From Paracoccaceae bacterium (GTDB taxonomy: Bacteria; Pseudomonadota; Alphaproteobacteria; Rhodobacterales; Rhodobacteraceae), in assembly GCA_024742455.1 (NCBI GenBank), contig JANSYL010000001.1:248001-312000 (forward strand): 64,000 nucleotides of DNA. Reading direction: 5' to 3'. This document shows positions 1 through 64,000 of the stretch, one piece after another (the first letter of the stretch is position 1; each line of letters begins with the position of its first letter). The notes under the pieces are model-generated. The model worked only from the letters and a program-made list of their open reading frames with translations. It had not been told where the DNA came from and made no database searches. The translations under genes were made by a program, and so were the position numbers.

Positions 1-333
1 CAACAGCGCCTGCGCCCCGCCTGCCAGCGCCGAGCCTGCAAGCCCCCAAAGCACCGCGCGGCGGGTACCCAGCCGGGCCACCAGCCCCCCGGCCATAACG
101 CCGAAAAGGATCCCCGTGACCGCCACGCCCGACACCGCGAAGGCGACCGGCGCATCCGGATAGGCGGCCTGCAAGGGGGCCAGGGTCAGCGAGATCTTGG
201 CGAATTGGCCGGCCGCGATCAGCCCGGCCACGTAAAGCGCCGCGATCAGGAACCATGGGGTCCGGCCCGTATCGGCCCCCGTATCCGGCCGCGTATCCGG
301 CCCCGTCTCTGCCGCTTCAGCCATGTCTGCCAT
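1..333 (-). CDS. MFS transporter, N-terminal part (cut by window edge)
   Basis: Only the first 111 residues are visible because the gene runs off the left edge. After about 25 Asp/Thr/Gly/Pro-rich residues come three hydrophobic stretches, including WFLIAALYVAGLIAAG. The loop GGLVARLGTRRAV between the second and third matches the TM2-TM3 signature of major facilitator carriers. The substrate cannot be told from this part. ATG codons at 333 and 324 are both possible starts. The gene follows lpd by 41 bases on the same strand, so the two may be co-transcribed. The N-terminal tail is encoded by imperfect 12-13 base repeats. Confidence 0.75.
   Translation of the reverse strand, partial: MADMAEAAETGPDTRPDTGADTGRTPWFLIAALYVAGLIAAGQFAKISLTLAPLQAAYPDAPVAFAVSGVAVTGILFGVMAGGLVARLGTRRAVLWGLAGSALAGGAQALL
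263..306. repeat. Imperfect 12-13 base tandem repeats in the MFS gene start
   Basis: Three to four imperfect copies of a CCCGTATC(C)GGCC unit lie in the first codons of the minus-strand MFS gene. They encode the low-complexity tail TGPDTRPDTGADTGRT ahead of the first membrane segment. Such short repeats can vary in copy number between strains. Confidence 0.5.
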
Positions 334-374
334 GCCTTGCCCCTCGCCCCGGCGGTGCAGGGGGGCAAGCGGCT

Positions 375-1772
375 TCAGATATGGATCACCCGGTCATAGG
401 CATCGAGCACGCTTTCATGCATCATTTCGCTGAGGGTGGGATGCGGGAAGACGGTTTCCATCAGGTCTTCCTCGGTCGTCTCCAGCTTCTGGCCCACGAC
501 ATAACCCTGGATCAGCTCGGTCACCTCGGCCCCGATCATATGCGCGCCCAGAAGCTCGCCTGTCTTGGCATTGAAGACGGTCTTGATCATGCCTTCGGGT
601 TCGCCCAGCGCGATGGCCTTGCCATTGCCGATGAAGGGGAACCGGCCGACCTTGATCGTGTGGCCGGCATCCCTGGCCTTGGCTTCGGTCAGCCCGACAC
701 TGGCGACCTGCGGATGGCAATAGGTGCAGCCGGCGATGGCCTCGGGTTTGACCGGGTGGACGTTGTTCCTGCCCGCGATCAGTTCCGCCACCATCACGCC
801 CTCATGGCTGGCCTTGTGCGCCAGCCAGGGCCCGTTGGTGGCGTCGCCGATGACATAGAGCCCCTCGACCCCCGAACGGCAATAGGCATCCGTGACCACG
901 AAGGACCGGTCGATCTTGGCGCCCAAAGCTTCCAGCCCCAGGCCTTCGGTATTGGCGACGATCCCCACGGCGGAGATGACTGTGTCAAACTCGTGCTTTT
1001 CGGTCTTGCCGCCCGTCTCGATATGGGCGGTCACCTTGTCGGCACCGCGATCCAGTTTCTTGACCATCGCCTTGGCCATGATCTTCATGCCCTGCTTTTC
1101 AAAGCTCTTCCTGGCAAAAGTGCTGATTTCCTCGTCCTCGACGGGCAGGATGCGGTCCATCACCTCGACCACGGTCGTCTCGGCGCCGAGCGTGTTGTAG
1201 AAACTTGCGAATTCGATGCCGATGGCGCCGGAGCCGATCACCAGCAGTTTCTTCGGCATATGCGGCGGCACCAGCGCATGCTTGTAGGTCCAGACGCGTT
1301 TGCCGTCCGCCTCCAGCCCCGGAAGTTCGCGCGCGCGCGCGCCGGTGGCCAGGATGATGTTCTTGGCCTTCAGCGTCTCGGTGCCCTTGTCGGTCTTGAC
1401 GCTGACGGTGCCCCTGGCGGGCAGCGTCGCCTGACCCATCACCACGGTGACCTTGTTCTTCTTCATCAGGTGGCTGACGCCGCCCGACAGCTGCTTGGCC
1501 ACCTTGCGCGACCGGTCGACCACGGCATCGAGGTCATAGCCGATGCCCTCGGCCTTCAGGCCGAACTCCTTGGCGCGGTGCATCAGGTGGAACACTTCCG
1601 ATGACCGCAGCATCGCCTTGGTCGGGATACAGCCCCAGTTCAGGCAGATGCCGCCCATATGCTCGCGTTCGACAATGGCGGTTTTCAGGCCCAGCTGGCT
1701 GGCGCGGATCGCGGCGACATAGCCGCCGGGCCCGGCCCCGATCACGATGACGTCGAAATTCTGCTCGGCCAC
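375..1772 (-). CDS. lpd: Dihydrolipoyl dehydrogenase (E3)
   Basis: This 465-residue flavoprotein reoxidises the dihydrolipoyl groups of 2-oxoacid dehydrogenase complexes using NAD+. The FAD-binding motif GAGPGGY is at residues 12-18. The redox disulfide lies in GGICLNWGCIPTKA (C43 and C48). A GSGAIGIEFASF motif marks the NAD domain, and the catalytic His-Glu pair is in HPTLSE near the C-terminus (H444, E449). Length is normal for the family. No E1 or E2 genes are near, so the partner complex must be encoded elsewhere. An inverted repeat (1793-1801 with 1818-1826) lies just upstream and could be an operator. Confidence 0.96.
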   Translation of the reverse strand: MAEQNFDVIVIGAGPGGYVAAIRASQLGLKTAIVEREHMGGICLNWGCIPTKAMLRSSEVFHLMHRAKEFGLKAEGIGYDLDAVVDRSRKVAKQLSGGVSHLMKKNKVTVVMGQATLPARGTVSVKTDKGTETLKAKNIILATGARARELPGLEADGKRVWTYKHALVPPHMPKKLLVIGSGAIGIEFASFYNTLGAETTVVEVMDRILPVEDEEISTFARKSFEKQGMKIMAKAMVKKLDRGADKVTAHIETGGKTEKHEFDTVISAVGIVANTEGLGLEALGAKIDRSFVVTDAYCRSGVEGLYVIGDATNGPWLAHKASHEGVMVAELIAGRNNVHPVKPEAIAGCTYCHPQVASVGLTEAKARDAGHTIKVGRFPFIGNGKAIALGEPEGMIKTVFNAKTGELLGAHMIGAEVTELIQGYVVGQKLETTEEDLMETVFPHPTLSEMMHESVLDAYDRVIHI

Positions 1773-1792
1773 GGTCGGTCCTCCGGCAAGTG

Positions 1793-1826
1793 ACAGGTTG
1801 GTTCAACGTTAAACGGCCCAACCTGT
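1793..1826. promoter_or_regulatory. Inverted repeat upstream of lpd
   Basis: ACAGGTTGG at 1793-1801 is matched by its reverse complement CCAACCTGT at 1818-1826, around a 16-base AT-richer centre containing AACGTT. It begins 21 bases upstream of the lpd start. The position and symmetry suit a regulator site or a leader hairpin. The binding protein is unknown. Confidence 0.4.
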
Positions 1827-1859
1827 GGCTGCAAAGGACCGAGGGTCGCAGGCAGGGCT

Positions 1860-1894
1860 CAGGCCCCGGATCAGGCCCGGATCAGGCCCCGGAT
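1860..1894. repeat. Three tandem CAGGCCC(C)GGAT units at a gene end
   Basis: Three near-identical 11-12 base units (1860-1871, 1872-1882, 1883-1894) abut the stop codon of the DUF924 gene in the gap before lpd. They contain no obvious hairpin with a T-run, so I do not call a terminator here. Confidence 0.6.
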
Positions 1895-2478
1895 CAGGCG
1901 GCGTCGGCCTCCAGCGCCGAAACGATGCCGCCATAGCCGCCGTCCTCCATGAAGGCGCGTTCCGCCGCACTGGTCACGCGGCCCAGCGCGGCGTTGCGAT
2001 AGGGAAAGCGGTGAAAGCGGCGGATGATCTCGCGATGCGCGCGGGCATGCAGCAGGTTGTTGCCGGTCTCCATCCGTTCGGCCATCAGGCGCACGCAATG
2101 GTCCTGATCGGTCAACTGCTCGGAATGCATGAAGGGCATGTACATGAACTGCCGTTCGGGTTCGGCGATGCGCAGGTCCCACCGGCGGTCGAGCGCGTAA
2201 CAGGCGACTTTCTTGGCCAGAGCGTCGGTGGCAAAGGCGCGGGCATCGTCGCGGAACATGTTGCGGGGGAACTGGTCGGTCAGAATGATCAGCGCCAGCG
2301 CGCCCTCGGCCGAGACGCACCAGTCCGACAACCGGCCGTCGCGGGCGGCCTGCCAGAGGGTTTCGAACCGGTCGCGGATCTCCTGATCGAAGCCCGGGTC
2401 ATTCTTGTACCATTTCTCGGGTCCGGCCTTGCGCCAGAACTGCGTGACCGCCTCGGCCTCGGTGCTGATACTGCCCAT
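1894..2478 (-). CDS. DUF924 family protein
   Basis: A soluble 194-residue protein of the DUF924 family, whose function is not established. Family-typical features are the N-terminal FWRKAGPEKWYKNDPGFD region, the central LILTDQFPRNMFRDDARAF motif, and FMYMPFMHSEQL with the following NLLHARAHREII helix. No signal peptide or membrane segment is visible. It sits 30 bases behind an MFS gene and 121 bases before lpd on the same strand. Its neighbours give no clear hint of function. Confidence 0.85.
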   Translation of the reverse strand: MGSISTEAEAVTQFWRKAGPEKWYKNDPGFDQEIRDRFETLWQAARDGRLSDWCVSAEGALALIILTDQFPRNMFRDDARAFATDALAKKVACYALDRRWDLRIAEPERQFMYMPFMHSEQLTDQDHCVRLMAERMETGNNLLHARAHREIIRRFHRFPYRNAALGRVTSAAERAFMEDGGYGGIVSALEADAA

Positions 2479-2508
2479 CGATCCTGCTCTCCCTCTGTAC
2501 GGCCGTGA

Positions 2509-3798
2509 TTATGTGGCGGTGTCCCCCCCTCCGCTCTCGGCCAATTCCTCGGCGGCCTCGACATAAAGCTCCTGCGCGGCCTCGATGGCAACCGGAGACA
2601 CGGCCCCCGGCATGATTGTTGTATAAGAAACCGCCTCGTAATCGTCTTCCTCGGCATAGACGGTCGGGCGCTGCGTCATCCGCCACAACCCGTAGCCCGC
2701 GATCATGGCCGTGACGATGCCCAGAAACAGCCAGAAGGCCCAGGGCCCCATCGCCGTCATCATCACCCCCATCACCGGCGGGCCAAGGATGGCACCGATC
2801 CCGTTGGCGAAGATCAGGCCACCGGCGGCGGCAGGCATATCCTCGATCTCGAGATAGTCGTTGGTATAGGCGATGAGCAGCGCGTAAAGGGGCTGCGACA
2901 GCCCGCCCGACAAAAGCCCCACCGCAAAGACCATGACGAAGATATGGCCCATCAGCACACCGAGGGCCGCCACCGCCGTTGCCGCCACCGACGCCCCGAT
3001 GATCAGCACGCGCCGGTCCATCCGGTCCGACAGCCAGCCGATGGGATACTGAAACAGCATCGCGCCCAGGAAAAACGACGACACGAAGCCCGACAGTTGT
3101 GCCAGTGTCAGCCCCTGTTCGGTGGCATAGACCGAGGCCATCGCCACCTGACCCGAGAACACCCCGCCCAGCAGCATCATGCCCACCACCCCGAAGGGCG
3201 AGGCGTCGTAGAGCCGCCTGAGCGTCATCGGGCGCGCGGCTTCGAAGGCGGGGGTGGGCTGCACGGCCAGAAGCACCGGCGCGAAGCTGAGCGAGACCAG
3301 GATCGACGGGATCACGAACAAAAGCCATCCTGACGGATCACCGGTCGCAAGGATGCCCTGCGCGGCCACCAGCCCCACCATCTGCACCAGCATGTAGGCC
3401 GACAGCGACTGACCCCGCGTGTCATTGGTGGCCGCGTTGTTGAGCCAGCTTTCCGCGGTGACATAGACCCCCGACAGCGCGAAGCCGATCATCACCCGCA
3501 GGATCATCCAGGCGTAAGGGTCGGTGATCATCGGGTAGGAGATCAGCACCGCCGAGATCAGCGAGGCGAGCGCCGCGAAGACGCGGACATGGCCCACCTG
3601 CGCGATGAATTTCGGCGCCAGTTTCGACCCGCCGAGGAAGCCCAGGAAATAGGCCGAGCCGATCAGGGACAATTCGAATGTCGAAAACCCCTCGATCGCG
3701 CCGCGCACCCCCATCAGCGAGGCCTGCAACCCGTTGCCGATCTGCAGAAGGAACATGCCCAGTAACAGGGCCCATGAGGCGCGCAAGACGGTGATCAT
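2509..3798 (-). CDS. MFS transporter, YcaD-like
   Basis: A 429-residue carrier with about twelve hydrophobic segments. It starts with a short cytoplasmic MITVLRAS and has the second-half MFS motif GWLSDRMDRR in the central loop. The sequence GVYVTAESWLNNAATNDTRG after TM4 is typical of the YcaD-like branch. The substrate is unknown. The C-terminal 45 residues are acidic and non-membranous. The gene follows queA by 61 bases and precedes the DUF924 gene by 30 bases on the same strand, so a shared transcript is likely. Confidence 0.85.
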   Translation of the reverse strand: MITVLRASWALLLGMFLLQIGNGLQASLMGVRGAIEGFSTFELSLIGSAYFLGFLGGSKLAPKFIAQVGHVRVFAALASLISAVLISYPMITDPYAWMILRVMIGFALSGVYVTAESWLNNAATNDTRGQSLSAYMLVQMVGLVAAQGILATGDPSGWLLFVIPSILVSLSFAPVLLAVQPTPAFEAARPMTLRRLYDASPFGVVGMMLLGGVFSGQVAMASVYATEQGLTLAQLSGFVSSFFLGAMLFQYPIGWLSDRMDRRVLIIGASVAATAVAALGVLMGHIFVMVFAVGLLSGGLSQPLYALLIAYTNDYLEIEDMPAAAGGLIFANGIGAILGPPVMGVMMTAMGPWAFWLFLGIVTAMIAGYGLWRMTQRPTVYAEEDDYEAVSYTTIMPGAVSPVAIEAAQELYVEAAEELAESGGGDTAT

Positions 3799-3859
3799 CG
3801 CGGGGTCCTTCGCAACGGCTGTGGGCTCGGGTCTAGGCGCGGGTCAGAGGGCCGTTCTG

Positions 3860-4915
3860 TCACATCCGCGACGGAATGAGCAAAGACGCGTCGCCATAGG
3901 AGAAAAACCGGTACTCCCGCTGCAGCGCATGGGCATAGATCGCCATGATCCGGTCCCGCCCCATCAGCGCCGAAACCAGCATCATCAGGGTCGATTTCGG
4001 CAGGTGGAAATTGGTCATCAGCGCATCGGTGATCTTCCAGGCATAGCCGGGATAGATGAAGATGTCGGTGTCACCCTCGAAGGGCTGCATCGTGCCGTCG
4101 GGCGCGGCCGCCGTTTCGATCAGGCGCAGTGCGGTGGTGCCGACGGGGATGATCCGCCCGCCCGCGGCGCGGGTGGCGTTGATTTCCTCGGCAGCCTTGG
4201 GGCGCACCTCGCCCCATTCGGCATGCATCCGGTGGGTGGTGACGTCATCGACTGTGACCGGCAGGAAGGTGCCCGCGCCCACATGCAGCGTCACGAAGGT
4301 CATGCCGATTCCGGCTTGTGTCAGCGCGGCGACCAGCGCCTCGTCGAAATGCAGGCTGGCGGTGGGGGCGGCGACGGCGCCCGCGCGCCTGGCCCAGACC
4401 GTCTGGTAATCGTCGCGGTCGCGTTCATCGGCGGGGCGCTTGCTGGCGATATAGGGGGGCAAGGGCATGGCCCCAGCCGCATTCAGCGCGGCGTCGAAAT
4501 CCCCGCCCGACAGGTTGAAGCGCAGCTTCAGCCCCTCCTCCAGCCCCGCAACCTCGGCCGACAGCGCATCCGAGAACACCACCGTCTCGCCCAGCGCCAG
4601 TTTGCGCAGCGGTTTGGCCAGGGCGCTCCAGCTGCCGTCGGCTTGCGGCTCAAGAAGGGTGACCTCGATCTTCGCGGTGACAGGCGCGCCCGCCACGATC
4701 CGGCGCCGCGCGCCGGTCAGCCGCGCCGGGATCACCTTGGTGTCGTTCAGGATCAGCCGGTCGCCCGGGCGCAGGATCTGCGGCAGGTCCGACACCACCC
4801 GGTCGCTGATGGCGTCGCCCTCGGCCAGCAGCAGCCGGGCCGAGGATCGCGGCCGCGCGGGGCGCGTGGCGATACGCCCCTCGGGCAGGTCGTAATCGAA
4901 ATCGTCCAGTTTCAT
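3860..4915 (-). CDS. queA: tRNA S-adenosylmethionine ribosyltransferase-isomerase
   Basis: This 351-residue enzyme transfers and isomerises the ribosyl part of SAM onto preQ1 at tRNA position 34, giving epoxyqueuosine. The N-terminal [11 protein letters not shown], the central GTFLPV and HRMHAEW motifs and the C-terminal [19 protein letters not shown] segment are diagnostic, and length is normal. The start overlaps the stop of the upstream AsmA-like gene by four bases (ATGA), which indicates translational coupling. No other queuosine genes are in the window. Confidence 0.96.
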
Positions 4916-7900
4916 TCGGCGCGGCTCAATTCGGGGGGCGGACGGCGGAAAATCTCGCGGAAGACGCCCGGGGTGAAGATCGACAGCGGGTTGACGGTGA
5001 CGGTGGTGGCATCGCCCACGCCCTGCAGCCGGTAGGCAAAGCCGAACAGCCCCTCGCGCCGGGGCGAGGTCAGCACGCCGAGCAACCCGTTCAGCGCGTA
5101 GAAGGGCGAGATCACGCCCTGCATGTCGATCTGGCGGGACGCGGTCTGATAGGTGCCATCCATCGACACCCCCATCGACGGCCCGATCGCCGAGCCGCGC
5201 GACAGCACGACCTGGTCGGGGGTGATGCGGAACCGCGCCTCGACCAGGCCCAGGTTGATCCCCTGCCCGTCCAACTGCTCCAGAAGCCCCACCACCGAGA
5301 TCGCGTTCAGAAGTTCCGCCATCGCCGGGGCATCGCGCAGGCGCGGACCCTGGATCGTCAGCTGCCCGTCGAGATGGCCGCGCGGTTCCAGCGACACCAG
5401 CGTCAGCTCCATGTCGCCGCCATGAGCGGTGCGAAAGATGCCCGCAGCACGCAGCACCGCGCCGCCATCATCGGACAGCACGCGCACCGCCGGACCGGTC
5501 GCCCCCGGGGTGATGATGCCGCGCAGGGGGGCCTGGCCGTTCACGCGCCCGCCGAACCGGCCGTTCAGGCCGGGGCCCTCGATGATCTCGGCCTGCACGT
5601 CGGTCAGGGCGATGCCGTCGACGATCTGCACCCGGTCGAGCGTCAGGTCGATCGGGGCCGACGCCCCGCCCCCGCCCGATCCCAGCTCGGGCATCCGGCG
5701 CAGATCGACGGTGCCGCCCGTGACCCGGATCGCAGGCGCCGCCCCCGCGTCTCGGGGACTGAGGCTGCCCGCGACGTCCAGCCAGGACCCGATGCGCAGC
5801 CGGTCAGCCACCAGCCGGGTCAGGCCGCCATCCGCTGTCAGATCGACCCTGCCCGACAGGCTCAGCCCGCCCGCTTCCAGCGTCAGGGCGGGGATCGCGG
5901 GATCGGGCCCCAGCATGATCTCGGCCTCCAGCGCGCCGGTGGTTTCGCGGCCCAGCCGCCAGCCCAGTTCGGGGATCGCCAGCGTCAGGCCCGCAAGGTC
6001 CGAGCGCAGCCGCAACAGCCCCGGCTCACCCGGCGGAAGCGTCAGGTTGATCGCGGCCCGGGTCTGCCCGCCGAGCATGGCCTGCGGCAGGCGCACCCCG
6101 AAACGGGCCAGCGCATCACGGTCCAGCAGCGCCTCGGCCGCTATGCGCGACACCGGGTCGGCCCCGGGCCCGATCTCACGCGTCCATTCCCCGGAAAGCG
6201 GCACCCCGTCGAGCCGGGCATCGCCCGAGACCCGCACCGCGCGATTGTCGACGGCCAGCGCCAGAATGTCGGCCTCGAGCTGGCGGCCCGGCACGAGGCC
6301 GGTGCTGGCGAACCCGGTGACGGTTCCGGTTGCGTCCATTTCCACCTCGGGCAGGGTCAGCGGGCGCACCAGGCGCAGCCCCAGATCGGCCCGCGCGGTG
6401 ACCTGCCCTGTGCCCACCGCCTCCGGCGTCAGATCGCCCTCGGCAAAAAGGCTGACGGGGGGCAGCGTCAGCAGCGTCAGGACATCGCCCAGCCCCCCTT
6501 CGGCGGCGACACTGATCCGGGTGTCGGGGCCGCGCATGCCGGTATAGGGGATCGCCATCGTCGTGCCCGCCAGATCGACGGGGCCGCCACCCGGCCCCGC
6601 GATCCGTCCGGCATCAAGCCGGACCTGCAGGTTTTCCTGCGCGAACCGCAGCAGCCCCGCACCGCCGGTGATGGGCGGCACATCCCTGAGCGGGCGTATC
6701 TCGGCCCCGGTGAAATCGAACTGCACCTCGTGGAGGAGGTCCCCGTCGATGCCCAGCCGCAGCGCGAAATCAGCCTCGTGCAGGGTGCCCGCGAACAGGT
6801 TTTCGCCCAGCCAGCGGCGCGCGTTCGAGCCCAGGGTGCGCGGCCAGTAGCCCAGCACCTGCCCCGCCTCGATCCGGGCGACATGGGCGTCGAGCGCCGC
6901 CGTAAGGCCCTCGGCCGAGGCGCGCAGATCGGCCCGCAGCGTCATCTCGGCGCCGTCATCGACGATCACGGCATGGCCGATTTCCAGTTCCGTGGCCGCG
7001 CCAAGCGACAACCGCAGGTCCACCGCAGCCGACTCCAGCGCGACGGATGCCGGGTAGATGCCGCGCGGATTGGTCACGATATCCTCAAGTGCGAACTGCC
7101 CGACATAGGTGCGGCCATCGGCAGACAGGTCGGCATGGCCGGTGGCTTCGAACCCCAGTTCGGGCGCATCGAGATACAGCCTGTCGAACCATAGCCGGTT
7201 GTCCGGCGCGCTGTAGCGCGTTTCGAAGACCATCGACTCGAAAGACAGCGGGGCGCCGATCCCCTCGATGTCGAACTGGCCCGCGCCGACGACAAGCTGA
7301 CCCGAGAAATCCCCCAATCGCCCGTCATCACCGAGCGGGGTGAAGATCTGGCCCGCGATCGGCGCATCGACAAGGTCGAGCCAGGTCAGCGCCGGTATCA
7401 GCTGCGCCAGGTCGCGCGCGGCGAGATCGCGGAAGCTGCCGGCAAGATCGGTCTGACCCGAGCCTGCGCGCCGGGTCATGGCAAGGTCGATCGGGGTTTC
7501 GGTTTCGCCCTGCAACACGCCACCCATCGTGATCGCCAGCGTATCGTCCTGCCGGGTCAGCCGCATGGCGGCATCCGTGATGCGCAAGGTGTCGGCTTGG
7601 CCGTCGCGGGCCAGCAGCACGGTCAGCGCGCGCCCTTCGAGGCTTTCGAGGCGGTCCAGTTCGGGGGCATCGAAAACATCGTCGATCCAGGCCAGCCCCT
7701 CGGTCAGGGCCAGGCTCGGCGCGTCCTCATCCTGTGCGACGCGCACGTTGAGCGTGCCGTCATCGCGCTGGCGCAGCACCACACCGGCCCCGGCCAGCGT
7801 CACCCGGACCGGCTTGACCGTGCCCCGTCGCAGGGCGGCGCCCGACAGGTCCGTTTCGACCAGCGGCAGCGCGGCCAGCAGGCGCCCGGCCCCGTCACGG

Positions 7901-8193
7901 ATGACGACATCGCTCAGCGCGACCTGCACGGTGCCGTCCTCCAGAACCTCGACCATCAGGTCGCCGAGCGTCAGGTCCGCACCGTCGGTGGCGCGGTCGA
8001 TCGCGGCCTCCAGCCGCGTGGTCACGATATCGGGAAGCGTCAGCGCGCCCTGCGACATCCGCAGATAGGCTGCACCTGCCAGGACGCCGATGACCAGCAC
8101 GGCCGCGCCCAACACAAGCAACGCCCCGCGCAACAGGCGGAGGCTGCGGCGCGGCGCGGGGTCGTGTCCAGCCGGTGGTTGGGTATCGGACAT
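4912..8193 (-). CDS. AsmA/YhdP-like envelope protein (DUF3971 type)
   Basis: A 1093-residue protein with one N-terminal membrane anchor (about residues 19-43), then a long periplasmic region rich in beta-strand-like repeats. Its C-terminal [19 protein letters not shown] segment resembles the end of YhdP and AsmA-like proteins. Members of this family are thought to bridge inner and outer membranes and move phospholipids between them. That role is family knowledge, not shown here. The gene is divergent from bcp (114 bases between starts) and overlaps queA by four bases. Confidence 0.85.
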
Positions 8194-8307
8194 GCCTGTG
8201 TCACGCCGCGTTTCGGGCTTTCATTTCGTCTTATCCCGCCTAGCTTGCTCCACGCGCGGCTGCAATTGACGCTGCGCCGCAGCCCCCAAACGAGAGGAGA
8301 CCCGCCG

Positions 8308-8769
<462 letters not shown>

Positions 8770-9019
8770 TCCGCATGGATCCGCAGGGCGTGGCGTCCCC
8801 CGCGGCGGGCCGCCGCGCCTGCCGAACCGCCCTGCCCCTACCAGATATCGGCGGATTCCTGCCTAAGACCTCACGGTTTTGCAGTGATTTTTCGCCGCGC
8901 TCACGATAAGGTGTTGAGACACAGGCCCCGGTTCCGTATCCCCGGACGGGCCAGGGTTACGCAGGGGACAGCGTGACCGGGCCGAGAAAAGAAGATCAGG
9001 GGAAGATGAGGCACAACTC

Positions 9020-10360
9020 GTGACACTTAGGCTTCTGAACCGCGTGAACGCGGCGTTGGACAAGCGGCTGCCGGAACAGCGCCTTTTTCTGAAATCCGAG
9101 GACGGCACGCGGTTCGTGCGTCTGCGCCCGCTGACCCAGGCGGCGATCATCGGGGGCACCGCCGCCTTCATCGGCTGGACCGTCATCGTCACCTCGATCT
9201 TTCTCATCGACACGATCAGCGCCGGAAATGCCCGCGATCAGGCCCGTCAGGAACAGCTGAGCTATCTTGCGCGGCTCAACACGCTGTCGGATGAACGCGA
9301 CGCCCGCGCGATGGAGGCCCGCCAGGCGCAGGAACGCTTTGCCCTTGCGATGGACCAGGTGGCCGACATGCAGGTGCGGCTGCTGGAATCCGAGGAACGG
9401 CGCCGCGAACTGGAAACAGCCGTCAACGTGATCCAGGGCACGCTGCGCAGCACGATCGAGGAACGCGACGCCGCCCGCGCCGAGGTGGCGCTTCTGAACA
9501 GCGAGATCACCGCCAACACCGGCACCACCCTGACAGCCGCCGCGCGCGAACGCGACCTGATGCACACGGTCGAATTCCTGACCGCGGCGCTGGCCGACAC
9601 TGCCGGGCAGCGCGACACCCATGCCGATGGCATGATGGTCGCCGCGACCGAGATCGACCGGCTGAATTTCGAGGCCGCGCTGACCGCGGAGCGCCAGGAA
9701 CGTGTGTTCCGCCAGATCGAGGAAGCGGTCGCGATGTCGATGGAGCCGCTGAACGAGATGTTCACATCCGCCGGCCTGTCCACGGAACGCCTGATCGAAG
9801 GCGTGCGGGCCACCTATGATGGTCAGGGCGGCCCCTTGATGCCGATAACCCTGTCGACCTCGGGCGAGGACCCGGATGCGATGTCGGTCCGCGCCAACGA
9901 GGTGCTGGCCGCGCTCGACACCATGAACACCCACCGGATCGCCGCCGAGGGGCTGCCGTTTTCGATCCCGGTCAATGGCAGCTTCCGCTTCACCTCGGGC
10001 TTCGGCTATCGCCGCGACCCCTTCACCGGCTCTCGGCGGCTTCATGCCGGTACCGATTTCGCCGGATCGCGCGGCACGCCGATCGTGGCCGCAGGCGACG
10101 GAACCGTGATTTTTGCTGGCCGTCAAAGCGGTTACGGCCTGATGGTCGAACTGCGCCACCGCGACGGGTTCACCACGCGCTACGCCCATCTCAGCCGGAT
10201 CCGCGTCAGTGAGGGGGAAAGGGTCTCGCGCGGGGAACGCATTGGTGATATGGGCAATACGGGACGATCCACAGGCACCCATCTTCACTACGAGGTCCGC
10301 CGCAACGGTGACCCGGTGAACCCAATGACCTTCATCACGGCGGGACGCGATGTTTTCTAA
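9020..10360 (+). CDS. M23 (LytM) peptidase with N-terminal membrane and coiled-coil region
   Basis: A 446-residue inner-membrane protein likely to cut peptidoglycan cross-links. One membrane segment lies at about residues 44-67. A long coiled coil follows (about 75-235, rich in Arg, Glu and Ala; the DUF5930-like part), then the M23 domain at about 325-440. Zinc ligands are visible in HAGTDFA and HLHYE, so the site looks intact. The start is a GTG preceded by the purine-rich AGGGGAAGATGAGG. The gene overlaps the bactofilin gene by 11 bases. This pairing is known in other bacteria, where the bactofilin scaffold localises the peptidase to shape the cell. Confidence 0.9.
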   Translation: MTLRLLNRVNAALDKRLPEQRLFLKSEDGTRFVRLRPLTQAAIIGGTAAFIGWTVIVTSIFLIDTISAGNARDQARQEQLSYLARLNTLSDERDARAMEARQAQERFALAMDQVADMQVRLLESEERRRELETAVNVIQGTLRSTIEERDAARAEVALLNSEITANTGTTLTAAARERDLMHTVEFLTAALADTAGQRDTHADGMMVAATEIDRLNFEAALTAERQERVFRQIEEAVAMSMEPLNEMFTSAGLSTERLIEGVRATYDGQGGPLMPITLSTSGEDPDAMSVRANEVLAALDTMNTHRIAAEGLPFSIPVNGSFRFTSGFGYRRDPFTGSRRLHAGTDFAGSRGTPIVAAGDGTVIFAGRQSGYGLMVELRHRDGFTTRYAHLSRIRVSEGERVSRGERIGDMGNTGRSTGTHLHYEVRRNGDPVNPMTFITAGRDVF

Positions 10361-10970
10361 ATCCAAGATCAATGAACCCGGGCCGAAGCAGTCCAGCGCG
10401 CTCGACACGACTGCGGCACCGAAACCGGCGGCACCGGCCCCGGTATCGCCTGCAGGCGACGGCATGGCCCAACCGGCCCCGGCGGCACCAAAGCAGAAAC
10501 CGATCCCTTCGGTTCTGGGCTCGGACCTGACGGTCACGGGCAACCTGCGCACCACCGGCGACATCCAGGTCGAAGGCACGGTGAAGGGCGATATCCGCGC
10601 CCATCTGCTGACCGTGGGCGAACAGGCCACCATCGAGGGCGAAATCATCGCCGATGACATCGTCATCACCGGTCGTGTGATCGGCAAGGTGCGCGGCCTG
10701 AAGGTCCGCCTGACCTCGACCGCGCGGGTCGAGGGCGACATCATTCACAAGACCATCGCGATCGAATCCGGGGCCCATTTCGAAGGCTCGGTTCATCGCG
10801 CCGAAGACCCGCTTGCGACAGGGTCGTCCAGCAAGACCGCGGCTGCCAGCAGCAATAGTGCAGCCACCACGAGCGGCGCGCGCGCCAAGACTGCCCCAAC
10901 CGGCAGCACGGCACCGCGCAAGGCCGCCGATGCGGACGCTAGTGACAAGGCCAGTGACAAGGCAAGCTGA
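10350..10970 (+). CDS. Bactofilin, polymer-forming cytoskeletal protein
   Basis: A 206-residue protein with a central bactofilin beta-helix at about residues 53-150. Repeating strands such as GDIQVEGTVKGDI, ATIEGEIIADDIVITG and TARVEGDIIH are visible. Disordered Ala/Pro-rich and Ser/Thr/Ala-rich tails flank it. Bactofilins polymerise without nucleotide at the membrane and scaffold cell-wall enzymes. The gene is translationally coupled to the preceding M23 peptidase through an 11-base overlap, so the two products very probably act together. A hairpin terminator lies 55 bases downstream. Confidence 0.93.
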   Translation: MFSKSKINEPGPKQSSALDTTAAPKPAAPAPVSPAGDGMAQPAPAAPKQKPIPSVLGSDLTVTGNLRTTGDIQVEGTVKGDIRAHLLTVGEQATIEGEIIADDIVITGRVIGKVRGLKVRLTSTARVEGDIIHKTIAIESGAHFEGSVHRAEDPLATGSSSKTAAASSNSAATTSGARAKTAPTGSTAPRKAADADASDKASDKAS

Positions 10971-10975
10971 CCATC

Positions 10976-12481
10976 GTGACGACCGGCACCGGCCCCGGTG
11001 CCGCCCCACAGACTGATGTGACCAGAAACCCGGGCCCCGCGCCCGGGTTTTGTTCTGCCGCCAATCGCCGCTTCATCCTGATCGCGGCGATCCTCGCCTC
11101 ATCGCTCGGGTTCATCGACGGCACGATCATCGCCATCGCCCTGCCCGCGATGCGTGCCGATCTGGGCGCGGGGCTGGTGGCAGCGCAATGGATCAACAAT
11201 GGCTACCTTCTGCCCTTGTCGGCGCTGATCCTTCTGGGCGGCGCCCTGGGCGACCGGTTCGGCACCGCGCGCGCATTTTCAGCAGGGATCGCGGTTTTTG
11301 TCATCGCATCCATGTTCTGCGCCCTCGCCCCCACGACCGGGGTGCTGATCGCGGGCCGCGTGCTCAAAGGGGTCGGCGCGGCAGTCATGATCCCCGGCAG
11401 TCTCGCCCTGATCGCCAAGGCCTATCCGCCGACCGAAAGGGGGCGCGCCATCGGCACCTGGGCAGCCGCCTCGGCCCTGACCACGGCGCTCGGGCCGCTG
11501 TTGGGGGGCTTGGCGCTGGAATTCGGCGGGCCCGGCATCTGGCGCTGGCTGTTCGCGATCAACCTGCCCTTTGGCGTGGTGGCGCTGTGGCTGATCCGCA
11601 CCCGTGTCGCCCGCGACACGGCGCAGGCCGGCAAGGCGCTGGACCTGCCCGGCGCGGTTCTGGCCACGCTTGGGCTTGGGCTGATCGCCGGGGGCCTGAC
11701 GGCGGCGGCAGACGGGCCGGAATGGGCGATCGTTGCCGCCGGTCTGGTGACACTGGCCGTTTTCGTGGTCTGGGAAGGACGCACGGAACACCCGATGATG
11801 CCGCTGAGCCTGTTCACCACCCCCGCCTTTTCGGCCGCCAATCTCGCCACGGCGATGATTTATTTCGCACTGTCCACGATCCTGTTCTTCCTGCCGATGA
11901 CGATGATCGCGGGATGGGGCGAAAGCGAGATCTTCGCCTCGCTCGCCTTCGCGCCGCTGACCGTGTTCCTGACCCTTCTGTCGGCCAGGGCCGGGGCCTG
12001 GGCAGACCGGTATGGCGCGGGCCGGATGATCGGGGCGGGCGGGGCCATCGTGGCGGTGGCCTTTGCCAGCCTCGCGCTGCTGGCCGGTCTGCAGGATTTC
12101 TGGGTGTCGGTGCTGCCCGGCACGATGCTGATGGGGCTTGGGATGGCGCTTGTCGTCTCACCACTGTCGACAGCGATCATGGGGGCGGTCACCGATGACA
12201 CGGCAGGGGCGGCCTCGGGCATCAACAACGCGGTCAGCAGGGTCGCCGGCCTGATCGCGGTGGCATCGATGGGCTCGCTTGCGGGGGCGGCCTACCGGGC
12301 CGCCGGCGGCCCGGCCAGTTTCGGCGCCCTGTCCGGGGCGGCGGGCCATGCGGCGGCCAGCACCGCCGCCTTTGCGCAACTGGCCTGGATCACCGCCGGG
12401 CTGTGTGCGGCGGGCGCGCTGGTGGCATGGCGGTTCATCCCCCCGCCGGATCAGTCCAGCGGGTCGAGCGCCGCGCGGTAG
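10976..12481 (+). CDS. MFS exporter, DHA2 (EmrB/QacA-like) family
   Basis: A protein of up to 501 residues with about fourteen hydrophobic segments, as in DHA2 drug-proton antiporters. It shows FIDGTIIAIALPAM in TM1, the GGALGDRFGTARAF loop and RVLKGVGAAVMIPGSLAL in the TM4-5 region. The substrate is unknown. The start is uncertain: in-frame GTG codons occur at 10976 and 11017. Both precede a textbook terminator hairpin (11026-11050) that lies inside the predicted N-terminus. The 3' end overlaps the convergent DUF2189 gene by 31 bases. Confidence 0.85.
   Translation: MTTGTGPGAAPQTDVTRNPGPAPGFCSAANRRFILIAAILASSLGFIDGTIIAIALPAMRADLGAGLVAAQWINNGYLLPLSALILLGGALGDRFGTARAFSAGIAVFVIASMFCALAPTTGVLIAGRVLKGVGAAVMIPGSLALIAKAYPPTERGRAIGTWAAASALTTALGPLLGGLALEFGGPGIWRWLFAINLPFGVVALWLIRTRVARDTAQAGKALDLPGAVLATLGLGLIAGGLTAAADGPEWAIVAAGLVTLAVFVVWEGRTEHPMMPLSLFTTPAFSAANLATAMIYFALSTILFFLPMTMIAGWGESEIFASLAFAPLTVFLTLLSARAGAWADRYGAGRMIGAGGAIVAVAFASLALLAGLQDFWVSVLPGTMLMGLGMALVVSPLSTAIMGAVTDDTAGAASGINNAVSRVAGLIAVASMGSLAGAAYRAAGGPASFGALSGAAGHAAASTAAFAQLAWITAGLCAAGALVAWRFIPPPDQSSGSSAAR
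10984..11003 (+). promoter_or_regulatory. Perfect inverted repeat ahead of the terminator
   Basis: CGGCACCGG and its reverse complement CCGGTGCCG are separated by two bases. The repeat lies 22 bases before the strong terminator at 11026 and inside the first codons of the MFS reading frame. It could be a mere GC-rich coding accident or part of a leader fold that competes with the terminator. Confidence 0.35.
11026..11051 (+). terminator. Rho-independent terminator after bactofilin
   Basis: A perfect 10-bp stem (AAACCCGGGC at 11026-11035, GCCCGGGTTT at 11041-11050) encloses a 5-base loop and runs into TTTT. It ends the M23-bactofilin transcript. Because it sits within the first 26 codons of the next reading frame, it may also attenuate the MFS exporter gene. 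Confidence 0.75.
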
Positions 12482-13242
12482 ATATGCCAGGTCGCGTGGC
12501 CGAGCACCGGCAACACGATGAACAGGCCGAACAGATAGGGCAGCATGCCGAGGAAGGTTAGCCCGGCGATCACCGCCGCCCAGGCCCCCATGACCACCGG
12601 ATTGGCACGCACCACCGCAAACGACGTGAGCATCGCGGTGACGAAATCCAGTTCCTTGTCCAGCAGCAGCGGCAGCGACACGACCGTCAGGCAGAACAGG
12701 ATGAAGGCGAAGACCGCGCCGAAGCCGGTTCCGACCAGCAGCATCTTCAGACCCTCGGGTTCCAGCAGATAGGCATAGGACGAGGTGACGTTCATCAGCG
12801 CTGAGGGCCCCATGAACAGCGCGAACAGCATATGTGCGAAGAACGACCAGAACAGGAAATAGACGATGATCACCCAGGACATGTAGGGGATCTGGCGGTC
12901 GCGCTGGCGCCAGATCACCCCGAAGATGTCACGGCGTTCCCAGGCAGTCTGCCCCGTCTCCAGCCGCCGCGACACCTCGTAAAGCCCGACGGCAAGGAAC
13001 GGCCCGAGCAGCGGAAAGCCCACCGTCAGCGGAATCGCCCACCATTCCTGTTCGATGACATAGAGAAAGGCGTAAATCGCCCATCCGCCCATGAAATAGA
13101 CATTGGCAAAGAACAGCCCCATCATCGGCTTGCGCCGGAAATCCCGCCAGCCTGCGGCCAGCGCGCGGCCGATATCGGCCAGGCGCATGGTCTTGATGGC
13201 GGGCACCTTTGATGGTGCGGGCGGAACGCTTGCGTCTGTCAT
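12451..13242 (-). CDS. DUF2189 membrane protein
   Basis: A 263-residue integral membrane protein with about six hydrophobic segments. It carries the DUF2189 layout, including the early ALAAGWRDFRRKP motif, GPFLAVGLYEVSRRLE, and a C-terminal LPVLGHATWHIYRA. Its function is unknown. It lies 65 bases behind the enoyl-CoA hydratase gene on the same strand and overlaps the convergent MFS exporter gene at its end. Confidence 0.88.
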   Translation of the reverse strand: MTDASVPPAPSKVPAIKTMRLADIGRALAAGWRDFRRKPMMGLFFANVYFMGGWAIYAFLYVIEQEWWAIPLTVGFPLLGPFLAVGLYEVSRRLETGQTAWERRDIFGVIWRQRDRQIPYMSWVIIVYFLFWSFFAHMLFALFMGPSALMNVTSSYAYLLEPEGLKMLLVGTGFGAVFAFILFCLTVVSLPLLLDKELDFVTAMLTSFAVVRANPVVMGAWAAVIAGLTFLGMLPYLFGLFIVLPVLGHATWHIYRAALDPLD

Positions 13243-13307
13243 GCCGAAACCCTCCCGCGTCAGGTTAGCGGAGCGGCGGGCATCGCGTCAAAGGAGAGTT
13301 GCGCGCG

Positions 13308-14084
13308 TCAGCGCCCCTCATAGGCCGGGGCGCGTTTTTGCAGAAACGCCATCACGCCTTCCTTGAAATCGCGGGTGCGGCCGCATTCGCCCTGCAACTG
13401 GCCCTCGTACAGAAGCTGTTCATCGAAGGAATTGCCCAGGCTTGCCTGCATGGCCAGTTTCACGCGCTTGAACGCCTCGGTCGGGCCCGTGGCCAGATGC
13501 GCCGCGCGCCCGCGCCATGTGGCGTCGAAATCGGCATCGGGCACGGCCTCCCAGATCATGCCCCATTGGGCGGCCTGTTCGGCGCTGATCTTGTCGGCGA
13601 ACAGCGCCGCCCCCATGGCGCGGGCAAGCCCCACCTGGCGCGGCAGCACATAGGTGCCGCCCGCATCGGGAATGAGGCCGATCCGGGTGAAGGCCTGGAT
13701 GAAGCTGGCCGATTGCGCGGCGATCACCACATCGGCCACCAGCGCCAGGTTCGCCCCTGCCCCGGCGGCGGTGCCATTGACGGCGGCGATGACGGGCACC
13801 GGGCAATCGGTGATCGATTTCAGCATCGGAATGTATTCGTCGCGCAGGGTGCGTTCGAGGTTCAGATCGCCCACATTGGCGCGGTCCCCCAGGTCCTGCC
13901 CGGAACAGAAGGCGCGGCCTTCCCCGGTCAGCACCACGACCCGCGCCTCGGTCCCGGCGGTGCCGATCGCATGGGTGATCTCGGCCCGCATCTGGGTGTT
14001 GAGCGCGTTCATCACGTCGGGCCGGCGCATCGTGACGACGGCGATGCCGTCCTGGTCCTCGCGGGTGATGGTTTCGTACTGCAT
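13308..14084 (-). CDS. Enoyl-CoA hydratase/isomerase, PaaG-like
   Basis: A 258-residue crotonase-fold enzyme. The oxyanion-hole segments AFCSGQDLGD and NGTAAGAGANLALVADV are present. The later GLIPDAGGTYVLPRQVG carries an aspartate where typical hydratases have a catalytic glutamate, which matches PaaG (ring 1,2-epoxyphenylacetyl-CoA isomerase). No other phenylacetate genes are visible, so the true substrate may be another acyl-CoA. The start at 14084 is preceded by GGAGGG; open reading extends upstream but lacks homology. It is 71 bases behind ccmH on the same strand. Confidence 0.85.
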   Translation of the reverse strand: MQYETITREDQDGIAVVTMRRPDVMNALNTQMRAEITHAIGTAGTEARVVVLTGEGRAFCSGQDLGDRANVGDLNLERTLRDEYIPMLKSITDCPVPVIAAVNGTAAGAGANLALVADVVIAAQSASFIQAFTRIGLIPDAGGTYVLPRQVGLARAMGAALFADKISAEQAAQWGMIWEAVPDADFDATWRGRAAHLATGPTEAFKRVKLAMQASLGNSFDEQLLYEGQLQGECGRTRDFKEGVMAFLQKRAPAYEGR

Positions 14085-14155
14085 GGGCCCTCCGTCCTGC
14101 CGTTCCCGGCGGACCATAGGCAAACCGATCGGTTCGGAAAAGCCGAAACGCCGCG

Positions 14156-14644
14156 TCAGTCGCGCAGGATGTCGTCGAGCCGGGCCTGTTCCTCGGGCGT
14201 CAGCGCCGTCTCTGTCGGGGCGGGGCTGGCGGCGCGGCGGCGGATGAAGGCCAGGGCGAGCCCGCCCCCGATCAACAGCATCACGACCGGCGCCAGCCAA
14301 AGCACGATATTGGCGCCCGTCGCGGTCGGGCGCAGAAGAACGAATTCGCCGTAACGGTCGGTGACGAAGGCGATCACCTCGTCATCGGTGTCACCGGCCA
14401 CCAGCCGTTCGCGCACCAGAAGCCGCAGGTCACGGGCCAGTTCGGCGCTTGATTCGTCGATGGATTCATTGCGGCAGACAATGCATCGCAACCCGGCCGA
14501 GATATCGCGCGCCCGGTCCTCGAGCACCGGATCATCCAGCACCTCGTCGGGTTGCACGGCGACAGCGGGGGAGGCCAGCAGCACGAGACCGGCGAGGATG
14601 CAGGCGGCGCCCCTGCGGCGCAGCATGTCCCGGACAGCGATCAT
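14156..14644 (-). CDS. ccmH: Cytochrome c maturation protein CcmH
   Basis: A 162-residue membrane-anchored thioredoxin-like protein that handles apocytochrome c cysteines for haem attachment. An N-terminal signal segment (about residues 10-28) is followed by the redox motif RCIVCRNESI. A C-terminal membrane helix (NIVLWLAPVVMLLIGGGLAL) and a short cytoplasmic tail complete it. The start overlaps the ccmF stop by four bases (ATGA), which fixes it at 14644. Length fits the short CcmH/CycL form. Confidence 0.95.
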   Translation of the reverse strand: MIAVRDMLRRRGAACILAGLVLLASPAVAVQPDEVLDDPVLEDRARDISAGLRCIVCRNESIDESSAELARDLRLLVRERLVAGDTDDEVIAFVTDRYGEFVLLRPTATGANIVLWLAPVVMLLIGGGLALAFIRRRAASPAPTETALTPEEQARLDDILRD

Positions 14645-16623
14645 TCCGCCGGCACGCCTTTCGGCGTGGCCGGCGCCCTGGCGGCCCCTGCGGCGACGCG
14701 GTAACGCCTGTCGCTCAGGCTGAGCAGCCCGCCAAGCGCCATGATGATCGTGCCCCCCCAGATCCAGTTGGCGAAGGGTTTGATCCAGGTCCGCACCGCC
14801 CATCCGCCGCCGGTCTGCGGGTCGCCCAGCGTGACATAGACATCGCGGGTGAACCCGCTGTCGATCCCGGCTTCGGTCGTGGGCATGCCCGCCACCGGGT
14901 AGAACCGGCGTTCGGGCGTCAGCATCTCGATCAGCTGCCCGTCGCGGCGCAAGGCGATCGTCGCCGTTGTGCTGATGTAATTTGGACCCTGAACGTTTTC
15001 GTCGACGCGGATCAGTTCGACCTCATAGGCGCCGACCTGATACGGCTGCCCCTGCTGGGCGACGCGGATATCCTCGACCTCGTAACCGGTCAGGGCGACC
15101 ACCCCGAACATGGTCAGGCCAAGCCCTGCATGGGCCACCGCCTTGCCCCAGTCGGCGCGCGGCAGGCGGAACAGACGGCCGACCCGGTGCCCCACAGAAT
15201 TGCGCCCGGTGCGCGACCACAGGTCGGTCGCAGCGCCCGCCACCAGCCAGACCGACAGCGCGATGCCGATGGGCGCGATGACGGATGCCTCGTTGTAGAT
15301 CGCCCATGCCAGGAGGCCGAGCGCCAGCGCCAGCACGAAGGCCGGCACCAGAGGCCGCAGCGCCCGGCCGATACGCGCGCGTTTCCACGGCAGCATCGCG
15401 GCGATCGGCAGGACGGCGGACAGCGCAAAGACGAAGGGGGTGAAGGCCAGGTCGAAGAAGGGCGGCCCGACGCTGAGCGTGCGGTCGAAAAACATCTCGG
15501 CGATCAGGGGCCAGATCGTTCCGATGAAGACCACGAAGGTCGACACCGCCAGAAGCAGGTTGTTGACGACCAGCCCGCTTTCGCGGCTGACCGTGCTGAA
15601 CACGCCCTTGGCTTCCAGCGCCCCGGCACGCAGCGCAAAAAGGGTCAGCGCCCCCCCCATGAAGATCACGATGATAGCAAGGATGTAGACACCGCGTTCG
15701 GGGTCATTGGCGAAGGCATGGACGGATGTCAGCACGCCCGAGCGCACGATGAAGGTGCCGATCAGTGAAAACCCGAAGGCAAGGATGGCCAGAAGGATCG
15801 TCCAGCTTTTCAGCGCCTCGCGCTTTTCGACCACGATGGCCGAATGCAGCAGCGCGGCGGCGATCAGCCAGGGCATGAAACTGGCGTTTTCCACCGGGTC
15901 CCAGAACCAGAACCCGCCCCACCCAAGCTCGTAATAGGCCCACCACGACCCAAGCCCGATGCCCACGGTCAGAAACACCCAGGCCGCCAGCGTCCAGGGC
16001 CTGACCCACCGGCCCCAGGCGGCATCGACGCGCCCTTCGATCAGGGCGGCGACGGCGAAGGAAAACGCCATGCTGAGCCCGACATAGCCAAGGTAGAGAA
16101 ACGGCGGGTGGAAGGCGAGGCCGGGATCCTGCAGGAGCGGGTTCAGGTCCTGCCCGTCGAAGGGCGGCACGGCAAGCCGCAGGAACGGGTTCGAGGTGAA
16201 GAGCATGAAGGCGAAAAACGCCACAGCGACCGAAGCCTGCACCGCCAGCACCCGCGCCTTGAGCCGGGGCGGCAGGTTGCCGCCGAACCACGCGGCCATT
16301 GCACCGAACAAGGTCAGGATCAGCACCCACAGCAGAAGCGACCCCTCATGGTTTCCCCAGACGCCGGAGATCTTGTAGATCATCGGCTTCAGCGTGTGGG
16401 AATTGGCCACCACGAGGCTGAGCGAGAAATCCGAGGTCACGAATGCGTAGGTCAGCGCGGCGAAGGCGAAAGCCGTCAGCAGGAATTGCGTGGTGGCGGC
16501 AGGTTCGGCGACCGCCATCCAGGCGACATTGCCCCGATGCGCGCCGATCATCGGCACGATCATCTGGAATACTGCCACCATCATGGCAAGGATGGCGGCG
16601 AAATGGCCAAGCTCAATGATCAT
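14641..16623 (-). CDS. ccmF: Haem lyase subunit CcmF
   Basis: A 660-residue integral membrane protein with about fourteen segments. The tryptophan-rich haem-handling motif WGGFWFWDPVENASFMPW (WWD domain) is intact, and conserved histidines occur in GVWGNHEGS and LAFHPPFLYLGY. It joins haem to apocytochrome c with CcmH in the periplasm. ccmE and the ccmABCDG genes are not in the window. The gene heads the ccmF-ccmH-paaG-like-DUF2189 run. Confidence 0.97.
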   Translation of the reverse strand: MIIELGHFAAILAMMVAVFQMIVPMIGAHRGNVAWMAVAEPAATTQFLLTAFAFAALTYAFVTSDFSLSLVVANSHTLKPMIYKISGVWGNHEGSLLLWVLILTLFGAMAAWFGGNLPPRLKARVLAVQASVAVAFFAFMLFTSNPFLRLAVPPFDGQDLNPLLQDPGLAFHPPFLYLGYVGLSMAFSFAVAALIEGRVDAAWGRWVRPWTLAAWVFLTVGIGLGSWWAYYELGWGGFWFWDPVENASFMPWLIAAALLHSAIVVEKREALKSWTILLAILAFGFSLIGTFIVRSGVLTSVHAFANDPERGVYILAIIVIFMGGALTLFALRAGALEAKGVFSTVSRESGLVVNNLLLAVSTFVVFIGTIWPLIAEMFFDRTLSVGPPFFDLAFTPFVFALSAVLPIAAMLPWKRARIGRALRPLVPAFVLALALGLLAWAIYNEASVIAPIGIALSVWLVAGAATDLWSRTGRNSVGHRVGRLFRLPRADWGKAVAHAGLGLTMFGVVALTGYEVEDIRVAQQGQPYQVGAYEVELIRVDENVQGPNYISTTATIALRRDGQLIEMLTPERRFYPVAGMPTTEAGIDSGFTRDVYVTLGDPQTGGGWAVRTWIKPFANWIWGGTIIMALGGLLSLSDRRYRVAAGAARAPATPKGVPAE

Positions 16624-16703
16624 GATTTAGTTTTAGGTGGTGCGGCCCGGAACGCCAATAGGATGCGACCCCGCAACGCAGCCGATGCCACCGGGTGGAC
16701 CCG

Positions 16704-17066
16704 CTATGTCACGGGCTGCATCAGCTCGACCTCGTCGCCGTCGCGGATCCCGGTGAAAAAGCAGTTTCGCCGCCCGGTATGGCAGGCCGGGCCGGTCTGC
16801 TTGACGAGCACCAGGATACAGTCCCGGTCGCAATCGACGCGCAGATCGACCAGTTCCTGCACATGGCCCGAGGTCTCACCCTTGACCCAGAACGCCTGCC
16901 GCGAGCGCGACCAATAGGTCACGCGGCCCGTTTGCAGCGTGCGCGCCACGGCCTCGGCATTCATCCAGGCCATCATCAGGACCTCGCCCGTGTCGTGATC
17001 CTGCGCGATGGCGGGGATCAGGCCCTGGTCGTTGAAGGTCAGGCTGTCGGGGGTGAACGTGGTCAT
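16704..17066 (-). CDS. hisI: Phosphoribosyl-AMP cyclohydrolase
   Basis: A 120-residue cytosolic enzyme that opens the purine ring of phosphoribosyl-AMP, the third step of histidine synthesis. MMAWMNAEA, YWSRSRQAFWVKGE and the metal-binding DCDRDC...CHTGRRNCFF cluster are all present. It is the stand-alone form without a HisE domain. The gene is divergent from the Fe-S scaffold gene at 17136, and no other his genes are next to it. Confidence 0.96.
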   Translation of the reverse strand: MTTFTPDSLTFNDQGLIPAIAQDHDTGEVLMMAWMNAEAVARTLQTGRVTYWSRSRQAFWVKGETSGHVQELVDLRVDCDRDCILVLVKQTGPACHTGRRNCFFTGIRDGDEVELMQPVT

Positions 17067-17135
17067 CGGCGGGCTCTTTGCATCGGGCGGCTTCGGGGCT
17101 ACCTGTTAGAAGGTCCGTCACGGGAAGGCAAAGCG

Positions 17136-17588
17136 ATGTCCAGCGACAGCGATCTGATCAAGCTCTATTCGCAGCGCATTCTGGCGCTGGCGGCGGATAT
17201 CCCGCATGCCTCCCGGCTTGCCGACCCGCAGGTCAGCGTGCGCAAACGTGCGCCCGTCTGCGGCTCGACCGTGACCGTGGACCTGGATGTGAAGGACGGG
17301 GTGATCACCCGTTTCGGGCAGGACGTGAAAGCCTGCGCCCTGGGCCAGGCTTCGGCCGCGCTGATGGGGGCGTCGATCCTAGGCCGCAGCCGGGCCGAGG
17401 TCGAAGCCGCGCGCGACGCCTTGGCCGAGATGCTGAAATCCGGCGGGCCGGGGCCCGGCGCGCCGTTTTTCGGCTACGAGGTGCTGAAACCGGCGCGCGA
17501 CTACCGCAACCGCCATGCCTCGATCATGCTGTCGCTCGAGGCGGCCGCCGAAGCCATGGAAAAGGCCGAACGCGCCGCCTGCGCCTGA
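17136..17588 (+). CDS. Iron-sulfur cluster assembly scaffold, IscU/SufU-like
   Basis: A 150-residue protein of the NifU N-terminal/SufU superfamily. Cysteines in APVCGSTV and VKACALGQAS match the first two cluster or zinc ligands. The third ligand region reads YRNRHASIMLSLEAA without a cysteine, so it is a divergent member. It may accept or transfer clusters, but no isc or suf gene is adjacent. The start at 17136 is chosen because the homologous region begins there and AAGGCAAAG lies upstream. Confidence 0.8.
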   Translation: MSSDSDLIKLYSQRILALAADIPHASRLADPQVSVRKRAPVCGSTVTVDLDVKDGVITRFGQDVKACALGQASAALMGASILGRSRAEVEAARDALAEMLKSGGPGPGAPFFGYEVLKPARDYRNRHASIMLSLEAAAEAMEKAERAACA

Positions 17589-17596
17589 CCGCCTGC

Positions 17597-17636
17597 AAAA
17601 AAAAAACCGCCGCTCACCCGGATGGGGTGGCGGCGG
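17597..17636 (-). terminator. Strong Rho-independent terminator (minus strand)
   Basis: On the minus strand a 12-bp GC-rich stem with one bulge (17607-17619 with 25-36 of the same block) is followed by ten consecutive T (the A-run at 17597-17606 on the plus strand). It lies 132 bases behind the stop of the small membrane protein gene at 17768 and most simply ends that transcript. It can also block readthrough into the Fe-S scaffold gene. Confidence 0.8.
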
Positions 17637-17767
17637 AAGTGTGCGTGTCCATCGGCAGGGCGGGCGCCGGTCGGGGCAGACGAGGCGCCAGAGGCAGTGA
17701 GACAGGCGGGTTTGAAACCAACCCCGCCATGGCCCGTGCCGGACCGCAGGCAGAAAGCGAAAAACCG

Positions 17768-17887
17768 TCAGATCAGACCGGGCAGATGCAACAGGCCCAG
17801 GGTGAATACCGCCAGCGCGACGACACCCAACGCGTCGTAGAACAGCGTGCTGCGCGAGCGGGAGATGATGTCGGCGATGCGGGTCAT
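17768..17887 (-). CDS. 39-residue membrane protein behind an SOS box
   Basis: The frame reads MTRIADIISRSRSTLFYDAL followed by a hydrophobic segment to the end (about residues 18-39, LGVVALAVFTLGLLHLPGLI). The N-terminal half is basic and amphipathic, so a single-pass inner-membrane protein is likely. GGAG lies 10 bases before the ATG. A LexA-type site sits 61 bases upstream and a strong terminator lies downstream, so it looks like its own transcription unit between recG and the Fe-S gene. No family is recognised. Small SOS-induced membrane proteins that stop division (SidA in Caulobacter) are a functional precedent, not a proven homologue. Confidence 0.7.
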   Translation of the reverse strand: MTRIADIISRSRSTLFYDALGVVALAVFTLGLLHLPGLI

Positions 17888-17948
17888 GGAAACTGCTCCG
17901 TGATCTTGGTGTTGACCCTTTGTTCTCACTTTTCCTGGCCCAATGCAA

Positions 17949-17963
17949 GAACATTTTTAGAAC
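17949..17963 (-). promoter_or_regulatory. LexA (SOS) box, GTTC-N7-GTTC
   Basis: On the minus strand the sequence is GTTCTAAAAATGTTC, an exact match to the direct-repeat LexA box of alphaproteobacteria. A further GTTC lies 6 bases upstream (17970-17973). The site is 61 bases before the ATG of the 39-residue protein and within the gap behind recG. No strong sigma-70 hexamers are evident around it. Confidence 0.7.
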
Positions 17964-17989
17964 AAAGCGGAACAAAAGGGGCTTGACGG

Positions 17990-22337
<4,348 letters not shown>

Positions 22338-22388
22338 TCACCCCGTATGAGGGTGATAGGATCGGAACGGGGGCAGGTCCAGCCGCGA

Positions 22389-23099
22389 TCAGGCCGATGC
22401 GGCGATCCCGGCCACGGCTTCGCCGGCCGGGTCGCGCAGCACATATCCACGCCCCCAGACCGTTTCGATATAGGTGTCGCCGCCGGTGGCCTCGGACAGT
22501 TTCTTGCGCAGTTTGCAGATGAAGACATCGATGATCTTGAGCTCGGGCTCATCCATGCCGCCATAAAGATGGTTCAGAAACATCTCCTTGGTCAGGGTCG
22601 TGCCCTTGCGCAGGCTCAGAAGCTCCAGCATCTGGTATTCCTTGCCGGTCAGATGCACAGTCTGCCCGCCGACATCGACGGTCTTGGCATCGAGATTGAC
22701 CGAGATCTTGCCGGTATTGATGACCGATTGCGCGTGGCCCTGCGACCGGCGGATGATGGCGTGGATGCGCGCCACCAGTTCCTCGCGGTGGAACGGTTTG
22801 GTCAGGTAATCATCGGCGCCGAAGCCGAACCCCTTGAGCTTGTTTTCCGGGTCGGCAAGCCCCGACAGGATCAGGATCGGCGTCGTCACCCGGGCCATGC
22901 GCAGCTGGCGCAGAACCTCGTGCCCGGTCATGTCGGGCAGGTTCAGGTCCAGAAGGATGATGTCATAATCATAGAGCTTGGCCAGGTCGATGCCTTCCTC
23001 GCCGAGGTCGGTCGTGTAGACATTGAGATTGGCGTGGCGCAGCATCATTTCGATGCTCTTGGCCGTCGTTGGGTCATCTTCGACAAGCAGAACGCGCAT
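22389..23099 (-). CDS. ctrA: Cell-cycle response regulator CtrA
   Basis: A 236-residue OmpR-type regulator. The receiver domain (1-115) has acidic residues E8-D9 and phospho-acceptor D51 in [11 protein letters not shown]. The winged helix (about 125-230) contains [15 protein letters not shown] and TVWGRGYVL. CtrA is phosphorylated through CckA-ChpT. In Rhodobacterales it mainly drives motility and gene-transfer-agent genes rather than being essential. The C-terminus ends in small residues (IAASA), like tails read by ClpXP. The upstream gap has a CtrA-like site and a GANTC methylation site, and sciP lies just beyond it. Confidence 0.96.
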
Positions 23100-23110
23100 C
23101 TCACTACTCC

Positions 23111-23115
23111 GAATC
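23111..23115. promoter_or_regulatory. GANTC (CcrM) methylation site ahead of ctrA
   Basis: GAATC at 23111-23115 lies 12 bases upstream of the ctrA start codon. In Caulobacter a GANTC in the ctrA promoter links transcription to passage of the replication fork. Whether it acts here is inference. Confidence 0.4.
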
Positions 23116-23150
23116 TCGCAATGGTCGAGAACCAGATTTTGCCAAAATGG

Positions 23151-23165
23151 TTAATTAGCGGTTAC
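23151..23165. promoter_or_regulatory. Near-consensus CtrA box upstream of ctrA
   Basis: TTAA-N7-TTAC at 23151-23165 differs by one base from the CtrA consensus TTAA-N7-TTAA. It lies 52-66 bases upstream of the ctrA start, where autoregulation would be expected. Confidence 0.5.
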
Positions 23166-23208
23166 CAGCCTAGCCGAGCGACCGCGCGATCTGCAAAACA
23201 AGACTGTC

Positions 23209-23484
23209 TCAGTCGCGGAACCGCTGCAAGGCGGTGGCCTTGAGCGCGGCCTCACCATGTCGGGCGACGGCCCGGCACCATCCGTCAAGTTCTTCCTCCG
23301 ACAGGCCATAGATCGCCTGCGCCTCGGCAGCGGTCAGAAGCCCGCATTCGACGGAGCGCACCACGGCGGCCTTGCGGCTGGCCACCCATCGGTGCGTGTC
23401 GGGCGCGGGCAGGTCCGCGCGCGTCATCCGCGTGCCATCGGGCAAGGTGACCGAGACCGGGCCGGGGACGCGTCTGATATACAT
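23209..23484 (-). CDS. sciP: CtrA inhibitor SciP (DUF1153 family)
   Basis: A 91-residue DUF1153 protein. Conserved features are LPDGTRMTRADLPAPDTHRW, the helix SRKAAVVRSVECGLLTAAEA and a C-terminal GEAALKATALQRFR. In Caulobacter the DUF1153 protein SciP binds CtrA and blocks activation of its targets. Adjacency to ctrA, 109 bases upstream on the same strand, supports the same role. The start at 23484 gives the family length; open reading further upstream lacks homology. Confidence 0.88.
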   Translation of the reverse strand: MYIRRVPGPVSVTLPDGTRMTRADLPAPDTHRWVASRKAAVVRSVECGLLTAAEAQAIYGLSEEELDGWCRAVARHGEAALKATALQRFRD

Positions 23485-23620
23485 GGGCGCGGTCGCCTCC
23501 GTTGAACGACGGCGCCCTTGATGACGCAAAACCCCTTAAGCGACGGTAACCGGGGCGCTTGTGGATGGCCGCGATTTTCCTATATGTCGCCCGAAATCCC
23601 CTGCACGGCGACGGATAGAT

Positions 23621-24766
23621 ATGGCGCTCGACCGGCCCGATACGCTCAATTCGCTCGGCTTTGCCAAGCCGCCCGCCGAGACGCGGGTGGTGGTGGCAAT
23701 GTCGGGCGGCGTCGATTCGTCGGCCGTGGCCGCCGACCTGGCCGCGCAGGGCTATGACGTGGTGGGCGTGACGCTGCAGCTTTACGATCACGGCGCCGCG
23801 CTGGCCAAGAAGGGCGCCTGCTGCGCGGGCCGCGACATCCACGATGCCCGGCGCGTCGCCGAGGAGATGGGCTTTCCCCATTACGTGCTGGATTACGAGA
23901 ACACCTTCCGCGAGGCGGTGATCGACGAATTCGCCGACAGCTACCTTGCCGGCGCGACGCCCGTGCCCTGCATCCGCTGCAACGAGCGGGTGAAGTTCAA
24001 GGACCTGCTGGAGACGGCACGCGACCTCAATGCCGATTGCATGGCGACCGGCCATTACATCCAGCGCAAGATGGGCCCTGCGGGGGCCGAGTTGCACGCC
24101 GCCGCCGATGCCGCGCGCGACCAGTCCTATTTCCTGTTCTCCACCACGCAGGAGCAGCTGGATTTCCTGCGCTTCCCGCTGGGCCACCTGCCGTCCAAGG
24201 CCGACACGCGCGCGCTTGCCGCGCGCTATGGTCTGGGCGTGGCCGACAAGCCCGACAGCCAGGATATCTGTTTCGTGCCCAATGGCGATTATGCCGCCGT
24301 GATCGAGAAGCTGCGCCCCGGCGCCGCCGATCCGGGCGAGATCGTGGATATGGACGGCAATGTCCTGGGCGAACACCGGGGCGTGATCCACTACACGATC
24401 GGGCAGCGGCGTGGCCTTGGCATCGGCGGGCTCGCCGACCCGCTTTACGTGGTGAAACTGGACCCCGACACGCGCCGCGTGATCGTCGGCCCGAAAGAGG
24501 CGCTGAGCACGCGCCGGGTGCCCGTGCGCGAGATCAACTGGCTGGGCGACGCGCCTTTCGCCAGCCGGGAGGCGTGGGAGATGGAGGTCAAGATCCGCTC
24601 CACCCGCCCGCCGCGCGCCGCCACGATCCGGCCTGTCTCGGACACCGAGGCGGAGGTCGAACTGGTGGTGGCCGAGGACGGCGTCAGCCCCGGGCAGGCC
24701 TGCGTCTTTTATGCCCCCGACAGCAGCCGGATTTTCGGCGGCGGCTGGATCTGGCGCGGGCGCTGA
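23621..24766 (+). CDS. mnmA: tRNA-specific 2-thiouridylase
   Basis: A 381-residue enzyme that thiolates U34 of Lys, Glu and Gln tRNAs. The N-terminal PP-loop is [13 protein letters not shown]. The catalytic cysteines are in [14 protein letters not shown] and [13 protein letters not shown], and the C-terminal domain has [14 protein letters not shown]. The start at 23621 matches the family; an in-frame extension upstream is unlike homologues. It is divergent from sciP. Confidence 0.95.
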
Positions 24767-24876
24767 TCCCTGCCCGCGCCGGAGATCAGGATTGAGCAGA
24801 CCAGCAAATTCCCTGATAAAAAAATCTAACGCGCCCCTCTTGATCCGCTGCCAAGGCGATCGCGCACCCCGGCCCC

Positions 24877-24900
24877 CTTCTTCTTGCCTGAAATACTGCC
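24877..24900 (-). repeat. Dispersed intergenic repeat core, copy 1
   Basis: On the minus strand it reads GGCAGTATTTCAGGCAAGAAGAAG. It shares the pattern GTATTT-N3/4-GCAAGAAGAAG with copies at 30351-30375 and 46101-46125. It lies in the 197-base gap between mnmA and the nucleoside hydrolase gene. Confidence 0.55.
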
Positions 24901-24963
24901 ACCAGAGGCATTGAAACCGAACGCGCCCCGTCGGATGGTCGCGCCACGTCGCCGGAGGGACCC

Positions 24964-25899
24964 ATGCGCAAGATCATCATCGACACCGATCCGGGCCAGG
25001 ATGACGCCGTGGCGATTCTGCTGGCGCTGGCCAGCCCGGACGAGATCGAGGTTCTGGGGATCACGGCGGTGGCGGGAAATGTGCCGTTAGCCCTGACCTC
25101 GAAGAATGCGCGCATCGTCTGCGAACTGGCCGGACGGAGCGATATCCCGGTTTTCGCGGGCTGTGACAGGCCGCTGGCCCATACGCTGGTGACAGCCGAG
25201 CATGTGCACGGCAAGACCGGGCTGGACGGGATCCCCCTGCCCGACCCCCAGATGAAGCTGCAGGACCGGCACGGGGTCGATTTCATCATCGACACGCTGC
25301 GCGCCGAACCGCCGGGCACGGTCACGCTGTGCCCGCTCGGACCGCTGACCAATATCGCCACGGCGCTGACCCGTGCACCCGACATCGGCCCCCGTATCGC
25401 CGGGATCGTCCTGATGGGCGGGGCCTATTTCGAGGTGGGCAACATCACCCCGGCAGCCGAGTTCAACATCTATGTCGACCCCGAGGCGGCGCAGGTGGTG
25501 TTCCATTCCGGCGCGCCGATCACGGTGATGCCGCTGGATGTCACCCATAAGGCGCTGATCACGCGCGACCGCAACGACGCCTTGCGCGCGCTGGGCACAC
25601 GTGTGGGCGCGGTCGTCGCCGCCTGGACCGATTTCTTCGAACGCTTCGACAAGGAGAAATACGGGTCGGAGGGCGCGCCGCTGCATGACCCTTGCGTCAT
25701 CGCCTACCTGCTGGCGCCCGAGCTTTTCACCGGGCGCCATATCAACGTGGAGATCGAGACGCAGTCGGCGCTGACGCGCGGGATGACGGTGGCCGACTGG
25801 TGGCGCGTGACAGACCGGGTGCCCAACGCGACCTTCATGGGCGATCTGGACGCGCCGGGGTTTTTCGAGTTGCTGACCACGCGGCTGGCGCGGTTTTGA
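24964..25899 (+). CDS. Nucleoside hydrolase
   Basis: A 311-residue inosine/uridine-preferring hydrolase that cuts ribonucleosides into base and ribose. The calcium-binding signature DTDPGQDDA is at residues 8-16, and the C-terminal HDPCVIAYLL carries a conserved His-Asp. EFNIYVDPEAA is the usual central motif. Length is normal. Specificity among nucleosides cannot be told. There is no transporter gene next to it. Confidence 0.93.
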   Translation: MRKIIIDTDPGQDDAVAILLALASPDEIEVLGITAVAGNVPLALTSKNARIVCELAGRSDIPVFAGCDRPLAHTLVTAEHVHGKTGLDGIPLPDPQMKLQDRHGVDFIIDTLRAEPPGTVTLCPLGPLTNIATALTRAPDIGPRIAGIVLMGGAYFEVGNITPAAEFNIYVDPEAAQVVFHSGAPITVMPLDVTHKALITRDRNDALRALGTRVGAVVAAWTDFFERFDKEKYGSEGAPLHDPCVIAYLLAPELFTGRHINVEIETQSALTRGMTVADWWRVTDRVPNATFMGDLDAPGFFELLTTRLARF

Positions 25900-26010
25900 G
25901 GCGGTTTTGCGAACCGGCCGCGAAGCCTGTCTGAGGCTTGGTCTTCCGATCCTGAGTGTGACGATCGGGGTGGCGCAAACCGGTCTGCGGCCGTAGAGCC
26001 GCAACTTGAT

Positions 26011-26037
26011 TGTAAATCGTAGCGTTACATGTTACAT
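26011..26037 (+). promoter_or_regulatory. Probable HigA operator
   Basis: TGTAA at 26011-26015 and TTACA at 26025-26029 form an inverted repeat, and a second TTACAT follows at 26032-26037, ending 7 bases before the toxin start. A self-repressing antitoxin would bind here, overlapping the ribosome site. Confidence 0.45.
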
Positions 26038-26044
26038 CGCGCAA

Positions 26045-26326
26045 ATGATTGTCGGGTTCAAGCACAAGGGTCTAAGGGAATTTTACGAACGCGGAACAAC
26101 CAGAGGCCTTCGATCTGACCAGACGAGGCGCATTGCGACGATCCTGGCGGACCTGGATGCAGCCCTTGGCCTTGATGATCTGACCCGCCCGAGCCTGCGG
26201 CTGCATGAATTGAAAGGCGCGCGGAAAGGGACATGGGCGGTCAGCGTGAATGGTCCTTGGCGCATCACCTTCGCAGACCTTGGCGATGGCAAGTTCGACG
26301 TTTTGGATTTGGAGCAGTATCACTGA
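26045..26326 (+). CDS. higB: HigB-like (RelE superfamily) mRNA interferase toxin
   Basis: A 93-residue basic toxin of the RelE/HigB type. It begins MIVGFKHKGLREFYERGT and has LHELKGARKGTWAVSVNGPWRITF, the usual central strand region of HigB/GraT proteins. It ends DLEQYH. Such toxins cut mRNA at the ribosome. The toxin gene precedes the antitoxin gene by 13 bases, the reversed order typical of hig loci. An in-frame ATG at 26006 lies within the operator, so I take 26045. Confidence 0.9.
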   Translation: MIVGFKHKGLREFYERGTTRGLRSDQTRRIATILADLDAALGLDDLTRPSLRLHELKGARKGTWAVSVNGPWRITFADLGDGKFDVLDLEQYH

Positions 26327-26339
26327 ACGGAGGCGCATT

Positions 26340-26633
26340 ATGCCGATGCACAGCCCGCCCCATGTGGGGGCACATATTCAGGATGAGATCGACTTTCTCG
26401 GCCTGTCCACGGCGAAAGCCGCCGAAGCGCTTGGCGTGTCGCGCCAACAGCTTCACCGGGTCCTCGCCGGAAAAAGCGGCATCTCCGCCGAGATGGCCAT
26501 GCGGCTGGAGGCCGTGATCGGATCGACCGCCGATCACTGGATGCGGCTGCAGGGGGCCTATGATCTTGCGCAGGCGCGGCAGAATAAGGCCAAGATCACC
26601 AAGGGGCTGCGACGGTTGACGCCCGCCGCCTGA
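26340..26633 (+). CDS. higA: HigA-like antitoxin (XRE helix-turn-helix)
   Basis: A 97-residue DNA-binding antitoxin. The helix-turn-helix AAEALGVSRQQLHRVLAGKS is at about residues 28-47, followed by the family motif EMAMRLEAVIGSTADHWMRLQ. It should neutralise the toxin encoded 13 bases upstream and repress the operon. The ATG at 26340 follows GGAGG, and longer readings upstream overlap the toxin gene. Confidence 0.92.
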   Translation: MPMHSPPHVGAHIQDEIDFLGLSTAKAAEALGVSRQQLHRVLAGKSGISAEMAMRLEAVIGSTADHWMRLQGAYDLAQARQNKAKITKGLRRLTPAA

Positions 26634-26674
26634 TGGGCCCTGGGCTGCGGCGAAAGCGGCCATCACGAGGTTTG

Positions 26675-26694
26675 CAGACCCTTCGATGGGTCTG
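26675..26694 (+). terminator. Hairpin behind the hig operon
   Basis: CAGACCC at 26675-26681 pairs with GGGTCTG at 26688-26694 across a 6-base loop, 41 bases after the antitoxin stop. No T-run follows, so termination may be weak or Rho-assisted. Confidence 0.4.
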
Positions 26695-26723
26695 TCGAAA
26701 CCGTGCGAAGGGTGTCGGCCCTC

Positions 26724-26849
26724 TCAGACCACCACCGCGACCACGATGATCATCAGCAGCGAATAGAGCGCCACGCCGCCGCCCACCAGCCAGAAATGCC
26801 AGTTCTTGAAGACGCTGGCCTTGGCCAGCTGCGTGGCCTGGAAAATCAG
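26724..26849 (-). pseudogene. Membrane-anchor segment in a shifted frame behind the CBS gene
   Basis: Directly behind the CBS stop, another minus-strand frame reads LIFQATQLAKASVFKNWHFW and then a membrane helix ending LYSLLMIIVVAVVV and a TGA at 26724. It has no ATG/GTG start with a ribosome site of its own and is open back into the CBS gene. One base added in CCGGCC near 26850 would join it to the CBS frame as YTWP-x-LIFQ. I infer that the ancestral product was a membrane-anchored CBS protein. A sequencing indel would look the same. Confidence 0.45.
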
Positions 26850-27262
26850 GCCGGCCAGGTGTAGCTGACGAAATCGCCCTGCGTGAAAACCGCCTTGATC
26901 CGGCCATCCTCATCCACGACGGGCAGGCGGCGGAACCGGTCGTTCGACATGATCCTGAGCCAATCGACCACGTCATCGGTTTCCCGCGCGACGCGGGGGT
27001 TTTCGGTCATGATGTCGGACAGGGTCGTCTTGTCCGCATCACGGTTTTCATGAACCACCCGCCCCATGATGTCGCGTTCGGTGACGATGCCGATGACGCG
27101 TTCATCCTGATCGGTGATCACCACCGACCCGAAGCCGCGGGCGGTCATCGCCGCCACTGCCTCGCGCACGGTGGCCTCGGGGGCGAAGGTCAGGGGCTTG
27201 GGCTTGGATGCGTATTCGGGGCGGTCGCGCAATTGCATCGCGACGCGGTCTGAGGCGGCCAT
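26846..27262 (-). CDS. CBS domain protein, possibly C-terminally frameshifted
   Basis: A 138-residue protein with two CBS motifs (about 20-75 and 85-135), seen in ATVREAVAAMTARGFGSVVI, VTERDIMGRVV and RRLPVVDEDGRI. CBS pairs bind adenine nucleotides and act as sensors. The frame stops abruptly after FVSYTWPA, and a plausible membrane anchor continues in another frame. The gene is divergent from selO. Confidence 0.85.
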   Translation of the reverse strand: MAASDRVAMQLRDRPEYASKPKPLTFAPEATVREAVAAMTARGFGSVVITDQDERVIGIVTERDIMGRVVHENRDADKTTLSDIMTENPRVARETDDVVDWLRIMSNDRFRRLPVVDEDGRIKAVFTQGDFVSYTWPA

Positions 27263-27388
27263 GTCGGATCTCCCTGTCTACTCGGCAATAGCCCCGACAC
27301 CTAACACGCGCGCCCGAGGGGGCAACACACCCCCTGTTCAAGCCGCGCCCCGGCCCCTAGGTCTTGGCGGATTGAGGACCGCGCCGCC

Positions 27389-28825
27389 ATGACTGCCCGA
27401 TTTCCCTTCGACAATTCCTATGCCCGGCTGCCCGACCGGTTCTATACCCGTCTCGCCCCCACGCCCGTGGCCGAGCCGGGGCTGGTGGCCGTGAACCGGG
27501 CGCTGGCCGACCGGCTGGGTCTGACCCTGCCGGACAGCGAGGCCGAGATCGCCGCCCTGTTTGCCGGCAACACCCTGCCCGACGGGGCCGCACCGCTGGC
27601 ACAGGTCTATGCCGGGCACCAATTCGGCGGCTGGTCACCGCAACTGGGCGACGGGCGCGCGGTGCTGCTGGGCGAGGTGGTGGCGCCGGACGGGGCGCGG
27701 TTCGACATCCAGCTGAAAGGGGCGGGCCGCACGCCCTATTCCCGCATGGGCGACGGGCGTGCCTGGCTGGGCCCGGTCCTGCGCGAATACATCCTGTCGG
27801 AGGCGATGGCGGCGCTTGGCCTGCCCACGACGCGGGCGCTGGCCGCCGTGACCACCGGCGAGATCGTGCTGCGGGAGGGGCCCCTGCCCGGGGCGGTGTT
27901 CACCCGGGTGGCGCGGTCGCATGTCCGGGTGGGGACGTTCCAGTTCTTTGCCTCGCGCGATGATGTCCCCGCGCTTGAGGCCCTGTGCACCCACGTCATC
28001 CAGCGCCATTACCCGGAGGCGGAGGGACCGGCGGGATTGCTACGCGCAGTGATCGCGGCGCAGGCCGATCTGGTCGCAGGCTGGATGGCGGTGGGCTTCA
28101 TCCACGGGGTGATGAACACAGACAACATGGCGATTTCGGGCGAGACCATCGATTACGGACCCTGCGCCTTCATGGACGCCTATCACCCCGATACGGTGTT
28201 TTCCTCGATCGACCAGTTCGGGCGCTATGCCTATGCCAACCAGCCCCAGATTGCGGCATGGAACCTGGCGCAATTCGCCACCGCGCTCTTGCCGCTGATG
28301 CCCGACCGGGACGCGGCCATCGAGGATTTCACGCAAGCCGTGAACGGGTTCGCCGATGCCTTCGACACGGCGTGGCAGGCACGGCTGCGGGCGAAACTGG
28401 GCCTTGCGACGGCGGAGGACGGGGATACGGGCCTGGCATTGAACCTGCTGGAGGTGATGGCGGCGAACGGGGCGGATTTCACGCGGGTGTTCCGCGCGTT
28501 GTCGGGGCCGGACCCGGTGCAGGCGCGCAGTGAATTCGCGGACCCCACGGCGTTCGACGGCTGGCACGAGGCATGGGCCCGGCGCATCACACGCGAGGAT
28601 GGGGCCACGCGGGTGGCACGGATGCAGGCCGCAAACCCCGCGCGCATCCCGCGTAACCACCGGGTCGAAGAGGCGATAACGGCCGCCGTTGCGGGCGATC
28701 CGGGCGTGTTCGAACGGCTGATGGCGGCGCTGGCCGATCCCTATGCCGAGGATTCGGGCCTGGCGGCCTATGAGGATGGGCCGACCGAGCAAACCCGTGT
28801 GCGCGCGACCTTCTGCGGAACGTGA
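27389..28825 (+). CDS. selO: Protein adenylyltransferase SelO (YdiU)
   Basis: A 478-residue pseudokinase-fold enzyme that attaches AMP to Ser, Thr or Tyr of target proteins. [41 protein letters not shown], the metal-binding [11 protein letters not shown] and [12 protein letters not shown] are all intact. The protein ends TFCGT, so a cysteine occupies the place of the C-terminal selenocysteine of animal SelO. Stop codons of selO and the convergent EamA gene are 3 bases apart. Confidence 0.96.
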
Positions 28826-28828
28826 CGG

Positions 28829-29734
28829 TCAGGCGGGAACGGGGGCCTTGCGCGGCCGGTTGATCAGGATCAGGCCCGCGCAGACCAGAACCAGCGCCAC
28901 CAGGATTTCGGGTCCCACATCTTCGCCCAGCAACAGCCAGCCGAGGCCCACTCCGAAGATCGGCGCGAGAAAGCTGAAGGCCGCCACCGAGGCGGGCGGG
29001 TAGATCGACAGGAGCCACATCCACAACAGAAAGCCCGCGCTGACGATGGCCACGATCTGGAACGCGAGCCCCGCCCAATGGATCGGTTCGGGGTCACGCA
29101 GAAGCGGGCCGAAGGCAAGCGAGGCGGCAAGGATCAGAACGGCCGAGACGCAGAGCTGCCAGAACAGCTGCATCTCGGGGCGGATATCCTTCAGCGGCGT
29201 GGCCCGCGCGCACAGCGCGATCCCCGCCCATCCGAAGGCCGCCGCCAGCGCGAAGAGATCCCCGGCCAGCGACGCCTCGCCCTCGCCCGATCGGTCGCGC
29301 AGCAGGATGGCGATGGCCACGCCCGCCACCGCCAGCGCAAGGCCCGCGACCTTGGTCCGGGTCAGGGTTTCGCCGGGAATGAGGAAATGCGCCCCGATCG
29401 CCAGCCAGACCGGCATCGTGTAGAAGATCACCGAGGTGCGCGTGACCGTCGTGAGGTCAAGCGCGATGAACAGGCAGATGAACTCGGCGCTGAACACCAG
29501 CCCGATCAGGATGCCATAGGGAACGATGCCAGGTTTCACGGTGACGGCGATGCCGCGCGCGCGCATCCACAGATAGATGCATAGCGCCCCGCCGAGCGAG
29601 CGGAGCCCGGCGAAGAACACCGGCTGCAACCCGTCATTGGTGACCTTGATCACCACCTGGTTGAACCCCAGAAGCAGCGAGAACAGGGTCAGCGTCACCA
29701 CGCCGAAGAGGTCGATGCGATCCTTTTGTGCCAT
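28829..29734 (-). CDS. EamA-type (DMT) transporter
   Basis: A 301-residue membrane protein with about ten hydrophobic segments and two EamA halves. It contains NQVVIKVTNDGLQPVFFAGLR in the first half and SFLAPIFGVGLGWLLLGED in the second, both typical of drug/metabolite exporters. The substrate is unknown. The start at 29734 has AGGGGGG upstream; longer open reading adds a non-homologous hydrophilic stretch. It is convergent with selO and divergent from the Fur-type gene. Confidence 0.88.
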   Translation of the reverse strand: MAQKDRIDLFGVVTLTLFSLLLGFNQVVIKVTNDGLQPVFFAGLRSLGGALCIYLWMRARGIAVTVKPGIVPYGILIGLVFSAEFICLFIALDLTTVTRTSVIFYTMPVWLAIGAHFLIPGETLTRTKVAGLALAVAGVAIAILLRDRSGEGEASLAGDLFALAAAFGWAGIALCARATPLKDIRPEMQLFWQLCVSAVLILAASLAFGPLLRDPEPIHWAGLAFQIVAIVSAGFLLWMWLLSIYPPASVAAFSFLAPIFGVGLGWLLLGEDVGPEILVALVLVCAGLILINRPRKAPVPA

Positions 29735-29851
29735 GTGCCCCCCTGCGCCCTGCCCGTCAGACCCGCTGGACCGGCCCCTGTCAAGCCGCGCGGGGTTTTC
29801 GCGGCAGGCCAAATCCCCTAAACCGGTGGCGGTTCAAACGGGGGTCGGGCG

Positions 29852-30265
29852 ATGTCGGACACGATCTTGTCGCGCTGCGAGGCCAGGGGCCTGAGGATGA
29901 CCGAGCAGCGCCGCGTCATCGCGCAGGTTCTGGAGGCCTCGGACGACCACCCCGATGTCGAGGAACTGTATGCCCGCGCGTCGGCCCGCGACCCCAATAT
30001 CTCGATTGCCACGGTCTATCGGACGGTCAAGCTGTTCGAGGAATCGGGCATCATCGACCGTCTGGAATTCGGCGACGGGCGCGCGCGCTATGAAGATGCC
30101 GACCGCGACCATCACGACCATCTGATCGACCTGAATTCCGGAGAGGTGATCGAATTCGTCGACCCCGAGATAGAGGCGCTGCAGGACCGCATCGCCGAGA
30201 AACTCGGCTACCGGCTGAAGGGCCACAAGCTGGAGCTTTACGGGGTGCCCTTGAAAAAGGGCTGA
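29852..30265 (+). CDS. fur: Fur family metal regulator (Fur/Mur)
   Basis: A 137-residue winged-helix repressor. The DNA-binding part has MTEQRRVIAQVLEAS and SIATVYRTVKLFEE. The dimerisation half holds the metal-binding HHDHLID motif and DPEIEALQDRIAEKLGY. No CxxC zinc pair is present, as in the alphaproteobacterial forms that often respond to manganese (Mur) rather than iron. Which metal it senses cannot be decided from the sequence. Confidence 0.9.
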   Translation: MSDTILSRCEARGLRMTEQRRVIAQVLEASDDHPDVEELYARASARDPNISIATVYRTVKLFEESGIIDRLEFGDGRARYEDADRDHHDHLIDLNSGEVIEFVDPEIEALQDRIAEKLGYRLKGHKLELYGVPLKKG

Positions 30266-30350
30266 GGCGGCAAAAGCCTTGCAACGCTTTGCATCTATCC
30301 CGGGTGGCGCACGGTGCTGTGCCCGACTTGTGCCGGGCGCAGCGTGTCTT

Positions 30351-30375
30351 GTGAGTATTTTCCGCAAGAAGAAGC
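30351..30375 (+). repeat. Dispersed intergenic repeat core, copy 2
   Basis: It reads GTGAGTATTTTCCGCAAGAAGAAGC on the plus strand. It shares the GTATTT...GCAAGAAGAAG core with 24877-24900 and 46101-46125, and lies in the gap between the Fur-type and EamA genes. Confidence 0.55.
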
Positions 30376-30449
30376 GGCTGGATGGGCTTTGCGTCGGGCC
30401 GCTTTGCCGCTAGGCGGGATGGCAGGAGCGGCGGGGAGGCTTGCGAAGC

Positions 30450-31316
30450 TTGGACAATCTCAAGGGCATGGCATGGATGACGCTGGCGATGCTGGCCTTC
30501 GCGCTGGCGGACATGACCATCGTGTTCATGTCGCGCGACCTGCCGGTGGGCCAGATCGTGTTCCTGCTGGGCACCGGAGGCACGATTCTGTTCGGGCTCT
30601 GGGCGATCGTGCAGGGCCATCGCTGGTGGTCGCCGGTGTTCCTGATGCGGTCGGTCATGGTGCGCAATGCCGGTGAGGTGGCGGCTGCCATTGCCTTCAT
30701 CACCGCGCTGTCGCTGATCTCGCTGTCGCAGCTTTCCGCCGTCATTCAGGCCAATCCCTTGCTGGTGACGCTGGGGGCGGCGCTGTTTCTGGGCGAACGC
30801 GTCGGATGGCGGCGCTGGACCGCGATCATCGTCGGATTGATCGGGGTGCTGATCATCATCCGGCCTGTGGGCGCAGGCTTTGACGCCAACATCCTTTGGG
30901 CGGTGGCGGCGGCGATCGGCCTGTCGCTGCGCGACATCGCCACCCGGCCCGTCCCCAAGACGGTGCCGACCACCCTGCTGGCCAGCTACAGTTTTGCCTC
31001 GGTGTCGGTGGCCGGACTGGTCCTGATGCCCTTTGCGGGCGGCTTTGCCCCGATCCCGGTATCGGCCATCGGGTTCCTGTTCGGCTGCATCCTGGCCAGC
31101 ATGGTCGCGGTGTTCGCGATCACCGCGGCGATGCGCGTGGGCGAGGTCGCGGTGGTCACCCCGTTCCGCTATACCCGGCTGGTCTTTGCCTTCCTCATCG
31201 CGGTCTACATCTTCGGCGAAACGCTGGATGTCTGGACGCTTGTGGGGGTCAGCATCGTGGTGGCGACGGGGCTTTACACCCTGTGGCGCGAGGCCTTGCG
31301 CAAACGCCCGGCCTGA
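30450..31316 (+). CDS. EamA-type (DMT) transporter
   Basis: A 288-residue carrier with about ten membrane segments. Recognisable parts are the first-half end QLSAVIQANPLLVTLGAALFL and the second-half VVTPFRYTRLVFAFLIAVYIFGE. The substrate is unknown. No ATG fits the N-terminus; a TTG at 30450 lies 10 bases after GGGGAGG and is preferred over the TTG at 30441, which is too close to that site. The gene is preceded by a dispersed repeat copy and followed by eno. Confidence 0.85.
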   Translation: MDNLKGMAWMTLAMLAFALADMTIVFMSRDLPVGQIVFLLGTGGTILFGLWAIVQGHRWWSPVFLMRSVMVRNAGEVAAAIAFITALSLISLSQLSAVIQANPLLVTLGAALFLGERVGWRRWTAIIVGLIGVLIIIRPVGAGFDANILWAVAAAIGLSLRDIATRPVPKTVPTTLLASYSFASVSVAGLVLMPFAGGFAPIPVSAIGFLFGCILASMVAVFAITAAMRVGEVAVVTPFRYTRLVFAFLIAVYIFGETLDVWTLVGVSIVVATGLYTLWREALRKRPA

Positions 31317-31386
31317 TGCGGCGTTTTTGCTAGCGCAATCAGCCTCGCCACCCGGGACGGGCTTGGTATAGAGCGCGCGACACTGA

Positions 31387-32694
<1,308 letters not shown>

Positions 32695-32759
32695 CGCGCA
32701 CTGCGCGGGGCCGCAATGTCGGCCGGACGGACGCAGGCCAGCACAAGGATCATGACCGA

Positions 32760-33182
32760 ATGACCGCTGACGAGATCATCGCCCGGCTGGGCCTCGTCCC
32801 GCATCCTGAAGGCGGGCATTACCGCCAGACCTGGATCGACAGCGACAGCACGGGCCGCCCGTCTGGCACCTGCATCTATTTCCTGTTGAAGGCGGGAGAG
32901 GCCAGTCACTGGCACCGGGTCGACGCGACCGAGATCTGGCTTTTCCATGCGGGTGCGCCGCTGGTGCTGTCGATCGCGGCCGATGATGCGGGGCCGGCCA
33001 CCGACCACATGCTGACGCCCGACCTGACCGAAGGCGCACCGCAGATCATCGTGCCGAGGGATCACTGGCAGGCCGCGCGCAGCACCGGGGATTACACGCT
33101 GGTGTCCTGCACCGTCTCGCCGGGGTTCCGGTTCGACGGCTTCATCCTTGCCCCGCCCGGGTTCGACATTCCGCGCAACTGA
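32760..33182 (+). CDS. Cupin family protein, DUF985
   Basis: A 140-residue cupin. The N-terminal HPEGGHYRQTW, the first cupin strand region SHWHRVDATEIWLFHAG and the C-terminal CTVSPGFRFDGFILAP are typical of the DUF985 group. Function is not established. The start at 32760 follows the eno stop by 65 bases, and the longer in-frame reading overlaps eno. Confidence 0.87.
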   Translation: MTADEIIARLGLVPHPEGGHYRQTWIDSDSTGRPSGTCIYFLLKAGEASHWHRVDATEIWLFHAGAPLVLSIAADDAGPATDHMLTPDLTEGAPQIIVPRDHWQAARSTGDYTLVSCTVSPGFRFDGFILAPPGFDIPRN

Positions 33183-33256
33183 CGGGCCGCCGGACCGGCG
33201 ACGGGGGCAGCGCCCCTTGCCCCCTTCCGCGGGCCACGGGCCTGCATGCCTTCGGA

Positions 33257-34336
33257 TCACGGATGCGACAGGCGCCCGCCGCCCACCGGGGCGGCGATGC
33301 CCGTGGTGCCGGGGGCGCTGGTCGTCAGGCCCGCGCGCACCCGTGCGGCGAGATAGGCGAAGGCCTGCGCCTCGAGCGCGTCCCCGTCAAGGCCGCGCTC
33401 TTCCACGGGCAGGACCGGGCATCGCAGCGCCGCCTTCAGCCCCGCCATCAATGCCCCGTTGTGCCGTCCGCCGCCGGTCACCCAAAGCTCGGCCACCGGG
33501 CGGGGCGCGTAGGACAGGCCACGGGCGACCGCCATCACCGTAATCGCCGCCAGCGTTGCCAGCGCATCGGCATCACCCAGATCGGCGACCGTTTCGGCCA
33601 GCCCGGAGAAATCCCCCCGGTCGAGCGATTTGGGCGGCATCTTGTAGAAGAACGGATGCACCAGCGCGTCCTTGACCCTTGCGGCATTGGCCCGGCCCCG
33701 CCGCGCCAGCGCCCCGCCCGCGTCATGGGACCCGAGACCGCGCGCGAGGCACAGATCATCCATCGCCGCATTGCCCGGCCCGGTGTCAAAGGCCAGAAGC
33801 GCGCCGGGCGCATCGGGGGTTTCGGCCTGCGGGTCCACCCAGGTGATATTGCCCACCCCGCCCAGGTTCAGCACCGCCAGCGGCGCCGTGACGCCGGCCG
33901 CCCGGGCGCAGGCCCAGTGATAGAACGGGGCGAGCGGCGCGCCCTGCCCGCCCAGCGCCATGTCATTGCTGCGGAAATCCCAGACGACGGGCACACCCAA
34001 GGCCCTGGCCAGGCGCGCACCATCGCCTGCCTGGTGGGTGCGGGCGCCGGCCGGATCATGCGCCAGTGTCTGGCCGTGAAATCCCACCAGATCGACCGCC
34101 GGCAAGCCGTCGAGAACCTCAAGATGCGCGGCCTCCACCACCCGGGCCGCGGCCTCGGCCAGCGGGTCGCCGGGCCAGGTGCCAAGGGCTGTGCGCAGGA
34201 CGGCGCGTTCCGCGTCGGAATAGGGGCGATAGGCGGTGTCGCCGGTCGCCGCCACCGTGACCCCGTCGGTGTCGAGGATCGCGGCATCGACCCCGTCCAG
34301 CGACGTGCCCGACATCAAGCCAACCACCCGGACCAT
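33257..34336 (-). CDS. anmK: Anhydro-N-acetylmuramic acid kinase
   Basis: A 359-residue sugar kinase that recycles anhydroMurNAc released from peptidoglycan, giving MurNAc-6-phosphate. GLMSGTSLDGVDAAI, GFHGQTLAHDP, NLGGVGNITW and FDTGPGNAAMDDL are the family motifs. The C-terminal VTGGGRHNGALM is the adenine-binding part. It is divergent from tyrS. AAAGGG before 34336 supports the start. Confidence 0.94.
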   Translation of the reverse strand: MVRVVGLMSGTSLDGVDAAILDTDGVTVAATGDTAYRPYSDAERAVLRTALGTWPGDPLAEAAARVVEAAHLEVLDGLPAVDLVGFHGQTLAHDPAGARTHQAGDGARLARALGVPVVWDFRSNDMALGGQGAPLAPFYHWACARAAGVTAPLAVLNLGGVGNITWVDPQAETPDAPGALLAFDTGPGNAAMDDLCLARGLGSHDAGGALARRGRANAARVKDALVHPFFYKMPPKSLDRGDFSGLAETVADLGDADALATLAAITVMAVARGLSYAPRPVAELWVTGGGRHNGALMAGLKAALRCPVLPVEERGLDGDALEAQAFAYLAARVRAGLTTSAPGTTGIAAPVGGGRLSHP

Positions 34337-34406
34337 CTGACCCTTTCCCTTCGTCCCCGTGCCCGGTATAGCCCGGACGCCTGTGGCAAGCATGGGGCCC
34401 ATCGCC

Positions 34407-35660
34407 GTGACCTACCAGCCCAAATCCGAGTTCCTGCGCACCATCATCGCGCGCGGTTTCCTGGCCGATTGCACCGACCTGCAGGGGCTGGACGAAAAGC
34501 TGACCGAAGGGCCGGTCACCTGTTACATCGGCTATGACGCCACAGCGAAATCGCTGCATGTGGGCCATCTGCTGAACATCATGCTGCTTCGGTGGTGGCA
34601 GAAGACCGGCAACCGGCCGATCACGCTGATGGGCGGCGGCACCACCAAGGTGGGCGATCCGTCCTTTCGTGCCGATGAACGCCCGCTGCTGACCGCCGCC
34701 GAGATCGACGCCAATATCGCCGGGATGCAGGCGGTGTTCGACCGTTACCTTGATTACGGCACCGGCCCCAACGATGCGGTGATGCTGAACAATGCCGACT
34801 GGCTCGACGGGCTGAACTACCTCGATTTCCTGCGCGATATCGGGCGGCATTTCAGCGTCAACCGGATGCTGAGTTTCGAAAGCGTGAAATCGCGGCTGGA
34901 CCGGGAACAGAGCCTGTCCTTCCTCGAATTCAACTACATGATCCTGCAGGCCTATGATTTCCTGGAACTCAACCGGCGCGAGGGCTGCCTGTTGCAGATG
35001 GGCGGGTCGGACCAGTGGGGAAATATCGTCAACGGCATCGACCTGACACGAAGGGTGCTCGAGTCCGAGATTTTCGGGCTGACCACGCCCCTGCTGACCA
35101 CCTCGGACGGGCGCAAGATGGGCAAGAGCCAGGGCGGGGCGATCTGGCTGAATGGCGACATGCTGAGCCCGTATGAATTCTGGCAGTTCTGGCGCAACAC
35201 CACCGATGCCGATGTGGGCAGGTTCCTGAAGCTTTACACCGAGTTGCCGGTTGCGGAATGCGACCGTCTGGGCGCGCTGAAAGGGTCCGAGATCAACGAG
35301 GCCAAGATCGTGCTGGCCAATGAAGTGACGACGCTTCTGCACGGGGCCGAGGCGGCGGCGGCGGCCGAGGCCACGGCGCGCGAGGTGTTCGAAAAGGGCG
35401 GCACGGGCGAGGACCTGCCGACGCTGGAACTGACCCCGGAGGAACTGGGCGACGGCATTTCGGTGGTGCAGCTGATCACCCGGACGGGGCTGGCCAAATC
35501 GGGCAAGGAGGCCAAGCGCCTGATCGCCGACAACGGCGCGCGGCTGAACGATGCGCCGCTCAGCGATGCCGGTCTGATGATCGGGGCGGCAGACCTCGCC
35601 GAACCGATCAAGTTGAGCGCGGGCAAAAAGCGCCACGCGCTGGTGGTGCTGGCGGGCTGA
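34407..35660 (+). CDS. tyrS: Tyrosyl-tRNA synthetase
   Basis: A 417-residue class I synthetase. The HIGH motif appears as HVGH, KMSKS as KMGKS, and the C-terminal S4-like domain has [18 protein letters not shown]. The GTG at 34407 gives [11 protein letters not shown], which fits the family N-terminus. An ATG at 34392 would add five residues and cannot be excluded. Confidence 0.96.
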
Positions 35661-35668
35661 AGCCGCGC

Positions 35669-36397
35669 CTAGCCTGCCACCAGCCGCAGCAGCCGCGCCC
35701 GCCCCGGCGGCACGGCGCGGATTTCCAGCCCGGTGAACACGTGCAGCGTGCCGAGGTCATGGTCGATGACCGCATGGTCGCTGACCCAGCCGCCCATCAG
35801 AAGATAGGTGCGCAGAAGCGGCGGCATCTTGGCCTGCGCCCGTTTCAGATCGGGGCGGCGGCGCAGCCTGCTGGCAAAGCGGAACACCTTGGGCGCCTTG
35901 ACCCGTGGCAGCCAGCGTTTGGGCCCGAGGTGCCGGTCCCTGAGCAGCGCGAAGGCGTCGTAGTATTCACGCGCCTCGGTGCCGTGGAAGGACGAGCAGC
36001 CGAACAGCATCTCGACCCCGCGATCATCGACATAAGCGGTCATCGCGCCCCAGGCCACGCGCAGGATATCGGGGTCGCGCCAGTCGGGGTGGATGCAGAA
36101 CCGGCCCATTTCGACCATCGGGCCATCGAACTGGCTGAGCGCGGAGAGTTCGTAGAATTGCGAGGCGTAGGAGCGCCCGATATCGCCCCCGTCCTGCAAA
36201 TGCAGCAGCCGGAAACAGCACACCAGCGCCCCGCTGACGGTATCTTCAACGAGGATGTGGGTGCAGGCGGCATCATAGGCATCGATGTCGCGCCGCCCGT
36301 CCCGAAAGGCCAGACCGCGCAGATCCTGCGCGGCGGCGACATCCTGCGCGCCCCCGGCCAGCCTTGCCCGGTAATGCCCCCTGATCAGGTCCTTCAT
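35669..36397 (-). CDS. olsB: Ornithine lipid N-acyltransferase OlsB-like
   Basis: A 242-residue GNAT-fold enzyme expected to acylate ornithine with 3-hydroxy-acyl-ACP, the first step of phosphorus-free ornithine lipids. RGLAFRDGRRDIDAYDAACTH, CFRLLHL, VEMGRFCIHPDWRDPDILR and MLFGCSSFHGTEAREYYDAF match the OlsB family. The olsA gene is not adjacent. The start is set at 36397 because the longer reading adds a non-homologous stretch. It is convergent with tyrS, 8 bases apart. Confidence 0.85.
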   Translation of the reverse strand: MKDLIRGHYRARLAGGAQDVAAAQDLRGLAFRDGRRDIDAYDAACTHILVEDTVSGALVCCFRLLHLQDGGDIGRSYASQFYELSALSQFDGPMVEMGRFCIHPDWRDPDILRVAWGAMTAYVDDRGVEMLFGCSSFHGTEAREYYDAFALLRDRHLGPKRWLPRVKAPKVFRFASRLRRRPDLKRAQAKMPPLLRTYLLMGGWVSDHAVIDHDLGTLHVFTGLEIRAVPPGRARLLRLVAG

Positions 36398-36477
36398 GAT
36401 CCCGCCCCTGCCGATCGACCGCTTTTGATGCGATGATGACACAAAACGGTGACGTCCAGGTTACACGCGACGCATCG

Positions 36478-36948
36478 TCAGCTGCCCAGGTTGCTGAGGT
36501 CGATCTGGCCGAAATTGCTCAGGATCGACCGCAGGATGCCGATATCTTCGACAGAAGATGTCGTGACCCGGCGCGAGAACTGCACCACCCGCCCGTCATC
36601 AAGACCGTAGCGTTCGATATTCTGCACCCGCCCCGCTTCGTTAAAGGACACCGCGAGGATGTTGCGTTCGATGATCTCGGGCGGCTGGTAGGCGAAATTG
36701 CGAATCCGGTAATCGGTGTAGAACCACGCCTCGTCCCGCATGACGCCGGAGGATCCGGGGCTGCCGATCAGGTCGACCACCTCGTCCCGGGTGGCGCCGA
36801 TCTGCAGGGTTTCGATATCCTCGGGCGGCGGCAGGTAGCCGTGATTGGTATAGGTCGCCTGGCAGGCGGTCAGCACCAGCACCACCAGAAGGCCGGCCAT
36901 GGCCCGCCCGATGGCCGAGCTTGGATTGCGTCGCGGATCGATGCCCAT
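36478..36948 (-). CDS. bamE: Outer-membrane assembly lipoprotein BamE
   Basis: A 156-residue lipoprotein of the SmpA/OmlA fold, part of the BAM complex that inserts outer-membrane beta-barrels. A signal helix ends in the lipobox LTAC. The domain shows LQIGATRDEVVDLIGSPGS and DEAWFYTDYRIRNFA. The start is uncertain: ATG codons at 36960, 36948 and 36900 are in frame. I prefer 36948 because GAGGG lies 7-11 bases upstream. It is divergent from the DUF177 gene. Confidence 0.88.
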   Translation of the reverse strand: MGIDPRRNPSSAIGRAMAGLLVVLVLTACQATYTNHGYLPPPEDIETLQIGATRDEVVDLIGSPGSSGVMRDEAWFYTDYRIRNFAYQPPEIIERNILAVSFNEAGRVQNIERYGLDDGRVVQFSRRVTTSSVEDIGILRSILSNFGQIDLSNLGS

Positions 36949-37081
36949 GGCTGCCCTCATACTGAACGGTTCGCTGCCCCCGGGTTGCCCGGGGCGCGAA
37001 AGCTTTCTATCCGATTATCTTAGCGGCCGCCGCAGGGCAAGTTCGGGCCGGGACCGCACGGACCAGAAGGACGGGACCTCG

Positions 37082-37666
37082 ATGACCAATCATGCCGATC
37101 CGGACCTGCGGCGCCTGCCGCGCGACGCAGCGCACCCGGTCGAACTTGTGCCGGGGGCCGATCAGCGGGCGGCGATCGCGGCGGCGCTGGAGCTCAGCGC
37201 GCTGCGCAAGCTGCAGCTGACCGGGCGCCTGATCCCCGAGGGCAGACGTGACTGGCGGTTCGAGGGCCATCTGGGCGCGACCGTGGTGCAGCCCTGCGTG
37301 GCAACGCTGGCGCCGGTGACGACGCGGATAGAAACCGGGATCGATCGGCATTATGCCGCCGATTTCCGCACCCCCGACACCGAGGAGGCGGAGATGCCCG
37401 AGGATGACAGCATCGACCCCCTGCCCGACCGGCTGGACCTGATCGCGCTGGCGCAGGAGGCGCTGAGCCTTGCGCTGCCGCTTTACCCGCGCGCCGAAGG
37501 GGCCGCGCCGGCCGCGCGCATCTTCGGCCCGCCCGGCGTGGCGCCGATGGATGATGAGGCGGCCAAACCCCTGGCCGGGCTGGCGGTGCTGCGCGACCGG
37601 CTGGCGAGCGGGGAAGACGGCCCCGAAACGCCGCCGGAAAAGGGCGATCGCGACGCGGAAGACTGA
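37082..37666 (+). CDS. DUF177 (YceD-like) protein
   Basis: A 194-residue protein of the DUF177/YceD family, linked elsewhere to 23S rRNA accumulation. Visible motifs are WRFEGHLGATVVQPCVATLA and DLIALAQEALSLALPLYPR. The acidic C-terminus is typical. Its position ahead of rpmF-plsX-fabH is the conserved bacterial arrangement. The start at 37082 is chosen over upstream in-frame codons that lie in the divergent bamE promoter region. Confidence 0.88.
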   Translation: MTNHADPDLRRLPRDAAHPVELVPGADQRAAIAAALELSALRKLQLTGRLIPEGRRDWRFEGHLGATVVQPCVATLAPVTTRIETGIDRHYAADFRTPDTEEAEMPEDDSIDPLPDRLDLIALAQEALSLALPLYPRAEGAAPAARIFGPPGVAPMDDEAAKPLAGLAVLRDRLASGEDGPETPPEKGDRDAED

Positions 37667-37680
37667 GCCGGGGAAAGGGG

Positions 37681-37708
37681 TTGCATGGCGGGGGAATCGG
37701 AGTATGTT
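37681..37708 (+). promoter_or_regulatory. Candidate sigma-70 promoter for rpmF-plsX-fabH
   Basis: TTGCAT (37681-37686) and TATGTT (37703-37708) are spaced by 16 bases, 146 bases ahead of rpmF. It is a fair match to the housekeeping consensus. Confidence 0.4.
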
Positions 37709-37853
37709 CCCGCCCTCGTTCCAGACCAGTCCCGCAGCATGATTTGCGCACTGGGCCGGGCGCCCGGACCAAAGGGTTCGCGCCATCCGGAGGGCGATCA
37801 GGTTTTGAGATCCGGGGGCAGATCAGGCGCCCCGCCAATATCGAGGATGTGAC

Positions 37854-38060
37854 ATGGCTGTCCCCCAGAACCGCGTGACGCGGTCCCGCCGCAATATGCG
37901 CCGCGCCCATGACGGGCTGGATGGTGCGAACCCCAATGAGTGTCCGTCCTGTGGCGAGCTGAAGCGTCCGCACCACGTGTGCCCTGCTTGCGGTTTCTAC
38001 AATGACCGCGAAGTCATCGCCCAGGCCGACGAGATCGACCTCGACGAAGACGCCGCCTGA
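37854..38060 (+). CDS. rpmF: 50S ribosomal protein L32
   Basis: A 68-residue basic protein. [20 protein letters not shown] is the typical L32 start, and two CxxC pairs ([18 protein letters not shown]) form the zinc-binding type. The acidic C-terminal tail is usual in alphaproteobacteria. It lies 38 bases ahead of plsX. Confidence 0.97.
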
Positions 38061-38098
38061 TCCAGGAACCGGCCGAGCGGGGGCAAGGCAGAGCGGCG

Positions 38099-39196
38099 AT
38101 GACGGACGAAACCGCGCTGACGGCCAAGTCGATCCCCGGAACGGTCCTTTCGATCGACGCGATGGGCAGTGACCTCGGCCCGGCGGCCGTGGTGTCGGGC
38201 ATGGCGAAATCTGCCCGCAAGAATGCCGATCTGCGATTTATCGTGCATGGTGACAGGCCCGAGCTGGAGGGCCTGATCGAACGGCGCCGCATCCTGACCG
38301 ACCGCTGCGAGATCCGCCATGCCGATGGCGTGGTGACGATGGATGCCAAACCCTCGGTGGTGATGCGCCAGGGCAAGGGCACCTCGATGTGGTCGGCGAT
38401 CGACGCGCTGCGCGCGGGCGAGGCGCAGGCGATGGTCAGTTGCGGCAATACCGGCGCGCTGATGGCGATTTCCATGCTGCGTTTGCGCAAGATCGAAGGC
38501 GTCAACCGTCCGGCGATCGGGTGCCTTTGGCCGTCGCGCGGGCCGCAGGGGTTCAACGTCATGCTCGATTGCGGCGCCGATATCCGCGCCGATGCCGAGG
38601 ATCTTCTGCAATACGCCCTGATGGGCGCGAGCTATGCGCGCAACGGGCTGGACCTGCCACGCCCGCGGGTGGGGCTTTTGAACGTGGGCACCGAGGACCA
38701 CAAGGGCCGGGCCGAGCTGAAATACGCCGCCGAACTGATCGAGACCGTCAGCCATGCCGCCGATTTCGAATTCGTGGGCTTCGTGGAAGGCGGCGACCTG
38801 CCCTCGGACCGGCTGGACGTGATCGTGACCGACGGGTTCACCGGCAATGTCGCGCTGAAGACCGGCGAAGGCACAGCACGGCTGATCAGCGATCTGCTGA
38901 AAGAGGCGTTCCGGCATTCGCCGATGTCGCGGCTGGCGGCGATCATGGCCTATACCTCGCTCAGGCGGCTGAGCAAACGGATCGACCCGCGCCGGGTGAA
39001 TGGCGGGGTGTTTCTCGGGCTGAACGGCACGGTCGTGAAATCGCACGGATCGGCCGATGGCACCGGCGTGTCGGCTGCGATAAAGCTGGCGGCACGGCTG
39101 GCGGCGGCGGGCTTTGCCAAACGGCTGGCCGCGCGCATCGCCGATGCCGAACAGGCCGCCGCGGCCGCCATCGATATGGAGGGCAGGACCCCGTGA
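38099..39196 (+). CDS. plsX: Phosphate acyltransferase PlsX
   Basis: A 365-residue enzyme making acyl-phosphate from acyl-ACP for phospholipid synthesis. SIDAMGSDLGPAAVVSG, MVSCGNTGALMAISMLRL, GLLNVGTEDHKGR and VTDGFTGNVALKTGEGTARL are diagnostic. Its stop overlaps the GTG start of fabH (GTGA), so the two are coupled. Confidence 0.97.
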   Translation: MTDETALTAKSIPGTVLSIDAMGSDLGPAAVVSGMAKSARKNADLRFIVHGDRPELEGLIERRRILTDRCEIRHADGVVTMDAKPSVVMRQGKGTSMWSAIDALRAGEAQAMVSCGNTGALMAISMLRLRKIEGVNRPAIGCLWPSRGPQGFNVMLDCGADIRADAEDLLQYALMGASYARNGLDLPRPRVGLLNVGTEDHKGRAELKYAAELIETVSHAADFEFVGFVEGGDLPSDRLDVIVTDGFTGNVALKTGEGTARLISDLLKEAFRHSPMSRLAAIMAYTSLRRLSKRIDPRRVNGGVFLGLNGTVVKSHGSADGTGVSAAIKLAARLAAAGFAKRLAARIADAEQAAAAAIDMEGRTP

Positions 39197-40167
39197 CCAT
39201 CCGAGCAGTCCCCGTGGGCATCGGCCACTACCTGCCCGCCCGCGTCGTCGAAAACGCCGAGTTCGAAAAGACGCTCGACACATCGGATGCCTGGATCCGG
39301 TCACGTTCGGGGATCGAGCGGCGCCATTTCGCCGCCGAGGATGAAACCACCAGCCAGATGGCCATCGCGGCAGGCACCGCCGCGCTGACCCATGCCGGGC
39401 TGACCGCCGCCGATATCGACGCGCTGGTGGTGGCCACCTCGACCCCCGATCTGACCTTCCCCTCGGTCGCCACGATGGTGCAGGCGGGGCTGGGCATGAC
39501 CGGTGGCTTCGCCTTCGACGTCCAGGCGGTCTGTGCCGGGTTCGTCTTTGCGCTGGCCAATGCCAATGCGCTGATCGTGTCGGGCCAGGCGCGGCGGGTT
39601 ATGGTGATCGGGGCGGAAACCTTCAGCCGGATCATGGACTGGACCGACCGGTCCACCTGCGTTCTGTTCGGCGACGGCGCCGGCGCGCTGATCCTCGAGG
39701 CGCAGGACGGCGCGGGCACCTCCGACGACCGCGGGGTTCTGGCCACCGACCTGAATTCCGACGGCACCCATCGCGACCTGCTTTATGTCGATGGCGGCGT
39801 GTCGAGCACCCAGAGCACCGGCGTGCTGCGCATGGAGGGCCAGGAGGTGTTCCGCCACGCCGTCGAGAAACTGGCCCAGACCGCCGATGCCGCGCTGACC
39901 AAGGCGGGGCTGTCGCATGACGATATCGCCTGGATCGTGCCGCACCAGGCCAACCTGCGTATCATCAAGCGCACGGCGCAGAAACTGGGCGTCGACATGG
40001 ACCGGGTGGTGGTCACGGTGCAGGACCATGGCAACACCTCGGCGGCCTCGATCCCGCTGGCCCTGTCGGTGGGCGTGGCGCGCGGGCAGATCAAGCCCGG
40101 CGATCTGCTGGTGGCCGAAGCGATCGGCGGCGGGCTGGCCTGGGGTGCGGTGGTGCTGCGCTGGTAG
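39193..40167 (+). CDS. fabH: 3-oxoacyl-ACP synthase III (KAS III)
   Basis: A 324-residue enzyme that starts fatty acid chains by condensing acetyl-CoA with malonyl-ACP. The catalytic triad is intact: C114 in QAVCAGF, H251 in VPHQANLR and N281 in DHGNTSAAS. The start is a GTG that overlaps the plsX stop. Open reading extends far upstream inside plsX but has no homology. Confidence 0.97.
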   Translation: MTIRAVPVGIGHYLPARVVENAEFEKTLDTSDAWIRSRSGIERRHFAAEDETTSQMAIAAGTAALTHAGLTAADIDALVVATSTPDLTFPSVATMVQAGLGMTGGFAFDVQAVCAGFVFALANANALIVSGQARRVMVIGAETFSRIMDWTDRSTCVLFGDGAGALILEAQDGAGTSDDRGVLATDLNSDGTHRDLLYVDGGVSSTQSTGVLRMEGQEVFRHAVEKLAQTADAALTKAGLSHDDIAWIVPHQANLRIIKRTAQKLGVDMDRVVVTVQDHGNTSAASIPLALSVGVARGQIKPGDLLVAEAIGGGLAWGAVVLRW

Positions 40168-40270
40168 CGGGGCAACACCGGCGCGCAAATACCCGCCGCT
40201 CCGCAACCCTTTACATTGACTTAACAATTCGCTTCGCCCATCCTTTCGCTCAAACGAAGGGACGGAACCG

Positions 40271-40573
40271 ATGGCCAACAAGACCCTCACCCGCATGGAT
40301 TTGTCCGAAGCCGTGTTCCGCGAGGTTGGCCTGTCGCGCAACGAAAGTGCGCAACTGGTCGAACGGGTGCTGGACCTGATGTCGGACGCGCTGGTGCGGG
40401 GCGAACAGGTCAAGATTTCGTCCTTCGGCACCTTTTCGGTCCGGTCGAAAACCGCGCGAATGGGGCGCAACCCCAAGACCGGACAGGAAGTGCCGATCAG
40501 CCCGCGCCGGGTTCTGACCTTCCGCCCGTCGCATCTGATGAAGGACCGGGTGGCCGCAGGCAACCGGGGCTGA
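40271..40573 (+). CDS. ihfA: Integration host factor alpha subunit
   Basis: A 100-residue DNA-bending protein. [45 protein letters not shown] and the [12 protein letters not shown] arm-tip region are typical. A TTGACT hexamer at 40216-40221 may be the -35 box of a local promoter, without a clear -10. It is followed by the MerR-type gene after 9 bases. Confidence 0.96.
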
Positions 40574-40582
40574 CGAACGGGT

Positions 40583-41326
40583 ATGGCAAAGAGCGCGCAG
40601 GCGTTCCGCACGATCCGCGAGGTTGCGGACTGGCTTGGGGTCGAGGCGCATGTGCTGCGCTTCTGGGAGTCGAAATTTCCACAGATCAAGCCCGTCAAAC
40701 GCGCGGGCGGGCGGCGGTATTACCGGCCCGCCGACATGCAGCTGATCGGCGGAATCAAGGTGCTGCTGCATGACGAGGGCTACACCATCCGCGGCGTTCA
40801 GCGCCTGATCAAGGAGGACGGGCAGGAGGCGGTGACCGCGAAGGCGCCGCCGCTGGATGAGGGCGAGGGCGCGGAGGACGCGGCGACACTGAGCGATGCC
40901 GAGGCCTGGGCCGAGGACGACGCGCGCGATGCGGCCGAAGCCGACACGGACGCCGAAACCACCGACCCCGACCAGGCCCCCCTGCCCTTCGACACCCCCG
41001 CCCCGCGCCAGCTGGCCCGGGACGAGGCGGACGAGGCCGTGACACCCGAGGCGGAACCCGAGGCAGACGCGGAACCCGCATCCGGCCCCGACCCTGCACC
41101 GACCGTACCCGGGGAAGATGGCGGCGACGGGGCCGGGACAGAGACCCCTGACACGGACGGGAACGGAGACGGGGACCCTGCCCCGGAACCTGAGGACGCG
41201 CCCGCCGGGGACCCGTTGACGCAGCTTGCCGACCTGATGACCGCCGCCCGGGCGCGGCCGCGCAAACGCGCGGAAAAAGCGCTGGGCGCGCTGATCGAGA
41301 CGATGCGCAAGGACCCCGTCCCCTGA
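40583..41326 (+). CDS. MerR-type regulator with long acidic tail
   Basis: A 247-residue protein. An N-terminal MerR-like winged helix (about 1-75) shows [20 protein letters not shown] and [21 protein letters not shown]. About 130 residues rich in Asp, Glu, Pro and Ala follow, then a short basic helix ([20 protein letters not shown]). There is no effector domain and no metal-binding cysteines. The gene is regularly found behind ihfA in this order; its targets are unknown. Confidence 0.88.
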
Positions 41327-41369
41327 CGCCCCTTGCGCCCACCCCCAAAATCACTAGAACGCCCCCAGT

Positions 41370-41446
41370 CGGGCTATGGCGCAGCCTGGTAGCGCGTCCG
41401 TCTGGGGGACGGAAGGTCGCAGGTTCGAGTCCTGCTAGCCCGACCA
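41370..41446 (+). tRNA. tRNA-Pro, anticodon GGG
   Basis: A 77-base cloverleaf. The acceptor stem CGGGCTA pairs with TAGCCCG, followed by A and an encoded CCA. The D stem is GCGC/GCGC, the anticodon stem TCCGT/ACGGA with loop CTGGGGG (anticodon GGG), and the T arm is GCAGG-TTCGAGT-CCTGC. It lies between the MerR-type and dcd genes. Confidence 0.96.
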
Positions 41447-41495
41447 ATCGACACCACCCGTTGTCCAGCGTTACCCTGCCTGCCTGGAGGGGTGC

Positions 41496-42560
41496 ATGAC
41501 CGACGGCGTTTTACCCGATAGCCAGATTACCGCGATGATCGATGGCGGGCAGATCACCGCCTCCGCCCCGGTGACGCCCGGCCAGGTGCAGCCGGCCAGC
41601 CTGGACCTCAGGCTCGGGTCGGTGGCCTATCGGGTGCGGGCCTCGTTCCTGGCCGGGCCGGGGCGGACCGTGGCCGACAGGCTGGCGCGGTTCAAGATGC
41701 ACCGGATGGATCTGAACGGTGGCGCGGTGCTGGAAAAGGGCTGCGTCTATGTCGTGCCTTTGATGGAGGGGCTGGCGCTGCCTGCTGGTGTCAGCGCGGC
41801 GGCGAATGCCAAAAGCTCCACCGGGCGGGTCGATTGCCTGACCCGGGTGATCACCGATCACGGGGTGGAGTTCGACCGCATTCCCGAAGGTTATGCCGGA
41901 CCGCTCTATGCCGAGATCTGCCCCCGGTCTTTTTCGGTACTGGTCGAACCGGGGCTGGCGTTGAACCAGATCCGGTTCCGGCGCGGGCAAGCAGTTCTGA
42001 GCGATGCCGAGCTGGCCGCGCGCCATGCCGACACGCCGCTGGTGGATGGGCAGGCCGTGATTTCCGACGGGCTGGGGTTTTCGGTCGACCTGACGCCCGG
42101 CACGGGCGGGCTGGTGGGTTATCGCGCCAAGCCGCATACCGGCGTGATCGACATGACCCGCGTCGGCGCCCATGATCCCGCGCAGTTCTGGGAAACGGTG
42201 CGCGGGGATGACGGGATGATCATCCTCGACCCCGGGGCGTTCTACATCCTCGTCAGCCGCGAGGCGGTGACGATCCCGCCCGACTGTGCCGCCGAGATGT
42301 CGCCCTATCTTGCGATGGTGGGCGAGTTCCGGGTGCATTACGCAGGGTTCTTCGACCCCGGGTTCGGCCACGGGGTGCCCGCGCGCGGCGTGCTGGAGGT
42401 GCGCTGCCACGAAGCGCCCTTCGTGCTGGAACACGGTCAGGTTGTCGGGCGGCTGGTCTACGAACGCATGGCCGCCCTGCCCGACCGGTTATACGGCGGC
42501 GACATCGCGTCGAATTACCAGGGCCAGGGGTTGAAGCTGTCGAAGCATTTCCGCGCCTGA
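41496..42560 (+). CDS. dcd: 2'-deoxycytidine 5'-triphosphate deaminase, fused two-domain form
   Basis: A 354-residue protein, nearly twice the usual Dcd length. The N-terminal domain (about 1-170) has VQPASLDLRLGSVAYRVRAS and the active-site-like NAKSSTGRVDCLTRVITDHG. The C-terminal domain (about 185-354) has DCAAEMSPYLAMVGEFRVHY and AGFFDPGFGHG. It looks like a tandem fusion of two dUTPase-fold units. It should supply dUTP for thymidylate synthesis by deaminating dCTP. A good GGAGG lies 6 bases before the ATG. Confidence 0.9.
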   Translation: MTDGVLPDSQITAMIDGGQITASAPVTPGQVQPASLDLRLGSVAYRVRASFLAGPGRTVADRLARFKMHRMDLNGGAVLEKGCVYVVPLMEGLALPAGVSAAANAKSSTGRVDCLTRVITDHGVEFDRIPEGYAGPLYAEICPRSFSVLVEPGLALNQIRFRRGQAVLSDAELAARHADTPLVDGQAVISDGLGFSVDLTPGTGGLVGYRAKPHTGVIDMTRVGAHDPAQFWETVRGDDGMIILDPGAFYILVSREAVTIPPDCAAEMSPYLAMVGEFRVHYAGFFDPGFGHGVPARGVLEVRCHEAPFVLEHGQVVGRLVYERMAALPDRLYGGDIASNYQGQGLKLSKHFRA

Positions 42561-42568
42561 CGCGCGGG

Positions 42569-43768
42569 TCACCGGCGCAGCAGCCCCGAATAAAACATCA
42601 GCCCGTGTCGGCAGAGCCGGTCGGAGAACCCGCCCCAGACACCCGCGAAACTCAGCCAGTCGGTGCCCAGCGCCTGCGCGATCTCCTGCAGGTTGCGCCG
42701 CCCGTCGATCCGGGCAAGCGCGCGGGCGGCAAGCCCCGGCACGGGGATTTCCAGTTTCTGGCCGTCATGGGTGACGGGGATGACCCCGGCCCTGGCGGCG
42801 GCCTGCGCCAGTTTCTGACCCGACGCGCCCTTGATATGGGGCACCGATGCCGGCCCGGCTCTCGCCGCAGCCGCCCCGCTCCCGGCCTTTCCGGCGTAAA
42901 TCACGTGGGTGCGGATCGTGCCGCGCAGCGCCTCGGCCAGCATCATGCGCGCGCGGTGGTCCATGCCGTCAACCATGGCCGCATCGCCGAGGATCGGCAC
43001 CGGATCATAAAGGAAAGCCTGGGGGCTGCCGGTCATCACCAGCCCCGCCGCATCGAGCGCTTCCAGCACCTCGCCGATGCGGAACGCCCGGTCCTGGCTG
43101 TGCAACAGCAGGTCATAGAATCCCGCATCGCTTTGCCGGTGATCGCTCAGATGCGGATTGCGCTTGAACGGGTGGCCGTCGGGGATGCGGTCGAAGATCG
43201 CCCTGGCGCGGCGCAGCCGGTCCTGCGGCGGGCCGTCAAGCACCGCGCCGAACGCCTCCTGCAGGGGATAGACGCCGGAGCGGCCGAAGGGGGCGTAAAC
43301 CATGAGACCGATGCCGCCATCGGGCGACAGCGCGGCAGCAAGCGCATCGAAGCCCTCCTGCGGGTCGGGCAGATGGTGCAGCACCCCGCAGCAGTCGATA
43401 TAGTCGAAACGCCCCAGTTCGGGCGCGGTCAGAAGCGAGCCGGTATGGAAGGTGATGCCGGTAAGGCCCCGCGCCTTCGCCCGCGCCTCGGCCACCGCGC
43501 GGGCCGTGGTCGACAGGTCGATATAGTGGATGTCATGGGCCACTTTGGCCGCCGTCAGCACCTGCGCCAGCTGGATCAGGGCATCCCCCGTGCCGCCGCC
43601 CGCCACCAGCGCGCGAAACGGCTGCGACCAGTCGCGCGCCCCGGCAAAGACGTAGTGGTCCAGTTCCAGCGGATGCGAGGGCGAGCCGGTGATCAGGCGC
43701 CTTGCCTCATCGGCCGGGTCACGTTCCGGGTAGGGATAGGCGTCGTATTGATCGGTCACGCGGGTCAT
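42569..43768 (-). CDS. Class I SAM-dependent methyltransferase
   Basis: A 399-residue protein. The SAM motif ALVAGGGTGDALIQLA is at about residues 53-68, with YIDLSTTA and DYIDCCGVLHHLPDP following. A C-terminal extension of about 120 residues (from 280) has no recognised catalytic motif. Tetratricopeptide or peptide substrates are typical for some relatives, but the substrate here is unknown. Its start overlaps the upstream DUF3445 gene by four bases (ATGA), so the two are coupled and may share a pathway. Confidence 0.82.
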   Translation of the reverse strand: MTRVTDQYDAYPYPERDPADEARRLITGSPSHPLELDHYVFAGARDWSQPFRALVAGGGTGDALIQLAQVLTAAKVAHDIHYIDLSTTARAVAEARAKARGLTGITFHTGSLLTAPELGRFDYIDCCGVLHHLPDPQEGFDALAAALSPDGGIGLMVYAPFGRSGVYPLQEAFGAVLDGPPQDRLRRARAIFDRIPDGHPFKRNPHLSDHRQSDAGFYDLLLHSQDRAFRIGEVLEALDAAGLVMTGSPQAFLYDPVPILGDAAMVDGMDHRARMMLAEALRGTIRTHVIYAGKAGSGAAAARAGPASVPHIKGASGQKLAQAAARAGVIPVTHDGQKLEIPVPGLAARALARIDGRRNLQEIAQALGTDWLSFAGVWGGFSDRLCRHGLMFYSGLLRR

Positions 43769-44568
43769 GCGCTGCGGCCTGCATATTCGATCGGATGCAC
43801 CTCAAGCGCCGCCATCTGGTCAGGGGTCAGTGCGGCGAAGGGCAGCACGAAGGTGTGGATCGCGAAAAGCACCGCACCGGTGTCGGGCAGCCGTATCAGC
43901 ACCTGACGTTCCGATCGCAGGTAATCGGGCCGGGCGGCGGGGGTGACGCGCGGCTGCACCTCGGGGCGCGGCTGATACAGCGCGGGGTCGGCATATAGCA
44001 GCGCATTCTGCCGCCAGAGCGGCTGACCCGGACGCAGCGCATCGAACAGCCGCCGCACCCGGCGGGCCATATCCTCGGTATAGCTGGCGACAGGCACATG
44101 GATGCGCGCCAGCGGGTGGCCGATTTTCTCGGCCAGGGTCCAGCTTGCCGGAAAACAAAGGATCGCGTCGGTCAGCACCGGGTCCTGCCCCGGCGCGGGG
44201 CTGGAGAGGATGCAGAGATCGGCCTGCACCAGCCGCCCGGCGACCAGCAACGGATCATCGGCGTCGAGGTCCACTGTCACACCATCGGGCCGGGTCACGC
44301 CGCGGGCGTCACGGGTATAGCCGTCATCCAGCGTCTTCAGCACCAGCGCCAGAACCTCGGCCCGCGCCGCGCGTGTGTCTGGCCCCGCGCGGAACACCGC
44401 GTCACGGCGGGTGGCGATCAGGTCATCACGCAGCGCCATCTGCCCTGGGAACGCCTCATCCCGGATCAGCCAATCCGCCATGCCCAGTGGCTGCACCCCC
44501 GGAAGCCGCCGCGTGGCGGGCTGCATCCAGGGCGCGCTGGGCAGACGGTCGTGCAGGACATGCTCCAT
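43765..44568 (-). CDS. DUF3445 haem-dependent oxidative N-demethylase-like protein
   Basis: A 267-residue soluble protein of the DUF3445 family, which includes haem-dependent oxidative N-demethylase and the DmmA subunit of dimethylamine monooxygenase. Recognisable parts are LQADLCILSS-like VQADLCILSSPAPG, CFPASWTLAEKIGHPLARIH and YLRSERQVLIRLPDTGAVLF. No dmmB or dmmC partners are adjacent. It overlaps the methyltransferase gene by four bases and is divergent from dddP. Confidence 0.85.
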   Translation of the reverse strand: MEHVLHDRLPSAPWMQPATRRLPGVQPLGMADWLIRDEAFPGQMALRDDLIATRRDAVFRAGPDTRAARAEVLALVLKTLDDGYTRDARGVTRPDGVTVDLDADDPLLVAGRLVQADLCILSSPAPGQDPVLTDAILCFPASWTLAEKIGHPLARIHVPVASYTEDMARRVRRLFDALRPGQPLWRQNALLYADPALYQPRPEVQPRVTPAARPDYLRSERQVLIRLPDTGAVLFAIHTFVLPFAALTPDQMAALEVHPIEYAGRSA

Positions 44569-44656
44569 TTCCGACAGGTTCCATGCCGCATCCGGGCGCG
44601 CAAGCCCCCTTGGGCAGGGTCACGCTGAGCCATTGGCTGGCAAGGAGTGCCGCATC

Positions 44657-46000
44657 ATGAACACCAGCTTTCGCCGCGATATCCGCAAGATCGACCCGAC
44701 GCGGGGTGTGATGCTGGACGATGGCACCCTGAACGACCAGGACCGGGTCGAGATCGGGCCGACGCAGCTGGCTTATGGTGAATGGGCGGCGGCGGGGCTG
44801 ACCCTGCCCGACCTGCCCGCGATGCGGGCCTACAGGCTGAACCGGCTGGTCGATGCGTTGCAGGCGCGCGACTGGGGCGGGGTGCTGATGTTCGACCCCT
44901 TGAACATCCGCTATGCCACCGACACCACCAACATGCAGATCTGGAACACCCATAACCCGTTCCGCGCCTGCCTTGTCTGCGCCGACGGGCACATGGTGCT
45001 GTGGGAATACAAGAACGCCCCCTTCCTGGCCGATCACAACCCGCTGGTGCGCGAGGTGCGGTCGGGGGCGTCGATGTTCTATTTCTCGGTCGGCGACCGC
45101 ACCGATCAGGCCGCTGCCGGGTTCGCTGCCCAGGTGGCCGAGATCATGGCCGCCCATGCGGGCCGCAACCGGCGGCTTGGCGTCGACAAGATCATGCTGA
45201 AAGGCGCGCGGGCGTTGGAGGCGCTGGGTTTCACCATCGAGGAAGGCGAGGAGCTGACCGAACATGCCCGGTCGATCAAGGGCCCCGATGAAATCCTGGC
45301 CATGCGCTGCGCCGTCGATGCCTGCCAGAGGTCGCTGGCCGCGATGGAGGCGGCGATCGAGCCCGGCAAGTCGGAGGATGAGATCTGGTCCGTGCTGCAT
45401 GCCGAAAACATCCGGCGCGGCGGCGAATGGATCGAAACGCGCCTGTTCGCCTCCGGCCCCCGGACCAACCCCTGGTTCCAGGAATGCGGGCCGCGCGTGG
45501 TTCAGGAGAACGAGATCTGCGGCCTCGATACCGATCTGGTGGGCTGTTACGGCATCTGCGTCGATATCAGCCGGACATGGTGGACCGGCCCCGGAAAACC
45601 CCGCCCCGACATGATCGCGGCGATGCAGCATGCGCATGAGCATATCATGACCAACATGGACCTCTGCCGTCCCGGCGTGCCGCTGCGGGACCTGGTGTTC
45701 AAGGGTCACCAGCTGGATGCGAAATACGACAAGCGGAAATATTCCTGCCGCTTCCACGGCGTGGGGCTGTGTGATGAATGGCCCCATATCGATTATCCCG
45801 ACCATTACACCGAAGGCGCGTTCGAAGCGGTGCTGGAACCCGGCATGACGCTGTGTGCCGAGGCGCTGGTGGGCGAGGAAGACGGCGATTTCTGCATCAA
45901 GCTGGAAGATCAGATCCTGATCACCGAGGCCGGGTATGAGAACCTGACGAGCTACCCGTTCGATGCGGCATTGATGGGGGTGAGCGGCGGTTCGGCATAG
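44657..46000 (+). CDS. dddP: DMSP lyase DddP
   Basis: A 447-residue M24-fold enzyme that cleaves dimethylsulfoniopropionate to dimethyl sulfide and acrylate. All six metal ligands of the Ruegeria enzyme align with a constant offset of four: D291, D293, D303, H367, E402 and E417. The proposed catalytic Asp is D373 in GVGLCDEW. The segment NMQIWNTHNPFRAC is also characteristic. AAGGAG precedes the ATG. Members of the wider M24 family that hydrolyse peptides lack this exact pattern. Confidence 0.9.
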   Translation: MNTSFRRDIRKIDPTRGVMLDDGTLNDQDRVEIGPTQLAYGEWAAAGLTLPDLPAMRAYRLNRLVDALQARDWGGVLMFDPLNIRYATDTTNMQIWNTHNPFRACLVCADGHMVLWEYKNAPFLADHNPLVREVRSGASMFYFSVGDRTDQAAAGFAAQVAEIMAAHAGRNRRLGVDKIMLKGARALEALGFTIEEGEELTEHARSIKGPDEILAMRCAVDACQRSLAAMEAAIEPGKSEDEIWSVLHAENIRRGGEWIETRLFASGPRTNPWFQECGPRVVQENEICGLDTDLVGCYGICVDISRTWWTGPGKPRPDMIAAMQHAHEHIMTNMDLCRPGVPLRDLVFKGHQLDAKYDKRKYSCRFHGVGLCDEWPHIDYPDHYTEGAFEAVLEPGMTLCAEALVGEEDGDFCIKLEDQILITEAGYENLTSYPFDAALMGVSGGSA

Positions 46001-46005
46001 CCGAT

Positions 46006-46026
46006 GAAGGGTCCAGTGGACCCTTC
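46006..46026 (+). terminator. Hairpin after dddP
   Basis: GAAGGGTCC and GGACCCTTC form a perfect 9-bp stem around AGT, beginning 6 bases after the dddP stop. No T-run follows on either strand, so it is a weak or Rho-aided terminator, or an mRNA-stabilising end. Confidence 0.5.
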
Positions 46027-46100
46027 AAGCCGCGAACGGGCGGAGCCCAGGGACCAGCGGCGTTTTGGGGGCGCTGCCCCCGGCGCTGCGCGCCTCCCCC

Positions 46101-46125
46101 GGAGGTATTTCCGGCAAGAAGAAGG
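46101..46125 (+). repeat. Dispersed intergenic repeat core, copy 3
   Basis: It reads GGAGGTATTTCCGGCAAGAAGAAGG, matching copies at 24877-24900 (minus) and 30351-30375 (plus). Here it is preceded by a GC-rich block (46068-46100) with short self-complementary parts, which may be the full repeat unit. Confidence 0.6.
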
Positions 46126-46344
46126 CGGGGCGCGCGGAGCAGGTCAGTGGACGGCGCATCGGGTGAACCGGCGCGGCGGCAGGCGCCTTCGCCCGATCCG
46201 TCCCCGAGACCGGCCTTTTGTCTGCCTCGCAAAGCCCGCCCCCTCACCCCGTGACACGAGGCCGTGACAGAACCGACACATGGGTTGTGACGCGGGGCCG
46301 GGCGGCCCATCCTCGGCGGGTCCGTGATCCGAAAGGCCCTGACC

Positions 46345-47577
46345 ATGCCCAGCGAACGTTTCACCTTTCCCGGCCATTCCGGGGCCGAATTGTCGGCCCG
46401 GCTGGACCTGCCCGACGGGCCGCATCTGGCGACCGCGCTGATGGCGCATTGCTTTACCTGCGGCAAGGACATCCCCGCCGCGCGGCGTATCTCGGCCCGG
46501 CTGGCGGCGATGGGGATCGCGGTGCTCAGGTTCGACTTCACCGGGCTCGGGCATTCGGAGGGGGAGTTCGAGAACACCTCCTTCACCTCCAACGTCGCCG
46601 ATCTGCATGCGGCGGCACAGGCGCTCAAGGCGCGTGGCATGGCGCCGTCGCTTCTGATCGGGCATTCGCTGGGGGGCGCGGCGGTGCTGCGCGCAGGCGG
46701 CGAGATGGACAGCGTGAAGGCCATCGCCACCATCGGCGCGCCCTTCGACCCCGGCCATGTTACCCATAATTTCGACGATGCACTGGACCGGATCGCCGCC
46801 GAGGGCGCGGGAGAGGTTGTGCTGGGCGGGCGGGCCATCCGCATCGGGCAGGGCTTCGTCGAGGATGTTCGCGCCGAGGCGCTGGGCCCCGCGATCGGGG
46901 GGCTCAAAAAGGCGCTGCTGGTTCTGCATGCGCCGCGCGATGATTACGTGGGCATCGAGAACGCGACGCAGATCTTCATGGCGGCGAAACACCCGAAAAG
47001 CTTCGTCACCCTTGATGAGGCCGACCATCTGCTGACCGATCCGGCCAATGCCGAATACGCCGCCGAGGTGATCGCGGCCTGGGCCGGGCGATACCTTGAC
47101 CTGGCCGCCCCGGCCCCGCCGCCGGGCGCGCCCGAAGGCGTGACCCGCGTCAGCGAGGCCGACCCGGACGGGTTCCTGCAAGATGTGCAGGCGGGGCCGC
47201 ATCACCATGCGCTGGCCGATGAACCGCTGGGCTATGGCGGCACCAACAAGGGGATGACCCCCTATCAGTTCCTGGCCGCTGGTCTGGGGGCCTGCACCGC
47301 GATGACGATGCGGATGTATGCGCGGAAAAAGAAGCTGCCGCTGACCCATGTCTCGGTCGATGTGCTGCATGACCGGGTGCATGCGCAGGATGCCGATGGG
47401 CGCAACACCCCGCTCGACACCTTCACCCGTCGGATCACGATCGAAGGGGACCTAGCGGAAGATCAGGTGCAATCGCTGCTGGAGATCGCCGATAAATGCC
47501 CCGTTCACCGCACTCTGGAGCGCGGCGCGCGGGTTATCACGGAGCGTGTTGAAGCGGCAGCATCGGGGACGACTTGA
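46345..47577 (+). CDS. Alpha/beta hydrolase-OsmC fusion protein
   Basis: A 410-residue fusion. The hydrolase half (1-250) has the nucleophile S108 in LIGHSLGGAA and a late His in DEADHLL. The OsmC half (about 265-405) has the redox cysteines C317 in GLGACTAMT and C385 in DKCPVHRTL, typical of organic hydroperoxide-reducing OsmC/YhfA proteins. The start at 46345 is preferred to a GTG at 46324. The 3' end overlaps the convergent Lrp-type gene by 41 bases. Confidence 0.9.
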   Translation: MPSERFTFPGHSGAELSARLDLPDGPHLATALMAHCFTCGKDIPAARRISARLAAMGIAVLRFDFTGLGHSEGEFENTSFTSNVADLHAAAQALKARGMAPSLLIGHSLGGAAVLRAGGEMDSVKAIATIGAPFDPGHVTHNFDDALDRIAAEGAGEVVLGGRAIRIGQGFVEDVRAEALGPAIGGLKKALLVLHAPRDDYVGIENATQIFMAAKHPKSFVTLDEADHLLTDPANAEYAAEVIAAWAGRYLDLAAPAPPPGAPEGVTRVSEADPDGFLQDVQAGPHHHALADEPLGYGGTNKGMTPYQFLAAGLGACTAMTMRMYARKKKLPLTHVSVDVLHDRVHAQDADGRNTPLDTFTRRITIEGDLAEDQVQSLLEIADKCPVHRTLERGARVITERVEAAASGTT

Positions 47578-48010
47578 TTTCCTCCATGCTGAGCAGCGCG
47601 GTGACGTTGTAGATCCGCACCTCGGAAATCAGCGCCTGGTAGAACTCGTCATAGGCGCGGGCATTCCTGACCCGGACCTTGAGGATGTAGTCGATGTCGC
47701 CCGCCAGCCGGTGGGCCTCCTGCACTTCGGGCCTTGACCTGAGGGCGGCGAGGAACCGGTCCTGCCAGGCGGCCTCATGCTCGGAGGTGCGGATCAGGAC
47801 GAAGAAACAAGCCTCGAACCCGAGCGCTTCGGCATCGAGCAGGACGGTCTGCTGGCCGATCACCCCCGCCTCGCGCAGCTTGCGGATGCGCGACCAGACC
47901 GGCGTCTTGGACGAGCCGACGATTCTGGCGATCTCGTCGAGGGACCGGCTGGCATCCTCCTGCAGGGCGGCGAGGATTTTCCGGTCGAGGGCGTCGATCT
48001 GGACGGGCAT
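47537..48010 (-). CDS. Lrp/AsnC family regulator
   Basis: A 157-residue regulator. The helix-turn-helix LDEIARIVGSSKTPVWSRIRKL (about 25-46) is followed by a RAM-type ligand domain with LRSRPEVQEAHRLAGDIDYILKV. It is divergent from cysG with 139 bases between starts, so it may control the sulfate assimilation operon. The amino-acid effector is not deducible. An N-terminal extension to 48151 is rejected because the homologous start is MPVQIDALDRKIL. Confidence 0.9.
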   Translation of the reverse strand: MPVQIDALDRKILAALQEDASRSLDEIARIVGSSKTPVWSRIRKLREAGVIGQQTVLLDAEALGFEACFFVLIRTSEHEAAWQDRFLAALRSRPEVQEAHRLAGDIDYILKVRVRNARAYDEFYQALISEVRIYNVTALLSMEEIKSSPMLPLQHAP

Positions 48011-48149
48011 TTGGCAGGGTCTTTCCGCGCGAAACAATGGGTATGGCTTCAGGCTCCATAACGAACGCATGTTCCTTTTTGCAAGCGATACCTGCCCATT
48101 TGGAGGAAATTGTTCTATCCCGGACCCGAAGCAGCGCCGAGGGTTCCCC

Positions 48150-49559
48150 ATGGATCACTTTCCCATCTTCCTTGCCGTCGCAGGCCGCCGGATCACCGTA
48201 TCGGGGGGCGGCGAGGCGGCTTTGGCCAAGCTGCGGCTGCTGATGAAGACCACCGCGCATGTGAACGTGTTCGCCGCCGATCCGGCGCCCGAGGTCGTGG
48301 CGCTGGCCGAAGCGGGGCGCATCCGTCTGACCCGGCGCGCGCTGGAACCCGGCGATGCGCTGTGCAGCGTGGCGTTCTACGCGGCCAATGACGACGATGC
48401 CGAGGATGCGCGGGTCACACGCCTTGCGCAGGCTGACGGGGCGCTGACCAACCGGGTCGACAACCTGGAGGAAAGCCAGTTCATCACGCCCGCCATCGTC
48501 GACCGTGACCCGGTAACGGTGGCCATCGGAACCGAGGGTGCGGCGCCGGTTCTGGCCCGACGCATCAAGGCCGATCTCGAGGAACGGCTGCCCGCATCGC
48601 TGGGGCCTCTGGCGCTGGTGGGCAAGGGGTTCCGCAAAATGGCCGAGGCTCTGCCGATGGGCCGCGTTCGGCGCGATTTCTGGTCGGCCTATTACGACGC
48701 GGCGGGCCCGGCGGCGCTTGCCGACGGTGGCGTCGAGGCGTTGGAACCGGCCCTGAAACGCCTGCTTCAGACGCATCTGAACGCCGAGGCGCGGCCCGGG
48801 CGCGTTGATCTGGTGGGCGCCGGGCCGGGCGACCCGGACCTGATGACGCTGAAAGCGCGCAAGGCCCTGGATGCCGCCGATGTGGTGATCCACGACCGGC
48901 TGGTGGCCCCGCCGATCCTGGAACTGGCGCGGCGCGAGGCAGTGCTGATCGATGCGGGCAAGAAAGGGTTCGGCGCGCAGATGGCGCAAGAAGATATCTG
49001 CGACCTGATGCTGGCCCATGCAAGGGAAGGCGCGCAGGTGGTGCGGCTGAAGGCGGGGGACCCGACCGTCTATGCGCGGCTGGATGAGGAAATCGCGGCG
49101 CTGGAGGCGGCGGGGATCGCGTGGTCCATCGTGCCGGGCCTGACGGCGGCCGGCGCGGCGGCGGCGCAGATCGGCCAGTCGCTGACCCGTCGTGGCCGGA
49201 ATTCCTCGCTCAGGTTTCTGACCGGCCATGATGTCGACGGCTTCGCCGAACAGGACTGGCGGGCGCTCGCGCGGACCGGCACGGTCGCCGCGATCTACAT
49301 GGGCGCGCGCGGGGCGCGGTTCATCCAGGGGCGGCTTTTGATGCATGGCGCCGACCCGGACACGCCGGTGACAGCTGTGGAAAACGCCAGCCGCACGGAC
49401 GCAAGGGTGATCGCCACGCGTCTGGCCGACCTGCCCACGGCCCTTGATGCGGCCGCCCCGGACGGTCCGGTGATCCTGCTTTACGGGCTTGCCCCGCGCG
49501 CGGCCGCCGCCGCCCTGCCCCTGCCCCACAGCCAATTCCAGCTTGAGGAGCGCGCCTGA
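48150..49559 (+). CDS. cysG: Sirohaem synthase CysG
   Basis: A 469-residue multifunctional enzyme. The N-terminal SirC/Met8-like dehydrogenase-ferrochelatase part (1-210) begins MDHFPIFLAVAGRRITVSGG. The C-terminal uroporphyrinogen III methyltransferase (about 215-455) has VGAGPGDPDLMTLKARKAL and VVRLKAGDPTVYARL. It makes the sirohaem needed by sulfite reductase, encoded two genes on. The NAD motif of the first domain reads SGGGEAAL. It is longer upstream in open reading, but that overlaps the divergent promoter. Confidence 0.95.
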   Translation: MDHFPIFLAVAGRRITVSGGGEAALAKLRLLMKTTAHVNVFAADPAPEVVALAEAGRIRLTRRALEPGDALCSVAFYAANDDDAEDARVTRLAQADGALTNRVDNLEESQFITPAIVDRDPVTVAIGTEGAAPVLARRIKADLEERLPASLGPLALVGKGFRKMAEALPMGRVRRDFWSAYYDAAGPAALADGGVEALEPALKRLLQTHLNAEARPGRVDLVGAGPGDPDLMTLKARKALDAADVVIHDRLVAPPILELARREAVLIDAGKKGFGAQMAQEDICDLMLAHAREGAQVVRLKAGDPTVYARLDEEIAALEAAGIAWSIVPGLTAAGAAAAQIGQSLTRRGRNSSLRFLTGHDVDGFAEQDWRALARTGTVAAIYMGARGARFIQGRLLMHGADPDTPVTAVENASRTDARVIATRLADLPTALDAAAPDGPVILLYGLAPRAAAAALPLPHSQFQLEERA

Positions 49560-49858
49560 TGCCCCGCCCGTTCACCCCCAAGGTCCTGACCGCCAATGAC
49601 CTGATACTGGGCGATGTCGTCTACATGACCGCCGATGGCGGATGGACCCGCCGCCACGCCGAGGCCGAGTTGATCGAGGATGCCGCGACGGCGGACCTGA
49701 AGCTCCTGGATGCCGAGGCGCGGGGGCATGAGGTGGTGGGGGCCTATCTGGCCGATGCGGTGGCCGGGCTGCGCGGCCCCGAACCCGTTCATTTCCGCGA
49801 GGCGTTCCGCACGCGCGGTCCGTCGAATTACCGGCACGGCAAACAGGAAACCGTCTGA
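49559..49858 (+). CDS. DUF2849 protein of the sulfite reductase operon
   Basis: A 99-residue protein of the DUF2849 family, found between cysG and cysI in many alphaproteobacteria. The start overlaps the cysG stop by one base (TGATG). VYMTADGGWTRRHAEAELIE and HFREAFRTRGPSNYRHGKQ are typical. Function is unknown; a role in sulfite reductase assembly or electron supply is plausible from position only. Confidence 0.9.
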   Translation: MPRPFTPKVLTANDLILGDVVYMTADGGWTRRHAEAELIEDAATADLKLLDAEARGHEVVGAYLADAVAGLRGPEPVHFREAFRTRGPSNYRHGKQETV

Positions 49859-49940
49859 AAGGACCGAGTTTTCCGGAAAACCCGGGACCGGCCAATCCTT
49901 CCCGAAGTATCGGCCGCGACAGGAAAAAGGCGAAAGCGCG

Positions 49941-51608
49941 ATGTATACCTATTCCGAGTTCGATGAGGCTTTCGTCCGCACCCGCGTGGCGCAGTTCCGC
50001 CGGCAGGTCGAGCGCCGCCTCGACGGATCACTGACCGAGGATGAGTTCAAGCCCTTGCGGCTGATGAACGGGCTCTACCTGCAACTGCATGCCTACATGC
50101 TGCGCGTGGCGATCCCCTACGGGACCTTGAATGCACGCAAGATGCGGCAACTCGCGATGATCGCGGAGCGGTGGGACAAGGGATACGGCCATTTCACCAC
50201 GCGCCAGAACATCCAGTTTAACTGGCCGAAACTGAAGGATGTGCCCGATATCCTCGACGCGCTGGCCGATGTCGGGATGCACGCGATCCAGACCTCGGGC
50301 AACACGATCCGCAACGTCACCGCCGACCATTTCGCAGGCGCGGCGGCGGATGAGGTGACCGACCCCCGCCCGGTGGCCGAGCTGATCCGGCAATGGTCGA
50401 CCGACCACCCGGAATTTCAGTTCCTGCCACGCAAGTTCAAACTGGCCGTAACGGGCGCCGCTCAGGACCGGGCCGTGACCGCCGCCCATGACATCGGGTT
50501 GCGGCTGGTCGAACAGGACGGGGTGACCGGGGCCAGGGTTCTGGTGGGCGGCGGGCTTGGCCGCACGCCGATGCTGGCCAAGGTGATCCGGGAATTCGTG
50601 CCCCTGCCCGACCTGCTGCCCTACCTGGAGGCCATCGTCGCGGTCTATAACCTGCTGGGCCGGCGCGACAACAAGTACAAGGCGCGGATCAAGATCACGG
50701 TGCATGAGACCGGGATCGATGAAATCCGCCGCCTCGTCGAGGAAGAATTCGCGGCGCGCAAACCGCTGTTTTCCGGCATCGATCAGACCCATCTGGCCGC
50801 CATCACCGCGCAATTCGCCCCGCCCGCCTTCGACAAGGGCGGGCCGGAGGATTATCAGACCTGGCGCCATGCCGACCCGGTGTTCCGCGCCTTCACCGAC
50901 ACCAATGTCACTGCCCACAGGCATCCCGATTACGCGATCCTGACCGTGTCGCTGAAGGCCCATGGTACGACGCCCGGCGATGCCACGGCGCGCCAGATGC
51001 GCGCGCTGGCCGATCTGGCCGAGCACTACGGCCATGACGAGCTGCGCATCAGCCACGAGCAGAACGTGATCCTGCCCCACGTGCCGAAGCGCCACCTGAA
51101 GGCGGTGCATGCCGCGCTGGCCGCCGAAGGGCTGGCCACGGCCAATGTCGGCCTGATTTCCGACATCATCGCCTGCCCCGGCATGGATTACTGCGCACTG
51201 GCCACCGCACGGTCGATCCCCATCGCCCAGGAGATCGCCACCCGGTTCGAGGCGCTGAAGATCGAGCACGAGATCGGTGAGCTGAAGATCAAGATCTCGG
51301 GCTGCATCAATGCCTGCGGACATCACCATGTCGGCCATATCGGCATTCTGGGGCTGGAGCGGAACGGGGTGGAGAATTACCAGATCACGCTTGGCGGCGA
51401 CGGGACCGAGACGGCCGTCATCGGCGACCGGGCGGGGCCCGGGTTCGGGGCCGATGAAATCATCCCCGCGGTCGAGCGATTGGTGCAGGCCTATCTTGAC
51501 TTGCGCGCCGATCCGGGTGAGCGGTTCCTCGATACCTACCGCCGGGTCGGGATCGCCCCGTTCAAGGCGGCGCTCTACACGGCCGAGGAGGCCGCGAATG
51601 CTGCCTGA
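49941..51608 (+). CDS. cysI: Assimilatory sulfite reductase haemoprotein
   Basis: A 555-residue sirohaem [4Fe-4S] enzyme that reduces sulfite to sulfide. The repeat GHFTTRQNIQFNW and the cluster ligands CPGMDYC and CINACGHH are intact. No flavoprotein CysJ is nearby; the fpr gene four genes on suggests a ferredoxin or FNR route. A related nitrite reductase is possible, but the operon with cysH and DUF934 supports sulfite. The start at 49941 follows a purine-rich stretch; it overlaps cysH by 11 bases at its end. Confidence 0.92.
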   Translation: MYTYSEFDEAFVRTRVAQFRRQVERRLDGSLTEDEFKPLRLMNGLYLQLHAYMLRVAIPYGTLNARKMRQLAMIAERWDKGYGHFTTRQNIQFNWPKLKDVPDILDALADVGMHAIQTSGNTIRNVTADHFAGAAADEVTDPRPVAELIRQWSTDHPEFQFLPRKFKLAVTGAAQDRAVTAAHDIGLRLVEQDGVTGARVLVGGGLGRTPMLAKVIREFVPLPDLLPYLEAIVAVYNLLGRRDNKYKARIKITVHETGIDEIRRLVEEEFAARKPLFSGIDQTHLAAITAQFAPPAFDKGGPEDYQTWRHADPVFRAFTDTNVTAHRHPDYAILTVSLKAHGTTPGDATARQMRALADLAEHYGHDELRISHEQNVILPHVPKRHLKAVHAALAAEGLATANVGLISDIIACPGMDYCALATARSIPIAQEIATRFEALKIEHEIGELKIKISGCINACGHHHVGHIGILGLERNGVENYQITLGGDGTETAVIGDRAGPGFGADEIIPAVERLVQAYLDLRADPGERFLDTYRRVGIAPFKAALYTAEEAANAA

Positions 51609-52359
51609 AGCCAGTGCACCCCAGCCCTTTCCGCCCGTATCGGCGCGCGTCGATGCCCTTAATGCGCGCTATGCGCATCATTCCGCCATCGCGGTGCTGG
51701 AACATGCGATGACCGACAGCGACACGGGCCGGGTCGCGCTGGTCACGTCCTTCGGGGCGGAATCCGTCGTGTTGCTGCACATGGTGTCGCTGATCGACCG
51801 GGCGACGCCGGTGTTGTTCGTCGATACCGAGATGCTGTTCGAGGAAACGCTGGCCTACCAGCGCGAGGTGGCCGACATTCTGGGCCTGCGCGATGTGCGG
51901 ATGATCCGGGCCTCGCGCACGCGGCTGGCGGCGCGTGACCCGTCGTGGCAGCTGCACAGGACCGATCCCGATGCCTGCTGCCACCTGCGCAAGACCGAAC
52001 CCCTGCTGCATGCGCTGGCCCCCTTCGACGCCTGGGTGACGGGGCGCAAACGGTTCCAGGGCACGACCCGCGCCACCCTCGATTTCTTTGAGCCCGAGGG
52101 GACGGACCGGATCAAGGTCAACCCGCTGGCCCATTGGACGCCGAAGAACGTACAGGACTACATGGCCAATAACGGCCTGCCCCGGCATCCGCTGGTCGCA
52201 AAGGGGTATCCATCGATCGGCTGCGCGCCCTGCACCACCCCCGTGGCCGAGGGCGAGGACCCGCGCGCCGGGCGCTGGCGCGGCACCCGGAAGGAAGAAT
52301 GCGGCATCCATTTCGTCGACGGACGCATCGTGCGCGGCCCGGTGGCCAAGGCGTCGTGA
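51598..52359 (+). CDS. cysH: Adenylylsulfate (APS/PAPS) reductase
   Basis: A 253-residue enzyme that reduces activated sulfate to sulfite. The four [4Fe-4S] cysteines (C127-C128 and C209/C212 in GCAPCTTP) mark the APS-using type, and the catalytic cysteine is C235 in EECGIH. SFGAESVVLLHM and VDTEMLFEETLAYQRE form the nucleotide site. The ATG lies inside the cysI end, giving an 11-base overlap. ATP sulfurylase is not in the window. Confidence 0.95.
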   Translation: MLPEASAPQPFPPVSARVDALNARYAHHSAIAVLEHAMTDSDTGRVALVTSFGAESVVLLHMVSLIDRATPVLFVDTEMLFEETLAYQREVADILGLRDVRMIRASRTRLAARDPSWQLHRTDPDACCHLRKTEPLLHALAPFDAWVTGRKRFQGTTRATLDFFEPEGTDRIKVNPLAHWTPKNVQDYMANNGLPRHPLVAKGYPSIGCAPCTTPVAEGEDPRAGRWRGTRKEECGIHFVDGRIVRGPVAKAS

Positions 52360-52410
52360 CCGGGGCTGCCGGCCGCGGCCGAATTTTTGGAAAGATGAAG
52401 GAGCGGGCGG

Positions 52411-52815
52411 ATGGCTGACACGGTTATCGTGCAGGATGAGGGGTTCGTGGCCGAGGACTGGACCGGTGGGTTCGATGGCGACCGGGCGCTGGATCTTGCG
52501 CCGGATGCAGATCTGTCGGGGCTTGAGGGGCGTCTTGGCGGGGTCGGGATGATCCGCATCGCCTTTCCCAAAAGCGCGGATGGCCGGGGCTTTACGCTGG
52601 CGCGGCGGCTGAGGATGATGGGCTATGCCGGGCGGCTGCGCGCCCATGGCCACGTTCTGGCCGATCAATACGCCATGGCGCGGCGATCCGGCTTTGACGA
52701 GGTGGAGATTTCGGCCGATCTTGCGGCGCGTCAGCCCGAGGACCAATGGCGGTTCCGCGCAGATTGGCGCGCCCATGACTATCAGTCGCGCCTGCGCGGT
52801 GCGGCCCTGACCTAA
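52411..52815 (+). CDS. DUF934 protein of sulfate assimilation
   Basis: A 134-residue protein of the DUF934 family, which is regularly coupled to sulfite reductase genes. IAFPKSADGRGFTLARRLR, GYAGRLRAHGHVLADQ and the ending DYQSRLRGAA are typical. Its exact role is not known. It lies 51 bases after cysH with AAGGAGCGGGCGG upstream of the ATG. Confidence 0.92.
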   Translation: MADTVIVQDEGFVAEDWTGGFDGDRALDLAPDADLSGLEGRLGGVGMIRIAFPKSADGRGFTLARRLRMMGYAGRLRAHGHVLADQYAMARRSGFDEVEISADLAARQPEDQWRFRADWRAHDYQSRLRGAALT

Positions 52816-52885
52816 ATCAAAGCCGGGCGCGCGCCCCCGACCTAGGCTGCGCCCCAACCGATCTGACAGGACCGAGCATAGCACC

Positions 52886-53725
52886 GTGAAAGACACCGAG
52901 ACCGCCCAGACCAAACCGACCCCCGCCCTGCCGGATGCGCAGACCGTGACCGAGGTGGAGCATTACACCGACCGGCTGTTCCGGTTCCGCACCACGCGGC
53001 CCGCATCCTTGCGGTTCCGGTCGGGGGAATTCGTGATGATCGGCCTGATGGGCGACCCGGACCCCGCGACCGGCAAGCAGAAACCGCTTCTGCGTGCCTA
53101 TTCCATCGCCTCGCCATCCTGGGACGAGGAACTGGAGTTCTACTCGATCAAGGTTCCCGACGGGCCGCTGACCTCGAAGCTGCAGCATATCGCGCCGGGC
53201 GATCAGGTGATCCTGCGCCCCAAACCCGTGGGCACGCTGGTTCATGATGCGCTGCTGCCGGGCAAACGGATCTGGTTCTTCGCCACCGGCACCGGCTTTG
53301 CCCCCTTTGCCAGCCTTCTGCGCGAGCCGCAGACCTACCAGGATTACGACGAGGTCATCATCACCCATACCTGCCGGGAGGCGGGCGAGCTGACCTATGG
53401 CCGCAACATCATCGAGGGGCTGAAGGACGATGAGCTTCTGAACGAGGTGATCGGCGCCGGGTTCTGGAAGAAGATCAGATACTACCCCACCACGACACGC
53501 GAAGAGAGCGCGAAGATGGGACGGATCACCGACCTGATGCGGTCGGGGGAATGTTTCGAGGATCTGGGCGTGGCGCCACTGTCGCCCGAGACCGACCGGG
53601 CGATGATCTGCGGCAACCTGGCCTTCAACCTGGAACTCAAGGACATGCTCGAGGAATACGGGCTGCAGGAAGGCGCCAATTCGCAGCCGAAACACTACGT
53701 GGTCGAAAAGGCGTTTCTCGACTGA
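52886..53725 (+). CDS. fpr: Ferredoxin-NADP reductase
   Basis: A 279-residue flavoenzyme. The FAD-binding LRAYSIASPSWDEELEFYSI and KLQHIAPGDQV, and the NADP-binding FATGTGFAPFASLLRE and DRAMICGNLAFNLELKD, are intact. It shuttles electrons between NADPH and ferredoxin or flavodoxin, and as the last gene of this operon it may feed sulfite reductase. The start is a GTG. Confidence 0.95.
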   Translation: MKDTETAQTKPTPALPDAQTVTEVEHYTDRLFRFRTTRPASLRFRSGEFVMIGLMGDPDPATGKQKPLLRAYSIASPSWDEELEFYSIKVPDGPLTSKLQHIAPGDQVILRPKPVGTLVHDALLPGKRIWFFATGTGFAPFASLLREPQTYQDYDEVIITHTCREAGELTYGRNIIEGLKDDELLNEVIGAGFWKKIRYYPTTTREESAKMGRITDLMRSGECFEDLGVAPLSPETDRAMICGNLAFNLELKDMLEEYGLQEGANSQPKHYVVEKAFLD

Positions 53726-53751
53726 CGCGGATCGGTCATCGGCACCACGAA

Positions 53752-53779
53752 AAAGGGCCGCCCCATCGGGCGGCCCTTT
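53752..53779. terminator. Bidirectional terminator between fpr and the repeat-protein gene
   Basis: A perfect 12-bp stem (AAAGGGCCGCCC with GGGCGGCCCTTT, loop CATC) has A/T ends on both sides. It lies 26 bases after the fpr stop and 20 bases after the stop of the convergent gene at 53800, so it can end both transcripts. Confidence 0.85.
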
Positions 53780-53799
53780 CGCATGTCAGGATGCGGCGC

Positions 53800-54372
53800 T
53801 CAGAGGCCGAGGGCCGTGCGCACCGATGCCAGGGCGTTTTCCAGCAGCTCGGGATTGTCCCGGGCGCTGGTGATGGCGGTGCGCAGCGATGCCTTGCGGA
53901 AATCGCTGAGGTCCGAGCCGTCGATCGCGGCGATCACCTGGTCGTAGTCGAACCCGTCGACGGTCAGCAGGTCACCCAGACCGCCGGTTGCGGTTTCGGC
54001 GGCGTCGGCCACTTCCGATGCGGCCGCATCGGCGGCGGCGGCGGCCTCGTCGGCAGCACCTTCAACGGCGGTTTCGGCTTCGGTCGCGGTCTCTTCGACA
54101 GCGGTGGTCGCCTCTTCCGCGGCCTCGACGGTTTCTTCAACCGCCTCTTCCACGGTCTCTTCGACCGCCTCGACGGTTTCCTCGACCGCCTCTTCCACGG
54201 TCTCTTCGACCGCCTCGACGGTTTCCTCGACCGCCTCTTCCACCGCTTCGGTGGCCTCTTCCACGGCGTCGGCGACGCCGGTTTCTTCCATCATCTCGGG
54301 TTCGCGCAGAACGAACCACGCGGCGCCTGCAAGCGCGGCGATGACGACAATGATCAGTAGCGCACGGTTCAT
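53800..54372 (-). CDS. Membrane-anchored protein with Glu/Val/Ala coiled-coil repeats
   Basis: A 190-residue protein. An N-terminal membrane anchor (about 4-22) is followed by a long acidic stretch built of 15-residue VEETVEEAVEETVEA repeats (about 35-90), then an Ala-rich part. The C-terminal globular segment (about 135-190) reads DYDQVIAAIDGSDLSDFRKA. No family is recognised. A periplasmic or envelope coiled coil is likely. The DNA repeats are exact enough to vary in copy number. Confidence 0.75.
   Translation of the reverse strand: MNRALLIIVVIAALAGAAWFVLREPEMMEETGVADAVEEATEAVEEAVEETVEAVEETVEEAVEETVEAVEETVEEAVEETVEAAEEATTAVEETATEAETAVEGAADEAAAAADAAASEVADAAETATGGLGDLLTVDGFDYDQVIAAIDGSDLSDFRKASLRTAITSARDNPELLENALASVRTALGL
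54128..54245. repeat. 45-base tandem repeat, about 2.6 copies
   Basis: Copies start at 54128, 54173 and 54218 with a constant 45-base period and few differences. They lie inside the minus-strand gene 53800-54372 and encode 15-residue blocks that keep the frame if copies are gained or lost. Confidence 0.8.
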
Positions 54373-54534
54373 TTCATCTCTCCTGAATCCGAATCTGCCT
54401 TGCGCATAGGGCCGCGCCGGATCAAACGCAACCTAAGCGCGCGGCAAATGCCGGATTTCCGGCGATGCACCGCCAGTGCGTCTTGAAAATCAAGGGGTGC
54501 GGGGATACCTTGCGGCTCCTGTTGAGAACCGCCT

Positions 54535-54550
54535 TAAGGAGGCCCCCATA
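54535..54550 (+). promoter_or_regulatory. infC ribosome site with AUA start
   Basis: A full Shine-Dalgarno TAAGGAGG (54535-54542) is followed after five C by ATA (54548-54550). This selects the start of infC and is the rare-start arrangement by which IF3 controls its own translation. Confidence 0.8.
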
Positions 54551-55090
54551 GCCCGCAGACCCCATAACGCGCCGCCGACCCGTGACACCGGCCCGCGCGT
54601 CAACGACCGTATCCGTTGCCCCGAAGTCCGCCTGATCGGCGCCGATGGTGAAAATGTCGGTGTCGTCACCCCCGAACGTGCCATGGAAATGGCCAGCGAC
54701 GCGGGGCTGGACCTGGTGGAGATCTCGCCCAACGCGGACCCGCCGGTGGCCAAGATCATGGATTACGGCAAATTCAAATACGAGCAGCAGAAGCGCGAAA
54801 GCGAAGCGCGCAAGAAACAGAAGACCATCGAGGTCAAGGAAGTGAAGATGCGTCCGAACACGGACGACCACGACTTTGAACGCAAGGTCAACGACGCCAT
54901 CAAGTTCCTTGAAAAGGGCGACAAGGTGAAGGTCACCCTGCGGTTCCGCGGGCGCGAGATGGCGCACCAGAACCTTGGTCTGGAACTGCTGCACCGGGTC
55001 GCCGACAAGCTGGAGGGCATCGGCAAGGTCGAAAACATGCCCAAGCTGGAAGGCCGCCAGATGGTGATGATGATCGGCCCGGCCAAATGA
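54548..55090 (+). CDS. infC: Translation initiation factor IF-3
   Basis: A 180-residue factor that keeps ribosomal subunits apart and checks the start codon. Beginning at ATA it reads [20 protein letters not shown], as in related species. [22 protein letters not shown] and [13 protein letters not shown] are diagnostic. The ATA has a perfect ribosome site; a GTG at 54476 in the same frame lacks one and would add a non-homologous stretch. The stop overlaps the next gene by four bases. Confidence 0.95.
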
Positions 55091-55485
55091 CCCAGGGCGC
55101 GGCACGGAACGCGATCACCGTGCCGCATGGCCTGCGCGGCGGGCTGGCGGTTGCGGTCCTGTGTGCCCTGCCGGGGGCAGCCGTCGCCGAAGATGCCGTG
55201 ATGCTGGACAGCGTGCCCTTCGAGGCGGCGACCGATACGCTGGAGCTTGACCGCAACTACACCCCTTTCGAAAGCCACGGGTTCACCTTCGACGGCGGCT
55301 ACGAGATCGGGGTCGCGGGCGAAGGGTCGTTTTCGGCGGCCAATACCGTGCCCCATGCCGGCGTGAACATGCGCGTGGGATGGGGCACGCAGCTCGACAG
55401 CGGGCTGAAGCTCAATTTCGAATTCAATTTCGGGCTCGAGCATTCCACCGATGGCTGGGTCATAAGGCCCGGCGGCAACGACTAG
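55087..55485 (+). CDS. Exported protein of unknown function, coupled to infC
   Basis: A 132-residue protein with a signal-like segment (about 17-34, [20 protein letters not shown]). The mature part is rich in Gly, Phe and alternating hydrophobic residues, ending in [13 protein letters not shown], like a short beta-barrel or beta-sandwich. No family is recognised. It overlaps infC by four bases (ATGA), an unexpected partner for a secreted protein. Confidence 0.65.
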
Positions 55486-55521
55486 GCGGCAACGGCCAGA
55501 CGGCAACGACCGGGCGCCACC

Positions 55522-56313
55522 TCAGCGGGCCGCAGCCACCGCCCGGCCCGTCATCACCCGCACCAGATGCGCGCGATAGTCGCCGGCCGCATGCATATCC
55601 GAGATCATTTCGACATCGGGCACCGCAAGCGCGGCCACGGCATCCCTCGAAAAATCGGCAGACAGCGCAGCCTCGGCCTCGGTCCAGCGGAACACCCCCT
55701 GCGCCCCGGCCCCCGTCACGGCGACGCGCACGCCATCGGAAAAGCGGGCCACGAACACGCCCACAAGGGCAAAGCGCGAGGCGGGCTGGACGAATTTCTG
55801 GTAATCGGCTTCCCGGGGCAGCGGAAAGCGCACGCCGGTGATGATCTCGCCGTCCTCCAGCGCGGTGCCGAACATGCCGTCGAAATAGTCATCGGCCGCG
55901 ATCTCGCGGCTGTCGGTAACGATGGTCGCGCCCGAGGCCAGGACCGCCGACGGATAGCAGGCCGAGGGGTCGTTATTGGCCAGCGATCCGCCGATGGTGC
56001 CCCGGTTGCGCACGGCAGGGTCGCCGATGCGCCGGGCCAGATCGGCCAGCGCGGGATAGTGTGCAGCTGCCTCCGCCGCGACCATGGCATGGGTCGTGGC
56101 CCCGCCGATCACCAGCTGTCCGTCCCCGGTGGGGCGGACCCCTTTCATCTCGGCGATCCCGGTTAGGCTGACCAGAAGGCCGGGCGCGGCCAGGCGCTGT
56201 TTCATCGTCGGAAGCAGCGTCTGCCCGCCGCCGAGCGCCTGCGCTTCGTCGCTGTTCAGCGCGGCACGCGCCTCGGCGATGGTGGCCGGTTTGGCGAAAT
56301 CGAAATCATACAT
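55522..56313 (-). CDS. FAD-binding medium subunit of a CO-dehydrogenase/xanthine-dehydrogenase family enzyme
   Basis: A 263-residue CoxM-like subunit. FAD-binding motifs LGGGQTLLPTMKQRLA and RNRGTIGGSLANNDPSACYP are intact. Such subunits pass electrons from the 2Fe-2S subunit to FAD. The 2Fe-2S subunit gene lies 21 bases upstream, but no molybdenum-binding large subunit is encoded here. The substrate therefore cannot be assigned. Confidence 0.9.
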   Translation of the reverse strand: MYDFDFAKPATIAEARAALNSDEAQALGGGQTLLPTMKQRLAAPGLLVSLTGIAEMKGVRPTGDGQLVIGGATTHAMVAAEAAAHYPALADLARRIGDPAVRNRGTIGGSLANNDPSACYPSAVLASGATIVTDSREIAADDYFDGMFGTALEDGEIITGVRFPLPREADYQKFVQPASRFALVGVFVARFSDGVRVAVTGAGAQGVFRWTEAEAALSADFSRDAVAALAVPDVEMISDMHAAGDYRAHLVRVMTGRAVAAAR

Positions 56314-56334
56314 GGCACCCGCCCCCTGTTTCCG

Positions 56335-56826
56335 TCACGCCACCGAGGCGGCCAGATCATCCACCGGCTGGCCCGAGGCGGCCAGAATCGCCTTGACGAT
56401 ATTGTGGTAGCCCGTGCAGCGGCAGATATTGCCCTCGAGATATTCGCGGATCTCGGCCACGGTCGGTTTCGGATTTTCCGACAGCAGCGCCGCCGCCGCC
56501 ATCACCATGCCCGGCGTGCAGAAGCCGCATTGCAGACCGTGATGATCCTGGAACGCCTGCTGGACCGGCGACAGCGTGCCATCGGCGCCCGCCATCCCCT
56601 CGATCGTGGTCACATCGGCGCCGTCCAGATCCAGCGCCAGTGCGGTGCAGGCCTTGACCAGCGCGCCATCGACATGGACTGCACACGCCCCGCATTGGCT
56701 GGTGTCGCACCCGATATGGGTGCCGGTCAGGCGAAACCGGTCGCGCAACAGCTCCACCAGAAGGGTGCGGCCCTCGACCTCGGCCGTCATCTGGGTTCCG
56801 TTCACGCTGAGTGTGACCTGGGGCAT
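56335..56826 (-). CDS. 2Fe-2S small subunit of a CO-dehydrogenase/xanthine-dehydrogenase family enzyme
   Basis: A 163-residue CoxS-like subunit with two clusters: [12 protein letters not shown]...C in the N-terminal ferredoxin-like half, and QCGFCTPGM...[10 protein letters not shown] in the helical half. Both sets of cysteines are complete. It lies between a molybdopterin-binding protein gene and the CoxM-like gene. The start at 56826 gives the family N-terminus [10 protein letters not shown]. Confidence 0.93.
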
Positions 56827-56861
56827 CTGCACGCTCCGTTCGCTGCCGTTCGGGACGCAAC

Positions 56862-57896
56862 CTAACGCGCCGGGCGGGAAAGGGAAGCCGCCTGTCCCGA
56901 CGGTGGTTTGGCGCGGGGCTGCGGACGTGTGGGGATTTCCTTGAGCAGGCCGCCGACCCCCATCGCGGCGATATCGCCGGAACTGACCGGGATACCGCAG
57001 GCGATCCGTTCCAGCACCCAGTCGGCGCCGTTCAGCGCAGGGGACCGCGCGCAACCGGGCAGCCCGATCACCGGGCGCGGCCCAAGCCTGCCCAGCACCA
57101 GCAGGTTGCCCGGATCGACCGGCATCCCGAACCGCGTGACCTGTCCGCCCGCCCGCACCAGCGCGGCCGGGGCCACATCGGCGATGTCGGAGGTGGCCGA
57201 GCCGGTCAGCACCAGCACGAGATCGGCGCGGCAGCGGCCAAGCGCGTCTGCCAGCGCGTCTTCGTCATGGGGCACATGGAGGGTTTCACCGGCCCTAAGG
57301 CCCAGGCGCGTGACCCGGTCCCAGACGGCAGTGATGCCCTTGTCGCTGCGGTCGGGGCTGCCCGGCACCTCGGTCACGACCAGGTCGGCATCCCGCAGCA
57401 CCGGGGCGGCGCGCCGCATCGCGCCTGTCGCATGGACCATCGCGGCCTCCAGCGCACGGGCGTTCACGGCGTAGGAAATGATCTTGACGGTGGCCACCAT
57501 CATGCCGGTTTCGACCCGCTGCCATTGCGGCAGGGTGGCCAGCGTGATCATCGGATCGACCGCGTTGAGCGCGGCGATGGCGTCGGGCGAAAGGGCGATC
57601 AGGCCGGGCCCCGTCGCGCGGATATTGGCCCGCCCGGTAAAGGCGGCATCGACGGCCAGCCCGGTCCGGTCGTCCGGCACAAGGGCGGATGCAAGTCGTG
57701 CTGCGGCGGTATTCTCATCCACGTCGCCGGGGTCGGGGCAGGCGGCGATGACCGGGTCATGACCTGCGGCACGCAGTTTCGATATGTGATCGGCACCCAG
57801 AACCTGCCCCTTGCGCAGGCGCCCGCCGGGCAGGGCGACGGAATGGGCCAGGATCGCGCCCTCGGCCGCATCGAGGGGCAGCGGGCCGAACCTCAT
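56862..57896 (-). CDS. Molybdopterin-binding (MoCF-fold) protein
   Basis: A 344-residue protein. It begins [20 protein letters not shown] with a [12 protein letters not shown] segment, then a MoCF-like domain (about 170-320) showing [21 protein letters not shown] and [14 protein letters not shown]. Relatives often carry an extra C-terminal nucleotidyltransferase domain for molybdopterin cytidine dinucleotide synthesis, absent here. A role in cofactor maturation for the neighbouring enzyme is inferred. It overlaps xdhC by four bases. Confidence 0.82.
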
Positions 57897-58861
57897 CCCT
57901 GCCGCACCACGCGCGTCAGTTCGGCCAGGATCGAAACCGCGATCTCGGCCGGGCCGCGCGCCCCGATATCAAGACCCACGGGCGCATGGATCCGGTCAAG
58001 CGCGCGCGTCTCCACCCCCTCGGCCGAAAGCCGCGCCAGCCGCTTGGCATGGGTGCGGGCCGAGCCGAGGCAGCCGACATAGAGCGCGTCCGAGGCCAGC
58101 GCGGCCCGGATCGCGGGATCGTCGAGTTTCGGGTCATGGGTCAGGGTGACGACGGCGGTGCGGGCATCCAGCCCGATCCGGGCCATCGCCTCATCCGGCC
58201 AGTCATCGAGGATGGTTTCCCCGGGAAACCGCGCCGCCGAACCGAAGGCACCTCGCGGATCGATCAGGATCGGGTCATATCCTGCCATCCGCGCCATCGG
58301 CAAAAGCGCCTGGGCGATATGGACGGCGCCCACCACCACCAGCCTCAGGGGCGGGTTGTGGATATGGATGAACTGCGCACCCTCCATCCCCGACCGGTCT
58401 TCGCGAAACCGCGCCGACAGCCCGGGCGCGGGGTCCGTCAGCTGCCGCGCGCCGGTGTCGGTATCGACAAGGTAGGCCACCGGTCGCCGGGCGGCACGGG
58501 CGGCCACCAGATCGGCCAGAAGCGCCTCGGGCAGGGCCGCGCCGACGGGGTCGAGCCAGATGCGGATGCGCCCGCCGCAGGCCAGCCCGACGGCAAAGGC
58601 ATCGCCATCGGAAACGCCGAAATCGAGCAACCGCCCGGTGCCCGCCTCGGCCACTTCCTGCGCCTCGATCACCACCGCGCCCTCGACACATCCGCCCGAG
58701 ACGGATCCCGCCATCTCACCCGCGCCCGACACGACCATCTGCGCCCCGACGGCGCGCGGCGCGGAGCCCCAGGTTTCCACGACGGTGGCCAGAACCGCCC
58801 CCTTGCCGGCGCGATGCCAGGCCAGCGCGGTTTCGGGCATGTGGTCCAGGCTGTCGGACAT
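57893..58861 (-). CDS. xdhC: XdhC/CoxI family molybdoenzyme maturation protein
   Basis: A 322-residue protein. The N-terminal GAVLATVVETWGSAPRAVGA and SVSGGCVEGAVV are the XdhC signature, and the C-terminal Rossmann part has RLVVVGAVHIAQALLPMA. XdhC-type proteins insert sulfurated molybdenum cofactor into xanthine dehydrogenase family enzymes. It is the first gene of the four-gene minus-strand run that ends with the CoxM-like subunit. Confidence 0.92.
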   Translation of the reverse strand: MSDSLDHMPETALAWHRAGKGAVLATVVETWGSAPRAVGAQMVVSGAGEMAGSVSGGCVEGAVVIEAQEVAEAGTGRLLDFGVSDGDAFAVGLACGGRIRIWLDPVGAALPEALLADLVAARAARRPVAYLVDTDTGARQLTDPAPGLSARFREDRSGMEGAQFIHIHNPPLRLVVVGAVHIAQALLPMARMAGYDPILIDPRGAFGSAARFPGETILDDWPDEAMARIGLDARTAVVTLTHDPKLDDPAIRAALASDALYVGCLGSARTHAKRLARLSAEGVETRALDRIHAPVGLDIGARGPAEIAVSILAELTRVVRQG

Positions 58862-58926
58862 GGCAACGCATCCCTGAGTGTCGCCCGCACCCTATGTGCC
58901 CGGGCGCGACACCGCAATCAGGAGGG

Positions 58927-59574
58927 TCACGTGCGGAAGATGCGCACCTCGAGCCTTTCATGCTCCAGCGAGGCCATGTCGGCGCCAAAAGCCGATTGGG
59001 TGATATCCTCGGGGGTCATTTCCGTCGCCCGCAGGGCGGCGGCGGTGCAGACCGGCTGCAGCGCGGCAAGCACCCCCTGCCCTTCCACCTGGCCCAGCGG
59101 CATGAAGCGGACGGCGGCGGAGATCAGCATCGCGGCGAAGGCCTGCAGGTAAAGCGCCGCCACATCCCCATCGCCCAGCGACAGGTCGCGGCAGGCCACG
59201 CCCAGCGCCACGGGATAGGGCGCATCGGGCACCGTCAGGCCGAGGGCGGACAGCGTGTCCGACAGGGCGCGGCCCTGGGCCTGCGTTTCCTCCAGCCGTT
59301 CGCGGCCGGCCACCATCGCGCGGGCAAGATCGGTCAGCGCGAGGATGTCGGCCCCGGTCTTGCGCGCCGCGACAAGGAACACGGCGTCGCCGAGCCCGCT
59401 GCCGCGCGTCAGCACGACCTCGACCCAGGACCGCAGCGCCGCTGCATCACGCACCCGGCCTGCGGCGATCTCGGCCTCCAGCCCGTGGGAATAGGCATAG
59501 GAGGACACCGGAAAGGCCGGCGACAGCCATTGGGTCAGGCGCAGCAGGTCACCGGTATCAGTGGCTGTGGCCAT
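58927..59574 (-). CDS. ureF: Urease accessory protein UreF
   Basis: A 215-residue nickel-insertion chaperone. LLRLTQWLSPAFPVSSYAYS and YSHGLEAEIAAGRVRD are the family start, with FQAFAAMLISAAVR-like AFAAMLISAAVRFMPLGQ later. The start at 59574 overlaps ureE by 17 bases; an ATG at 59592 would add six residues. UreG, its usual downstream neighbour, is missing: xdhC follows instead after 65 bases. Confidence 0.93.
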   Translation of the reverse strand: MATATDTGDLLRLTQWLSPAFPVSSYAYSHGLEAEIAAGRVRDAAALRSWVEVVLTRGSGLGDAVFLVAARKTGADILALTDLARAMVAGRERLEETQAQGRALSDTLSALGLTVPDAPYPVALGVACRDLSLGDGDVAALYLQAFAAMLISAAVRFMPLGQVEGQGVLAALQPVCTAAALRATEMTPEDITQSAFGADMASLEHERLEVRIFRT

Positions 59575-60001
59575 GCGTCCGGCCGTGGCCATAGGCCCCG
59601 CCTTCGGGGGTGAAGGGCGCGGTGACGGGGGTGACCGTCGCGCCCAGCCCGGCCAGCATATCGGCCAGAACGGGATCGTCACGGATCAGCAGGCGCCGCG
59701 CCTCGATCTGGCAGGGCGTGTGGCGGTTGCCGATATGCCAGGCCAGCCGCGTCAGGTCACCTGTGACCTCCAGCAGCGCCTCGGGCGCGGCGACAATGCC
59801 GATCAGGCTGCCATCATCGGCCTCCAGCGCGTCGCCATGATCCAGCGACACGGTTTCGGCCATATCCACCAGCACCCCGGCCCCGGCCCCGGTCACCAGT
59901 TTCTTGCGCCTGAGAAACCGCGCCTCGTAATCCAGCGTCAGGGTATCGGTCGTATCACCGGGCAGATGCCCCGCCCGGTGCAGAATACTGGCCACGCGCA
60001 T
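59558..60001 (-). CDS. ureE: Urease accessory protein UreE
   Basis: A 147-residue nickel metallochaperone. LTLDYEARFLRRKKLVTGAG and WHIGNRHTPCQIEARRLLI are diagnostic. The C-terminal His-rich tail GHGRTHGHSH should bind nickel. Open reading extends upstream, but the homologous start is MRVASILHRAG at 60001. It lies 10 bases after the DUF1127 gene. Confidence 0.94.
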   Translation of the reverse strand: MRVASILHRAGHLPGDTTDTLTLDYEARFLRRKKLVTGAGAGVLVDMAETVSLDHGDALEADDGSLIGIVAAPEALLEVTGDLTRLAWHIGNRHTPCQIEARRLLIRDDPVLADMLAGLGATVTPVTAPFTPEGGAYGHGRTHGHSH

Positions 60002-60011
60002 CGCGCCCTCA

Positions 60012-60233
60012 TCAGATGTCGAAAAGGTCGCGGAACACGATACGGGGGATGTCGTCACGCGCAATGCCCATCTGGCGCAACGCCGCGTCCGGCAGCGCAT
60101 CGAGATGCACCGCACGCGCCAGGCGCGCGCCCCGCAGGTCCGCGGGCCCCAGCCCGAGGCCCAGCGTGCAGAACAGCGCATCGAAACCGGCGCTGAGGCG
60201 GGGAGAGAAATTTCGGTTGGCCACGTTCGGCAT
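60012..60233 (-). CDS. Small DUF1127-type protein
   Basis: A 73-residue protein whose C-terminal half, HLDALPDAALRQMGIARDDI with PRIVFRDLFD, matches the DUF1127/YjiS helix. Such small Arg-rich proteins bind RNA or membrane lipids in some alphaproteobacteria. It lies 10 bases ahead of ureE, inside an otherwise urease operon, which is unusual. Confidence 0.75.
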   Translation of the reverse strand: MPNVANRNFSPRLSAGFDALFCTLGLGLGPADLRGARLARAVHLDALPDAALRQMGIARDDIPRIVFRDLFDI

Positions 60234-60378
60234 CTGCGGACCCTTTCGGCTGCTCGGGCATGGGTCCTCCCTTGACCATTACCCTAGCGCAGAACGCCGG
60301 AAGGTCAGACGGGAAATTCCGCAATGCGGAAAACCCGGCAGAAAAATGCCGCGTTGCGGCGAAGATTTGGGCGTCTGC

Positions 60379-61038
60379 CTATTTCGTATCCAGAACCGGG
60401 CCGGATCCGTCGGCATTGGGCGGCAGGTCCGAGATCGCCACCGGCAGATCGAAACTGACATTGTCGATGCCATCGCCGAAGCCGAGGAACATCACCACGC
60501 CCAGATCGGGGAAATAGCCGAAGGCATCCTGCGAGGTGACACCATCGGTCTGATTGATGCGGGTCACGGTGATGGGCAGGCCGGAATACTGGCAGCCGCC
60601 GATCTCGAGCACATCCATGTCCTCGACCAGAACCGAGGTCTGGAAGGTGGTGACCGATCCATCGGTGAAGCGCGAGGTTTCAATCCCGTTCCATGTCATG
60701 CCGGGGGCAGGTTGCGGAAGCGCCGCCCCCTCAAGCTGCACGGTTTCGAACGAGCCCGCCACGATGCGCCCGCCCTGCAATTCCCAACTGGTCTCCACCA
60801 GCCCGATGGGGTGGGTGCGGTAGCCATAGACAAAGCTGCCGTCGAAAGCGGTTTCGAACTCGGCGGTCAGCCCGGTGCTGAGCCGTTCATACCGCACGAC
60901 GCGGTCGGCATAGCTGACATAGACACCATCATTGGCCAGCCCCGACGGGCAGGCCCCCTGCGCCGTTGCGGTCTGTGTGACAAGAGCCATGCAAACCGCC
61001 GACACGGTGCCCGCAAGTGCGAAACGAAGATTGGTCAT
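60379..61038 (-). CDS. Exported protein of unknown function inside the urease locus
   Basis: A 219-residue protein. The signal peptide (about 1-27) ends TQTATAQG, and the mature part has two visible cysteines (GACPSGL and IGGCQYSG) that could form a disulfide. Strand-like stretches such as VETSWELQGGRIVAGSFETV dominate. No family is recognised. It separates ureC from the DUF1127 gene and ureE, with gaps of 49 and 145 bases. Confidence 0.7.
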   Translation of the reverse strand: MTNLRFALAGTVSAVCMALVTQTATAQGACPSGLANDGVYVSYADRVVRYERLSTGLTAEFETAFDGSFVYGYRTHPIGLVETSWELQGGRIVAGSFETVQLEGAALPQPAPGMTWNGIETSRFTDGSVTTFQTSVLVEDMDVLEIGGCQYSGLPITVTRINQTDGVTSQDAFGYFPDLGVVMFLGFGDGIDNVSFDLPVAISDLPPNADGSGPVLDTK

Positions 61039-61087
61039 GTGAACATCCCCCGGTTGGTCCTTGCCCGACTAGAGCACAGGGATGCGA

Positions 61088-62797
<1,710 letters not shown>

Positions 62798-62841
62798 GTC
62801 TGAACTCCGGCTTCGAGACCGCGTGATGCGTTTGCGTTTAC

Positions 62842-62868
62842 TTAACGTTAGCCGCGTAGGGTTAACGT
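62842..62868. promoter_or_regulatory. Paired TTAACGT words between ureC and the small peptide frame
   Basis: TTAACGT occurs at 62842-62848 (within the palindrome TAACGTTA) and again at 62862-62868, 20 bases apart, or two helical turns. The pair lies 45-71 bases upstream of ureC and could be a regulator site. Confidence 0.35.
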
Positions 62869-62928
62869 CAAAACGGGTATCGCCAATAAAAACAGCGTCC
62901 CATTGGTTAATTTCCGGAGGAAGCCTTC

Positions 62929-63015
62929 GTGTCGAGCACAGCATTCTGGCTCCAAGCCGTCCCAACCCTCATCATCATTTTGGCGTGGCTCGGCCAATGG
63001 CGTGGCTGGTGGTAA
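62929..63015 (+). CDS. Possible 28-residue Trp-rich membrane peptide
   Basis: A GTG start (62929) lies 8 bases after a strong GGAGG (62916-62920). The frame reads [20 protein letters not shown] then LGQWRGWW and a TAA. It would be a single membrane helix with a Trp/Arg-rich end. No family is recognised. The ribosome site and hydrophobicity argue for translation, but such a short frame could arise by chance. Confidence 0.5.
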
Positions 63016-63253
63016 CGCCCTGAGCGTCTTCGACGGGCCGCGGTGCGTCGATCCGACGGTCGAGCAGCAGCGCTTTATATCGGCCACATCCGCGCGTGTT
63101 CCGCACGGCGCACCAAGCCCAACCCAATCGACGTGCCGGGGGGCGGCCCGTCGATGGCGCGGCAGCTGCGCCTTGACCCCGCACCGGGGCAAAACCGTCA
63201 AACGCATGCGGCAACTGACATATTGTTCAGCGGATATCACAGGCCCACCCTTC

Positions 63254-63652
63254 TCAGGTGATCTCGGTGAAGGTGTCGAGCCGCGCGGCGCGTTTGTCGA
63301 AGGTGAGCGTGGTGGAACAGCCGGCGTCGCGGTTCAGGGCGCCGATCAGGTGGTCGGCAAAGTCGCCGCCATGTTTGACAAAGCCCAGCATCGCATCTCG
63401 GATCGCTTTATCCTCAGCGATCACGGTTTGCCGATTTGAGATCAGGAATTGCACGAGCTTGGCAATCTGTTCCCTATCCACGCGATAGCGGCGACGCATG
63501 TTCCAGACGGTTTCAAGCAAAACAGGCAACGAAATGAAAATTGGCTGATCGGCGGTTTCCATAAACCGGGCCACACTGCTTCGCTGATCGGCATCCTCGG
63601 GAATGTCGAGCAGCCAGCGTAGCAGAACATTCGTATCAATCCCGATCATCAT
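63254..63652 (-). CDS. vapC: VapC-type PIN domain ribonuclease toxin
   Basis: A 132-residue PIN toxin. Acidic metal ligands are in IGIDTNVLLRW, VLLETVWNMRR, GGDFADHLIGAL and TLTFDKRA. VapC proteins cut tRNA or rRNA. The ATG at 63652 overlaps the antitoxin end by 17 bases; ATG at 63649 is equally possible. Confidence 0.92.
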   Translation of the reverse strand: MMIGIDTNVLLRWLLDIPEDADQRSSVARFMETADQPIFISLPVLLETVWNMRRRYRVDREQIAKLVQFLISNRQTVIAEDKAIRDAMLGFVKHGGDFADHLIGALNRDAGCSTTLTFDKRAARLDTFTEIT

Positions 63653-63908
63653 TTCCGCCATTTCGGCCATACATCCCGATCTCTTCCCGGGTCATCTCAA
63701 TCGCCTCATCGACCGAGATATGCGCGTATTCCGGATCGACCTTGATCATCCCGGTCAGATCCGACAGGCGCGGCGCGCGACGGACGACCATCTCACCCGC
63801 ATCGTTGACAGTGAATTCGACACTATCGCCAGGTTTGATGCCGAGCCGCGCACGCACATCGGCGGGGATCGTGGCCTGACCCTTGGAGGTGACTTTCGAG
63901 GTGCTCAT
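63636..63908 (-). CDS. vapB: VapB-type antitoxin, AbrB/SpoVT fold
   Basis: A 90-residue antitoxin. The swapped-hairpin DNA-binding region is KVTSKGQATIPADVRARLGI with KPGDSVEFTVNDAGEMVVRR (about 5-45). The C-terminal part wraps the toxin. The start at 63908 matches the family; upstream in-frame reading crosses the operator repeats. Confidence 0.92.
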   Translation of the reverse strand: MSTSKVTSKGQATIPADVRARLGIKPGDSVEFTVNDAGEMVVRRAPRLSDLTGMIKVDPEYAHISVDEAIEMTREEIGMYGRNGGNDDRD

Positions 63909-63927
63909 GGTTCCTTGCCCCGCACAG

Positions 63928-63971
63928 AGGTAATACAATACGCAAAGGTAATACCTGTAGCGAAGGTAATC
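63928..63971 (-). promoter_or_regulatory. Three AGGTAAT operator repeats, 18-base period
   Basis: AGGTAATAC starts at 63928 and 63946, and AGGTAATC at 63964, exactly 18 bases apart. The middle copy extends into the palindrome AGGT-AAT-ACCT. They begin 20 bases upstream of the antitoxin start, so they are the likely binding sites of the VapB-VapC complex. Confidence 0.6.
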
Positions 63972-64000
63972 AAATCCCTCACGCCTCGAAAACCTCATCC

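Follow-up and report, generated by a model that had tools for sequence, protein, structure and literature searches.

A gene behind recG in Rhodobacteraceae with a LexA-type operator, a small predicted membrane protein and a structured 3′-UTR RNA that may pair with the ftsZ start

Behind recG in the bacterial family Rhodobacteraceae lies a conserved gene with LexA-type boxes at its promoter, a small frame whose protein product is under constraint at the amino acid level, and a 3′ untranslated region (UTR) that holds a structured RNA with exposed stretches matching the start of ftsZ, the main cell-division gene. We propose that it is a LexA-controlled division-arrest gene with two outputs, in which the RNA would repress ftsZ and the membrane protein would act on the division machinery, a reading to which we give slightly less than even weight. 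The existence of a functional RNA in the 3′ UTR is highly probable, whatever its target. The gene was noticed in a stretch of 64,000 nucleotides, referred to here as the window, for which an earlier note had described a small SOS-controlled membrane protein that might inhibit division. The SOS operator and the small membrane protein of that description are upheld by their conservation, but the structured RNA in the 3′ UTR had been overlooked; lying just outside the segment described, this conserved RNA may be the real brake on division.

Results

Layout of the locus

The elements of the locus in the window, all on the minus strand, are as follows.

17990..20083, minus strand: recG, the conserved upstream neighbour (NCBIfam RecG, 1072.9 bits; upstream in 51 of 52 protein-found loci)
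17970..17973, minus strand: extra GTTC half-site, N6 upstream of the box (read from the sequence; in 44 of 51 protein-found loci)
17949..17963, minus strand: LexA-type box GTTC-N7-GTTC (box start 62–131 nt before the start codon in relatives)
17911..17925, minus strand: second site GAAC-N7-CAAC, inverted, imperfect and LexA-like, near the expected transcription start
17768..17887, minus strand: frame of the small predicted membrane protein, 39 amino acids plus stop (conservation, pN/pS 0.29, AlphaFold2)
17637..17763, minus strand: structured 3′-UTR RNA, with a closing stem and three C-rich-loop hairpins in relatives (models R1 and R2, covariation)
17747..17754, minus strand: UCUGCCUG motif before the closing stem, its last letters inside the stem (exact in 60 of 111 UTRs)
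17597..17636, minus strand: intrinsic terminator, a G+C hairpin followed by ten T at 17606..17597 (sequence)

The frame (17887..17768) translates to MTRIADIISRSRSTLFYDALGVVALAVFTLGLLHLPGLI and its ATG is preceded by GGAG, with the box GTTCTAAAAATGTTC at 17963..17949 ending 61 bases before the ATG, and in these respects, as in the position behind recG, the earlier description is borne out. The ten-T terminator that it reported is likewise present after its G+C-rich hairpin, but it does not directly adjoin the frame, the gap from the stop codon being ∼160 bases. A terminator was recognised in 111 of 127 unique loci (137 before ten duplicates were removed), the T run ending at a median of 182 nt past the first base of the stop codon.

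Conservation and distribution

Taken by itself, the window holds GTTC-N7-GTTC no more often than chance (one seen, 1.47 expected in shuffles). A spurious frame next to a chance box would agree with one box per 64 kb; we nevertheless discount it almost completely, since it is refuted by the conservation described here, by pN/pS and by RNA covariation. The earlier note had named lack of conservation of the frame or the box in related genomes as grounds for giving up its reading, and both turn out to be conserved. When the 39 residues were used as query, 29 of 61 genomes, the window's own among them, gave a match (E up to 1, some by chance), and a protein profile built from a 25-row alignment matched 356 of 394 Rhodobacteraceae genomes, nearly always once (E up to 0.01, a threshold at which ∼4 of the 356 may be chance). 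Five profile matches were found in a class-wide draw of 385 alphaproteobacterial genomes, all within Rhodobacteraceae; such draws may contain further Rhodobacteraceae lacking a match, and the firm part of this result is the absence of matches outside the family. Among 52 unique loci found by protein, the box lies within 200 nt of the start in 51 (the exception being L036) and recG lies upstream on the same strand in 51 (the exception being L029). Because frame and box are conserved in relatives, their co-occurrence in the window is not due to chance.

The gene can also be reached through its promoter. A pattern of promoter letters only, run over 84,980 species, found at least 119 stretches. 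Of the 80 loci among the matches listed, 79 carry the frame and 78 follow a recG on the same strand, L144 and L135 being cut by the locus end. By name we take these loci to be Rhodobacterales, apart from some with broader names such as Alphaproteobacteria and, once, Pseudomonadota. Six loci (L031, L034, L035, L037, L038 and the truncated L144) are without a family match.

Twenty family genomes in which the frame was not detected were searched for the promoter, and 17 of these have no box with −35 element within three mismatches. In G022 (locus L213) a promoter one mismatch off stands behind recG and is followed by a diverged frame that the profile missed, so that 356 of 394 is an undercount; behind the box and −35 element of the other two genomes no family frame was found. 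Judging by L213, the family is wider than counted. In Paracoccus saliphilus (L114) the promoter is kept while the frame is much diverged (34 amino acids as called, with a TTG start, E 4e-4).

The operator and LexA control

The pattern GTTC-N7-GTTC has 102 matches in the window's genome and its backwards-read form has 33. Among 20 box places chosen by eye, mostly for A+T-rich spacers, nine adjoining proteins were named: by NCBIfam the boxes adjoin recA (L199), lexA (L201), uvrA (L198), a uvrD/pcrA-type helicase (L191) and gyrA (L209), and one, facing a ferredoxin-like frame, overlaps an error-prone polymerase gene in its end region. Two more adjoining genes, both without an NCBIfam match, are presumably imuB and mmcB, which they resemble. 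The remaining places are not recognisably at SOS genes. The lexA site is a triple repeat, GAAC-N7-GAAC-N7-GAAC. The enrichment across the genome and the position beside core SOS genes make it very likely that GTTC-N7-GTTC is the SOS box of this organism. The box near gyrA was unexpected.

Alignment of 126 loci gave the consensus GTTC.CaAAT-GTTCT.AaAAA-GTTC-TTTACa, followed by A.aTGAGAACAAA..ggCAACA. Because the sets of 127 and 126 loci include loci chosen by the promoter pattern, counts of the box, the −35 element and GAAC on them are circular, and these counts were therefore repeated on the 52 protein-found loci. There, TTTAC or TTGAC directly follows the box in 43 of the 51 loci with a box; the window is not among the 43, its −35 element differing from the family type. 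The additional GTTC six bases upstream is present in 44 of 51, GAAC stands at its commonest downstream offset in 46 of 51, and CAAC follows that GAAC at N7 in 45 of 51. From this arrangement we infer that GAAC-N7-CAAC and the main box may form one tight LexA switch. Of the genomes compared, all 20 that carry the gene have lexA, as do 16 of the 20 that lack it; the four family genomes lacking a lexA match (G008, G028, G032 and G190) lack the gene too, two of the four being only 74% and 82% complete. Read-through from recG as the sole means of expression was rejected, given that the gene's own promoter is conserved.

The small protein

The frame has a pN/pS of 0.29 over 20 independent pairs of relatives, and its amino acids are therefore under purifying selection. 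AlphaFold2 predicts helices at residues 3–10 and 12–38 (mean pLDDT 85, pTM 0.45), and a 19-residue stretch with hydropathy above 1.6 is present in 124 of 126 members, consistent with the single membrane helix that had been read from the window. The basic N-terminus described with it is present in the window but is no general feature of the family, the net charge ahead of the helix being positive in 72 of 126 members. No family was found for the protein in Pfam or NCBIfam. By prediction, then, this is a single-pass small membrane protein behind a LexA-type operator.

Such a protein could be a membrane-active toxin of the TisB/DinQ type, lowering membrane potential and growth under SOS. Its size, its single predicted helix and the SOS-type operator would all suit that role, which we nevertheless think improbable for a gene that is mostly single-copy, chromosomal and held at a fixed site across the whole family. 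Most toxin–antitoxin genes are not known to show a fixed-site, single-copy, family-wide chromosomal pattern of this kind.

The structured RNA in the 3′ UTR

The ∼160 bases that separate the stop codon from the terminator fold into an RNA of three hairpins, with covarying stems and C-rich loops. Counted over the 111 UTRs for which a terminator was recognised, CTGTCCC is present 112 times where shuffles give 4.6; for CTGCCTG the figures are 136 and 5.4, and for TCTGCCTG 71 and 1.0. The UTR cores are more stable than their shuffles (mean z −2.09, with 56 of 109 below −2), and a three-way branch is predicted in 65 of 109 cores as compared with 18% of shuffles. The window's own core has a z of −1.4 and two branches instead of three, the first hairpin being degenerate in its genome.

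A covariance model, R1, was built from ten related UTRs with its structure drawn from the fold of L011. Of 100 sources that had no part in its training, 78 match it, the window included (E up to 1), and the 77 matches besides the window all begin −6 to 77 nt from the end of the frame and on its strand. The window, not used in training, scores 25.2 bits (E 4.4e-4). In the alignment of these 78 sequences all 30 pairs change on both sides, with 433 cells so changed against 119 ± 9 in shuffles, and 87.9% of cells are paired against 36–45% in slid controls, figures that come from a model-fitted alignment and thus lean towards the structure. No usable consensus fold emerged when the 3′ UTRs were aligned with MAFFT by sequence alone. 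Under strict filters R1 was found in 37 of 120 genomes, and in a genome-wide search it missed the window's own.

A second model, R2, from 47 sequences including the window, has a single match in each of 113 of 248 family genomes and three matches in a class-wide draw of 190, all three in Rhodobacteraceae; the window, here part of the training set, scores 44.5 bits. The position of the frame was available for 64 of the 113 positive genomes, and in all 64 the RNA lies directly behind the frame on the same strand, starting −4 to 62 nt from its end. Given that R1 found 37 of 120 and R2 113 of 248 genomes, many divergent members of the RNA family are still missed. A second, weak R2 match in the window (57767–57895, minus strand, 20.5 bits, E 0.0086) is probably due to chance.

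A known Rfam RNA was rejected, as nothing in Rfam 15 exceeded the gathering threshold in the window (17400–18200) or in six relatives. A sub-threshold match to the Yersinia RNA Ysr141 in one relative (L042, 118–355, minus strand; 37.4 bits, threshold 196) falls, by its position, within the coding part of recG. We also considered whether the 3′ loops pair with the start of the gene itself, and rejected this because a GAGGCA match to the 5′ UTR of some relatives is, as judged by eye, lost in others.

The structure bears on what the active product of the gene is. Should this be the protein, inhibiting late division proteins in the manner of SidA, the 3′ structure would do no more than protect or time the mRNA. 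The single predicted membrane helix, the LexA-type operator and the purifying selection all accord with this, as does the precedent of SidA, described as an SOS-induced inhibitor of FtsW (PMC4211646). A mere stabiliser, on the other hand, would have no need of loop motifs far above shuffles or of covarying stems, and the relation to SidA is a likeness by description; we consider an inhibitory protein with a purely auxiliary UTR distinctly unlikely.

Complementarity to the ftsZ start

The nature of the loops pointed to ribosome-binding sites as partners, and the Klebsiella RNA DinR made ftsZ the first candidate, which is also the sole target gene that was tried. Its start was taken from 30 genomes with the gene, from the class-wide draw (which added the family member G233) and from 20 genomes without the frame. 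In the class-wide draw ftsZ was found in 39 genomes and 30 loci were compared, 28 of them outside the family; L250 and L293 (no recognised start) and G008 (no ftsZ match) are left out of the counts. All 31 genomes of the set with the gene carry the frame and one of them, G003, is without an RNA match.

The consensus ACAGGCGGACAG-N3-5-AUG is exact at the ftsZ start in 18 of 31 genomes with the gene, one of 18 family genomes without it and none of 27 other alphaproteobacteria; CAGGCGGA lies within 24 nt of the start in 30 of 31, six of 18 and none of 27, and GGA[CT]AG is present in 22 of 31, two of 18 and one of 27, in each case with the qualification that Fisher tests on these counts ignore phylogeny, that several of the gene-less genomes are divergent lineages, and that the rule for choosing starts counts GGCG and GCGG among others and so is mildly biased towards the motif. 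The Rhodobacteraceae ribosome-binding region of ftsZ, with its consensus ACAGGCGGACAG, differs from that of the 27 other alphaproteobacteria.

The UCUGCCUG motif of the RNA and CAGGCGGA offer eight contiguous possible pairs, one of them G-U, and CUGUCC offers six with GGACAG. In the window's genome UCUGCCUG can pair with CAGGCGGA at the ftsZ start (L238), but the RNA lacks CUGUCC, so that only one of the two motifs is present there. The leader itself is unusually conserved: in gap-free comparisons anchored at the start codon, its best 12 nt carry 11.2 bits against 4.6–7.0 for recG, ligA, hisI and the small frame, although over the full 24 nt the recG leader, which overlaps ligA, reaches 12.7 bits against 14.3 for ftsZ. 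Within the ftsZ frame, the glycine of MPG is encoded by GGA or GGG in 18 of 22 cases, as compared with 12.7% elsewhere in ftsZ and 34% at codons 5–13 of sampled genes. This codon sits opposite the second U of CUGUCC, and the bias is as would be expected if GGRCAGGA pairs with UCCUGUCC, a motif of which just 23 of 111 UTRs hold an exact copy.

Judged by pairing energy alone, ftsZ does not stand out. With gene starts that are rough calls, 11 of 304, 21 of 315 and 14 of 310 sampled genes in three genomes equal or better the duplex energy of the 5′ motif, which places ftsZ in the top 4–7%, and for the sum of the two best segments the corresponding numbers are 54 of 304, 27 of 315 and 72 of 310. 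GGA[CT]AG precedes 5 of 304, 5 of 315 and 6 of 310 sampled genes. When three genomes whose ftsZ lacks GGACAG were inspected by eye, RNA and ftsZ showed no changes that compensate for each other. The G-U pair, the absence of visible compensation and shared ancestry weaken the case for ftsZ and, since the duplex of UCUGCCUG with CAGGCGGA keeps its wobble, the perfect complement may be another mRNA.

An alternative is that the 3′ RNA regulates in trans, or titrates an RNA-binding protein as a sponge, with ftsZ not its main target, the ftsZ leader conserved for reasons of its own and the C-rich loops matching any G-rich ribosome-binding site. The unspecific energy ranking and the wobble in the main duplex are consistent with this, and the repeated, near-identical loops recall multi-target RNAs such as sX13, as that RNA is described (PMC3771888). 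We think it unlikely on the whole, because the ftsZ motif goes together with the gene, the leader is unusually conserved in its best 12 nt and the MPG glycine codon is biased. On present sequence evidence we rate ftsZ as the target of the 3′ RNA at a little under one half.

Discussion

Our results suggest how the gene may work. DNA damage would lift LexA from the promoter, whose operator covers the −35 region and whose second, imperfect site lies close to the start point. The resulting transcript, of ∼330 nt, would end at the strong terminator and encode a 40-amino-acid protein with one membrane helix. Its 3′ UTR would fold into the three-hairpin RNA, possibly after processing, and UCUGCCUG and CUGUCC would pair with the ribosome-binding region of ftsZ (ACAGGCGGACAG), possibly also with the early ftsZ codons around MPGQ, thereby lowering FtsZ synthesis. 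The membrane protein would probably act at the inner membrane on the division machinery. That one LexA-controlled transcript arrests division at both levels, its RNA blocking ftsZ translation at the co-conserved site and its 40-residue protein acting on the divisome, is a tentative reading on which we lean somewhat to the negative. The window's own RNA is a poor member of the family for such a model (25.2 bits with R1, z −1.4, no CUGUCC).

A role in division for the small protein gene, as the earlier note had supposed, is plausible, and the 3′-UTR RNA, through its complementarity to the ftsZ start, would provide a more specific, though indirect, link to division than the one drawn there. The gene is matched in about nine of ten sampled genera and has neither a Pfam or NCBIfam family nor an above-threshold Rfam match. 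If the proposed mechanism is correct, abundant marine and freshwater bacteria, producers of gene-transfer agents among them, would gain a defined checkpoint through which FtsZ synthesis is tied to DNA damage, and a LexA-controlled dual-function RNA would have been kept by covariation across a bacterial family. Were arrest to occur at both levels, the gene would fill the place of the missing division arrest in Rhodobacteraceae, as a counterpart of SulA and SidA made up of a protein and an RNA. Even with a target other than ftsZ, the locus would be a widespread, unannotated pairing of an SOS-type protein and an RNA that is directly testable.

Among the entries listed by a literature search, mostly outside subscription journals, there was no publication on this gene and no SOS division inhibitor for Rhodobacteraceae; recG is not named in the main text of the study of LexA in D. 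shibae (PMC6473078). The closest parallel in arrangement is described in Klebsiella pneumoniae, where DinR is cut from the 3′ end of the LexA-controlled dinI mRNA and represses ftsZ; there DinI is a RecA modulator, and DinR depends on Hfq and has a Klebsiella-specific pairing stretch (PMC10907235). Both loci place a small-protein mRNA under LexA-type control and a 3′ RNA at the ftsZ ribosome-binding site so as to block division, an action on ftsZ shown for DinR and predicted here, whereas the present gene is set apart by a predicted membrane protein and by an RNA with several covarying hairpins that is shared across a bacterial family (PMC10907235). The RNA element reported here is conserved and lies in the 3′ UTR of an mRNA with a LexA-type operator, but the frame upstream of it encodes a 40-amino-acid predicted membrane protein in place of DinI.

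We know of no 3′ RNA for SidA. The SidA protein of Caulobacter is described as having 29 amino acids, being SOS-induced and located in the inner membrane, and binding and inhibiting FtsW (PMC4211646, PMC12700426). From that description, the product of the present gene is similarly a very small predicted membrane protein under a LexA-type operator in an alphaproteobacterium; it differs in having 40 amino acids rather than 29 and in its profile, which is without a match outside Rhodobacteraceae in the 385-genome draw (PMC4211646). Within the same family as our gene, the 67-nt RNA UdsC of Rhodobacter sphaeroides is reported to derive from the 3′ UTR of a hypothetical-protein mRNA, as our RNA would, and to be RpoHII-dependent with rpoHII as target; identity of the two loci was rejected on promoter and size as they are described (PMC9779115, PMC8625941). 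For none of DinR, sX13 and SidA is membership of the present locus shown.

RNAIII joins a short coding frame to a structured RNA that acts on ribosome-binding sites, in another lineage and under other control. Likened by description, the present gene shares with it a short frame and a structured RNA with C-rich loops, loops of this kind being reported for RNAIII of Staphylococcus aureus (PMC3771888). The Xanthomonas RNA sX13 (RF02232) is described as an unstructured 5′ region followed by three stems, with C-rich apical loops that act on G-rich start regions, and our RNA resembles it in the unstructured 5′ region, the three stems and the C-rich loops; sX13 is, unlike ours, a free-standing small RNA with other loop sequences (CCCC/CCCCC), for which we met no mention of SOS control (PMC3771888). 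One relative gave a weak Rfam match to sX13, at 24.2 bits (threshold 50, E 0.7).
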